The position numbers were made by a program, and so were the translations under genes. Shown piece after piece: positions 1 through 64,000 of a DNA stretch of 64,000 nt. Numbering within the stretch: position 1 is the first letter of the stretch; each line of letters opens with the position of its first letter. The notes beneath the pieces were generated by a model, which did not search any database, was not told where the DNA came from, and saw nothing but the letters and a program-made list of their open reading frames with translations. This stretch comes from Chrysoperla carnea (Eukaryota; Arthropoda; Insecta; Neuroptera; Chrysopidae), in assembly GCF_905475395.1 (NCBI RefSeq), contig NC_058339.1, positions 76,846,520 to 76,910,519 of the forward strand, read 5' to 3'.

Positions 1-842
1 GTATGTCAACAAATTTGACAAGCCTGTACTATGATGTCACGTCCGTATAAAAATTTGAATTTCCGTTTTAGAAATTTTTAAATGTCCTCACTGAATTTGT
101 ACTTTTTTTAATTAATTTTAAAAAATTAAAAATATATTAATTATATAAAATAATGGTTTAATTGAAATATCCAGTCATTAAAGTTACGGAAGAAAAATAT
201 TTGAACCAAATTTAAATTTCATGAATATTCCCTACTACTGTTATGATTAGAGTACATAACATCATCCATCACCATCAAAACTGCAAAACCTGCTTTTTTG
301 TAAAAGAAGAACCTACTTTTCAAAGTCAGTTAAAAATATCTTTTATATGAAAATATTTTATTTATTTTTCAAAAGTAGTAAAAATAGATAAAAGCTTGAT
401 GAAATTTATTTTATATTATAATATAACAGTTCATACTATTATATTGAAGATTTGAAGTCTTCTAATTTATATACAAAATGTACAATAATTAATTGGCAAC
501 CAATAGAAAAGCCTCAAATCAATATCTCTTTTCAACCGACTTCAATTGACAACCGACATTCTATTTGAAATCTGGTGCTGGTGCCGTGTGGTCCCATTTC
601 ATTTTGGTCCAGTTCTGACCACGGGATCCATGGGAAAACCATAAAAGTCTTAAATTTGCATTAATAATGCACGACAAGAGGATGAATAACTCAATATCAA
701 GCCAACTCATTTCGATGATTCTTTTTTAGTGACAAATTAGTTAGTGTACTTCAGATTCACAAAAAATCACAAAATAAAAAAAAATAAAAAAAAAAAGTTT
801 TTTTATTTTAATTGTACTAAAAATAAAGTTTTTTTTTTGGGT
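1..842. other. AT-rich intergenic DNA, no gene seen
   Basis: No open frame of useful length and no splice-flanked coding segment was found. The right end (about 768-837) is a run of A-rich then T-rich simple sequence directly before the SINE that follows. Confidence 0.6.
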
Positions 843-1158
843 GGGATCACAAGGTAGTTAATAATAATGGGGTTAAATCTCCGTTCCTCCGACATACTCG
901 TCTATAACGGAGGCCACCCATATCATTATTTTTAATCTTTATTTATTTAAACGACATCTGAATACATACAATTAAATTTATGATGTGGGTGGACGTGGGT
1001 GGTTACTTCGTTCTTATCCAAGCGACGACAGTTTGATCAATTTACCGCCCCATTAATACTACCGTTGCCTGGATTCGAACTCGTAATCTCCCTGTCTGAG
1101 TAGTCAAACGATTAGAGGCAATTGCCTCTTTAATCGCTCGTCCATTTAGCCAGTTACT
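843..1158 (-). repeat. tRNA-derived SINE (family 1)
   Basis: Read on the minus strand, the head resembles a tRNA gene. An A-box-like segment (TGGCTAAATGGACGAGC, about 1134-1150) is followed by a good B box (GAGTTCGAATCC, about 1071-1082). The roughly 240 bases after it, down to about 843, are not tRNA-like and are GC-richer than the surroundings (GGTGGCCTCCGTTATAGACG and so on), as expected of a SINE body. It does not fold as a complete tRNA, so it is not called a tRNA gene. Its body differs from the SINEs at 2674 and 37661, so it is a separate family. Boundaries are approximate. Confidence 0.6.
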
Positions 1159-1997
1159 AATTTAAAATGTCAAAGCGGCTGAAATCGTGTAGTTTGAAAT
1201 ATTGTGAACTATTGATTAAAATTTTTTACGGTCTAGGCCTAAAATTAATATTTTTGGTCTTAAAAAATAATTTTTTCAGAAACGATTCATGGTTGCCTAC
1301 AGTTTAGTTACTTAAATCAATCTTGGGACATTTTCAGAAATTCACTTTCACACTTTCGATTGGCACAAACCACTGATTTCAACTTTTATAGCGCTATTAT
1401 AGAGAGTCGATCTTTCATTTCCATTGGTCCGCTCAAATCTCTCAATCCAACTTTACTTGTTATTCTGTTAGAGTTGCTATTCCCAGACTTTTTTTAAAGC
1501 TTTCTCAATTTACTGACAATTTAATTTTGTACATATAATACATACATACACTTAACTCTTAAAGTAGTTACTTTAAATTGGTTGGATAATTCCAAGTAAA
1601 TAAGCAACCAAGTACCTTTAAAAAGGAGCTTGCTTCAAAGACATACACATATTAACTAACTAACCAACAAAGAGTAGATTCACTCATACATAAATATAAA
1701 TTTCTTCTCCCAGAGTTGGATCTTCACTTCTTTCTACTCGTTCTGGATATGAACATGAATTCTACAAGCCTCCCTCCTGTTGCTAACTTCACATTTATAT
1801 CATTATTAAATATTATTTGCGCTGTTTAAACTAAACCGACTCATTTTATTTTATATATACACTTTATATGTGAAGATTAATTAAATTATATTCAGTTCAC
1901 TTGTTTATTTTGCATTTTGCTTTTAATACTCTAGACGCTACAAGCAAAAATTCGATGTTAATAAATTGATAATGTATTAATGGATAACATTGATCGT
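1159..1997. other. AT-rich intergenic DNA, no gene seen
   Basis: No coding segment, RNA gene or recognisable repeat was identified. Confidence 0.5.
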
Positions 1998-2127
1998 TAG
2001 ATCGAATTCGATGCCGTATAAAATGTGTGCCTTTGAAACTAATATTTTTCTTTTGAAGCATTTTCCTCGATTAAATTTGTTTATCGAGTTTCAAGCATAT
2101 ATCAACTTAAAAAAGAGACACTTTGTA
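1998..2127 (+). repeat. Right-end fragment of the long-TIR MITE (family M1)
   Basis: The segment from GATCGAATTCGATGCCG to TTTATCGAGTTTCAAGCATA and a degraded terminus matches the right ends of the elements at 41784-42282, 44041-44766 and 48493-48927. The left end is absent. Confidence 0.7.
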
Positions 2128-2673
2128 AACATATCATAAATTTTTTAATCGATTTTTTGGAATTTTCGAACTTTAGTGCTCTGAAACGCAAAGCCCCAGG
2201 TTTTTACAGGCTGCTGTAAACAATATTGTAAAAGATGCCTGTAAAATTATTTCCCTTCAGATCTCATGTTCCATGATTTTCCAGATACGATCCATGATAC
2301 AGTATGGCTTACATAGCTCGGGGACAAGAAAACATCGATTTTTATGTTTTTTAGCCGTAGATTACGGATTATTTGCTAATCCGGTCAAATTTCCGCGCCT
2401 TCTTTACCGATAGCCAAGTCAAGTACCTATAACTACCATACACATCTGATGAACAGCGTCTGAATTATTCGTCTATTAAATAAAATAACAATTCACTACA
2501 TATAGATCTTTTAGAATGTTGCTAAAACTCTCTATAAGGGAGAGCGACTAGTAAGCGTGAATAACAGGTAATTACGAACAGTAGAATTTTGGGGATTATA
2601 TCATGAAATTATTTCAAAAAATGTTTTGATTATCATCATTTTTATTGCAAAACATAATTTAAGGCCTTTTTTA
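2128..2673. other. Intergenic DNA, no gene seen
   Basis: Mixed composition with no open frame. The motif CAGATCTCATGTTC at about 2258 also occurs in the hairpin at 26243-26362, which hints at an old repeat, but the match is too short to define one. Confidence 0.4.
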
Positions 2674-2913
2674 CCGACCTGGTAGCTCAGTTGGTTAAGG
2701 CGTAACCAATTCCGTCCGCGGTATACCCAGGGTAGCGGGCTCGATTCCCGCCATCGCAACAAAAATTAATTTAATTAATAGTTGTGATGGGTTGGTGTTA
2801 TGCATGGTATAACATGGTATACGCATGAAGGAGGTGCACTCAGCCTCTGAAATTAAGGGGCTGATAAATGAAATGAGTATGTCCTTCGTTTACAGCCAAT
2901 ATAACCTAACCTA
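2674..2913 (+). repeat. tRNA-derived SINE (family 2, copy 1)
   Basis: The head has an A box (GTAGCTCAGTTGGTTAAGGC) and a B box (GGCTCGATTCCCGCC). It is followed by a body with GTGATGGGTTGGTGTTATGC and AAGGGGCTGATAAATGAAAT, and it ends in CAGCCAATATAACCTAACC. The minus-strand copy at 37661-37903 shares head, body and tail. The head carries extra bases between the boxes and cannot form a normal tRNA, so this is a pol III retroposon and not a tRNA gene. Confidence 0.8.
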
Positions 2914-4982
2914 TGCGATAACATACAAAGTTTTTGTCTTTTAATTAAAATAACAATTGAGGTGCGCTGAATTTCAAAACATTTATGAAAAAAATCTAAA
3001 ACCCCCCATTTTCAAAATTATTATTATTTTTGATTTACAAAAAAAGGCCTACAATATTATTTAAAAATATTAATTAAAAAGTTATATAATTAATCAAAAT
3101 TTGATTTTTTTCAATAAGTACAGCACCCATTTTCCCTTATTTGTTCATAATTGTCCCACTCTCCCCTACATACCTAATCGCTGTAACGCTACTAAGAGAT
3201 GCCTTATCGTTACGATAGCATATAAGTATAATAATATATATACATAAATATATAAACGTACCTATTACAAATAATATGTAATTTTCCATATTTCAATTAC
3301 TTTTATGCCTTTGTAATATCATTTGTGTAAGGTAAATTAGGTTTTTACTGTGTGTGTATGTGATTCTGAGACGAAGAAATAATAATTGTATACCGAAGAA
3401 GAAATAATATTTTAGTTAGGTTTCCTATTGTGTTTATCAAATAAGTTCTTTATTATGATTATTAGAAATAATAATATTAACTTATAGAAAATTATAGAAA
3501 ATGTTTCTAATCCATTATTTAAGGTAGTTTTTCATTCCTAATGGTATAAGAACAAGTGACGTCACGAAAAAGTTGGTTTTAGAATTGTTGAATTATGGAT
3601 TCTTTTTCCTTGTTGAAATTAGATAGGGATGAAGTCCGTGTGGTAGCTACCTGAGAAAGGTTGCGTTTCCTGCTTTTATTAGTGCGCATTCCCGAAAAAA
3701 GCTTCGAAAACTGTTGATCTTATAATCATTTTTAAACAATTTTATTTAAGTTACTTTCATTTCACGTTTTTTCTTTGAATTAAAAACAACAAACTTAATC
3801 TCAAATTCGAATAGAAATTGTAATTTCAGTGGAAATAACTCCTATACGGTAAACATTGTTCAATTTTTCTTAACAATCTCCGATTTCTAACTTCACACAT
3901 ATGCTTTCATTCGATCATCAAAATCTCAAATTTTGTACAGTAATTTTTTTGCTTCATTTTCTTTTATTTTTCAATTTTTGCTTGAAAAAACAAAGAATTT
4001 ATGTACATAGATCTGCAGACAATTAAAATATCTGAAAAATAAGACAAAAACCGGTATAGATAAAATGTCATAGAGGAAGAGCCTATGCAGTATTTGGCCA
4101 AATCGCGGCGCCATGGATATCGTAATCGCCCCAACGAGGGTTATAAAACTTGTATTTCCTTAATGGTACATCAATTCCGAAAACTGTAAAGGAACTTTCT
4201 GTCCAAAAGTCCACAAACATAACCCCTACTAAATACTGGTCTTGACTGTCTCAGAAATTTTCCCGAGATTAGAATGAGCCTTTCAAGAAGAATGAGCCTT
4301 TCGAGAAGAATGATCATAATAAAAATTGTTTGATTCGAGTGAAAATGTTTCAAAACGTTAATTTGATCTCGCAATTCAAATTCAAAAAAAAAATAACTAT
4401 TGTTCAAATCTAATAGAAGAAAATGTTAAATTAGAGAGTTATTTCTTTAAAAAAAAACAGCTAGTTCTTTAAAAATTAAAGTTCTTTTTTTGAAAATCGA
4501 ATAGATCCGGCAGAACTTGAATGAAAAGTTATTCATAAATGTCTTATCATTCGATTTTTGAGAAATCTAAAACTACTAGTAAAATTCCTTACCCAATAAT
4601 TCACAAATCCCGAAAAGAACATATAATCCCACAACATGGTAATTGGATCCTTAACTAAATTATTATACGAGTAATCAATATTTATAATTATCATAAAATA
4701 TATGAAATACAGCAGAATTGCCAGACAAAGCTCTTTTTTCATTTTTAATTTCATTTTTAAATATTTCTTTATATTTATTTCATGTTTTTAATTTTAATTT
4801 TGTTTTCATTTTATTAATTTAATTTAAATATTTTTAATAAAGCCATAATTAATTTAATACCAAAAATTTTGATCATATTATACAATGAAAGATGAAATAA
4901 TGTTTCTATGGTTACCGTACAAATTTAAGGCCTTTATAAGATGTTAGTCCAGTGCACTTACGTAAATCGTAGAGGAGTGACC
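2914..4982. other. AT-rich intergenic DNA, no gene seen
   Basis: Open frames here are short, AT-biased and lack coding character. A GC-richer island at about 4080-4140 (around GCGGCGCCATGGATATCG) has no supporting splice sites. A short direct repeat of AGAATGAGCCTTTC lies at about 4272-4300. Confidence 0.5.
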
Positions 4983-5393
4983 CAAAAGTTTTGATACTAG
5001 ATTTTTTTTATTCAAACATTCAATAGGGGGTTGTTAGGAGACCATAAATCTGATTTTGCGTATTCGAGAAATTAACCCTTTCGCCGCTATCTTGGAAATT
5101 AACTTTTTTTTACGTTTTGCATCTTGCATTATATTCATTCAAGTTTGATGATTTTGATATCGTTGGACTTGATATAAATGGTTTTAAAGATAAAAAGCAG
5201 CCAAGGCAACGACTTCAAAATCATTAAATTTGAATAAATAGAACGCAAATTATGGGCCAAAACGAAAAATGAGTCATTTTTTAAGGTGAAAGGATTAATT
5301 TCCCGAATACACAAAATCAGATTTAAGGTCACCAAACAGCCCTCTATCGAATGAATGAATAAAAAAATCTAATGTCAAAAAGTTTTAAATAAA
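4983..5393. repeat. Foldback element with arms of about 190 bp
   Basis: The first arm (about 4983-5172) reads as the reverse complement of the second (about 5205-5393) over nearly its whole length. Examples are AATCTGATTTTGCGTATTCG on the left against the complement of CGAATACACAAAATCAGATT on the right, and the outer blocks AAAAGTTTTGATACTAGATT / AATCTAATGTCAAAAAGTTT. Only about 30 bases separate the arms. No transposase frame is present. It is best described as a palindromic non-autonomous element. Confidence 0.75.
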
Positions 5394-5989
5394 AAATACT
5401 TAAATAAGGACAAACTTTTATTGTACTCAAGAGGAAAAAATAATTATTTCTACTAGTCACTTTTACATTAATATTTCTAAAAACCTGAGGCCTTCTGAAT
5501 CGTCTTTGATATTTTAAATTGAGCGCCTCTAGCTTTTATAATTGTAGTCATGTATGTGTGACTTATAGAAATAATTTCTACTTTTTAGTACAGTAAAAAT
5601 GTGTGCTTTAAAAAATAATTTTCAGTTTCATGTAGCCTTGATGTTAATGATTCAAAAATCATTACGACAAAATACTTGTGGAAACAAAACATATGCAACT
5701 TATTGCGACCGTTTAATTTAACCAATTTTGTTTTCGTATTTGTTTTAAAGATTTTAATCCACACTCCGATATTACAACACACTTATGAGAACAATACATG
5801 AAAATACTATTTCCATTCTCATTATTTTCTATAACGCTCGCTTTATTTGACCTAATTAAACCATATATTTACCTTTAGGTTAAAATGTACATCATTAGTA
5901 TGCAACTTTTTGAATCAAATTTACAAGAATAACGTAAATTGTTGTAATTCTGTATTAATACGATCATCTAAGTCAAAATTAGCAATCAA
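5394..5989. other. AT-rich spacer between two foldback elements
   Basis: No coding segment or RNA gene was seen. Confidence 0.5.
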
Positions 5990-6872
5990 CTTCGGAATCT
6001 AACGGAATAAGCTGAATTTTTGTACAAACCTTTATTTTGATAGTACAAATGTTGTCTCAAAAGTCACATATGACCACGCGTGCGTGTCGTTAGATATTCA
6101 AGGTCAAAGGTCTAGAAAATCAGTTTTTGTGAATATCTCGTTTCTTTTGCCTTCCATCGTATTAGCATTTATTATAAAAGTTGTAGAAGATAAAATTTTC
6201 TACAATTATGGAAAAAAAACCCATAATAGACTGGGATTCACAATTGACCGTATCTATTATACAGTTTTTCACTTAATTATCGATTAAATACTACTTAAAA
6301 AAATTTTGAGATACTGTTTGTCTGAAAGCTTTTTTTATACGGTGGACGTTCTTGTAATAGAAGATGAAGCGCTGAACTATACGTACCTTAGAGCAGGATC
6401 AATATTTAAAAATATAAAGTATTATTTAATTATTTAAGTAGTATTCAATGGATAATTAAGTGAAAAATAGACAGGATCAATAGTGAATCCCAGTCTACAA
6501 TGCGGTTTTTTTCCTAATTATTCATTAGATATTACTTAAATAATTATTTAATACCTTATATTTATAAATATTGACTCAGTACTGAAGATTGTTAAGCTGA
6601 GCGCATCATCTTCTGCGCCCTCTATTTCAAAAACGGTTCAACGTACAAAAAAAGTTTCAAACAAAATTTATAGAAAATTTTATCTTCTACAACTTTTATG
6701 ATAAAAGTTAATACGATTGATGGCAGGAGAAACGAGATATGTATTCACAAAAAACTGATTTTCGAGACCTTTGACTTTGAACTCGTGATCATATGTAAAT
6801 TTTGAGACCACATTTGAACTATCAAAATAAAGGTTTGTACAAAAATTCAGCTTATTCCGTTAGGTTCCGAAA
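5990..6872. repeat. Nested foldback element with arms of about 220 bp
   Basis: The outer arms 5990-6213 and 6650-6872 are imperfect inverted repeats (TAACGGAATAAGCTGAATTT against the complement of AAATTCAGCTTATTCCGTTA). Inside, 6224-6300 is inverted at 6428-6503 (GACTGGGATTCACAATTGA against TCAATAGTGAATCCCAGTC), and 6345-6460 is inverted at 6515-6630. The element is therefore a set of nested palindromes. A 67-codon open frame at 6084-6287 lies inside the arm and is a by-product of it. Confidence 0.8.
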
Positions 6873-9326
6873 TAAAACCCTAAGATGATTGGAGTATATA
6901 GGTAATACACAATAAAATGTGTCATGATAATATAATATTGCATTTAACCTTAGTAATAATATGAGTATCGTACGTAGTAGCGTGACCACAATTATTATTT
7001 CTGACATATTTGCACGTAATTATTATATTTTGTAGTAATTGGCGTTGACACTTGAAAATATTATGATAAATCAAATGCTGCTGTGTATTTATTTTAAATT
7101 GAATATTACTTAATGAACGAATACTATTTATTTATTTTATACATACAGAATTAAATGGAGAATATACAGGGATGTTAATTTTATTTTGTTCTTATAAATA
7201 TCTGAGTTAACACGAATACTCTTCCCTAATAGTAGGAATGCACCAAGTCGTGCTATAATACTCCCTTATGGCACGACTTCTGGTCTAGAAGCGTAAATTG
7301 TAGGCATTTTTCAAACTAAGATTATAAAAAATTAATATGATATTTATTTTCATTTTAAAATTATTTAAAAAAATAAAAATTCTTCGAATTACAGGCCGGT
7401 GAAATAGGGGCTACAAAATAACATGATGCCCTGTTTGACACGATGCCAACCCTTCCAGTGATCCGAAAGAATAAAATTTGAAATAAAAATTACAAAAATA
7501 AAAGTAAACATTTGTTTTGAAAAATTGTAATTTTTTAAATCCAGGGTTCAGACGATAGAGAGATTTATAAAGAATATTCCCACCAAATTTCAAAGGAAGC
7601 GGTCTAGTAGAACTTGAGATATCAAGTCAACCACCTCGAAATTTATAGTTTCAAGAAAAATGCGTTTTAAGTTTGAGGGACAATTTCGGCAGAAGAACTA
7701 ATGATAATATTACTCACTTTGGATTAATCGGCGATCCCAGATCCGTACATTGGCCCTTCTTTTACTTCATATGCAATGTCTTGCAAAGTTATTTCTGCGA
7801 ACCGAACTGTTTTGCATTCTTTTGAGGCATCAGTTGCTCGCAGTACAGATCGATCAATTCACTCTCCGCTACCAAAAATTCCGCTGTATCTCCAAAAATA
7901 ATTTGAATTTTAAAAAATCGGTTTAAGGACATTAAAATCTTTGGGGTTTAACCTTTACAAATATACAAAAAGAAAATCGATTTCTTCGAATTTCCAGACC
8001 AGAATACTGCCTTTAATACTGCTACAGAATTATTGATTTATTGACACTTATACGTTATTCACGCTGTATAAATACTTGTTTTTATAAATTATTATTTTTT
8101 AAATAATGTTTTATTTAAATAAATATTAAATGACATAACATTATTAAAATGTTCGTTAATTGATGCATTAACACATACTTAGCATTGAATACTCATAATT
8201 AATAAGGGGAGGCTACGATTTGGGAAATCACTTTGATAAAAATTAATCAGTGTTTGATATTATAAACATGGTAGCACGTAAAACGGATTATTTAGTCTGT
8301 AATATCTGCTGCTTGAAATTTAAAGCATAGTAATTATTAATTAATAAAAGCATAGTAGCATTCCATAGTAATTATTTATATGTCATGCCTTTTCCAAACT
8401 GAATCGATTTTGAAGATCATCGCCAATTTTTTAGTTTTTTTTTCGGGTACGGAAGCCTAAGCTTGCACTAGAAACATTTTTACATAATATAAAATTTCCT
8501 TGTACTTACTTTAAATTATCTCTATTATATTTAACTTCTGAAAACTCAGAACTCAGAACATAAATTTTGGACAAAAAATACAATTTGACATAAATTCGAT
8601 AAAAAAAGTTTTAGTTTACTGGGTAACCTAATTCTCGTATTTTGGAGTCTGTTGCACTTTTTGTGGTTTTACCTCCCAATCAGCAAACAAATTATAACGT
8701 GCGATAAGGAAGGAAGTTCCAAAAATAATTTTATTATTTTTATTTTTATGGTTTTAACAATCATAGCGAAGTGGCTTCAATTTTTTTTTATCCGCTAAGC
8801 TGCACAACTTTTCCTTAAAACTATTTTCCATATATCTAAAAGGCCTCAATAGTGTATTTAGTAGACAACTAATTTATTCATAATTTAAAAAGATCATCAT
8901 ATATATGAATTTTTTTTTAATAAAACTGAATTTTTAATTTTTTTTTATTTTTAAAAATATTTTTATATACATTGCGATATAAATAACAAACTAGTTAGGT
9001 ATTCCGTTCTATACGGTATCTGAATAGGAAACTATCATGCACTAGGAAGCGCATATATAGATGAAATATATACTCTCGAAATATCTCGAAACACACCTAG
9101 CTAGCTAGAGCTCTAGAAACGGGAGATATCATTCGATGTTGAACAATAAATAAATACATTTTGTGTATTTAAATTAAATTTTTAATTAAATACAATGAAC
9201 TTTTCATTTATTTATTTATCAACATTGAAATGCTTTTTTTTTATATTTTGTTATTTTTCTAAAAATATTTCATATTTTTTTAAATTTCGAAATGGAAAAT
9301 TCAATAAAATTTTTTGAATAAATGTA
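6873..9326. other. AT-rich intergenic DNA with one decayed coding-like patch
   Basis: Apart from the patch at 7734-7890 listed separately, nothing recognisable was found. A degraded segment at about 8395-8450 resembles 57285-57330 (both contain AACTGA.T.GATTTTGA followed by CATCGCC), suggesting an unnamed old repeat. Confidence 0.45.
7734..7890 (-). pseudogene. Decayed coding-like segment, identity unknown
   Basis: On the minus strand one frame reads a peptide containing KTVRFAEITLQDIAYEVKEG and ends in a stop at 7734-7736, with a second in-frame stop near the upstream end. Another frame is open over the upstream half. Codon composition is less AT-biased than the flanks, and a possible donor (GTGAGTAA) follows at about 7715. 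These features fit an old exon or transposon gene broken by a frameshift and stops. I do not recognise the protein. Chance cannot be excluded over so short a stretch. Confidence 0.3.
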
Positions 9327-9902
9327 TTAATGTAGTGCGAGCGCCAAGGCAAGTTTAGACTTGTAGTTCAAATTATTTTTACCTTATTTTCAACAAAATA
9401 CGAATACAATTTTTCGATATCTGACTTGGTTTTCGAAACATCGAAAGCTAAATAATTAAACAAAATTTTTAATTTTCAATTTTTTGCAAATTACTAAAGA
9501 TTTCGAAAAATTTTATTCTTACTTTTCGTCTTTTATTGTCAAGTTATAACATAATTCACCATCAAAATTGAAAATATATAGGTTTTTTAATTGTGTCCCC
9601 ACTACCGTGCTCATACATCTTTAGCTAGTCGAGTACAACGTTTTTTTTCTTTTCAATATTTTATTAAAGTTTTAACTTTAATTTGAATAATTTTTGTTTA
9701 ATTTTCACCGACTAGTTTCGGAGAAATCTATGAAAAAATATCATCTATCTACCATTTTCCGATAAGACCAAGTTAAATATGCCTACTTTTGCCTCCTCCC
9801 CCCTTACAGTTTTCAAAATTGATTTAGACTAAGTCAACTTCATGTGAAAAAAAAACTCAAGCTTTTCATCAAAAATTACCCCAGCGCTCGTACATCCTTA
9901 AG
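9327..9902 (+). mobile_element. MITE family M2, copy 1
   Basis: The left end TTAATGTAGTGCGAGCGCC and the complement of the right end, TTAAGGATGTACGAGCGC, are similar terminal inverted repeats flanked by TTAA. The body matches 23053-23692 along its length, for example CGAAAAATTTTATTCTTACT, GTCGAGTACAACG against GTCGAGCACAACG, and TTTATTAAAGTTTTAACTTT. No transposase is encoded. The TTAA ends would fit a piggyBac-type target, but this is inference only. Confidence 0.7.
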
Positions 9903-10698
9903 TTTAACGCGAATATCTGCTAGTGGGCTTCAATAAACTTTTTTTGAAAGGTTAAAAGCAAGATGATTCTTAACTTTGTTTGATGAAAATTTCAGCTGTA
10001 TTTCTCTTTACATAGAAGACTAAAAGGCTGAGAAGACCAAAAGACTATAAATTGTATAATTTACCAATGCTACCATCATACAAATAAAATAATTTTTTAA
10101 CATTCCGCGAAAAAATGTTAATGTAGGTAAGAATTTAATATTGAGCTAAAACAGTCCCAGTTGTTATTTTACAGGAATAATTTCGTATCGCATGCATTCT
10201 GAATCAAATGTCAAACATAAATTTTCGTAAAATCGGATATCAAACATTATATACCTGCTTTTATCGGATATCAAGCATTTTCCATTGAAAATGGTTCGGA
10301 AAATATAAATCACTACTTAAATTTATTTACCTAATGCTTTGTGAAAATACCAACTATTCATGTCAAAGAATATTTGTGCAATTTGTGCACCTAACGCTGG
10401 CTACGAAATATAATGTGCTACTAAACAATTGGTATTTTACGAGGTATTTGCATATCCTATATATTGTGTGAATTTATGTTTTAAACCAAGAGCAATTGTT
10501 CATTGTTCATCGCTCATTGTTCAAGAATTTTAGTCGCAGAAACGAAACACTAAAAACGGTCAAAGCTCGAAAAATTTTAACAATAAGTCGGATTTGAAGG
10601 CGGATTTCGGCTCTCGATTCGTTAAAGCATCAAGAAATTTTGTGGCCTAAATTGATTAATAAGAAATTAAAAATATGTTATTTCCATAAATAATATGG
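9903..10698. other. AT-rich intergenic DNA, no gene seen
   Basis: No coding segment or RNA gene was found. Confidence 0.5.
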
Positions 10699-11051
10699 AT
10701 TTTATAATTGCATTTTAAATTAACCTTAAATATACTAAATTCACAATTCGGCTAAGAGTAATGAGAATAATTTCATACTTATTACTCGAAAGTTTTGGGT
10801 CGCTGAAGGGTCCAGAGTGAATCCCTGGTGCACTGGGAATTTCTCGAAAACTCCAGGAGACGACCAGGATATCGTCTGCCTTGGGCACCAGGTACCTTGG
10901 ACACCAATTCTGATTAACCCACCACCCGATATTCGTTTTAAGAGACCCCAAAAACCATGAGTAACAAGTTTATAATCATTTTCATCACTATATACTAACC
11001 GAATTGTGAATTTAGTATATTTACGGTTAATTTAAAATTCAATTATAAAAT
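10699..11051. mobile_element. MITE with 57-bp terminal inverted repeats
   Basis: The left end (ATTTTATAATTGCATTTTAA onward, 10699-10755) is an almost perfect inverted copy of the right end (about 10995-11051). The roughly 240-bp interior is GC-richer than the surroundings (CTGAAGGGTCCAGAGTGAAT, CCAGGAGACGACCAGGATAT). The 78-codon minus-strand open frame across it lacks any recognisable motif and is treated as chance. The right end abuts the rolling-circle element that starts at 11051. Confidence 0.8.
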
Positions 11052-11388
11052 CTTATATATTTAAACGAGCAATTCTTGTCTATATATATACATCAGCAAT
11101 CTCGGATTAGTCTGCATGTGGTCTTTGGGGCGAAAAATCGATCTAACTAGGATTCATTTTTAGAAAACGTCGTTTTATCCTTGTTTTCAGGAAAGACTGA
11201 AACATTGACTGAAAAATATGACTCTTCCAGACATCTATTGGCGACGCCATAAAGTACATTACCGCGACATTCAAATTGGTATTTGTGTGGAGACTTTTAG
11301 GAGAGATTTTAAATGATTCTTATATTACTGATAAAATTTGTGTCTTTTTAACTTAACAATTACCGAGTAAAGCTCGGTCATTCAGGTA
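11051..11388 (+). mobile_element. Helitron/Helentron-like non-autonomous element (family H2, copy 1)
   Basis: It starts TCTTATATATTTAAACGAGC, has a short TA-rich stretch, and ends with a hairpin ACCGAGTAAAGCTCGGT (11362-11378) followed by CATTCAGGTA. The same ends and body occur at 29571-30270 (GACATCTATTGG, GACATTCAAATTGGTATTTG, TGATAAAATTTGTGTCTTTT). A 5' TC and a 3' hairpin are rolling-circle transposon features. The classical CTRR terminus is not obvious, so Helentron-type is equally possible. No Rep/helicase is encoded. Confidence 0.7.
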
Positions 11389-11689
11389 TTATAATGTTAC
11401 AAACAAAAAAAATAAAATTATTATAGCAGATAAAATGTGCAACAAACTATATTTTAATAAAATTATTTATTACGAATGAAACATTAATTTATTAGCAACA
11501 GCAGTTGTAGCTCTAGTTACCTAAATATTTAATGTCATAAATAATTTTACTAAAAAAAAAGCATTTTATTTTTCCTTACGAATGTTATAATTTCTCTCTG
11601 TCGAAAAAAAAACCTGCATAGACAAAACACAGATATATACATTGTTACTCACTTCTTTCATATTAAATACCGGTTCCACTAAAATTAAT
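11389..11689. other. AT-rich spacer, no gene seen
   Basis: No feature was identified. Confidence 0.5.
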
Positions 11690-11900
11690 CCTAACTAATA
11701 ATTACGGATGTGAAAGTTCCGCCTGCTACGCGTCTGTTACGTACGCCTAAGCCGCTGAACCAATTTTGATTATTTCCGATTTGGGAAAAAGCGTAAGATA
11801 CTTTTTTTCGCTAAAATAAAATTTGAAGCGGGTGAAGTAGGGGATGAAACTTTGTTTGGGGGAACCAATCATTTCTCAAGTTAGAGTGTTGGTTTTAATA
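11690..11900 (+). repeat. Degraded dispersed-repeat fragment
   Basis: The stretch CGCCTAAGCCGCTGAACCAA followed by TTTTGATTATTTCCGATTTG closely resembles a dispersed sequence I recall from many insect genomes (CGCCTAAACCGCTGAACCGATTTTGAT type). Only one end is present and no termini could be set. The segment at 15460-15690 may be the other end of the same family. Confidence 0.45.
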
Positions 11901-13940
11901 TCTAAGTTTTAATTCCCCAAAAATAGGAAAAACTCCCTTAAAACCCTTTCAGTGCATAATATTGACTAGAAAAACTAGATTTAATGACCAAGGCTTTGGC
12001 AAAGATTGACGAACCAAGCTATTGTGTATTGTCTATGGTTCAACCTTGCGCAAGGGCGAAAATACCGAATCTTGATTCATTCGATTTGATTGAGGCATGG
12101 GCAAAGATGTAATAAAACTTGATTGTCTAATGCTGCATTGCTATTATATATACATAACAAATACCTAGTTATTTTTTAGTTTTTCAGTTTTTTAGTTTTT
12201 CAGAAGTTAATGTTATTACTAAGCTAAAAATTGGTATTGTTTGTTTTGTATTATAAACTTATCTTATATAGTATATCTCTAGCCTGTTTTTTAGTGTCAT
12301 CGCGAAATCTTCCTAATTCCATTACCAATATTGATGATTTACATCAAAATCTCATTTTAAAGCTAATCGTGCTGGCTAATGACGAAATGTAGATTCGCGG
12401 TCTAAAAATGTAATGCTTATGAAAAAACAGGAAAGAGAAATAATATTAATATTTAATTTTGTTCAGTATGTAATTTGCATATCATATCTGTAATAAAATT
12501 GCCTATAAATAAAAAGAAAGTAAATTACATAATGTTGATATTTATCACTTATATATTATTACTCTAGCATGTTATTATCCGCATTGCAGAATTCCATACG
12601 AGTCGAGCTAATATTATTTATTATTATTCAAAATAATTGGAAATTTGCTTAATAATTTCTGGAGTGCATAAGCACATTAAATAAGATAACAAAGCAAAAA
12701 AAACATCGATTTTGCTTTTTTTAACTGAAAAGATCCATTAAGGTAGTTGTCGTGGTACTATATCCCATAAAGAAATATTATGGGATATGCGCGCTGTAAA
12801 AATATACGAGCTTGTAGCTAAGTGATCCATAATATTTTAGCAAGCCTGTACTCGTGGAGACGTTACACATACAATATTCATGTGTGCGTATACAACACCA
12901 ATCCTAACACTCTTCTGTCTGACTCGCTACTATGTATACTCGCTATTACTTCTTTCTATCTGACTCGCTACTATGTATACTTGCTTATAAATTGTTGAAC
13001 TTTAAACCCTTTTTTAAAAATAACTAGACTGTCAAAAAAAATTTTATAATCGAAACAAATCAATTAATAGACTGTTAGTTTTTGGAAAATATCTGACAGT
13101 AAAAATTAATAACTGATGCAAAAGTACCTATAAAGAGTGTATACCATACATGTTAACTATCGAACTTTTAATTAAATTTATCTCGAATTCTAGACGGTCA
13201 ATCAGATTCCAATTTTAAGAGTAATTGTATAATCATGTCTTTAGTAAGTACACAAAAATTTAGAATTTTCTTCGCTACTCAAATATCGCGACAACAACCT
13301 TAAGCTTAATTTTTGAACATTCTGTAGATACATGTTTTATTAAAAGACATAAAAATAATAGCATTAACAATGAAAACATTAAATTGGATAATTTTCTTGA
13401 CAGAAGAAAAATTTAGTAATAAAAATTCGTTACAATTTTTTTCTACTGCATTAGACAGTGACATTTTTTAATGTTGTCTTTTTTTTGGGTAGGTAGATAA
13501 GTTTAAGTAGCTTAAGGGATATTTTGATGGGAACAAAGCAATTGTTTACAAAAAGTTTTTTTACTGTTTAAAGGGAGAAAATGTTACTAGATATAGAATG
13601 GTAGAAAAATCCCTTGAGGCGATCTCCAATACATAATTCTATATACTAATTATGTAATATGTTTTTATTCGTTAGCAGTATGGGTTGCAAGGAGGGGGGG
13701 GGGGTTGATCATGTTAAATTGATATTATTAAAATTAATAACGTTATTGATTGAGAAAACATTGACCTAATAAAATTTAGTAAGAAGTAACATAGCAGAAA
13801 AAATGAATTAGAAATAAATTTTATAATTTTTTTCCCACATTTTAAAGAATGTTATTTTTGTTACATGTTTCAAAGGAAAAATTTTTCTTGCATTTTATAG
13901 TTACGTTCTTCTTACTCTTACATAACCTAATGGAATAATT
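11901..13940. other. AT-rich intergenic DNA with a short direct repeat and a G tract
   Basis: There is no gene. CTGACTCGCTACTATGTATA occurs twice, about 40 bp apart, at 12918-12980. A run of 11 G lies at 13694-13704, which is striking in such AT-rich DNA. The phrase TTAAGGTAGT at about 12738 matches the terminus of the repeat at 25578. Confidence 0.5.
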
Positions 13941-14520
13941 TTATACCATGCATATATGTAATATGCAAGGTATACTAAGTTTAGTCCCAAGTTTGTAACG
14001 CTTAAAAATATTGATGCTACGAAAAAAATTTTGGTATAGGTGTTCATAGAATCACCTAATTAGTCCATTCCGATTGTCTGTCTGTCGTCTGTCTGTCCGC
14101 CTGTCATCACAATTACTCAAAAACGAAAAGAGAAATCAAGCTGAAATTTTTATAGCGTGCTGAAGACATAAAAAGTGAGGTCAAGTTCGTAAATGACCAA
14201 CATAGGTCAATTGGATCTTGGATCCGTAAGACCCATCTTATAAACCGTTAGAGATAAACTTTAAAAAAAAAAAAAAAGTTTAAATTTAAAAATGTTCCTT
14301 ATAAAAAATAAACAACTTTTGTTTGAAACATTTTTTCGTAAACATCAATGTTTACCCGTGAGAGCGCAAATTGTATAGTATGTATTATATGGGTATGTAT
14401 TATATTATTATCAGTTATATATGTGTGACATGTATGTATGTGTAATGTGACAGAGTAATCAACACTGTCTATACATGGTATGTCAACAATCAACTCAGTT
14501 AATTGTTTGTTTTCACTTCT
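13941..14520 (+). mobile_element. DINE-1-like (Helentron-associated) element, copy 1
   Basis: It opens TTATACCATGCATATATG, then TATACTAAGTTTAGTCCC and AAGTTTGTAACGC. A TCTG/TCCG microsatellite (about 14079-14105) and CTCAAAAACGAAAAGAGA follow. It closes with TATACATGGTATGTCAACAA and CAATTGTTTGTTTTCACTT-like sequence. A subterminal inverted repeat (ATACCATG... / ...CATGGTAT), a tetranucleotide microsatellite core and a 3' stem are the layout of DINE-1/HINE elements. No protein is encoded. Confidence 0.75.
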
Positions 14521-15459
14521 TTCTATGGTATATTGAATTCATTGTTTTGAGTCGTTACAAAATCAAATTGTCCACATGAATTGAGGTTAAAACTAAGGCT
14601 TATATTAGAATAGATAAGAAAGAAAAATCGAAATGTCTATAGAGACCCATAAAATTAACTACATAGTCAATTATTCTCCACAACTGTTGAAAAATTTATT
14701 ACTCTTACTTTTTAATTTCTAAAGAAAATCCTTTTATATCTAAGCCCTTTTATCTTTCATATTTATAGTTTCAATCAAAATTACTATACGTATCGCGAAT
14801 ACAATAAACTTTTTTTTTTCAATGATGAATATTTTTAATTATTCTACGAGTCCATTACTTTTAGCATTGTTGTGAAACGATATAAGTATACAACGAGTAA
14901 GAATGAATTAGCTTAAAATGCTCATAACAAAAGTCTGTATTAAAAAAAAAATTTCATTTCATTACAATTACAAATTTTGATAATACTTATATCCAGTCGT
15001 TGATGTTTTGTAGCATCATAATAAAAAATAATTGCTTCATTATCTGTTTAAGGCTTTTCTTTAAAGCTTTTATTGTAGAATTAGTCCAAGAGCTAGTGGT
15101 AAACTTCAAAAAATTTAAGTAGGTACGTTAATTCTATAAGTAGGTGCCTTAATTCTACAATTAAATCAACGCGCGAAATTTGAATAAACCGTTTCAAAAG
15201 TATAGCTCTAAAGAAAAAGAGCTCAATTTAATGTTCAAAACGTCTATTGCGGTAGATTTTCCTTTTCCTTTGCACTTGACACACAAATTTTACAGAAAAA
15301 AACGGATTTTTGTTGAAAAAAATTCTTATGATAAATAGTGCAAATTAATTAATATTTTATTTACTAAGAAGTTGTATATTTTATGATTAGTTCGAAGAAC
15401 ATTTATTTCTACAACTATGCTTATGATTGCAAATACAAATTTCTCTGTTATCAATGCAT
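14521..15459. other. AT-rich spacer, no gene seen
   Basis: Nothing coding was found. A short direct repeat of TTAATTCTA with AAGTAGGT lies at about 15117-15160. Confidence 0.5.
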
Positions 15460-15690
15460 AGTACGTATAAAATGAAGTCGCTTCCCGTTGTCTGTCCTTG
15501 TGACCCTATATATGCTTAGAACTTTAAAACTAGAAAAAGATAAACAAGAAGAAAGTTTTTTATGTATAATAATGCCTAATATAAAAGAGAAACACTGATA
15601 ATTTTAGAGGTTAAACGAAACACAATAATCTTTGTATTTAATATTGAAATAGCCCAGCGAATCGGGTAGTTCACAGCTAGTTAATAGTAA
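15460..15690 (+). repeat. Degraded dispersed-repeat 3' end with small hairpin
   Basis: TTGTCTGTCCTTGTGACCCT at about 15489 and the terminal phrase AGCCCAGCGAATCGGGTAGT with CACAGCTAGTT (15652-15681) resemble the 3' end of a widespread insect repeat that closes with a CCC...GGG hairpin. It may belong with 11690-11900. The assignment is tentative. Confidence 0.4.
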
Positions 15691-16239
15691 TTAATCTTAT
15701 ACCCAAAACCTCATTTTATACACCTTGAATTGGCTGTAAAATAAATGAAATTGACAGAGGACTATCATGTTTCAAAATTTCAGAGCAATTATCATTATAA
15801 AACTTGGAAAGCTTGTAAACTTTATTTTTGACCGATATTTTGGGGAAAATCTTATAGAATTGTATTTGCAATAAAATTAATTATCATTATTTAGATTTGC
15901 GAGTCAATGAATTAACAAATGAACATAATTACTATTCACAACCTGTATAAATGCAATAATAGTGAACGAATAGAGACAGACAACATAGCTGCTGCATATT
16001 CTTTATGGCTTTTACTTTCGATTAGATCAAAATTCGTTAGATATGCAAATCAGTGAAAAATTTCAAAAAATCTTACTCTTGATATTTTCAGCACTTTTTT
16101 TAGGCAACCCATTGCAGGCATATTTATTAACATTTAGTATTTCGTAAAAAAAACTTTCATTCGGTAAACAGATGGGTGAAGGTCGATCCTAATTGGGATC
16201 TTACTAATAATAATATTCATCATCAAAGATCTACATATC
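15691..16239. other. AT-rich spacer, no gene seen
   Basis: No feature was identified. Confidence 0.5.
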
Positions 16240-16420
16240 TATCCTGCTCGTACATCCCTTGTATAGATGGAGACACTTGGTTTTTTTCTTTTCAATCTCA
16301 TTGATAATATGTTTACTCTATTAAAAAGTTTTTTTTAACTCGTTTTCATTCGTACCAAGTAAAAATTATCAAAAACTTTCGAAATATGTCGTTTTTCGAG
16401 ATTTATCCATAAGAGTAATT
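16240..16420 (+). repeat. Degraded fragment of MITE family M2
   Basis: GCTCGTACATCCCTTGTATA, then a T-rich stretch with TTTTTCTTTTCAATCTCATT and CGAGATTTATCCATAA, parallels the middle of the elements at 9327 and 23053. Both ends are lost. Confidence 0.45.
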
Positions 16421-16959
16421 TATTTTATATCGATATATTTCATCCGCTTGGCCAGAGCTTGTATATTTAGGTAAAGTGATGACAAATAAAATCTATCGTT
16501 AGCTCCCGAAGTATATTGTTGTCAATATCTATATTATATAATCTTTACGAAAAAAAAAACGAGCTTCAAGTTGTGTTTTGTGGTATTATCCGTTTATTGT
16601 GGTACAATATAGTGTTCAACTTTTAGTACATTTTTATGAAGTACGATTGTATGTACATTTTTATTCACTAAGTCTGTCTGTTGTGTTTGAGGGTAAAAAT
16701 GTTTTCATTAAATCAGAAAAAAAAAAACACTTTTCAGTATATTTACTGCCAGGAAAAATAACAAAAACACAGTTCCCTATTCGTTCAGATTGATTGTAAA
16801 AAAAATTATAATTATATTTTGGGCTCTTTAAAAATCATGTTTCTTATCAAATATCTTAAGGATGATCGGACAGTACCCTACAATTTTACACTATAAAATT
16901 CGTTTTTAAACAAGAAAATAAAAATTTCTATATGTAAATTAATTATTTAAATTTAGATA
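16421..16959. other. AT-rich spacer, no gene seen
   Basis: A 71-codon open frame (16578-16793) is AT-biased with no domain and no splice support, and is not called a gene. Confidence 0.5.
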
Positions 16960-17405
16960 GCATTTTGAACACCTAATTAGGCCGTTTTCGGTTGTCTTTC
17001 CGTCTGTCTGTCTGTCTGTCAACACGATAACTCAAAAACGAAAAGAGATATCAAGTTGAAATTTTTATAGCGTGTTTAGGACATAAAAAGTGAGGTCGAG
17101 TTCGTAAATGAGCAACATAGGTCAATTGGTTCTGAGTCCGTAGGACCCATCTTGTAAACCGTTAGAGATAGAACAAAAGTTTAAATGTAAAAAAGGTTCC
17201 TCATTAAAAAAATAAACAACTTTTGTTTGAAACATTTTTTCGTAAACATCATTGTTCATCCGCGAGGGCGTAAATTAGGTACAAATTAGGTGTGGCTATC
17301 TGAGAGTTGATGATATCTTTTTTTAATTACATGACGTAAAAAAACAAACGATTCGGTCATCAATACTATCTATACATGGTATTTCAACAATTAACTCAAT
17401 TGTAA
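16960..17405 (+). mobile_element. DINE-1-like element, copy 2 (5'-truncated)
   Basis: The match to the family starts at GAACACCTAATTAGGCC and runs through the TCTG microsatellite (about 16996-17020), AAAGTGAGGTCGAGTTCGTA and AACTTTTGTTTGAAACATTT. It ends with TATACATGGTATTTCAACAA. The first 100 or so bases of the family consensus are missing. Confidence 0.75.
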
Positions 17406-17924
17406 TTTCAATAACCTAAATGTAAAAAAGGACACTTTCCCAGCTATAATAGTATATTTTTACATTGTCGTTATTTTAACATTATCTATCAATTGATCAA
17501 GTCCTGCTGTGATAAGTTGAATCACCCTGTATATAGCACCTCATCGATATAATATTTTCATCTAAATAGATTCACTTGAATAAGCATTGGATAAAAAGTG
17601 TAAAATATGTATTACGATGATTATCCTCTTGTATTTAAAAGAGATATGGATATGGATGGATCATGATATGCTATTTAATAGAATCGAGAAGATAGAAGGA
17701 CTTTAAACTCTTTAACACTACACATAACCATCGTGTAATCATTAGTGAAAGGTTTTAGAGGTTGTGTTCATATATACTGAATACACATCACATCCCCAGA
17801 TGAAAAGACTTTTTACAGTTGAATAAATTCGTTTTACTTAATAAAAATACGAAAAATGAAATAAATTATTTTTATATTTATAAAATTTTTATAAATAAAT
17901 ATATATTTATTACTCTGTCTCTGT
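17406..17924. other. AT-rich spacer, no gene seen
   Basis: Only the phrase CACCCTGTATATAG at about 17523, a generic MITE-like terminus, stands out. Confidence 0.45.
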
Positions 17925-18412
17925 ATATATAAAATATATGTCAAGGTATACTAATTTGAGTCCCAAGTTTGTAACGCTTAGAAATATTGGCGATACGAAC
18001 CAAATTTTGGTATAGGTGTTCATAAAATCACATTATTAGTCTGTATTAGAAATTTTTATAGCCTGCTAAAGACATAAAAATTGAGATTGAGTTCGTAAAT
18101 GAGCAACCTAGGTCAATTGAGTTTTTTATCCGTAGGACCCATCTTATAAACCGTAGATAGTTGAAAATTTGTAGCTACTTTCAAATAGTGAGTTTAATGA
18201 TTCTAATTTCATATAAAACCCATCTGATAGTATAAAGGATTGGTTTTCGGTGAAAAATGTTCGGAGAAAAACTGGCCATCATTTTATCCTTCATGACCCT
18301 TTGTATTTTTTTAAACTTATCTAATTTATAAGAATAATACAAACAATGATATTCAACAATTCCACAATTCTATTTCACAATTAACTTAGTCAATTGTTTA
18401 TTTTCGCTTATT
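17925..18412 (+). mobile_element. DINE-1-like element, copy 3 (internally rearranged)
   Basis: AAGGTATACTAATTTGAGTC, AAGTTTGTAACGCTTAGAAA and GTAGGACCCATCTTATAAAC match the family. The microsatellite core is deleted. About 190 bases of unrelated sequence (18158-18345) replace the next block, and the 3' end returns at AACTTAGTCAATTGTTTATT. Confidence 0.65.
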
Positions 18413-18701
18413 TATATAAAAATTTATTTTTACACCTCTGTGAAAGTGTGAATCAGTTCATAGCATGAAAAGGTATTGTAAAATTTGGATACGCTGAAAA
18501 TCCAGAAACTTTTTGAACAAAGCAATGTGAAATTTTCATTAGCATTTTAAGAGTTTCGTACCCGAAGGATAATCAAATCGGTTCGAGATATCGGCTTGTA
18601 TTTAATCTCAAGCGATATTTTAAAAACTAAACATCCAATTATCAAATGAACTTAAGTTTTTGAGGTTCAAATTACCCAATTTTTGAGTTTTTATAGAAAT
18701 T

Positions 18702-19141
18702 GAAAGCTACCCGAGAAAAAATTTTATGGCCGTGAGAAATTTGAATGAGAACGATCCGAAGAAAATTTTGAAGTCGGTTTGAAAAAGTTACACAAAAAGT
18801 CATTTTCCGTGTCATATAGGGACTATTACTATAATATATGTGTAGTTTTGATCACCCGAAGCTTGGAAACTACCCGTTAAAAAATTTTTATGGTCGTGAG
18901 AGCTTTTGATCAAAACAATTCTGAAGAACATTTTGAGGGCGGTTTGAAAAAGGTTTACAGAACGCCATTTTCCGAGTCATATAGGTACTATTACTATAGT
19001 ATATGTATAGCTTTGATCGCCCTAAGCTCGAAACTAGGGGTTAAAAAATTTAATGGCCGTGACTGTGAGAGATTTTGATCAGAACGATTTGAAGATCATT
19101 TTGACGATACTTTGAAAAAGTTTCACAGAAAGTCATTTTCC
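18702..19141. repeat. Tandem repeat, 164-bp period, 2.7 copies
   Basis: Units start at 18702 (GAAAGCTACCCG), 18866 (GAAACTACCCG) and 19030 (GAAACTAGGGG), exactly 164 bp apart. Each contains a TGGCCGTGAGA-like phrase, a TTTGAAAAAG phrase and CATTTTCC. The third unit stops at about 19141. The 62-codon open frame at 18890 is inside the array and is not a gene. Confidence 0.85.
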
Positions 19142-19319
19142 TAACTACTTAATCATGCAAGGTCCTTTTTGAAGCATCTGCTGAAAAAATTTATGAGATA
19201 TGATCATTTTTTTTCTTGAATTTACCTAATCATGATAGATTTTTATCCAAATTAGAAACAAAAAATAAAGTAGCGACTTTTCTTTAAACGTGGCATGTAA
19301 TTTTAAAAATGGCATGTAA
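19142..19319. other. Spacer, no gene seen
   Basis: No feature was identified. Confidence 0.5.
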
Positions 19320-19905
19320 TTATACCATGTATATATGAAATATACATAGTATATTAAGTTTAGTCCAAAGTTTGTAACGCCTAAAAATATTCATGCTACG
19401 AAAAAAATTTTGGTATAGGTGTTCATAGAATCACCTAATTAGTCCATTTCCGGTTGTCCGTCCGTCCGTCTGTGGACACGATAACTCAAAAACGAAAAGA
19501 GATATCAAGATGAAATTTTTATAGCGTACTCAGGACCTAAAAACTGAGGTTAAGTTCGTAAATGAGTAATATGGGTCAATGGGGTCTTGGGTCCGTAGGA
19601 CCCATCTTGTAAACCGTTAGAGATAGAACAAAAGTTTAAATGTAAAAAATGTTCTTTATAAAAAAATAAACAACTTTTGTTTGAAACATTTTTTTGTAAA
19701 CATCACTGTTTACCCACGAGTGCGCTTATTAGGTGCAAATTTTATAGTATGCATTAATATGGGAATATCAGTGTGTGTGTAGCTATTTAAAAGTGGATAT
19801 CTTTTTTTATTAACGTGACGTCAAAAAACAAACGATTGCTTCATCAACACTGTCTATACATGGTATTTCAACAATTAACTCAGTCAATTGTTTGTTTTCA
19901 CTTGT
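19320..19905 (+). mobile_element. DINE-1-like element, copy 4 (full length)
   Basis: This is the clearest copy. A perfect 12-bp subterminal inverted repeat is formed by ATACCATGTATA (19322-19333) and TATACATGGTAT (19855-19866). A TCCG/TCTG microsatellite lies at about 19455-19475. The 3' end carries a stem AACAATT...AATTGTT (about 19870-19892) followed by TGTTTTCACTTG. The 92-codon minus-strand frame at 19810-20088 only overlaps its end. Confidence 0.85.
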
Positions 19906-20544
19906 TTTAATTTCATTCACATTTAGAGTGAAAGAGTTAATAAAATGAGAGATATATTTACCAAAGATAGTTCGTGTACCAAAGATACAAAGAACTAAAC
20001 TAAAATTATATCTAATACATATAATTTTGCAACTCCTTGTATGTATTATGAGATGTGCCTTTTTCATATTTCGAGAAACATTTGTCATATTGAAAAAGTT
20101 TTTTTTTTTATATGATTAAATGATGACATTTCTAGTATTATCATCCCATACATCAGAGAAACTCTCATAATCCCAAAGTGCAAACATATATAAAATACAG
20201 CGTTAGGGCTTGATATAACAGGACGGCTAGATTTTATTACTATAACACGTTCCTACGATAAAATAAGGATGAAAATATTACATTATATTCGATATTAAAT
20301 AGTATTCCAAATTAAATAACGAAATGCAATCACAGTAGACATTCAAGAATGCAGCAATATAACCTGTTTTATTGTCACTGTAAAAATTAGAAAATTATTT
20401 TCGAACAGTGCCTAGATTCTGTCGAAAAGATAACACAAAAAAACAATTTTGATACGAAAAAACAATTTGGGTAAATTTTTTCAGTCCGTTTTTACCTAAA
20501 CTGTACGGTTTGCAAAAAAATGTATCGAACAAAAAATATTACTT
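19906..20544. other. AT-rich spacer, no gene seen
   Basis: No feature was identified. Confidence 0.5.
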
Positions 20545-21119
20545 TTATACCATGTATCTATATATATGAAATATACCAAGGTATACTAAGTTTAGTCCCA
20601 AGTTTGTAACGCTTAAAAATATTGATACTATGAACAAAATTTTGGTATAGGTGTTCATAAAATCACCTAATTAGTCCATTTCTGGTTGTCTGTCTGTCTG
20701 TCGTCTGTCTGTCCGTCTGTCATCACGATTACTCAAAAACAAAAAGAGGTATCAAGTTGAAATTATAGCATGCTTAGAACGTGAAAAGTGAGGTCAAGTT
20801 CGTAAATGTGTAACATAGATCAATTGGGTCTTGGGTCCGTAGGACTCATCTTATAAACCGTTAAAGATAGAACAAAAGTTTAAACGTAAAAAATGTTCCT
20901 TATAAAAAAATAAACATTTTTTGTTTGAAACATTTTTTCGTTAACATCACTGTTTACCCGTGTGAGCGCAATTTATGCGCAAATTGTATAGTATGTATTA
21001 TATGGGAATATCAGTTATATATGTGTTACATGTATGTATGTGTAATGTGACATAGTAATCAACACTGTCTGTGCATGGTATTTCAACAATTAACTCAGTC
21101 AATTGTTTGTTTTCACTTA
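20545..21119 (+). mobile_element. DINE-1-like element, copy 5 (full length)
   Basis: It has the same order of blocks as copy 4: TTATACCATGTATCTATA, AGGTATACTAAGTTTAGTCC, a TCTG microsatellite (about 20687-20718), GTCTTGGGTCCGTAGGACTC, GCATGGTATTTCAACAATTA and CAGTCAATTGTTTGTTTTCA. Confidence 0.8.
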
Positions 21120-21249
21120 TTTTAATTAATAACAACTTTCCGGCTGAAAGGATTCATCTATCTATTACCATTTATGGAGTAGACTGAGCTATTCATTGAG
21201 CTTGAAAGCCTGGGTCAAGTTTGATATTTGCGATATGCGCCAATACAAG
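21120..21249. other. Spacer, no gene seen
   Basis: No feature was identified. Confidence 0.5.
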
Positions 21250-21735
21250 TATGGGCTTCGCCAAGGGGGCAGGTAGGGGCAGCTGCCCCTCTCTAGAGAT
21301 TTCCAAAAAATAAGTCTAAGTCCACACATTTGATTAAAAAATGCAATATTCCAAATTCTACTGAATTCAAAATTTCATTTTCGTTGATCAAATTGCATTT
21401 CAGATAATTTAATGGTAAAATAGGTCTAATTTGAAAACACTACCATATGCGCGTTTTTCTCTCCTATTTTTTAATGATGAGCTAGCCTGTTTGAACGTTG
21501 ACCAGTCATTTTTATTGATTGATTAAATGAAAGAAAACGTTTCACGGTTGAAAAATATCAAAATTCAAAAATAAAAATAAGTTCACTACCAAAAATGTGA
21601 AAATATTAATTAATATATGAATATGCAATTGAAATTTTAGAGTGTTATTTTACAGTATAAAAACAGTCGGTTACTATAATCGGGAATACACAGGTCAAGT
21701 TGCCCCCCACTGCCCTATGAACTGGCAACGCCCCT
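21250..21735. mobile_element. Probable hAT-type MITE
   Basis: The left end GGGCTTCGCCAAGGGGGCAG and the complement of the right end, GGGGCGTTGCCAGTTCATAG, are similar and G-rich. They flank a roughly 430-bp AT-rich, non-coding interior. Terminal GGGGCGTNGCCAG is typical of some hAT non-autonomous families as I recall them. No target duplication could be confirmed. Confidence 0.45.
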
Positions 21736-21738
21736 TTA

Positions 21739-21854
21739 TACACCCTATGTCAACTTAAAAAAAACACCCTATATATGAAATACACCCAACATATATGTCA
21801 ACTCAATTTCAAGCATATATGTCAATTCAAAAAAATCACTCTGTATATGAAATT
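21739..21854. repeat. Cluster of MITE M1-like termini
   Basis: Three partial copies of the terminal phrase (ATGTCAACTTAAAAAAAACA with CCCTATA; ATATGTCAACTCAATTTCAA; ATATGTCAATTCAAAAAAAT with CACTCTGTATA) lie head to tail. They match the right-terminal sequence of the M1 elements. Confidence 0.55.
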
Positions 21855-22154
21855 CAGTTGTCTTAAAATAAACTCTCAAAATCGTTGCTAGTCTCATATT
21901 AATAATATTTTCATAAGCTTTTATTAAAGAAAGGTGTTATCATTGGATTCTTAATCATTTAGTTTACCTGATACTTGACTCCAGGTTAATCAGTATAAGT
22001 TTATAGTAAATCTAGTACCTATACAAACTTCTTGAATATCCATTATAAATTCTAAATCCTGATATTATAATTTTATAGCTCAACACGGTACATAATATCA
22101 TCATCAACATGAGAAAAGCTCTAAAAAATTACAAAATATCATACTTAAAAACAA
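21855..22154. other. AT-rich spacer, no gene seen
   Basis: No feature was identified. Confidence 0.5.
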
Positions 22155-22824
22155 AATGAACAAGTGAAAACAAACAATTGACTGAGTTAATTGTTGAAAT
22201 ACCATGTATAGGCAGTGTTGATAACTCTGTCACATTTCACATACATACATATCTGACATATTTAACTGATATTCTCATATAATGCGCAAGTGTTGATGCG
22301 CAATCGTTTGTTTTTTTTGACGTCATGTAAATAACATAAGATATTCACTTTGATATTCCTATATTAATACATACTATAAAATTTGTACCTAATTAACGCC
22401 CTCGTGGGTAAACAGTGATGTTTACAAAAAAAATGTTTCAAACAAAAGTTGTTTATTTTTTTGTAAGGAACATTTTTTACATTTAAACTTTTATTCTATC
22501 TCTAACGGTTTACAAGATGGGTACTACGGACCCATGACCCAATTGACCCATGTTGCTCATTTACGAACTTGACCTCACTTTTTACGTCCTAAGCACGCTG
22601 TAAAAATTTCAGCTTGATATCTCTTTTCGTTTTTGAGTAATCGTGACCACAGACGGACGGCCGGACGGACGGACGGACGGACGGACAACCGGAAATGAAT
22701 TAATTAGGTGATTTTATGAACACCTATACCAATTTTTTTTTTGTAGCATCAATATTTTTAGGCGTTACAAACTTGGGAATAAACTTATAATACTATGTAT
22801 ATTTCATATATACATGGTATAAAA
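22155..22824 (-). mobile_element. DINE-1-like element, copy 6 (minus orientation)
   Basis: Reading the minus strand, it has the full family layout. The microsatellite is expanded here as a long GTCC run (GGAC on the plus strand, about 22655-22685). The 3' stem (AACAATT/AATTGTT) is at about 22173-22197 and the 5' ATACCATGTATA at about 22807-22818. An additional roughly 60-bp block is present compared with copy 4. Confidence 0.8.
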
Positions 22825-23052
22825 ATAAATATCATGTTTTTAATTAAAAGTATGAATGAGCAATAAAAAATTTTTATGCAAAAATGTACATAATTATTAT
22901 CATACCAAATATAATACATACATGAAATAAAGTTGAAATTAACTATAAAAAATATTTTTAAATTGTCGTTAAACAAGTTCGTAAAAAATTCGTTGCATTA
23001 TCCTTTCTGGTGATCGTAATCGTTTTATCAAATATTTAAAAAATTACAAAAA

Positions 23053-23692
23053 TATTAAAGTAGTACGAGCGCCAAGGTTTAAGCTTGTGGATGAAACTAT
23101 TTGTACCTTATTTGCAAATTTGATGATGAATTTTGTTATAACTTCATGATTGTAGACAAAAAATAAGAATAAAATTTTTCAATACCTGCCTTGGTTTTCG
23201 GAATATCGAAAGCTATCTAATTAAACAAAATTGTCTGTTTTCGATATTTTGAAAATTACTTCAGATATCGAAAAATTTTATTCTTACTTTTCGTCTTATA
23301 TTGTCCATTTATAACATAATTCACCATCAAAATTGGAATTTTTTTTTATTTATTTCCTCACTATCGTACTCGTACATACTTAATTAGTCGAGCACAACGG
23401 GTTTTTTTGTTTTCAATAATTTATTAAAGTTTTAACTTTAATTTAAATAGTTTTTTTTTTTAATTTCCGCCGACTAGTTTTAGAGAAATCTATAAAAACA
23501 TATCATCCATCTACCATTTTTACCATAAAACCAATGTTTTAAATATGTCTACTTTTGAAATCATTTATTTATTAAAATAATCGGGAAATGCCCCCTTAAA
23601 AATTTCAAATTGATTTAGGCTTAGTCCAACTTCATATAAAGAAATAATCAAGCTTTTTATCCCAAATTGCCCTGGAACTCGTACATCCTTAA
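23053..23692 (+). mobile_element. MITE family M2, copy 2
   Basis: The left end GTAGTACGAGCGCCAAGG and the right end CTCGTACATCCTTAA mirror copy 1. An internal imperfect palindrome (about 23120-23330) pairs GACAAAAAATAAGAATAAAA with its inverted counterpart TTTTATTCTTACTTTTCGTC. It encodes no protein. Confidence 0.7.
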
Positions 23693-24399
23693 ATATGCGT
23701 TTTTGTTAAAAGTAGCTCATTAAGACCGTTTATATGTACCTGGATTTCAAATTACAGAGTAAAAAAAATTATTGGGTAGAAATAAACGCGTTACTTGGTT
23801 TTTGGTTGTTGCTGTTCTTATAACAAGTAAATATTCCATGAGTGAACGATCTCAATACTTATTTCAAGAAAATAAGTATTTGATAGTTTTCAAATTAAAA
23901 TGTAGCAAGTAAAAATTTTCAATGTTAAGGTGTTTGTCTTCGTACAATATTGAAAAAATGTTGGGTACTAAATCATCAGGAATAGTATGTATGCATACAC
24001 ATGCTTAGTATACATACATAGTCAAAATAAGTATTCTTTTTAACTTTAATATACAAACGCGAGATATTCTCGTAGTCAAACTTCTGTATTATCGTATTAA
24101 GGTCTGTATCATAATAGACATCTCTTTTCAACTTTTATACTCTACATATAATTATTTTTGTTTAACAATAAATTTAAATAACTTTGAGTAATTATACCTC
24201 AAGAATGAAATGGTCAATAATTTTGATTTCTTTTTTTAAACTTTTAACTTAGAATAATTGTATGAATGTTCAGTTAGTTTTTTGAAAAAATCTTATATTT
24301 AGTTTTTTTTTTTCTAAAATTAAAAAAAAAACACACAAAAAATCGGACGGATCAAGCTAGTAAGAACATATTTCCTTACAACTAGTAATTTTTTTACAC
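23693..24399. other. AT-rich spacer, no gene seen
   Basis: No feature was identified. A T/A homopolymer-rich patch lies at about 24300-24345. Confidence 0.5.
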
Positions 24400-24590
24400 T
24401 GTAGCGTAAAGAGTGCCTTTAGGCCCCTCTTTTCTACTGTTATTTCTAGTCAGAAGGCCCTGCAATCGACGGAGACCTATACCTGCCCTCAAATCAATCA
24501 TTCTTTGTAAACCGTCAAGTGGTCTCATGCTGAAAATACCTTAAAGATCCATACGGATGAACTTTACTGAAGTAGATTCAGAAGGCATTT
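24400..24590 (-). other. Possible decayed exon or short open frame
   Basis: On the minus strand, ATG (about 24528) opens a 44-codon frame starting MRPLDGLQRMIDLRAGIGLR and ending at a TAA near 24395. It is less AT-biased than the flanks and is preceded by an acceptor-like TTTTCAG. I do not recognise the peptide. It could be part of a gene starting in the candidate leader exon at about 24862-25300, or chance. Confidence 0.2.
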
Positions 24591-24861
24591 TAACTTGAAT
24601 ACATTTTTGAATCAATATCCCAAATTTTCTTTTCCATACAAAACGATATAGTTTTTCCGAATATTTTTGAACGGCATTGTTAGTTTTAAATATTTTTTGA
24701 GTGATTTTTTAAACTAGAAATCAAAATTCTTAAAAATAACAAAAAAAAAATACGATAATTTTATTGAGAAATTAAGTAAATAAATTTTTTTTTACCAATA
24801 TAATTAAAAGTAAGCGATGTTATTTTAAATAATAATTAAAATTTAAATAAGTTTGACTTAC

Positions 24862-25320
24862 CAAGAAATTCAATTCAACTTTCCAATAAAAAAAATAAAA
24901 AACAGAAAAACTTTCAAAATAAAAAAAAAAATTAAAAATTAAAAAACACACAAAAAAATAATAAACTTAAAAACTAAATACAAATATTTGTTTTTCCAAA
25001 AAACTAAAAACTCAACAAAAAAAAAATCAAACAAACAAACAAAATAATATTTTCACACTAATTTTTCAATCAAAAATTCAACTTTTATTTAAAATTAATT
25101 TCATTGAATTTTAAATAACACACACTCTTTTTGCAATTACTACAAAAAGAAACAGAAACGGAACATTGTTAGATAATCAAAAACTATTGAAATATTTTAA
25201 AAAACGTGATGAATGAATTGAATACGCGACGCATACTGTTTGTCCACGATAAAATAATGAAGCGAAGAAAAGACGCCTGTTGCGCTGCGGAATGTCAACA
25301 TCTAAACCGCGCATATCCAT
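24862..25320 (-). other. Candidate 5'-UTR exon and promoter (minus strand)
   Basis: Transcribed from right to left, a CpG-containing segment (about 25200-25320, including GCGGTTTAGATGTTGACATT) is followed by a long T-rich leader-like stretch. It ends at a consensus donor, TTTCTTG|GTAAGTC (donor GT about 24861-24860). This composition is typical of insect non-coding first exons. No downstream coding exon was identified, so this is only suggestive. Confidence 0.25.
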
Positions 25321-25577
25321 AACAAATTGAAAACAAAATGTTTAACAATATTGTTGTATATACCTACTATACAGTATAGATGATGTGTGTTTGTTATATA
25401 CGTAGGTACATAACGTGTATATAACAAACCTATCCTAACAATTGTTGTAGGTATATACAGGCCCGTTCTATATAATTGATTGTAGAACCCTGAACTTCCT
25501 AAATGAGCTTATCAAGACGAACGAAAAAGCTTTTTATCAAATTTCGATCTGTGCCTTAATTTCCGATGTATTTATTG

Positions 25578-26112
25578 TTAAGGTAGTCCGGCTGTTTGAG
25601 CAAGTACGGTGAATGTTCATTTTTTTGCGGGAAATGATAGTTCAAAGTCCCTTGATCACAATCAACACAGTTTTGAAATCTTTCGGGGCAAAATTTTGAA
25701 TAATTTCATTTTAAAATTTTGATTTTTAACACAGTTCTTTATCGAAGAACTCACAATAATGTTAATTGTACAAAAATTAATCGGTGATTGAGCTTCAAAA
25801 AAGTTTTCATCATTTTCAAATTTATCACAGATTCTGTTCATGCAAACAAAAAGCATTACCTTACGCGTTCCAAAAAGAATACATAAAAAAACGTTGGATT
25901 TAACGCTCTTACGATTTTTTTAGAGCATTTTATTACATTTACGTCGTACACATTGCCTAGTTTACGATATTTTTAGAACATTTTATTACATTTAAGTCAT
26001 ACAAATTTCCTAATTTACGATATTTTTAGAGCATTTTATTACATACACGCCATACAAATTGCCTAGTTGACTAGTTGACTAGTCACGTGAAGGTCGAACC
26101 ACTTTAATTGAA
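25578..26112. mobile_element. TIR repeat family M3, copy 1, with internal tandem array
   Basis: The left end TTAAGGTAGTCCGGCTGTT mirrors the right end of copy 2 (complement TTTAAAGTAGTTCGGCTGTT). The body (25651-25930) matches 27638-27860, for example AATGTTAATTGTACAAAAAT and TTTATCACAGATTCTGTT. At about 25912-26068 a unit of about 53 bp, built around GAGCATTTTATTACATTTAC, is repeated three times; copy 2 has only one unit. Confidence 0.7.
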
Positions 26113-26178
26113 AGGTTGAAAAATTCATCCATGCATAGATCTCTGAAAATCAATATGTGTGGTACGCCTGCCACCGCC

Positions 26179-26640
26179 TTTAAGGATGTGTGAGCGTGTA
26201 AGATCAAATAATTTCAGATAAATAAAAAATAGTACTTATATTACACACCCAGGGAGCAAAAGTAAAGAATTTCTCAGATCTCATGTTCATTGTCAGCTTC
26301 GCCTCGGGCGACAAACATGAGATCTGAAACATTCTTTACCTGCTCCCGTGGTGTGTATACAATTTTTCTCTCCGACGGAGGCGGAAAGCGGCAACTTCGT
26401 TTTGCACAGTGGATAGAAAGTTGACACGGAGGTGAGAAAACTAATTTTTTTCAATTTTGATAGTAAATTATGTTCTAACTGGACGATATAAGACGAAAAG
26501 TAAGAATAAAATTATTCATATTTGGATATTTCGAAAACCAACGCAGATATCGAAAAATTTTATTCTCATTATTCGTCTACATTCATGAACTCATAATAAA
26601 ATTCGCCATCAAAGTTGAAAATAAGATAATTTCAACCCTC
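26179..26640 (-). repeat. Degraded MITE M2-like element with an internal hairpin
   Basis: The left end TTAAGGATGTGTGAGCG matches the M2 terminus. About 26435-26620 matches the palindromic core of M2 (AAGACGAAAAGTAAGAATAA; TATCGAAAAATTTTATTCTC). The other terminus is not recognisable. Confidence 0.5.
26243..26362. repeat. GC-richer inverted repeat (hairpin), arms about 50 bp
   Basis: ACACACCCAGGGAGCAAAAG and TCAGATCTCATGTTCATTGTC on the left pair with GACAAACATGAGATCTGA and CTGCTCCCGTGGTGTGTAT on the right. They enclose a loop of about 15 bases (AGCTTCGCCTCGGGC). It sits inside the degraded M2 element. Confidence 0.75.
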
Positions 26641-27637
26641 AATCTACCCTAAGGATTTATACTACTGGGCGAAACTGTCTAACAGAGTTACGCCTTAAAC
26701 GAGTCGTGTTTTTTGCATCTTTATTTTAAAACATGTGCAACTTCCAAGCTAGTATAAAACCATCAAGTCATCAAGTGAAAGTTATTCCATTTAATCAAAG
26801 CCTTCAAGATAACCACGCGTCAATATAATGTAAACTCATGTTAAATGTATCAAAAATAGCTTTAATTCATGTAGAGAAAAGAGCCTTACAATTTTTTAGG
26901 AAATCTAGAAAATTAATGTTTCAGGCAGTAATTATTGAGAGTTTCGATTTTACCGTATAAACTGATAGCACAATCTCAAGACGTCGATTTTTATAATAAT
27001 AAAAATTTTCTTATTTTTTTTATGTTCAATAGAAAAAAATTTACTAGGAAACCTGTAATTTTTTTAATAACCAAACAAAAAAAATTACATTTTTTACATT
27101 TTTTTTGAAAAACGGTTTAGATATTACCCCACGCAAAGTTTTATCTGTCAAGCTTAGGAGATATTTTTTACCGAACAGAAGCCATAATATTCAAAAAATT
27201 ACACAGGGTAATATTTTGAAAAGTTTACACTCTTATATGTGAAACGAACCCCTGTTTGACCATGACGAAGACTGATGAAAAGTAATAATTACTAAATACT
27301 ACATTTTCATTGCCCCTAGAAAAAAACGTGTTTTTTTTTCCATTCCGTTTTGAAATATAAGGATGAAAACTTTTTAGAAAATCATCCTGTATATTATAAT
27401 AGGATTATTAATACTTTACAGTTAATGTTCTACGTCATAATTAAATACCTATTAATAAAAATTCATTCTAAAATATTTTAATTTAGTGTAGTAATAAATT
27501 AATAAAACCTTGTTGAAAAACTGCTTAAGTCAATTTCATTGTCATTCTTATAAATAGTTGGGTAATACGACTTAAACATCTTCATTTTGTTGAAATCCAA
27601 ACCTACTACCTAAGTGTACCTACTTTAATGAATAAAG
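26641..27637. other. AT-rich spacer, no gene seen
   Basis: No coding segment was found. Confidence 0.5.
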
Positions 27638-27917
27638 TGATCACAATAAACACAGTTTTGGTGCCTCTTGCGGGACAAAATTTTGGAAGAACTCACAGTA
27701 ATGTTAATTGTACAAAAATTAATCGGAGAATGAGCTTCGAAAAAGTTTTCTTCATGAAGAAAATTTATCACAGATTCTGTTTATGCAAAAAAAACATTAC
27801 CTTACGGCGCTTTTCAAAAAAAAGAAAATAAAATGCTATGGTTTTTGACGGTTTTTCGATACTTTTAGAGTATTTTCTTACATTTACGTCACGTAACAGC
27901 CGAACTACTTTAAAGCT
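27638..27917. mobile_element. TIR repeat family M3, copy 2
   Basis: It aligns with 25651-26112: GATCACAATAAACACAGTTT, AATGTTAATTGTACAAAAAT, TTATCACAGATTCTGTTTAT and CTTACATTTACGTCACGTAA. The right end is AACAGCCGAACTACTTTAAA. The left terminus is missing or diverged. The 67- and 66-codon frames on opposite strands here are by-products of the repeat. Confidence 0.65.
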
Positions 27918-28348
27918 CCCAAAAAATAACAGTAATAAAATTATTAATTTCTCGAAATCGATTGACAAAGACTAAAAGAACCATTAATGAATACAATTTG
28001 AAAAGTTTAAAATGAAAAACTATTCTTTAAAAACCCCTACAAAAATTGTCTGATATAATTTTTTTGTAAATAAAATGATCAGAAAAAAAAGTTATAACGA
28101 CCAATCAAAAATTTTTTCTAAAATCGTCATCGATTTTCGCTTATACATGTATTATTTTTGGTTCTACGATTAAAAGTTACTCGATCAAAGTTGTAGAGAA
28201 TTTTATTTGCAACAAAAAATGTATGAATTTTTTTGTGACCCCCATAGTTTGTCAGATAAACCATAAAAACCATTTTTATCCCTTTTTCCAAGATGGCGGC
28301 CGTGTGATAAGAGTTGCAACCCCACAAACTTGGATTAAACTTTACAGT
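27918..28348. other. Spacer with a YY1/Pho-like motif
   Basis: No gene. CCAAGATGGCGGCCG at 28289-28303 matches the extended YY1/Pleiohomeotic consensus (AAGATGGCGGC). A single match in intergenic repeat-rich DNA is weak evidence of function. Confidence 0.35.
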
Positions 28349-28550
28349 CCCTGGTGGAAAAAATATTTGAAAAAAGAATAAGTCTTAATAAGTCTTAGGA
28401 AACTCTGAAAAAATCTTAGAAACTTTAAAAAAGTATTAAGAACTCGGAATAACTCTGAATTAGACTAGTCCGAAAACGTTAAGAAATTCAAAGTTCCTAA
28501 GAATTTTTCAGAATTTGTTATTCTTTCTTCAAATATTTTTTCCACCAGGG
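28349..28550. mobile_element. Short MITE with about 33-bp TIRs
   Basis: CCCTGGTGGAAAAAATATTT with GAAAAAAGAATAA at the left is inverted at the right as TTATTCTTTCTTC with AAATATTTTTTCCACCAGGG. The roughly 140-bp interior is itself weakly palindromic (AAGTCTTAGGAAACTCTGAA / TTCCTAAGAATTTTTCAGAA). No target duplication was identified. Confidence 0.75.
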
Positions 28551-29393
28551 GTAACACATTCTTGATATTAACCCCAAATGTGATTTTTCAATGGACTAAC
28601 CAACCTTAGTTTGAAATTTTTTTTTTTCGTAAGCTCGATATAGGTATCTATCTTAATATAAACATGTGCAAGCAACTACATAGTCGTTATATATTTTGTT
28701 TTAATCTTTAAATTAACTAATTTCTATGAAATATTTAAATCAATATCTACAAAATCAATTGTCAAATCGTAAAATCGTAAAATCAATATTATTTTCGTAC
28801 GTAAGTTCAAAATATTCGGTATATTCCAAATTTGTGAGCTTTAATATTTGTAATAACTTTTTCCTATTACTACTATAGTATACGACTCTTTTTAAAGGAA
28901 AATTTATGTGCTATTTAATTTTAAAATTAAATAATAAAACTGTTTAAAATTTGATTTATTTCATTCATATTTTAAAATTAAAAAGAAAATCACGTGATCA
29001 ATTTTTTTTTAAATAAAAATCTAATATTAAAACTAAGATAAAGTCTTTCCAGAATAACTGAATTTTACTGATAATATTTATTATGGCTGAAAGTAAATTG
29101 GAGAGTTTTATTTTATAATAAATATCGAGGAAAGAAAACAAACAAATTTTCTTATATGAAATTTTAATTTGAAAAAATTGGATATTTAAAGACTATTACA
29201 TCAACTTGCGAAGTTTCGAATACTCATTCAGACTTTTTGAAGCTCCCAGAATTATTTATCAAACGTTATTTAATATAAAATATAAATAACGTTAATTGAA
29301 GTTAAAAAGTGCCCAATTTACTTCCCATTTTTCGTAATATATGACCTTTTCTTAATGTTATGGAAAATCACTTTTGATAATAATATTATTATA
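28551..29393. other. AT-rich spacer, no gene seen
   Basis: No feature was identified up to the hAT target duplication at 29394-29401. Confidence 0.5.
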
Positions 29394-29596
29394 AATATCC
29401 CCAGGGCCGGATTTAAATTTCTGCCGCCCTGGGGCGCTGAAAAAAATGCCGCCCTATGACTGAAATTTTATTTTAATAGTTTTGATATCTTATTTAAAAA
29501 AATTAGAATAACTAATTAATTGCAGAAAATTTATTATGTATTACATATTATTTATTACTGTTCTTTTAAATCTTATATATTTAAACGAGCAATTCT

Positions 29597-29899
<303 letters not shown>

Positions 29900-30035
29900 A
29901 CGATCTTGGAAATGGCTCCAACGATTTTCATGAAAATGAGTATGTAGGGGTTTTTTGGGGCGATAAGTCGATCTAGCAAGGTTCATTTTTAAAAAACGTC
30001 GTTTTATCCGTCTTTTCATGAAAAACTGAAATCGG

Positions 30036-30151
30036 CAATGCAAATTATAACTCTTCCTGACATCTATTGGTGTATATCGTAGTTAATGAAATACAATGCA
30101 AATTATAACTCTTCCTGACATCTATTGGTGTATATCGTAGTTAATGAAATA
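30036..30151 (+). repeat. 58-bp perfect tandem duplication
   Basis: CAATGCAAATTATAACTCTT through GTATATCGTAGTTAATGAAA is repeated head to tail (30036-30093, 30094-30151). The single-copy version is in the related element at 11051. Confidence 0.9.
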
Positions 30152-30713
30152 AAATACATTACCGGGACATTCAAATTGGTATTTGTGTGGAGACATTTAA
30201 AACGGTCTTCTATTAGTGATAAAATTTGTGTCTTTTTAAGAATACCGAGGAAAGCTCGGTCATCCAGATATTTTAAATTAATTAGTGTTATTGGATAATT
30301 CTCCAATTTTAGGAAAATTCTTTGATCAATTAAAGTTTCTGTTATCAAAAAGACATAGATAATTTGAAAATATTTTTAATTCTTCAAAAAAACTATATTT
30401 CTGGAATTTATCAATTCCAGAAAATAAAAATATCAAATTTTATTTTTGCAAACCTTTATGGAAATAAATTAATTAAACTATTTTAATAGTTTTCACTTAA
30501 ATTTCCTATATTATAATATACAAAATTTTGATTTGATACATAATGCATAAATTATATTTCTTGAAAAATAAAATGTTTATTTAAAAGAATTAGTTAATTA
30601 TATATTGTATTGAAAATATTTTTTCACTTTCCAAATTTTGCCGCCCTAGAAAATTTGCCGCCCTGGGCACTAGCCCCGACCGCCCCTAGTGTAAATCCAC
30701 CACTGAATATCCC

Positions 30714-32136
30714 GTGAATGTGGTCTGTTTTAAAAATAAAAATTTGCTAAATATTATTCAAAAATGTGTTAATTTTATCTAAAAATTTCAAACTTAATAA
30801 ATTTCTTATCTTAAGTTCATGCCCTCAACTACAAAAAAGTAAAAATTTAAGTCTATTTATAATATTTAAAGACTTTAATTTATACCGCAAAAATCGAAGT
30901 CCGTTTTTAAACTACTTGCGATAATTTTTATATTTTATAGAAGTTACTAGCCATCTATTATTTAAAAGCTGAACTATTCAAGGATATCACAATTGTTTAG
31001 AAAATTTTTAACGAAGCTTGCATTTACATTTTCATCTTCACCAAATAATATTTGCTGCCTTGAATCAAAAAATAGTTTCCTGTTTCCATTTTTAACATTA
31101 TACTTTTTCTTTTTAAGTATTGTTATACTTTTAAAGTCGAGACCAAATGTTAATAGCACCAGGTGTCGCTTGGAAAAATGAAAATCTCGAGGTCGTGATT
31201 TGCGTACAAATAACTTTTATTGATAACAATGATAATTTTAATGTGTTTATTTCAGGTGTTTACACAAATTTGGGTACAATTATATTATCTGACCAAAGTA
31301 TCTTAAATGCGCAATTAGAATTCAGTTTGTGATATTTGATAATTGCTTAAAAACATCCGGTGTATGTTCAATTGCACTTTTCTTCCAAAACAGCCAAATT
31401 ACTTAAATGTTTACCTAGATAGAACACCCATGGAATAAACGTAGAAAAATAATCATTTTTTTATTCGAGGCGGCGAATATCTTTATCATTCACTATAAAG
31501 ATGTTGCAAACTACAGTTTGCAAAATCCATGAAGAAAGACTCATAGCTAGATGACAAACGAGACAATAAAAATTTCTTCTAAATCCTCTGCTCTGTGATA
31601 GTGATTATAATGAAGTTATAATAAAAATCACGAAAGACATGAAACGAATGAATCACTGCACCAAGTTTACGTGGATGTAATACCTATTGCCTATATCGTT
31701 TAAACATTTTTAAAAACCTTTATTGCAAAGAAATTTTAAAAGCTTCTCAATATCTTCAGTGATTTTTGCTAAATGCATATATCCAAAAGAAGCAGGTTAA
31801 GATTTTCTTTAACTAATTTTTAAGTGAATGCCACACTAAAAAGACTGAGAAACAGCTTGACCTAAGATGTAAAAAAGTTAAAATAAACTTTTAACGTTAT
31901 TTAAAATATTTTTATTAAATTAAACATAAAACATTTAAAAATAAACATATATAATATTAATAATAAACATATTATGCACACAAAACAATATGGCGTCAAA
32001 CCATATTGGTCAGATTTCAAGGATTTACAATATTCTTTGGTAAATTCTATAAATTAACATTAAGATTACGACTCCGATAAGGTTGGACCACAATAACTTT
32101 TGACAAATATATATAATTTTTGGAATGACAAAATAT
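30714..32136. other. AT-rich intergenic DNA, no gene seen
   Basis: Overlapping 61-62-codon frames on both strands at 30974-31332 have no recognisable domain. The last part, about 31880-32136, is probably the 3' untranslated region of the minus-strand gene that follows; an A/T-rich AATAAAA-like signal reads on the minus strand at about 31904-31911. Confidence 0.5.
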
Positions 32137-32809
32137 TTAAGATTTCCATTCTTCGGGTGTTAATTCATCTAATCGTCGTTCAAGAAAAGCAACTTTTGAC
32201 GATAATGCAGTAATTGCACGTTCATTTTGAATTTCTCTGCGTAAACGAACTTGTGGTATCAATGATTCCATTTTTGATAAACGTTTATTCATAGAATAGA
32301 TTTTTGATTTGACTGCTTCCACGTATATTGAATGTAAATGTGATCTATTTCGAGCTGGTACTAAAACATTTGTAATTAAAATTCGAAAAAAAGCAATTTT
32401 TGAACAGTTAAAAACTCACAATTTTGATGAATACGGGTTACTTCAACATTAAAATTTCTAAAAAAACATATAATCTTTTCATTCTTCGAAAAATAATTTG
32501 CTCAAATTACTTACGAATTTATATTTGGATCTAATAATGCAGAAATTGGCACTAATGTATTGTCTTGTAATCGTAATTTAACTACGTTCGAATTATTTTC
32601 TTGTAAATTTAATAGATTATTAATTTCCAACAAAATATCTTCCGCAGAAACATCCGAGTTTATTTGTAAGTTTGCTACTTCTGTTTCTGGTTTATCTACA
32701 AACGTAATAAAATTTATTTCGAAATTCGATTTTAATTAACTAAAAATTAAAATTTACCATTTAAATCAAAACGTTTTATGTTTAAAGTTATATTATGTTC
32801 AATCTCCAT
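32137..32809 (-). CDS. 164-aa protein with beta-rich N-terminus and coiled-coil C-terminus, four exons, unrecognised
   Basis: The joined coding exons on the minus strand are 32809-32758, 32695-32515, 32457-32420 and 32360-32137, ending in TAA. All three introns (62, 57 and 59 nt) start GT and end AG: donors GTAAAT, GTAAGT and GTGAGT, acceptors TTTGTAG, TTTTTAG and TTTTTAG. The frame closes exactly at 495 nt. The start is the first ATG, in the context AAAATAATGG. Residues 1-90 look like alternating strands and a helix (VKLRLQDNTLVPISALLDPN), a possible ubiquitin-like fold. Residues 95-164 are charged and helical, predicted coiled coil (KRLSKMESLIPQ, KVAFLERRLDELTPEEWKS). There is no signal peptide or membrane segment. 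I do not recognise the family. It lies head to head with the inositol monophosphatase gene, 1.15 kb away. The tight introns and preserved frame make it a real gene; its function is unknown. Confidence 0.8.
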
Positions 32810-33955
32810 TATTTTTTTTTTGTTTACTTGAAACTGCTGAAAATTTACTGTACTAAAAACATCGGGTGGAAATCTACTGAAAATCACTAGACATGTCAAA
32901 AACTTCCTAACAAAACCAAAAACCCTAATAGACTACATGACAGCATTGTTAAAATGTTGGTAGCACTGTAAAATTTTCATGATTTTTCCTTCAAATTTTT
33001 AAGGGCTGTGTGTAAAAAATACATTTTAAATCTTAAATACGAGATATAGGGAGAACAATTGTGAAAGAATCTTTAGGTGAAAATTATTAAAATTAAAAAA
33101 AATAAAAGTATCATATGAGAAATGATATAAACTTGACTCTCAAAATACTTCGTTTCAGAGATTCGATATGTCGAAAACTAAGCGAGATCTCATTATCAAA
33201 ATAATTTTCTATTAACCCCAATCATTCGGCAAAAATCTACATTTGTGGAATTATTTTGTAAACAGTCTAAAATGACACAAGATTATTGAATTTTAAAAAC
33301 AATTTCATGAAGCTAAAAATATTACGATTATAATTTACTGAGATAAACAAATAATCTTCCTATTTTGAATTTTTTTATAAAATCTACGTCATCTATTTAT
33401 TTATTTCTTACTAATATTCAAAATCATCTTCCTTAAACTAGTACTTAATTTACCCTCAATTAGATTACACTTAAATTTTTCCGGAAAAATTCTCAAGGTA
33501 AGCTATTAAATCAAATGAAAACATTTCAATTGATATTATCCTCGGATCTAGTATTTTTCCATAAATTAATATCTTTGAATAAATTTAAGTATATAAACAA
33601 AACAATTAAAACTTTCCATTCCTGTCGTTTGTTGAATTTATTCTCTTCGATATTTAGGTATCTTAAATTTTTTGACCCTTAAAATGTTTGTTTTTAAACA
33701 TTTGTATCTGGTTCGAAGTAAATTCATGCGGTTTTCACCTAATTATGAAATCCGATTCGATTTTAATATGATACCGGTATTTTTATTATTTTATAAACAA
33801 AACTATTCTAGAAATACTTTAATTGAATTCATTTAGTCAATACACCAATAAGGTGCTAGCGACTTATTTTTATTTCATATATAATCGAATAGAGTTTATA
33901 ATCTTTGTCACATTCATTTACTCGTGGTTACAGAAAGGAAATCTACAGAAAAATA
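32810..33955. promoter_or_regulatory. Divergent intergenic region (candidate shared promoter region)
   Basis: This 1.15-kb stretch separates two oppositely transcribed genes, so both promoters and 5' untranslated regions should lie in it. No clear TATA or DPE element could be assigned. The sequence is otherwise AT-rich and non-coding. Confidence 0.4.
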
Positions 33956-35388
33956 ATGGCTGACGAATTGGATAATTACTACGAAACAATTTTAGAATTA
34001 ACAAAACAAGCTGGAAAGGTAAATATTAAATTTGCTGTTAATCAATAGTGAATACATAAAAGCGTTGAATAGGAAACTGGAAAACTTTAAAAATTTTTGA
34101 ATTTGGTTTTCAGTTAGTTCGAGATCGTTTAACAAATAAAAAAAATGTCGAAGAAAAAGATGCCGATATCGATTTAGTTACCGAAACTGACAAAGAAGTT
34201 GAAGAACTATTAATAAAAAGTTTAGCAAAAAAATATCCTAGTCATAAATTTATTGGCGAAGAAACAGCAGCAAGTGGTAAAAAACAAGAATTAACTGCCG
34301 ATCCAACATGGATTATTGATCCTGTAGATGGAACAATGAATTTTGTTCATGGATTTCCACATTGTTGTATTTGTATTGGATTGTATATAAATTTTGAACC
34401 TGAAATTGGTATTATTTATAATCCATCGTTAGAACAATTATTTACATCTCGTAAGGGTAAAGGGGCTTATTTGAATGGAAAACGGATTTCTGTTTCGGGA
34501 CAAACAGAATTGAACAAAGCATTGATAATGGTTGAAAGTGGAACCAGCCGTGATGAAGAGAAAATGCGTGTTTTTAAGGCGAATCAAGATAAATTAATTC
34601 CATTAATTCATGGATATAGAACTTTAGGTAATTATGATTCAGATTCATTAAGGCTTAGACCTCCTTTCATTCCTGAAATTTCAGTGAAGAGTCTGACTCC
34701 CTAGCTTTAATAGTATTAAAGGATTCCCATAGGGCAGGATATTTTAAGCCAAAAACCAAAATAATTGCAAATTTTATAGAGATGAATTTCTCTTCTGAAG
34801 ATCAAAAATAATTTAGTAGTTGAAGTAAGTGAATCACATTTTAGAGAATTTATTTTGTCCTAGGCTTGAGATCCAATTCAGATCCTTTATTCAGTAATTG
34901 GCCTGGACGACATACTCGAAATTGAGATTTTACAGCTGGCACAATGTTACTTCGATTTCGTATTCTGAGTCAGTTTAAGTAGGTTAAAGCTTAAATAAAA
35001 GCTCTTTTATTATACATTTATTGCTCTAATAATCCAATTGTCACCAAACATTATGAAATCAATTTCAGCTTTGATGTCTTAAATTTTATTATCCTTGAAA
35101 CATTAATCATTTTCAAAATTTTGATTTTGAACAGGTTCAGCTGGTTTGGATATGGCTATGGTGGCTCTAGGATGTGCCGATGCATACTTTGAATTTGGAC
35201 CACATGCATGGGATTTTGCAGCGGGTACGCTTTTAATACGTGAAGCTGGAGGTGTTGTGATTGATCCAAGTGGTGGACCTTTCGATGTACTATCTAGACG
35301 ATGTCTGGCAGCAAGTAGTCAAGAATTAGCTGATGCAATAATTAAAGAAATTGTTCAACTATATCCAAAACCAAGAGATGATGAATAA
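33956..35388 (+). CDS. IMPA1: Inositol-1-monophosphatase (IMPase), three exons, 276 aa
   Basis: The enzyme hydrolyses inositol monophosphates to free inositol in the cytosol, feeding phosphoinositide signalling; it is Mg-dependent and lithium-sensitive in known members. Exons are 33956-34018, 34114-34627 and 35135-35388, joined at GT-AG introns of 95 and 507 nt, and the frame closes at TAA. Length matches the family (human 277 aa). The signature motifs are intact: GEET (E70), [15 protein letters not shown] (D90, D93, T95) and [16 protein letters not shown] (D219), which together supply the three metal sites. The C-terminal [15 protein letters not shown] is also typical. The second intron interrupts a Gly codon after HGYRTL. 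The ATG context (AAATAATGG) is reasonable and gives [11 protein letters not shown] 122-codon frame reading past 34627 into the intron is an artefact. The subfamily (IMPA1 rather than IMPA2) is inferred from length and motifs. Confidence 0.95.
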
Positions 35389-35645
35389 ATTATTGTGCCA
35401 TTCCATAAGAAGAGTATTTTATTATCTGTTAGTATATTTGATCTCTAAAATGTGGACTTGATAATTTATTTTACTCCGAATTTTTATTGTTTAATTTAAA
35501 GAACAAAATACTTAATTATGAATTAGAAAATATTATATCGTTTATCTATTGTGTTCTTAAAGTTTTATTAAATATTTATTACTAGTAGAAATTCATTTTC
35601 ATTCCTTTTTACCCATAATAATTCCCCTTTCATTTCTAAATCAAT
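35389..35645 (+). other. 3' untranslated region of the IMPase gene and spacer
   Basis: AATAAA overlaps the stop codon region (35385-35390). TTTTATTAAATA at about 35564 is a weaker signal. The hAT element starts at 35646, after its 8-bp target duplication (35638-35645). Confidence 0.5.
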
Positions 35646-36493
35646 CAGGCCTGTACGCACGAGATGGAGGAATTGGGTGTGTTGGTTCAAATCCCCCTTT
35701 CCATTGAGAATCTTTCCACATAAATTTGAGCTAAAAGCATAGCCCTGTAAATGGATCCATTTATGAAACGCGTTTGCACTGACTAGTCAGATATCCATGC
35801 ATATTTTAAACTTGGTAAAATTTTTGTGTTTGAGTCGAGTACTTCAAACAGAAAATCTGGCTATCGAACTTGCTGATAATGCGAATCATATTTTGATTGA
35901 AAGAAGAGGAAACGCTCGAATTTACAGACAGATTCAGTTAAATATTATTTACGTATCACAATCTACATACCTCTCTCTCAACAAAATGAAAAATTTTCAT
36001 GAAGAATTTGAGCTCAAATTTTGGGATTTAGATTATTCAATGTTGTAAGATAATTTCCGTGACATTTTGGTCGACGAAGTTCAACTTTGGCAAAAGCGCA
36101 TTGCCCCACAGGACGTCAAAAATTCACTCGAAGCACTCGATATTTGCAATGAAGATGCAGTTCTAAATGTCTACCAAATTTTTCGCGATCTGGCACTTTT
36201 GTCTTTGATAACAGCGACAAATGAGCGTTTTTCTATTTTGCATCGTCTCTAAACATACTTTAGATCGACAAACGCTCGATCGGCTTAGCCTCGCTCAATA
36301 TACATCGCAATGAATGGGGTCGATGGGCACAAGATTTTTGAAAAGATTTTTTCTGTACATCGCAGAATTAAATAATTGAAAAATAGTGACTGAATATATC
36401 ACATTTTGGCATAATTAAATGTTTTCTTACCCGAAAGAAAAGTTTCTTGTTTTTATTTGACTTTATGATGGATGATTCCTGCGCACGGGCCTG
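35646..36493 (+). mobile_element. Internally deleted hAT element with decayed transposase
   Basis: The left end CAGGCCTGTACGCACGA and the complement of the right end, CAGGCCCGTGCGCAGGA, are near-identical terminal repeats. Flanking octamers AAATCAAT (35638-35645) and AAGTCAAT (36494-36501) match at 7 of 8 positions, as expected for an old hAT insertion. The interior is the tail end of a transposase gene (separate entry). At 848 bp it is much shorter than an autonomous hAT. Confidence 0.85.
35797..36390 (+). pseudogene. hAT transposase C-terminal relic (ZMYM/52-kDa-repressor-like group)
   Basis: The reading frames 35797-36048 and 36067-36252, separated by a stop and a shift, give peptides containing LSRVLQTENLAIELADNANH and EALDICNEDAVLNVYQIFRD. 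The second continues through a segment like the hAT dimerisation block (NERFSILHRL, then in shifted frames TYFRST and LASLNIHRNEWG). In intact hAT proteins the last part reads SERTFSTLRRLKTYLRS followed by L.LL.IHR. Stops at about 36046 and 36250 and frameshifts make it non-functional. The catalytic DDE region is not present. Confidence 0.7.
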
Positions 36494-37660
36494 AAGTCAA
36501 TCATTATCAGCGCCGGATTTAACTTTTTAGTGCCCCAAAAATAAATTAGCTGCTCATAATTATACATTTTCCAGAAATATTAGGTTCCTTGTTCTTGTAA
36601 TAGATTACTAAGAGCTCTTAGAGATCTTGTTTACCCCGTGTAAACTCTTTCTTTATGAAAATATTAAAATTGTTGCTCTGCAGGTTCCTACACTCAAAGC
36701 TAAATGTCTCTATTTGGGCCTGGTTTGATTTACGACTGGAATACATTTTGACAACAATTTTAAAAAAAATTCTTTCCTTAAATATAAAAATAAACATATT
36801 TAGGTCATACGAAACAAGGTCGTAATTGTTGTTCTTGAAACAACAACGTGATGCCTCATTGGCAAACAACTTTGTTTACGAAAATCAGAATCAAAAACTT
36901 ACCACAAAAAAACAATTTTAAGAACAAAAGTTGGTAGTTCATCAATTTTTCTGGACAGTCTTGAAAATTCTATAAAGTAGCTGATTTAAACTGGATGGCC
37001 TAATTTCATGGGAATTTTATGAAACCGTCTTAAAATGGTAATTTTCGATTCTTTGAACTCCTAAAATCACGAAATCCTAAATTTAAGAACTTTTTAGCTA
37101 TTTTTATTTTTAAATTAGCTATTAAAAATTAACTTCGTTTTTCGAAATTTACTCGGTACGCGTAGAAACGACAACTAATCGAACAACTAAATGCTAAATC
37201 TAAGAAATGTAATTTATTTGTAAAGATAAAAAATAAGAAATGTACGTTATTTGTAAAAAAAATCGATACATTTTTTAAATCACAAATAAACAAAAAAAAT
37301 TTAATAAAACGTCTTTAATTTTCTTTTATTTATGTACACACAAAAGTTATTCACACTTACTCTGGAAATTAGATATTCGTTGAAAATAAGTAAATCTGCT
37401 TCTACTACAAAACCAGTGCTCCAAAAGACGACAACAAAAAATGTTTGAGTGCAAATCTACAATTTGTACAATGTGTTTCCCAATATCCCAGGATGTTTTC
37501 ATTGATTGAAGACGTTTTAGTCGAATTAAGGTTATTTTCTAAGGATCAGATGAGTATTCATAATCGATTTGCATTTTAGATTGTATCACAAAATATTAAA
37601 AATCGTTTAGCGATTTGTCAACGAAATATCGTTTGAATCGTACATTAAGATAACATACCC
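36494..37660. other. AT-rich intergenic DNA with a solitary hAT-like terminus
   Basis: CAGCGCCGGATTTAACTTTT at 36508 closely resembles the left end of the hAT element at 29402 (CAGGGCCGGATTTAAATTTC). No right partner was found, so it is a fragment. No gene was seen in the rest; the 83-codon minus frame at 36618-36869 lacks motifs. Confidence 0.5.
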
Positions 37661-37903
37661 GTTAGGTTAGGTTATATTGGCTGTACACGAGCGACACACT
37701 TAGACCATAAGGCCCATTGTGATACCATTATGTGGTTTACTACCTTTCCGCCGATAATTTCATTTATCAACCCCTTAATTATTATCTACCATGCACTACA
37801 CCAACCCATCACAATGGTTGTGACAGCGGGAATCGAACCCGCTACCCTTGGCATACCACAAACGGAATGGGTTACGCTTTAAGCAACTGAGCTACAGCGG
37901 TTT
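37661..37903 (-). repeat. tRNA-derived SINE (family 2, copy 2)
   Basis: On the minus strand: CCGCTGTAGCTCAGTTGC (A box), GGGTTCGATTCCCGC (B box), then GTGATGGGTTGGTGTAGTGC and AAGGGGTTGATAAATGAAAT as in copy 1. The tail reads CTTATGGTCTAAGTGTGTC and ends CAATATAACCTAACC. The tail matches the 3' end of the nearby non-LTR retrotransposon at 39091-39739. Confidence 0.85.
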
Positions 37904-39079
37904 TTGTTTGTTTTTTAACACCTAATCACAAAGAGTATGTGGAAATTTAGGAGATTTCTTTTGTTCTTATACAAATCTAACATCTAACCTCTCATTCCAA
38001 CTCTTTTCCCCAATTCACATTGTTTTCTCTCAAGTCTGTCCAAACAACAGGTAGACTTCAAATTAAAATATTTAATCCCGCATCCAGATGGCTTAGAATT
38101 CCATCCAGATAACCAGACCTAAAATTCATATTCTATTCCAAGCATTGAGAACGTTATCTTCTCTCTGAGCAAAATCTTTCAGAATTTTTTTAAAATTTAC
38201 CTTTTACCTCGAAAGTTCCACGTCAATCTTCACGTTCCAATGTCTGTAAAAACTTGTTGCAAATTTAATATCACCATTTCAATACTTTTTTAGATAAGTT
38301 TTATTTAAAAAAAATATTTTATGATACCAAAATACTTACCCTCTCCAATTTTGGACCACTAACTTTTTTATTTAAAATTATCTTGTGTGGGAGTTACACA
38401 TCTTCATTTAGTGTGAAACACTGAAAGGATTATCAAAAATATGGGAATTAGAAGAATTATTTCTGAGATTTTTGAAAGAAAAAATATTGAAAATAAAATG
38501 CAATCATTATTATTTTTAGCCGAATTTGAGAGAATTGAAACAACATTTTTTTTTTTTTTTTTTTTGGAATAAACAAAAATCTAAAAATAATATTGATTAC
38601 AATCGAAAAGTTTCTATCACGTTTTGATAAAAAAACAAATCAGTGGTAGAGAACCCAAAAAAATAAAAAATTGTATTATAATATGTTTGGTCTTTTACGT
38701 CTTTCAAATACCTTTAGCCTGCAGACGAGAAAGAACCCAGGATCTAGTTCTCAATCGACACTGCAGCATCATGATATTCATATTCCAGTCTGAAACAAAT
38801 GAGTACTGTACAGAAAACAATTCAAAAAACATAACAAAATAAAATAAAAAAGTTAACATTTTGGTTTTTAAAAGTACTTTTTTGATTAACAAAAATATTC
38901 GTAACTCATCATAAAAGAAGTGAGTTTTGATCAACTTGAAATATCGCTTGTAAATCTCAGGAACATTTTTTTTAATTGCGCGCCATTGTATTAAATGAGA
39001 AATGGTGTCATTTACGGGTAAAAAATTCGAGTATACGACATGATAGATCTACAATTTCTATGCAGAATTTATTTCATCC
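37904..39079. other. Intergenic DNA, no gene seen
   Basis: A poly-T run of about 21 lies at 38545-38565. Frames of 72 and 76 codons on opposite strands at 38624-38934 overlap each other and carry no motif. Confidence 0.5.
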
Positions 39080-39090
39080 TAGGAGCCGGA

Positions 39091-39739
39091 GCTCAAAGTT
39101 AGCACTGGACTGCCGAACGTCGTTAACGACGTATGGGTAAATGAATTTTGGGAAATTGTGAAGCCGACGAGCTTGCTAGAAATGACACAATGTTGCCGAA
39201 AACAAGCATCAATAGGCATCCGGGAGTTCTATTTGCGAACTGCAAGTTGCTCCTCAAAGAGGATATCTTAAAAAAGGTCAATCTTAGATGGAGGGAGGAC
39301 GTACTTGTGGTACTACAAGACAGATATGGTCAGAGTACAATCATAAGCGTTCCGGAGATCTTATATCACTTCCAAGGGCCTCTATTACCAAAATTGTTGC
39401 GGCTTCTACAGGACACTGGCTAGGAATCAGGCACGCTGAACGCCTGGGCCTGGCAGTGTATCATGATTATTGCAAGAGCTGTCACAGTGAGGAGGAGGGG
39501 GAAACGATGTCTCATCTTCTCTGTCACTACCCAGCACTTGCCACGAAGAGGTGGACTCAGTCAGCCTTTCTTTGACGACCTGTCCGTTGACGTCCAAGCA
39601 CTCTTGCTGTTCTTAAACACTTCCAAATGATTCATGGAGTAGTGGCCGGGGTTGAGCCAACCCTTTTTTTGGTATAACAACGGACCCTATGGTCTAAATG
39701 TGTCTCTCCCCAGGACAGCTATTTTAATCTAACCTAACT
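39091..39739 (+). mobile_element. 5'-truncated non-LTR retrotransposon (I/R1-type superfamily)
   Basis: Only the 3' end of the element is present. It is flanked by TAGGAGCCGGA (39080-39090) and TAGGAGCCAGA (39740-39750), a target duplication matching at 10 of 11 positions. The coding relic ends with an RNase H C-terminus and a C-terminal zinc-knuckle-like region, followed by a 3' tail (39671-39739) ending TAATCTAACCTAACTT. 5' truncation plus target duplication is the usual mark of target-primed reverse transcription. Confidence 0.85.
39148..39575 (+). pseudogene. ORF2 3'-terminal relic (RNase H end and CxxC...HxxxC knuckle)
   Basis: The first frame starts with GNCEADELARND, the conserved end of the RNase H domain, and reaches NLRWRED. 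After a frameshift at about 39300 the second frame reads TTRQIWSEY, LISLPRASITKIVAASTGHW, HAERLGLAVYHDYCKSC and EEEGETMSHLLCHYPAL. The last part is the typical C-terminal Cys/His motif of elements carrying RNase H. It ends at a stop at 39573-39575. The reverse transcriptase and endonuclease domains are absent. Confidence 0.8.
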
Positions 39740-39750
39740 TAGGAGCCAGA

Positions 39751-40584
39751 TTTTGAAAAATTATCATAAATTAACCTCACAACTTCGTCGGATTCTTTTG
39801 GTTATAAATTCAAGGTGTTTCTGTAATTTAGAAAAGAATTTCTATAATGCGCAGTTTTGGAAAGTAGAATTCACTATAATGCTTCTTCTGAGGAAAACTA
39901 CCAAGATCCTTGTGCCGTTTAACAGAGATATTTCGATGCTTGAGAGTATACAACTCTATGTCATAAAACTATCTTCCATTGAAGAATGGAAAAATCGTCA
40001 TCATAATTTTAATTTTGCCCAAAAGATATCAATAAACAAGTTAGATTTAAGTTTACTAAATTCTCCTTATCGTAAATTCAAGGCAAATGTTTGTTTTTCA
40101 TTGTTTCAATATTTCGCTTCGTACAAAGTTGACCACTACTCAACAAAAGCCGGAATTAATTTAATATCAAAATAGTACTTTTTCAATTTTAAAAGAAAAT
40201 TTTTTAAAAGATTTAAATTGAAATATTTTCCTTATATTTATACTGTTTTCTTTATTATTTTTTTTACATAATAAGGTTTAACAAATTTTATAAAATTGAA
40301 ACAATGAAAATTTTTTTGTTTTAAAAAATGATGAGAATTTCTAACAAAGTTGTACGGTAAATATTTTTCCAAAAAAAAGAAGAAGTCTCTGAATTTAATA
40401 AAACTTTGAAGTTTACATGGGCTCATTCAATATCATAACAATACGAATAAATTTTCGATAGAATTGTTTAATGTATTGCCTTAATCTCAATGATAATCTT
40501 TGATAAAAACATTACCCTCTAACCAAATCTATGTAAAATAAAATAAAAAAATCTAATTATTTTAGTTTACTCTAAAATCTAAAA
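39751..40584. other. AT-rich intergenic DNA with an unsupported 140-codon frame
   Basis: The frame 39753-40175 is the longest in this part. It has no recognisable domain, shows AT-driven composition (many I, K, F, N, L) and has no splice or start-context support, so it is not called a gene. Confidence 0.4.
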
Positions 40585-41130
40585 CCCTGTTTCATCAGCC
40601 TCCATTAAAACAGCCGGTTTCACCAGTTTCGATTAATTGTCAATTTTTTTTCAATGCTATCAATGCACTTAGCGCAGTTAAAATTTATCCAAAGATAGAA
40701 TCTCCAGCTTTAAATTGAATTAGGCCCCAGATAATGTCTGCTTCATATATTTTAAATGGCTAACAAGATGGTTGCCAAACTGTATAAAAAACCTTAAATC
40801 ATTAAGGAATAGCTTTATTTTAATTTTTGGAACAATTATAACTGGTTTAGGGCCATGATTAGATATTATTATTTACTTCAGAACTGTCATCAAAAATTTT
40901 CCGGGATCTTTGAAAAAGAAATAACAGAGGAAAAAATTATTAAGCATGACTTAAAAATCTTCCAACTGATTGCAGAATGTAAATATCCTATTAAAACAGT
41001 GAAATTTTATTCTACTTCAAATTTAAATTGTTCCCAGTTTTGAGGTGAAATTATTACTTGAGCGAATGGCAGTTATCGCTACTTATCCGTAGTTAATCGG
41101 CATTTTAATCGGAGTTGATGAAACCGACCT
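40585..41130. mobile_element. MITE with about 35-bp divergent TIRs
   Basis: The left end CCTGTTTCATCAGCCTCCAT with TAAAACAGCCGG and the complement of the right end, AGGTCGGTTTCATCAACTCC with GATTAAAATGCCG, are similar. The interior (about 480 bp) has no transposase. It lies just downstream of the PRPF4B stop codon. Confidence 0.55.
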
Positions 41131-41416
41131 TGCTAAATAAAAAATCCAGTGAACGAGCCCTTTTCAAGAGACATGTCAAAAAACAACTAAAAATAAATAA
41201 ATATAACAATAATTAATAATATTTCATTAATTTTCGGTTTCAAAAAAATCAATTCAATCATCATTTGACAAAAAAATGCACAAAAAGTAGGTGAGAGTTG
41301 CCTGAGAGGATGTTTACCTCTGCATACCACATCACCCACAAAACTTCTCGTCACACAACAGCTTCTTCTTCTCCGACAATAAAATGACGTCCATATTTTT
41401 AACCAGATGAATGCTG

Positions 41417-47069
<5,653 letters not shown>

Positions 47070-48492
47070 TTTTGTTAACAAAAATTGAATTCTTCAAATA
47101 TTTTGACAGAAAATAATTTATTAATGTTTCAAGAACAAATTTCACGTCACAAATGTTTATTGAAATCGTGTTGCATTTTTGTTATTTATGAATTTCAAAT
47201 TTGATACTTTTAATAAATTTGTTGTACTAGAACAAATTTTCTCTAATTATCAAATATTTATTATATAAATATTTGTTATTTGTTATTTGATGAATGGCAT
47301 AATTTAGACAAATAAATACGTATTGTAAACGAATCCATAGATTTGGCGGGATATTTAAAATTAATATAATTTGTATTATAAGATTTTATTTCCGCTATTA
47401 ATAATATTTAGATATCAATTTTATGGAAAATATATATTATTATCATATTTCTTATAAAATTTTCCATTAATTTAATGAAATCATATGAATGCAGTTGTTT
47501 TTGCAGTAGTTATACCTTTTCTGTGATTATCTTGCAGTAGTTATTAATCTATTGTTATTAATTAATTAATTTAAAAATAAAATAAATTATTTATTCAATC
47601 AGGAGGATATTTTTCATTTTTAATATCTTCCACAAATTTATTTATTATTATTCTAATTTCTAATGTGTAAATTCGAGTATTTTAGGTTTGCAAAAATCAA
47701 AAATGTATTAATGAAAAATAATTTTAAATAAAAACATTTAAAATCTATAAATATTCTGTTTAGTAACTTGAGTAATTTGATAGTAAGTAGTCTACAAATA
47801 ATATTTTCTAAAACATTTATTTTGCATCACAGTGCGATAATTACAAATTTCATTTGGCATTCGCAAACGTTGCCTGGACTTCTGGAGGAGCGTATTTCGA
47901 CTGCAAAGTAATAATCATCAGTTTGTCTCACGTGTCATTTCTTCCAAACTCTTCCCAAATTAGAGTCGATTGTCGAATAATAGTATATCTCCACAAAACC
48001 AAAAAAATGAGATTTTTTCTCTCCTGTGATTTTAGATTATGGCTTTATTTAGTAGTCGTTTATAAAAATAAATTTTATTACATTTTTGTCAAACCAGTTG
48101 CCTATTCTTACGAAAAAATATCCCATAGAGATAGACGAATTAAATCTCTTTTCTTCGTTCATTTCTAAGTGTTATGTATACTCCTGCTAAGGAGATAGAA
48201 AATTTAGAGAGAGAGTAAATTTGATGGTGTTAATCGATGCTCTTTTCACGGAGATTGTGACCCAAAAATGACAAAAATCTAGCATCCGAAATACCATCCT
48301 TCGTATAAAAGATCAAGTGAAACCTCAAAAAATATTCGTAAAAAATCGATATTTTTGTTATTTTTGGATCAAATTTTCTATATTGTGGCTATTTTTTTAA
48401 AGTGAATTCCTACGAATGAAATCACCGAAGAAGTTGGTAAAATTAATTTGAAGAATGTTGTTTTGCATTTTTTATAAAATCATTTCCTTTAA
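47070..48492. other. PRPF4B upstream region, AT-rich, no further gene seen
   Basis: The 5' untranslated region and promoter of PRPF4B should begin here. No clear core promoter element could be assigned. The 104-codon frame at 47854-48168 has no domain, coding bias or splice support. Confidence 0.5.
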
Positions 48493-48927
48493 TATACAGG
48501 ATGCTTTGTTAAGTTGATATATGCTTGAAACTCAAAAATAACTTTTATCGATAAAAATGTTTAGCGAAAAATATTGGGCGTGTATAAGCGCATACCTTAC
48601 GCAGACATTAAGCTTGACCTAGGTTTTCAAGCTCAATAAAAAATTCACTCAAATCCATAACTGGAAATCGATTGATGCACACTTTAAATAAGAAAGTTGT
48701 TAATGATTAAAAAAGTAACATTTTTTGTTCGAAACATTTTTCATGTAATGTTTGTCAGTTATGAACCAGAAGGAGGTTTAAATGAACCTGAAAACTTAGA
48801 TCGAATTCGTTACCGGTATAAGATGTGTGCATTTGAAAATAACATTTTTTCGTTTGAAGCATTTTACTCGATTAAATTTATTTATCGAGTTTCAAGCTTA
48901 TGTCGACTTAAAAAAACACTCTGTATA
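48493..48927 (+). mobile_element. MITE family M1, compact copy (435 bp)
   Basis: TATACAGGATGCTTTGTTAA with GTTGATATATGCTTGAAACT at the left is inverted as AGTTTCAAGCTTATGTCGAC and CACTCTGTATA at the right. The inner arms continue (TTTATCGATAAAAATGTTTA / AAGCATTTTACTCGATTAAA), so the inverted repeat is about 75 bp. The interior (GCAGACATTAAGCTTGACCT) matches the 44041 copy. Confidence 0.85.
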
Positions 48928-51900
48928 GATAATTAGCACCCAAAAATACAAATTTTCGGATTGATAAAAGCCTGTCGAGTAAAAATACATTTTACTTATA
49001 CGATGATCGAATAGTGAGCAAAATTTTGAGGAAATATAAAATGATCGAATAATATTTATATTAACATGGCTCCTCGAAAAAATTATGTTTATGTTATCAA
49101 AAATTAAAATAGAATTCGTTTTAAAATAGTAACAATTTTTTCGCCTTGAGATTTTTTTTTTCAACACGAAAGAAAATGCAATATTTAAAAAATAAAATTT
49201 TCGTTATAGGTCCCCCGTGCGTGAAAACCAAAAAAAGGTGTAAAAAATAGACAAAACATTATTAAAAAAAAAAAGTAAATTTTTTTTCAAAGGTGATATT
49301 TTGGCTCAGTAACAGAAAGTGGGGATTGAAAATGTGTAGGATGAACTGAATATTACCTATACATACTACGATTCGACGTAAGATTTCGTTTTAACGACGT
49401 CTCAATCTAGTTACTGTGTAGCGTCGTTTTTATAATAATTTTACGTGCAATCCGTTTTCGATCCAAAAAAAAAAATCGCAACTTAAAAACATATACGTTT
49501 GTTTATTCGTCAATATAATCGTAAATCAAACTCCTATATAAGTGAATCTAAAAGGTATGTATTTGCAAAAAATATTTAATTATAATTTTCGCAACATATG
49601 ATAAAAATTGTTGTAAGCCCAATCACTGAAATGTGCCAAGTTTTTAAGCAACTTTGACGTTATCGGAATGCGTTATGTAAGAATCGTGTTTACTGCATGT
49701 GTTTCTGTACCGTATAAAATTGTTTAAATATTTCATAATTAATTTTTTACTACATAAATTCTTTTTAAACTAAATTTTAAACTAATTAAATTGAGGGCAC
49801 GAAAAGATTTAGGTACAGTTCTAAAAAAAATAGCCTTTTTATTTATTATATAATAAGAGAAAACTTTTTTTGGGATGTATTATTTTTAGATTTGTAATTT
49901 TAGAAAAAAAGTGTGTTAAGTGAAAATTAATACAGGTCCGAATTAGGTAATGTTGCAAATCATGTAAATTGCATACATTAAGTTTACGTATAGACAGACA
50001 TTGTTTGTTTTGGTAAAAAATATAAAATTGCAGTTTGTATTATTAAAAAAGTTTGGTTGCTTCTATTAATAAACTAAGATTAAAGTTTATGAATATACCA
50101 GAAAAATATGTCTTCTTAAATTTCATAATTATGTAAATTTCTGAAATATTTCGTTAAAAATATATGTTGTTATTTATTTCTAAGAAATTGTGCTTGGAAT
50201 TTGTTAATGTTTTAATTGTCGGTTAGAAATGGATCTCAGAAATTCAATTTTTTTGTAATACTTTGAATATAATTCCAAAATGTTAATAAATTCAAATCAT
50301 CATCAACAAACGACACGCCTCTGGTGGTCGATATTCCAACTAACAATATTGAGTAATATTTAGTTGAAAATGGCTAAACATAAAGATTTTCTTGTATTTT
50401 AATTGACAAAGGCTGTTTTTCTTTTTATTATTTTCATAAGGAATACTACTTCCTGTAGGGGTTCCACCTCCCTGAATTTGATCCAGAATCTTCAAGTTTG
50501 GAAACAGTTCTCCAGTTTTCCAGAAGAAGAACTCTCCAGATTTAAACGAAAATTATTATTTTATAAGAAAGGGATAAAATCATAAATTCTTCAAAAACAA
50601 ATTAAAAATTTTAAAATCTCCGGTCTTTCTCCTGTCAGTAGGGGAAATCAGTTATAATTTTGTTATGTAGGTACTTCTTGAAGCGGGAATAATAATCTAA
50701 ACTTCCATAAGGTTTAGGGGCTAAAATAAATCTTTAAATAAGGCATTGAAAATTGCCCTTTAATAATTATTTGAATCTTTAGGTCATTGTACTAATTTCT
50801 CCCCTCGAAACTCCATTTCAACCTATTATACCCGTCCCGGCTTGAAAGTACAGGGTGAGGCAGATAAGTGGATGAGTTTAAAAACACTGTAAATTACAAA
50901 AAGTGTATTTTGTAAATTGTATTTTTAACAGTTTGAAGCGTTAAATTACACAAAAAAGTCATTCAAAAAGTTAACTAAATGTAACTGAGCTCAAAAAATG
51001 GTTGAAGTATGATGCCGTCCATTCAGACGTAGACATTCTTCCAGACGAACAAGTTATTATCAGTTCCGTAATAATATTGTTTTATTATATTCAAATTAAA
51101 AGTAGTAATTTTTAATCTGTATATCACGTGACCTAAAACACGAGCCACCATGATTTGACATCATATAGGTAAAAATATTATGCATTAATCATTAATTTGT
51201 TGATAGCTTTCATAGTAATTGTAGATTATGTTACCATCAACTTTATTTGTACATATAACAATTACATACACGACTGTTGTTTTTACTTGGAAGAAAGCGT
51301 GTTATTTTACCGAAATATATTTTTTTGTGGCTACTTGTTAGGAAAATCAACATTTTGAAGCATTTTTTCAAAAATAATTGAAAACTCTATATGGAAAAAT
51401 TAGTTTGTTTTTGTCACTTTACAGCGTTTTCAAAATTGTATACTTCTCTACCCTTCCTTGTATATACTTTTTATTTCTTCCAGAATTTGTCAACAGAAAT
51501 AAATATCTGTGACCGATAAAAATGTTTCGTCATAATGTTTAAAATTAATGAAAAAACTATAAATATAAACTTGACCCATTAGTGAAATATTTATGTACAT
51601 TTAATAATATATTTAATAATATTATCGTCATCGTAATTATTTTTACCCAAATTGACTAACTGAACTAATAACGTCCATCGTCCAACTCAAGATTCAAATA
51701 AACAGATTAATAAAATTCATTAATTATTAAAGTATTAACGTTTATACAGCGTGTTTCAGGAGGAATAACAAATATATTTTAAGTACGCAAAATGTTCCTA
51801 TAAAAACATGGCTCCTATTCTTAAATATTACATGTTGGGAAAATCATTTTACCGTACGATAACGGATGTCGTAAAATAGAAGTACGATAACGCGAGAGAA

Positions 51901-52202
51901 ATAAATATTGATGCATATCAAAAACCATAGAAACTTACGACAGCTTTGTACAATAGGGCTTTTTATTTAAAAAATGTTTATTTTTTGTGTCGGGTAGATG
52001 TTATTCAAGTAAAGACATATCATACATCTTCTATTTTTGTGAAAAAACGCTATTTGATAAAGGTAAAATATATTCGATTTTCTTTAGTTGAATAGTTTTT
52101 TGACAACTGTCCGAAACAAAAGCAAATCGATGAAAAGGCCTATTAAAAATATTCCACTCTTTTAATGGTCTATTCATTTCGTTACAAAGATAACTGCTGT
52201 TT
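48928..52202. other. AT-rich intergenic DNA with generic MITE-like termini
   Basis: No gene was seen. TACAGGGTGAGGCAGATAAG at about 50848 looks like a lone transposon terminus, and GCGTGTTTCAGGAGGAATAA at about 51749 another. A less AT-rich segment (51013-51055, CCGTCCATTCAGACGTAGAC) may be a transposase remnant but is too short to name. Confidence 0.45.
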
Positions 52203-52710
52203 CTATACCATGTATATATGAAATATATCAAGGTATACTAAGTCTAGTCCCAAGTTTGTAACGCTTAAAAAAATTGATGCTATGAACAAAATTTTGGTAC
52301 AGGTCTTCATAAAATCATCTAATTAGTCCATTTTCGGTTTCCTTTCCGTCTGCCTGTCTGTCGATACGATAATTCACAAACGCAAAAAGATATCAAATTC
52401 GGGAAGTTAGGTCGAATTATCGTAAATGAGCAACATAGGTCAATTAGGTCTTGGGTCTGTACCTAACTTATAAATCGTTAGAGATTAAACAAAAGTTTAA
52501 ATATGAAAAATTTTCGTAAACATCACTGTTTATTCGCGAGGGCGCAAATTAAGTTAGAAACATTAGGTATACAGTATGTATACAGGTACCTATTGTATAT
52601 ATTTTAAATTTATACGTTACATATATTATGTGTGTAAACGGTTTCGTAATCAACACTACCTATACATGATATTTCAACAATTAGCTCAGTCAATTGCCTG
52701 TTTTCACTTG
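52203..52710 (+). mobile_element. DINE-1-like element, copy 7
   Basis: TATACCATGTATATATGAAA, AGGTATACTAAGTCTAGTCC, CTGCCTGTCTGTCGATACGA, CATCACTGTTTATTCGCGAG and CAACAATTAGCTCAGTCAAT with TGCCTGTTTTCACTTG follow the family order. It is the most diverged full-layout copy and lies 30 kb from the main cluster. Confidence 0.75.
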
Positions 52711-55700
52711 TTTTTTTTTTAAGATTCACCTGCTTATGACTGCCATGATGTCATTATTGACTTTAACAACATACAGGGTTGTGTATTTGTCATTCCTGAT
52801 TACGTACTTAAAGTTTTTACTTTTCGTCCTGAAACATTCTGTCTCCTTATGTTTATATAGTTGAAAATGTGTTACTTGTAAAATTTATGATATAAATAAA
52901 CTGGTGATCTAAATCTGATCGAAACAATTAGAATTTAGACTAACATCTCTGAAGAAGATATATTTCAAAATTTTAATATTATGAATTATCGGTCTAAATT
53001 TAGTACTTTTATATTAGCAATCGTTTTGATGTTACAAACAGGCGTTGATGTTTTTTTTTTTTTTTATGATAAATAGGTCTATTGATCATTGAAATTGTTA
53101 GTTTTATTAAAAGCTTTGTGCTTTGAAGATACTTATTAGTTAAATTTTGACAAATATTAATTGCATTTATTAATTTTTTTATATATTCTTTAAATTTTAA
53201 ACAATGGTATATTCAAAGTAAGTGTATAATTTTTGGTGATTTTATTTTTATTTATAAATACATTTTATTTTGAATTTCAAATGTGTTTTGTGGTTAAAGC
53301 AGTACGAACACGCTGCGAGTGTTGTGAATATTTATGTTGTTCACAGATATATAATGAAAGATGAACAAAATATAATTATTTCTATATATATTTGAAAATA
53401 TTGAAGTTATTCGGTGACCCTATTGTGTTTTGTGTGCATAAATACCAGTTCTTTCGGGATAAATTTTTTGGGTGTTCTTTATTTAAATTGAAATATTCAA
53501 AACGAATCAATTTTAAAGTGAATTCATTACTGCCCACTTTTTTTGTAAAGTTCGAGTCTTAACTTTTTATTAGCTCGTCCCGTAAGGAATTCCGCAATGC
53601 GGTACTTTTGACTAAAAACATACTACAGATAATTGACGTACAAAACATCAATAGTAATTTACTTTCTTTTTATTTATAGGCAATTTTATTACAGATATGA
53701 TATACAAATTACATAATGAACAAAATTAAATATTAATATTAATTCTCTAGCCTTTTTTTTATTAAGCGATAAATTTTAGACAGTGAGTCTATTTTTACTG
53801 CCTTTCTTTTAACTCGTAGTGTCTGCTCGTTTGACTTGGATCAATTTTTAACCCTTTTTCCGTGATCCAATGGATCTAAAAGTTTGTAGGAAGACTCATG
53901 GTAACGATAAAAAATTTTAACAATTAATTTAAAAAAAAAGAAAAAATTAAAAATTGATTTTTATGGGTTAGTTTAATTACCCAGCACGATAATCTTGATA
54001 AGAAGTAAGGAAGATCTTGCGTGGACAGGAAAAAACTGGCAAATGAAATAATATACACGAACTGAAAATAGTTAAATAAAATATTAATCTTAAACTTGAG
54101 ATTTTATTAAGTGTAAAAATTTTGGTTGAAATAATTTTGAAAGTTACATTAAAACAGCAGTATACGTCACTTATAAAAACAAAATACTTGAAAAGTTCAA
54201 ATAACCCGCATTTAAAATGTACCACCTACGTAATTAATTGCACTCAGTTTAAAATTGATAATAATATGAACTAAATGCAATTGCGAAATATGACATCATT
54301 ATTTGTTTATGATTGGTTCTTTTTAATTTAAACAGTTGAATATTTTCTGAATGCACCCCATGCACCCATTAATAAAAAGTTTGACAGTTTTGATAGATTT
54401 TGTTATTGTAAAATGACGTCACCTTATGAAGCCTCTGTGATACAATTGAAAAGTTGTATTTGCATAGAATGAGTTAGGTGGGTCTAGTCTTGTTTTTTTA
54501 ACGGTAATTATTATAAAATTTCTTTTTGTAGTCGATTTGGGGAGTATAAAAAACAAAAACTATACGTAGTATGATGTATTATAGTCAATGTACCCACCAC
54601 CAGCCTAGACATGACGCGCGACATGAGAAAGCTTACGTTCAGTGAACAGAGGTCATTTGAAAGTTCATTCAATGTAGACAATTAGGTATATATATGTACA
54701 TATTCGTATTTTCGCATTTATTTGATAACTCATGGAAAACGAATATATGACCTTTCTCTAATATTCAATATCGTATATTCGTGTGCTTTTCACATAATTA
54801 GGCTTTTAATTTCTAAGAAAAAGTCAATTGAAATGTACTTGAAATATAATTCCAATATTTTGATTGCTATTTTTAATTTGATTTAACCATGATTTCTTTA
54901 TTGTCATCGATGTGATGACGTAGAATTCATTCATGCTCAATTACCTTCTGCGCATTCACACTTGAGAGCTTAATTACTTTTAAACGTTAACGTTTCTTTT
55001 TGCATATAAATCGAAATGTAACAATTTAATTTTCTTTACTATATTTCTTCTTGCCGCATTTGAATTTCGTGCTGAATATCTATTTTCAAAATATCAAATC
55101 GATATGCGACAATCAGAATTATATTATAATCAGGTGCCTCCTTCATTGAAACTAAAAACTTTTCCAAATTTTCGAATTTATAATAAATTTATTGGCAGTG
55201 GTATTTAACGACGATATCATTAAGGAAAAAAATGAAAGTCCTACATGAACTTCATTAAAATTCAGATTAAAATTTGTTGGCAAATCAATTGTTTTTTACA
55301 TGTGAATTAAAACATTTGATTAATGGAGAGTAATTAAAATATCAAATTTAATTATTAAAAAAGTTATTAGATTTCATTATTTTGATCTAAAAACGATCGC
55401 CAAATTTTATATAGATTATTATAATTAGGTTTATAATTTTATGCTTGGTATAATGCGCATTATAATTTTGAAAATATATAATTAAACTTTGATTCATTTG
55501 AACATTTCTACAAGTTTAGATGTCTGGAATTTCTTATTTTTATCTAGACTTCAACGATTCGGCTCCTTCGTACCCTTAGACACATTTTTGTAAATGAAAA
55601 TTTTAATTTCTAACTGATATAGGATCTCCAAAAGAGATTCTTACGGTTGCAGAAGCAAGACTGGATCAGTAGATCGGAAGTGGCCTTAGTCAATTGACTA

Positions 55701-56029
55701 TGTAATAATTAAAATAACTAAAACTGTAGCTGCCTGAATAACAAAATTACAAATGCAGTCTTGGATTTTACCAATATTGGCTCAAATTACCTTTTGAAAA
55801 ACCAAATGTTTCTTCGCTCGTTGCTTCAGTTGATCCTATATTGATTACTCTCATTTTTGTAAACCAATTTTTAATCTATTTAAATAGAAATATATTGATT
55901 TTCATGAAAAACGCTTTGGCAATAGTAAAATATCCATAAACAATTTTTTTATTTTAGCTTTCATCGTTTGGCAATATGGGGGAATGCACTTTCGGTTTTA
56001 TCTTAACGACAATAATTGTCATTTTCTGC
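52711..56029. other. AT-rich intergenic DNA, no gene seen
   Basis: No coding exon with both splice sites was found. ATGGTATATTCAAA followed by GTAAGTGT at 53203-53224 could be a very short start exon, but without a partner it is not called. A poly-T run lies at about 53050-53066. Confidence 0.45.
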
Positions 56030-56555
56030 AAGGTTTTCAGTAAGGTTGTAATACGTATACTATAATTACAAAAAATAAGACAATTCGGAGAAATAGCTGC
56101 GTTCCTTGGGTGTTTAATCGGGAAATTTCTTCTCAATGAACCCGAAATCATGCTCAATGGGAATTGTTATCTAATTTGTTCTATATGGTTGTATGGCGCT
56201 TTTGTTCACTTTAAGAAAAACGATCGTTTTAAAGAAATCTTGTTAGCGTTCTTTTTGATTTCCGAATCATTTTACTACTTGACCCCCCAGACCCCCTCTT
56301 TTCCAGTGTCTCTTTTTTTGGAACATCTAGAGTTTCATTTGGTATTTGAAACGATCGTTTTTCTGAAAGTGAACAAAAGCGTCACACAGCCATATAGAAC
56401 AAATAAGATATAATAAATTTCCCTTGAGCATGATTTAGGGATCATTGAGCAGAAATTTTTCGATCGAACCCCAAAAGAACGCAGTGATTGCTCAGAATTG
56501 ACTTATTTTTCGTGATTACAGCAGGTTATATACGTTTTACAACCTAACAGATGCA
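56030..56555. repeat. Long foldback (inverted repeat), arms about 195 bp
   Basis: The left arm (about 56030-56225) pairs with the right arm (about 56350-56555). Examples: GCGCTTTTGTTCACTTTAAG with AAAAACGATCG against CGATCGTTTTTCTGAAAGTG with AACAAAAGCG; CGAAATCATGCTCAA against TTGAGCATGATTTAG; and AGCTGCGTTCCTTGG against AAGAACGCAGTGATT. The loop of about 120 bases contains CCCCCCAGACCCCCTC. The 87-codon frame at 56150-56413 spans arm and loop and is not a gene. Confidence 0.85.
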
Positions 56556-57574
56556 ATGCAATTGAGTGATTCTTTCCCTGAGTTTGTAACCTTTTTTTTA
56601 TTTACTCCACCGTTTGACGTGGATTTTTGATATTACATTTTTGAATATTAAAATAATATTTTTGAAAAACAAATTTTAATAATAATAACATTAAAAAAAG
56701 AATTTAAATTAATTTTGAAAACTGAATAATAAATTATACATGATATTATTATAAAACATATATTTACCATCGCGTATAACACACACATAGACATATATTC
56801 AAGTCGAAGTCAGTCAGTGTTCCCTTGCTATATGTTTTGATTATAATTTTTGGCATTGCTTCAATTGTATTTTTATCAATATATTGTGTGAAGAGAAACA
56901 GATCATTGATTTCGTCAAATTTAATACATTTTGTATAACAAATACGTGTGTTAGGTACTAGGTACTCACACTATTATTACTTAAAAGTATTATCTCTTCG
57001 AAAATATAATATAGTAGAACCTTGATACCACCTTGCTTGCGTCTAGGTAGGTGGTAGTGCTTTTCATGAATTTTTGTATCGTTAACATTTTATGGATTCA
57101 TTTTATATTACTACGACTAATTGAATAATAAAATAGAACAATCTAATTAGGATTATTTCCTGTAGGAATTTCTAGAATACAAAATTTATAAAAACCCCGA
57201 CAAATTGTTCGGGAACGGAATCCTAAACTTGAAACATATCTAAGAACACTCTCTATTAAATTATCTTTTTCCTTAGAGCCTTCTTAAAACTGAACTGATT
57301 TTGAGGTTCATCGCCTATATTTTAGTTGTTCCGATGATGTGGTTTGATTTCAGAAATATTTAAAAACTGTTTTTCCAAAGAAAATGGTTTGCGATATAGC
57401 CCATTTTCTCAACAATAGAACCTTTAATAAATTTAATTTGCCTTGATACAAGGTAATTTTCTAGTTTTGGCAAAGCTTATACATAATTCGCAAATTCTGT
57501 TATATTCTCCAGTATAAGATTTTCTTCTATTTAAAGATGACTGTATTTTCTCCAAGAAAAATAGAATTACTTAC
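56556..57574. other. AT-rich intergenic or intronic DNA
   Basis: No gene was seen. AGTAGAACCTTGATACCACC at about 57014 looks like a lone Tc1/pogo-type terminus. If the exon at 57575 is real, this stretch would be its downstream intron. Confidence 0.4.
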
Positions 57575-57718
57575 ATTTTAAACTTATCCACTAAGTATTT
57601 TCCGAGTTTAAATCCCCTGAAAATTTCATTGTTTGCCTGTCGTGCATTCCAGAAAGATTTTGTCACAGCGTATTCATACATCTTCTTTATTTTTGAACTG
57701 TCAACAGTCTCCCAATAT
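57575..57718 (-). CDS. Isolated internal exon of an unrecognised gene (48 codons)
   Basis: On the minus strand, TTTTTCTAG|A and T|GTAAGTAATTC bound 144 nt. Only one frame is open, reading YWETVDSSKIKKMYEYAVTK and then SFWNARQANNEIFRGFKLGK with YLVDKFK. The phase is 1 nt in and 2 nt out. The composition is less AT-biased than the flanks, and amino acids such as W, G, D and R are well represented, unlike chance frames in this DNA. I do not recognise the family. Neighbouring exons were not found on either side, so the gene probably has large introns, or this is a relic exon. Confidence 0.5.
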
Positions 57719-58425
57719 CTAGAAAAATCAGTTCATGATATGTTTTGGCGGAAACATTCTGTATCGTATTTTTTCATTGAAAAAGGCTTTATAAATGTTA
57801 CTTTGTGAGAAATAAGTTACTGTGGTAATCAGAAAAAAGTGACCGAAAATTTTATAGACCCGGAATATTGTTATAATTACGAGTTGGTTGGGTTCAGTTT
57901 GCCGACTATAGAGGAGTTAGTTGGGTTCTGAAGTTGTTAGCCCTTGCGTTCAAAGATGGGACACTATTACAGAAATTCGTTTCGCTCTATTTTTTTGTAA
58001 ATCCGTTTTTAAATAAGAGTTATCAAAGTTTCGATTTAACTAGATTTTACTGCACACAGATGTGTTCATACTTCATACATAACATTCTGTTAAAACAATG
58101 TATATTACGTTACACCCAACTGTACTGATAAACGTATTAGGCATGTGAAAAAGTTCTACGAACGTTTTGTATTTATTTTTAAACATATTGAAAGATTATC
58201 AAAATTTATATTCGGTAATGAAATAATATTCTATTTTTTTTGCACTGCAGCTATTATTAGTAATTTATAGTTTATTTTAGTCATAAAATTTTCGATTACA
58301 AAAAAGTTTATTCATAATTTATTTTTAAATATTATTTAAAGGGCTTGTTTTTCAAAATATTCCGGTTTTTAATTAAATTTAAAAGTGTCGGCAATGGTGA
58401 TTTACAATTGAACTAGAATGACGAG
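57719..58425. other. AT-rich DNA, no gene seen
   Basis: No feature was identified. A 64-codon plus-strand frame at 57934 lacks any motif. Confidence 0.45.
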
Positions 58426-59340
58426 TTACCAATATACAACTTGATGTAGCTCAAGTTTGGTTACTTTAACGCAAGGTTGTTGCCATGTGACGTTAGGAGC
58501 TGGAGATTTCAATTTGAGATTCTTAAAACTTGAGTGACTTGTACGGAGTTGTAACACATTGGGAAGATCTCTGGTGTCCTCAATCTTTGATAGCATCCTA
58601 AACATTCGGTTTTTAACTGCCCTACTTCTGAAATCTATCATGTCAATGCCTGTAGTTGCTTTAATTGGTTTCAAATTTCAGCTTCTCAGAGATGCTCTTT
58701 CAGTTTGAAATGCTTCATGTCTATTTCTTTTCAGTTTTGACACAGATCTTGAAGTTTTCCGAAATTGACAATACTTTTAGTTTTCCCTGGTCCTGCGAAA
58801 GTCTTTCAAAGCAAAGATATTACTCCTTTTCTTTCTACACTTGTTTATTCTGGCATTTGGAATAGAATGAACTAATTGTTCCTGCTTAGGTTATTGAATT
58901 TGATAAAACATTTGTAAAGAATCGATTTCATCATATTTCAATGACTTGACTCGAAATTGTTGCGTAAACTACTGTTTGAAAGATGCTGGAAACTTGTGCC
59001 TAGATATAAATGCTCCAATTTTAGTTTCTTTGAAGGTTCAAGGCTCGTCGATAAATCCCTTGATGGTACGATCTAAATACTTTAAACTGTTCGAATCTTT
59101 GAACAGTGAACTCGCCAGAATCCGACAAAGATTTGACAAGGTGGTGTCGAATTATCGAATTTGTCGGACTATAGAGTATTGCCACAAGCCCCCTGTAACT
59201 TTTTCAAAAAGAATATCTTGTAATCCGTCAAATTCGACATGTATTTATAATAAATCTGCATTGTAATTACCGTTATAGTTATGTCGGATTACAAGGAGTG
59301 CCGATTTGGACAGGGGGCCGATTACCGCGGGTCTACTGTA
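58426..59340 (-). pseudogene. Decayed coding-like region bounded by a pogo/Tigger-like terminus
   Basis: On the minus strand the region begins with TACAGTAGACCCGCGGTAAT (complement of 59321-59340), which resembles pogo/Tigger terminal repeats as I recall them. Downstream, short frames with unusual non-AT composition follow each other with stops and shifts between them: LKYLDRTIKGFIDEP, TKIGAFISRHKFPASFKQ, KLKRNRHEAFQTERASLRS and the 82-codon frame 58674-58426 (RSRAVKNRMFRMLSKIEDTR). I cannot name the protein. An old, broken transposon gene is the likeliest reading. The other terminus was not found. Confidence 0.35.
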
Positions 59341-60678
59341 TTTCATTAATAATTTGGTTAAATGGCGTAATTATTATAAACCGCGCATAAAAAAATCTTA
59401 CCTACATAACTAATAATTTATTCATGGTCACGTGTAATTCGTAATGATTGAACATAATAATCCTTATCAATGGTAATATAACCACTAAATTTTTGTATAC
59501 ATATCTTATCACTTAACGTTATTGCCTGTTGAATATATGAGAAACTATTAAAAAATAGTTTTTCGATTTGGTAATAGACTTACAAAATATTTCAAAGATT
59601 GAAAACAATGGGAATATTCGATAAACTTCGTTATACATCGTATAAAACAAAAGAATGTCTGGACATTTTATATTACTTAATAAAATATGGCAAATAAATG
59701 ACCTTAGAATTAAATTATTATTCATAATTTGTGCAAAAAGGAAATAAATTAATTAGAAATGGTTAATTTGCATTGATGCGTAAATAACAAAAAGGTAACC
59801 ACCTTCATATAATATTTATTATTCAAATAAAATGTTTATTGACGTTTTAAAAACATGAAGAAGTTATTTCCAAAGTATTTAAAATCAAATAACACTTGTC
59901 AAATTCATATAGATTACTAATAAGTCAGCTAAAGCCATTGTACACATTCTGATGCGGCCATCTTTACTTCTTTTTTGATTTTATTTTCAAATGCCTAGAA
60001 AAGTTTTCGTACAACATGGCCTAATTATTTTAACAAAATGATGTTTTGTTTTGTTTGACCGTGATGATCATGTGTGATTGTATGCGTGTCAGCCATGTGT
60101 GTTTGTACATTTTCAGATTCAGTGTGAGATGTTTGTTATATACACATGATATTATATGCGGTGTGCGTTTTTTAATAACATTTCCCGGAGATGATGTTTG
60201 AGCTGAAAAAGAATGAAGGCATTATGTAGCGCTAATTATAGATACTATTATTATTTATACAATCCTTGCTATTATATTAGTTGAGCGTTAAGTTTCTTTT
60301 TAGTTGTTTGAACATGTACTGTGTTGTAGATAGCGTTTGTTTCACTCATGAATACATTAAATTTATTCGATCATAGTTTGCATTTTAAGCCACGTGTAGA
60401 CTTAAACAAATGTTTATAGATTTTACTAAAACTCCCAAGAACTTCTGAATTCACGCAGTTGTATATTAAAAACACTTACCTAATAATTAAGACAAAATCA
60501 GTTTGACCAATTAATCTTTCACTAATGTCGAATTAACCTTGTGACAGACAGACATTTTTTATTGGTTTATTAACGCGCCTGGTAAGGCATCTCTTCCTAT
60601 ATTTTGTTATTTATTAGCTCTTTTTCCAATCAACATGTAATCGAACTTTGAGATTTCTTGACATTTATCTAATAACTG
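59341..60678. other. AT-rich intergenic DNA, no gene seen
   Basis: No feature was identified. Confidence 0.5.
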
Positions 60679-60840
60679 GAGTGGCGGATTTAAGTGGCGA
60701 AAAGGATCAATTGCCCACTGGGTCCTCGAAGTAGGGCATCACAAGGGGATTCGAAGTGCACCAACAAAAACTTAAAAAAAGGCGAGGGGGGTGAGAAATT
60801 TGAATGAAAAGGCACGAAGTTCATTTCTTTATCTATCAAC
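60679..60840 (+). repeat. Partial copy of the hAT-like MITE at 60843
   Basis: GGAGTGGCGGATTTAAGTGG, CCCACTGGGTCCTCGAAGTA and GGGCATCACAAGGGG parallel the left half of the neighbouring element. The right end is missing, so the two form a head-to-tail pair. Confidence 0.65.
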
Positions 60841-60842
60841 TG

Positions 60843-61085
60843 CAGTGGCGGGTTTAAGGGGTCACAAAGGTGCAATTTCCACTGGGCCCTCGAAGTAGGG
60901 CATTACAACGGGCTCGAAAGACACGAAATCTGAAAAAAAGGAGAGCAAGGCAAATTTGCATAAAAGGGTACGAAGATTAAAAAATAAGGGGAAAGAGGCA
61001 AAGTAGGAAAAGGCACCACAAAGGGGGGGGGGCACCAAGTTTACAGATTTAGCCCACTGGGCCCATTTCCTTAAACCCACCACTG
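60843..61085 (+). mobile_element. hAT-like MITE, 243 bp
   Basis: CAGTGGCGGGTTTAAGG at the left is inverted at the right as CCTTAAACCCACCACTG. Further inside, CCACTGGGCCC pairs with GCCCACTGGGCCC. CAACTG flanks both ends (60837-60842 and 61086-61091), only 6 bp instead of the 8 expected for hAT. A run of 10 G lies at 61023-61032. The 61- and 77-codon minus frames here are by-products. Confidence 0.75.
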
Positions 61086-61091
61086 CAACTG

Positions 61092-64000
61092 CCATAAGTC
61101 GAAAAAAGAATCCAAAATGCCAATAGCTTGCTAATAATTTTTTTAACTAAGCCAATGTAGCAACGCTAATAATCAGAAAGAAAATGTGCCCATTGACCTA
61201 AACTCCCAGCGTATATCAGAACCTTAGGTTAATAAATAATGCAAAACAAACCCCCTCTCCCATTTCCAGCATTAACCTATAAAGACGTTTTAAAAGTCTT
61301 GAAGAAGGGTGTTTTTTTTTTATAATTAAAAATAATAATAAAACAATGAAAAAATATTAATTTAAATATTATTGAAATATTTTCTTGAACACAACTAAAA
61401 ATGATTTTTGTTTGTTTTTTTACTTAATTGTTTGATCTATCAATAAATTTAATATATTTTTAAATACTTATCTTATTAATTATCTACCACAATACATAAA
61501 GAAGTTTTTTTAAATTAAAAAAATTAATTATCAAATAATTGTATCTCTTATTAGGTGAACGGTACATCCGAAAAAATCTTTATAAAAAGAACAGTTGACT
61601 GACTTATGAAAAACTCAAAATTGAGTCAACCGGAAAAATAAAACAGAATAATGAGAATAAATTTTCAAAATTGACATGTTTTTATCATTTCATAAATTTA
61701 AATCGGCCTTTGCGTAAAAATTATGCTTTTTTCATAAAAAGGTTTAAGGAGTAAAATAGCAATTTCAACCTTGCTAACTAAACGGTTATTCAAATCCTTT
61801 TTATTCATATTCTTGAGAATGTACCGTTCTGTTTATATATATTATCATAAAATCTCAAACACTTAACTGAAAAAATTAAAACACATCCCCTTAAAATAAT
61901 TCAACAAACAATAATATTGTGTTTCAAAACGCTTTAATTTTTTGTTAGTAAATTCGAATTTTTGTAACACAAATTATTGTCAATAAGTAACAAAAAAATG
62001 CAAGCACTTTATGATATAAAATGGACACTTTGTAATTTTTTGTACACTTTCTTCATAACAGATGTCACCATCTATCGTAGACACAGTCCATTTTATATAT
62101 ATCGATGTATTTATTACTTCCCATACCATACCATAAACTTAAAAAATATATTTTAAAAGTCTATGATTTTATTTTAAAAATACATAAATTAAATTTCTAA
62201 AAAAATATTTTCAGAGTATTTTCATACTTCATTATCGAAATAAAATATTCGGGTGCTTTAGTTAACATTCGACAATATTCGGTTTAATTCTTTTATAAAA
62301 AAACCATTATGAATTTTTATTTTGATACAAAATATTAAAGAATATTTTCAAAATACATGGTATCCCAAAATTGAGTATACAGTGATTTGTGTGGACGTTG
62401 TTTTTAGGACACTCTGTGTGCTCTGATAAATACCTTTTTTTTCGACTTAATAAAAAATAAATATATAAATTTTTACCCAGTGATATACTTATTTATTTAA
62501 AATTTTTTTCTTGATTACATTTTTTTTCTTAAATAAATATAAAATTTTTTTTTATATGTCCGTTATTAGAATTATTAGCTAAATTTTTTGAGATTTTAAT
62601 GATTTTAATTTATTTTTTTGCTCATTTTTAATTTTATAAAAAATATTTTATATTTTTCAATATTTTAGTATAAGTAAACATTTTTTAGTCATAAAAACAT
62701 TGAATTTTTTCACTAATTGATAAAAAGGTAATGCCAGAAAAGGTTTACTTTAGATATATTTGTATACTAAATGTTCGAGAAGGTAGCGCAAAAAATAAAT
62801 GCATTATTTCCGAAACATGTCTAGGATCGATCGTATTCATGAAAATACAAAAAAATCAATAGATTATTACGTTCTGCCTTTTTATACTCAAAATAGATAC
62901 ATCTAATGCGGAATGTGAAATATTATGCGGTCGCAGGTGTTACATAACGTAGAGGGCTAAAGAAGAATTCATATTCTTAACTGCTAAGAGAAAAATTTAT
63001 ATTGCAACATTATTCATTATTAATAAATTTGACCAAATCATTAAAAAATTATTTTCTCATTCAATTTCTGCTGAATTAAAATTTACGGAAAAAGTTTTGG
63101 AAACTTAACTTCGAACATGTGCTTGTTTTAGCCCCTGCATTACGCATAACACACCATTTTACATGGGAGCAGACTGTAATAGGTCTCATCTCGAAAGACA
63201 AAATTCTAACAATTTTAACTCATGAGAGTCGCATTTTTCCATTTTGCATAAACTTTTCGAACACCCAGTATATATTGCACTTTGAAATTTAAATCTATAA
63301 AATGGATTAAATATTGAAAAAAACTATTCTCAAGATCACAGTGTTTTTTTTTTATTATTAAATTTTGAGAAAATAAGGACCTTTTTATCAATTACACAAA
63401 CATTTAAAACATCTATATAAATATTAAATATTATACAAGTTTTTTTTCAAAATTTTCTTTTGGCCCTTATACTAAAAGCTAAAAAAAATTGTAACTCAAA
63501 ACACGAAATTTTTTTTTTTAAATAGCTGAGAAAAACAATAATTTTTAATGGCTGTAAATATATCACAAATTTTTGTTTATGGTCAAAATAAAAATATAAC
63601 TTTTGTAACACACGGTAATTTTTTTATTTCAACAAAGAAAAATTTGTCGAATTTCGTTGTGAGTTCTTTGTTGATTTAGGGGATAAATTAACAGTTTTTT
63701 TTTTATAAAAAATTAAAAAAATAAAATTTAATATGTTTCAAAATAATTCCAAAAGGTGATGTCAAGAGAGTTGACAATTTTCGCAAATCGAAAATCGTAG
63801 AAATATCAAGTGATGTACCCAAAAAAATAAAAAAAAAAAAAAAAAAAAAAAAAAAACAAAAAATAATAAAAATGAAATATTATTTCGACGATTAATTGTA
63901 TTTTTAAAATATAAACTATTTAATAAACTTTTACAACCATAAAAAAACATTTTTTAAGCAGTGAAAAAATTGCTTAACTAATAAGAAAAAAAACTAATAA
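61092..64000. other. AT-rich intergenic DNA, no gene seen
   Basis: Very AT-rich with many homopolymer runs, including an A run of about 25 at 63830-63856. Only AT-driven open frames occur, including a 62-codon one across the A run. No repeat family from elsewhere in the window was recognised. Confidence 0.5.

Follow-up and report, generated by a model that had tools for sequence, protein, structure and literature searches.

The 64-kb window analysed here (the whole stretch of DNA, contig C3 76846520-76910519 of a 559-Mb assembly in 337 contigs) carries a SINE and a 5'-truncated LINE whose 3' tails resemble each other, which raises the question of whether the SINE is copied by the enzyme of this LINE family. 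A reading made from the sequence only had proposed the two as a candidate partnership, and its claims are followed here from the window to the genome copies of both families.

The common tail in the window

The elements compared are listed below.

37661..37901 (-): SINE copy SINE_a, with tRNA-like head, body and LINE-like tail; from genome copies and alignment, head boundary approximate
37661..37727 (-): SINE tail common to the LINE, ending TATAACCTAACCTAAC; 54/69 columns identical
~2673..2914 (+): SINE_b, a second copy of the SINE, diverged and deprived of hairpin I by an internal gap
39091..39739 (+): LINE copy, 5'-truncated and with its frames disrupted, that retains an RNase-H-like end, a CxxC...H...C stretch and the 3'UTR; from translations and genome copies
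39640..39642 (+): stop codon TAG of the LINE coding end, consensus ...SSKWFME*; from the 21-copy alignment
39670..39738 (+): LINE 3' tail common to the SINE, which makes up the final ~70 nt of the ~97-nt 3'UTR

The SINE tail (37661-37727, minus strand) and the LINE 3' end (39670-39738, plus strand) align over 69 columns, 54 of them identical, and blastn within the window pairs SINE positions 204-270 with 39670-39738 (69 columns, 78.3%, E 3e-8); besides the query itself, SINE_b was the sole other match in the window better than E 0.16. The common tail described by the sequence-only reading is thus confirmed over its whole length, and the earlier count of 38 bases with 6 mismatches is exact (columns 1-38 are identical in 32 of 38). 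The two elements had also been said to end alike, and both families do close with AACCT repeats. The window tails scored 62; when the LINE end was shuffled 5,000 times with dinucleotides preserved, no score exceeded 34. Among 2,495 window segments compared, the top two scores (56 and 44) overlap SINE_b and the next was 24, and the tail pattern, at up to 3 mismatches, gave 2 matches in the window where 0.04 were expected.

The heads, as had been claimed, are unrelated, with tRNA-like arms in the SINE versus a coding relic in the LINE on a by-eye reading of both. A tRNA-derived SINE is expected to have a tRNA-like head with Pol III boxes A and B inside it. By eye, TAGCTCAGTTGG and GGTTCGATTCC are present in many aligned SINE copies, and we take them as candidate A- and B-box strings of Pol III type in the head; the T arm of SINE_a was read as GCGGGTTCGATTCCCGC and TAGCTCAGTTG. 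Read in this way, the box strings and the T arm suggest a tRNA-like head. ARAGORN called no tRNA in it, and Rfam gave no match at gathering level, with weak T-arm-like matches only.

SINE_b is absent from the sequence-only reading. Its tail scored only 24 in direct comparison with the LINE, and models that include SINE_a recovered the copy with E values of 0.0009 and 1.3e-5. Its gap removes hairpin I, and therefore tail-defective copies exist; the hairpin was possibly lost by later deletion. The tail at L060:4642-4687 looks similar, and SINE_a is without two internal stretches that are found in many other copies.

The LINE stop codon is TAG in 20 of the 21 aligned copies (TAA in L080), and because TAG at 39640-39642 sits 27 bases before the shared part, the shared tail makes up approximately the last 70 of the 97 3'UTR bases. 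The relic contains GNCEADELA and a CxxC...H...C stretch, and these by-eye leads, the first of them RNase-H-like, may hint at an I-group LINE (I, LOA, R1 and kin); Pfam detected neither RNase H nor RT in the window relic. The box [FYCL][AVMLI]DD is a motif of RT. Five LINE copies (L035, L089, L090, L111, L112) lose their similarity to the window relic before the upstream end of that relic is reached, and no such box was seen in the sense frames upstream of them; the window-derived query is itself unable to detect an RT. A cytochrome-like identity of the relic was rejected, the Pfam and PDB matches being weak, below Pfam's cut-offs and confined to the CxxC stretch. No protein relatives of the relic were found among viral contigs, bacterial or archaeal contigs or plasmids, as expected for animal DNA.

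Other features of the window include an exon-like ORF at 34069-34701 (+) that matches inositol monophosphatase (Pfam PF00459, E 1.2e-52), and, at 42589-43362 (-) and 45658-47007 (-), a protein kinase exon (PF00069, E 7.7e-37) whose upstream neighbour is a charged, RS-rich ORF, the two together resembling a PRP4-type kinase gene. A (TA)n tract of 299 bases lies at 29599-29897, and tandem arrays with periods of 165, 53 and 58 lie at 18702-19141, 25909-26068 and 30036-30155, respectively.

Genome copies and consensus tails

Both families have many copies in the window's own genome, and both are interspersed. The SINE query gave at least 43 matches on contigs C1-C6, at 70-90% identity with the query's own place set aside (best 40 of 1532 candidates scored), and the element is accordingly short, dispersed and repeated. 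The last 340 bases of the LINE gave at least 42 matches, 39 at 79-83% identity and the remainder being the query's own place and two weak ones. Scores were computed for the best 40 of 3699 candidates, and in 39 of the 42 matches the alignment extends to query position 334 or beyond and therefore runs through the tail. Since this query contained the shared tail, its 3699 candidates may include SINEs, and since the copies of both families are among the best scorers against the window copies, the sample is not random. Twenty of the 42 LINE matches were fetched and aligned together with the window copy (21 rows), and all 20 have a common 3' end; SINE loci were aligned twice, once as 27 loci with the two window copies (29 rows). 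L036-L048 served in one comparison only.

Several arrangements were observed among the fetched copies. A fragment of the same LINE family lies at L035 4911-5090, with SINE copy L031, its tail cut after GTGTCCCTC, directly downstream. At L112 1691-2201 (reverse strand) and L111 2192-2301, two LINE copies are arranged head to tail within L112, and copies separated by ~100 kb on C6 have a common starting point (YK[VL]FAQFS), which may mark a LINE subfamily with its own 5' end. At L111 19-1689, putative subtilisin-like peptidase coding stretches, perhaps tripeptidyl-peptidase-like, adjoin a LINE insertion.

The consensus tails are CGGTATCACAACGGACCCTATGGTCTAAGTGTGTCCCACCCCAGGACAGCCACTCTAACCTAACCTAACCTA for the LINE and TGGTATCACAATGGGCTCTATAGCCTAAGTGTGTCCTTCGTGGACAGCCAATATAACCTAACCTAACCTA for the SINE, with 58 of 71 aligned columns identical and 13 different; identity was ~0.95 within a family and ~0.79-0.81 across families. 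The sequence-only reading had called for just this alignment of genome consensus tails, and the score obtained (76) was far above the maximum of 27 in 10,000 shuffles. Removal of the AACCT repeats left a score of 46, where 10,000 shuffles reached at most 24, and on these two results the consensus tails are regarded as truly alike.

A SINE-type tail pattern (SINE-type hairpin I with a LINE-like first base) gave 3136 genome matches at up to 2 mismatches, and its backward control gave 0. In a sample of 200 kb, taken as 20 stretches of which ten adjoin the window and ten lie elsewhere, a covariance model gave 9 tail matches, one of them at just E 0.77. One of the 9 belongs to the window's LINE family and 8 are SINE or SINE-like, including two that resemble the SINE query near the tail only.

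Paired stems and insertion marks

Both tails are able to form two hairpins, which are located in the window as follows.

37702..37715 (-): hairpin I of the SINE_a tail, GGGCC-TTAT-GGTCT; from fold and covariation
39682..39695 (+): hairpin I of the LINE tail, GGACC-CTAT-GGTCT; from fold and covariation
39701..39717 (+): hairpin II in the tail of the LINE, whose consensus reads TGTCC-CACCCCA-GGACA; in the SINE, TGTCC-TTCGT-GGACA

The consensus of hairpin I is GGACC-CTAT-GGTCT in the LINE versus GGGCT-CTAT-AGCCT in the SINE. Stem I has five pairs, and in two of them both partners are exchanged between LINE and SINE (A-U becomes G-C, C-G becomes U-A) around an identical CTAT loop; in hairpin II the stem TGTCC/GGACA is kept and the loop differs. 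As read off the alignment, the 13 differing consensus columns consist of 4 compensatory changes in stem I, 6 in loop II and 3 elsewhere. GGGCT-CTAT-AGCCT is also the commonest hairpin I in the fetched SINEs and is absent from the 20 LINE copies read, while the more diverged SINE copies SINE_a, L012, L023 and L030 keep the LINE-like C-G at pair 5.

Covariation was measured on two alignments: A4, with 47 rows (44 distinct) made up of 20 genomic LINE copies, the window LINE, SINE_a and 25 genomic SINE copies, and A3, with 26 SINE rows and the window LINE. Left out of both were L025 and L031 (tail cut) and SINE_b (without hairpin I). In A4, 93.4% of hairpin cells were paired and 32 were altered on both sides, compared with a shuffle mean of 11.3 and with none of 500 shuffles reaching 32; such cells count sequences and not events, and the two family-level changes may be few events. 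When the partners were slid, 22-41% of cells were paired and 0-3 were altered on both sides. For hairpin I alone in A3, 95% of cells were paired and 8 were altered on both sides, a number reached by 1 of 500 shuffles. Two of the five covariation measures failed to exceed the A4 shuffles, namely the both-side-changed pairs (2) and the further pair types (11), for which the shuffle counts were 336 and 491 of 500.

As wholes, the window tails fold no better than shuffles (z 0.57 and -0.15), and the consensus tails are not clearly better folded (z -0.33 and -1.5). Hairpin I alone folds moderately better (z -1.7 and -3.1), with 12 and 6 of 200 shuffles equalling it. Taken with the covariation, the predicted 3' stem-loop is conserved across the SINE and LINE families.

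Marks of insertion were found in part of the copies of both families, and the duplication around the window LINE has these two copies.

39080..39090 (+): target-site duplication of the window LINE, left copy TAGGAGCCGGA; 10/11 match the right copy
39740..39750 (+): target-site duplication of the window LINE, right copy TAGGAGCCAGA; 10/11 match the left copy

Target-site duplications of 10-14 bp beside the head were present in 12 of the 29 SINE rows (L010, L011, L020, L029 and L030 among them), and 5 of 812 passed the same rule in a control in which left and right flanks were mismatched between SINE copies; neither SINE_a nor SINE_b has a clear duplication. The SINE flanks in the alignment are, by eye, not telomeric arrays. 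The window LINE duplication had shuffle P values of 0.025 and 0.0175, and a perfect TATGTCAATA (10/10 bases, P 0.0105) stands on either side of a second LINE copy, L090/L071. Both duplications mark a 5'-truncated start, and the other two of the four LINE copies tested had no target-site duplication. The LINE features of 5' truncation, a fixed 3' end and target-site duplication were therefore all found in this family.

Proposed partnership, alternatives and known systems

The proposed partnership is supported by features observed directly in these data, i.e. the shared consensus tail, compensatory pairing across the families, the 3' repeat that both families have and the target-site duplications found in some of the copies examined. 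We put the probability at about 0.85 that the tRNA-headed SINE owes its last ~70 nt to the 3' terminus of the window's LINE family or of a close ancestor and is copied in trans by the enzyme of that LINE. The LINE enzyme would bind the tail of its own RNA, folded as hairpins I and II, and would then nick the DNA and begin reverse transcription, primed from the AACCT-repeat terminus. SINE RNA, presumably made by Pol III and bearing the same folded tail, would be copied by that enzyme as well. Counted against this pairing model are SINE_b, without hairpin I, and the fact that no RT-bearing LINE copy was seen. The same holds for the folding of the whole tails within the shuffle range, the two covariation measures that shuffles equal, the 13 differing columns, and the copies without a clear duplication (SINE_a, SINE_b and two of four LINE copies).

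A different, related LINE with a closer tail could mobilise the SINE, the window LINE being a cousin with a homologous tail, and we judge this unlikely. The consensus tails differ at 13 of 71 columns, and therefore a sister LINE outside the sample might be more closely matched to the SINE as its partner; the higher identity within families (~0.95) than across them (~0.79-0.81) and the absence of the commonest SINE hairpin I from the LINE copies read point the same way. The hallmark of such a partner would be GGGCT-CTAT-AGCCT plus CTTCGTGGACAGCCAATATAACCT at a LINE 3' end. However, the window LINE coding end followed by a SINE-type tail (loop II) had 0 exact matches in the genome, the LINE-type pattern matched 8 of the 20 fetched LINE copies and the SINE type none, and where SINE-type tails with a LINE-like first base were fetched (20 of 27 exact places among the matches listed), every one has a SINE body upstream. 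In the 200 kb sample only the window LINE family and SINE-like elements bear the tail, and the LINE-like C-G retained at pair 5 by the diverged SINEs also argues for the window family. Thus a different LINE sharing a longer tail, which the sequence-only reading had named as evidence that would tell against the pair, was found by none of these three routes (coding-end pattern, fetched tails, 200 kb sample). Diverged copies, and LINEs whose coding end is a different one, escape exact patterns, which leaves room for a rare or diverged sister LINE.

The opposite direction, with the SINE as source of the LINE tail, or a third element as source of both tails, is very improbable. Similarity alone leaves direction unproven, and SINE or SINE-like tails outnumber LINE tails 8 to 1 in the 200 kb sample; yet only 27 bases separate the LINE stop codon from the tail, that sample revealed no third carrier, and the published pattern is one of SINE families taking LINE tails (58 SINEs in PMC3747384). 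Chance likeness between AT-rich sequences joined by a common AACCT repeat, to which the simple 5-base repeat of the last ~12 bases lends itself, has a negligible probability and was rejected by the shuffles of window and consensus tails, by the repeat-free score (46 versus at most 24 in 10,000 shuffles) and by the compensatory changes in stem I.

Returning to copying by the window LINE family, most of the divergence of the SINE tail from the LINE tail (10 of 13 columns) falls at positions that the fold tolerates, in the two compensatory pairs of stem I and in loop II, with the CTAT loop and stem II unaltered. Should the LINE still be copying the SINE, the enzyme might read shape and the CTAT loop and not stem sequence, in an insect LINE seemingly bearing RNase H and with a priming repeat equal to the telomere unit; this is a speculative extension that may well prove wrong. 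The AACCT priming repeat equals the insect telomere unit TTAGG/CCTAA. CCTAA-type repeats, together with base composition and likeness to published elements, suggest that the DNA comes from an insect. Were the suggestion true and copying still under way, the pair would be a natural mutagenesis record of template recognition. As a high-copy insect pair with covarying hairpins it offers a ready test of template recognition by a LINE enzyme, and its insertions could serve as markers for host lineage history.

Viral carriage of the tail was rejected: viral contigs scanned with exact patterns yielded first 0 stretches and later 6, and outside the pattern none of the 6 resembled the SINE or LINE. A planthopper SINE in an iridovirus, which carries a SINE3-1_TC motif (PMC6401454), was also considered, by its description.

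By its sequence the pair is of the stringent type, a known kind of SINE/LINE pair, with a shared tail that extends beyond simple repeats and a 3' stem-loop. Table 1 of PMC3747384, from 2013, lists 58 SINEs with LINE tails, with one in its Protostomes block, the Gecko SINE of Aedes aegypti with I-74_AAe and MosquI (I clade). By that table, Gecko likewise comes from an insect, is tRNA-headed and has its 3' end in common with a LINE; its partner is of the I clade. The window pair closes in AACCT repeats. Moth pairs have been published besides that list (PMC3272025, PMC8010984), and Gecko with its I-clade partner and HaSE1 with HaRTE1.1 are the nearest known pairs. HaSE1 of Helicoverpa armigera (PMC3272025) is a tRNA-headed insect SINE with a LINE tail, as in the window pair, sharing a 43-bp tail at 82% identity with HaRTE1.1, a LINE with a short 3'UTR; HaRTE1.1 is related to RTE-3-BM and has TGA repeats, whereas the window LINE has RNase-H-like and CxxC...H...C relics and AACCT repeats. 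The 3' end of PxSE5 from Plutella xylostella matches a LINE of the same genome, PxLINE1, as here, but PxSE5 is 5S-rRNA-derived, unlike the tRNA-headed window SINE (PMC8010984).

Among vertebrates, UnaSINE1/2 and UnaL2 of eel and ZfL2-1 and ZfL2-2 of zebrafish are likewise of the stringent type, their 3' stem-loop being needed for retrotransposition (PMC4176376); UnaL2, ZfL2-1 and ZfL2-2 are L2-clade elements whose sequences and repeats are unlike those of the window pair. PMC4176376 also reports that the ZfL2-2 protein binds via its own loop on a foreign stem and not the reverse, with which the compensatory variation of stem I and the kept loop in the window pair may be compared. Neither this pair nor its tail string was found in the literature searched, mostly without subscription papers. 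As a pair it appears to be new, and its mode of working looks like that of known SINE/LINE pairs.
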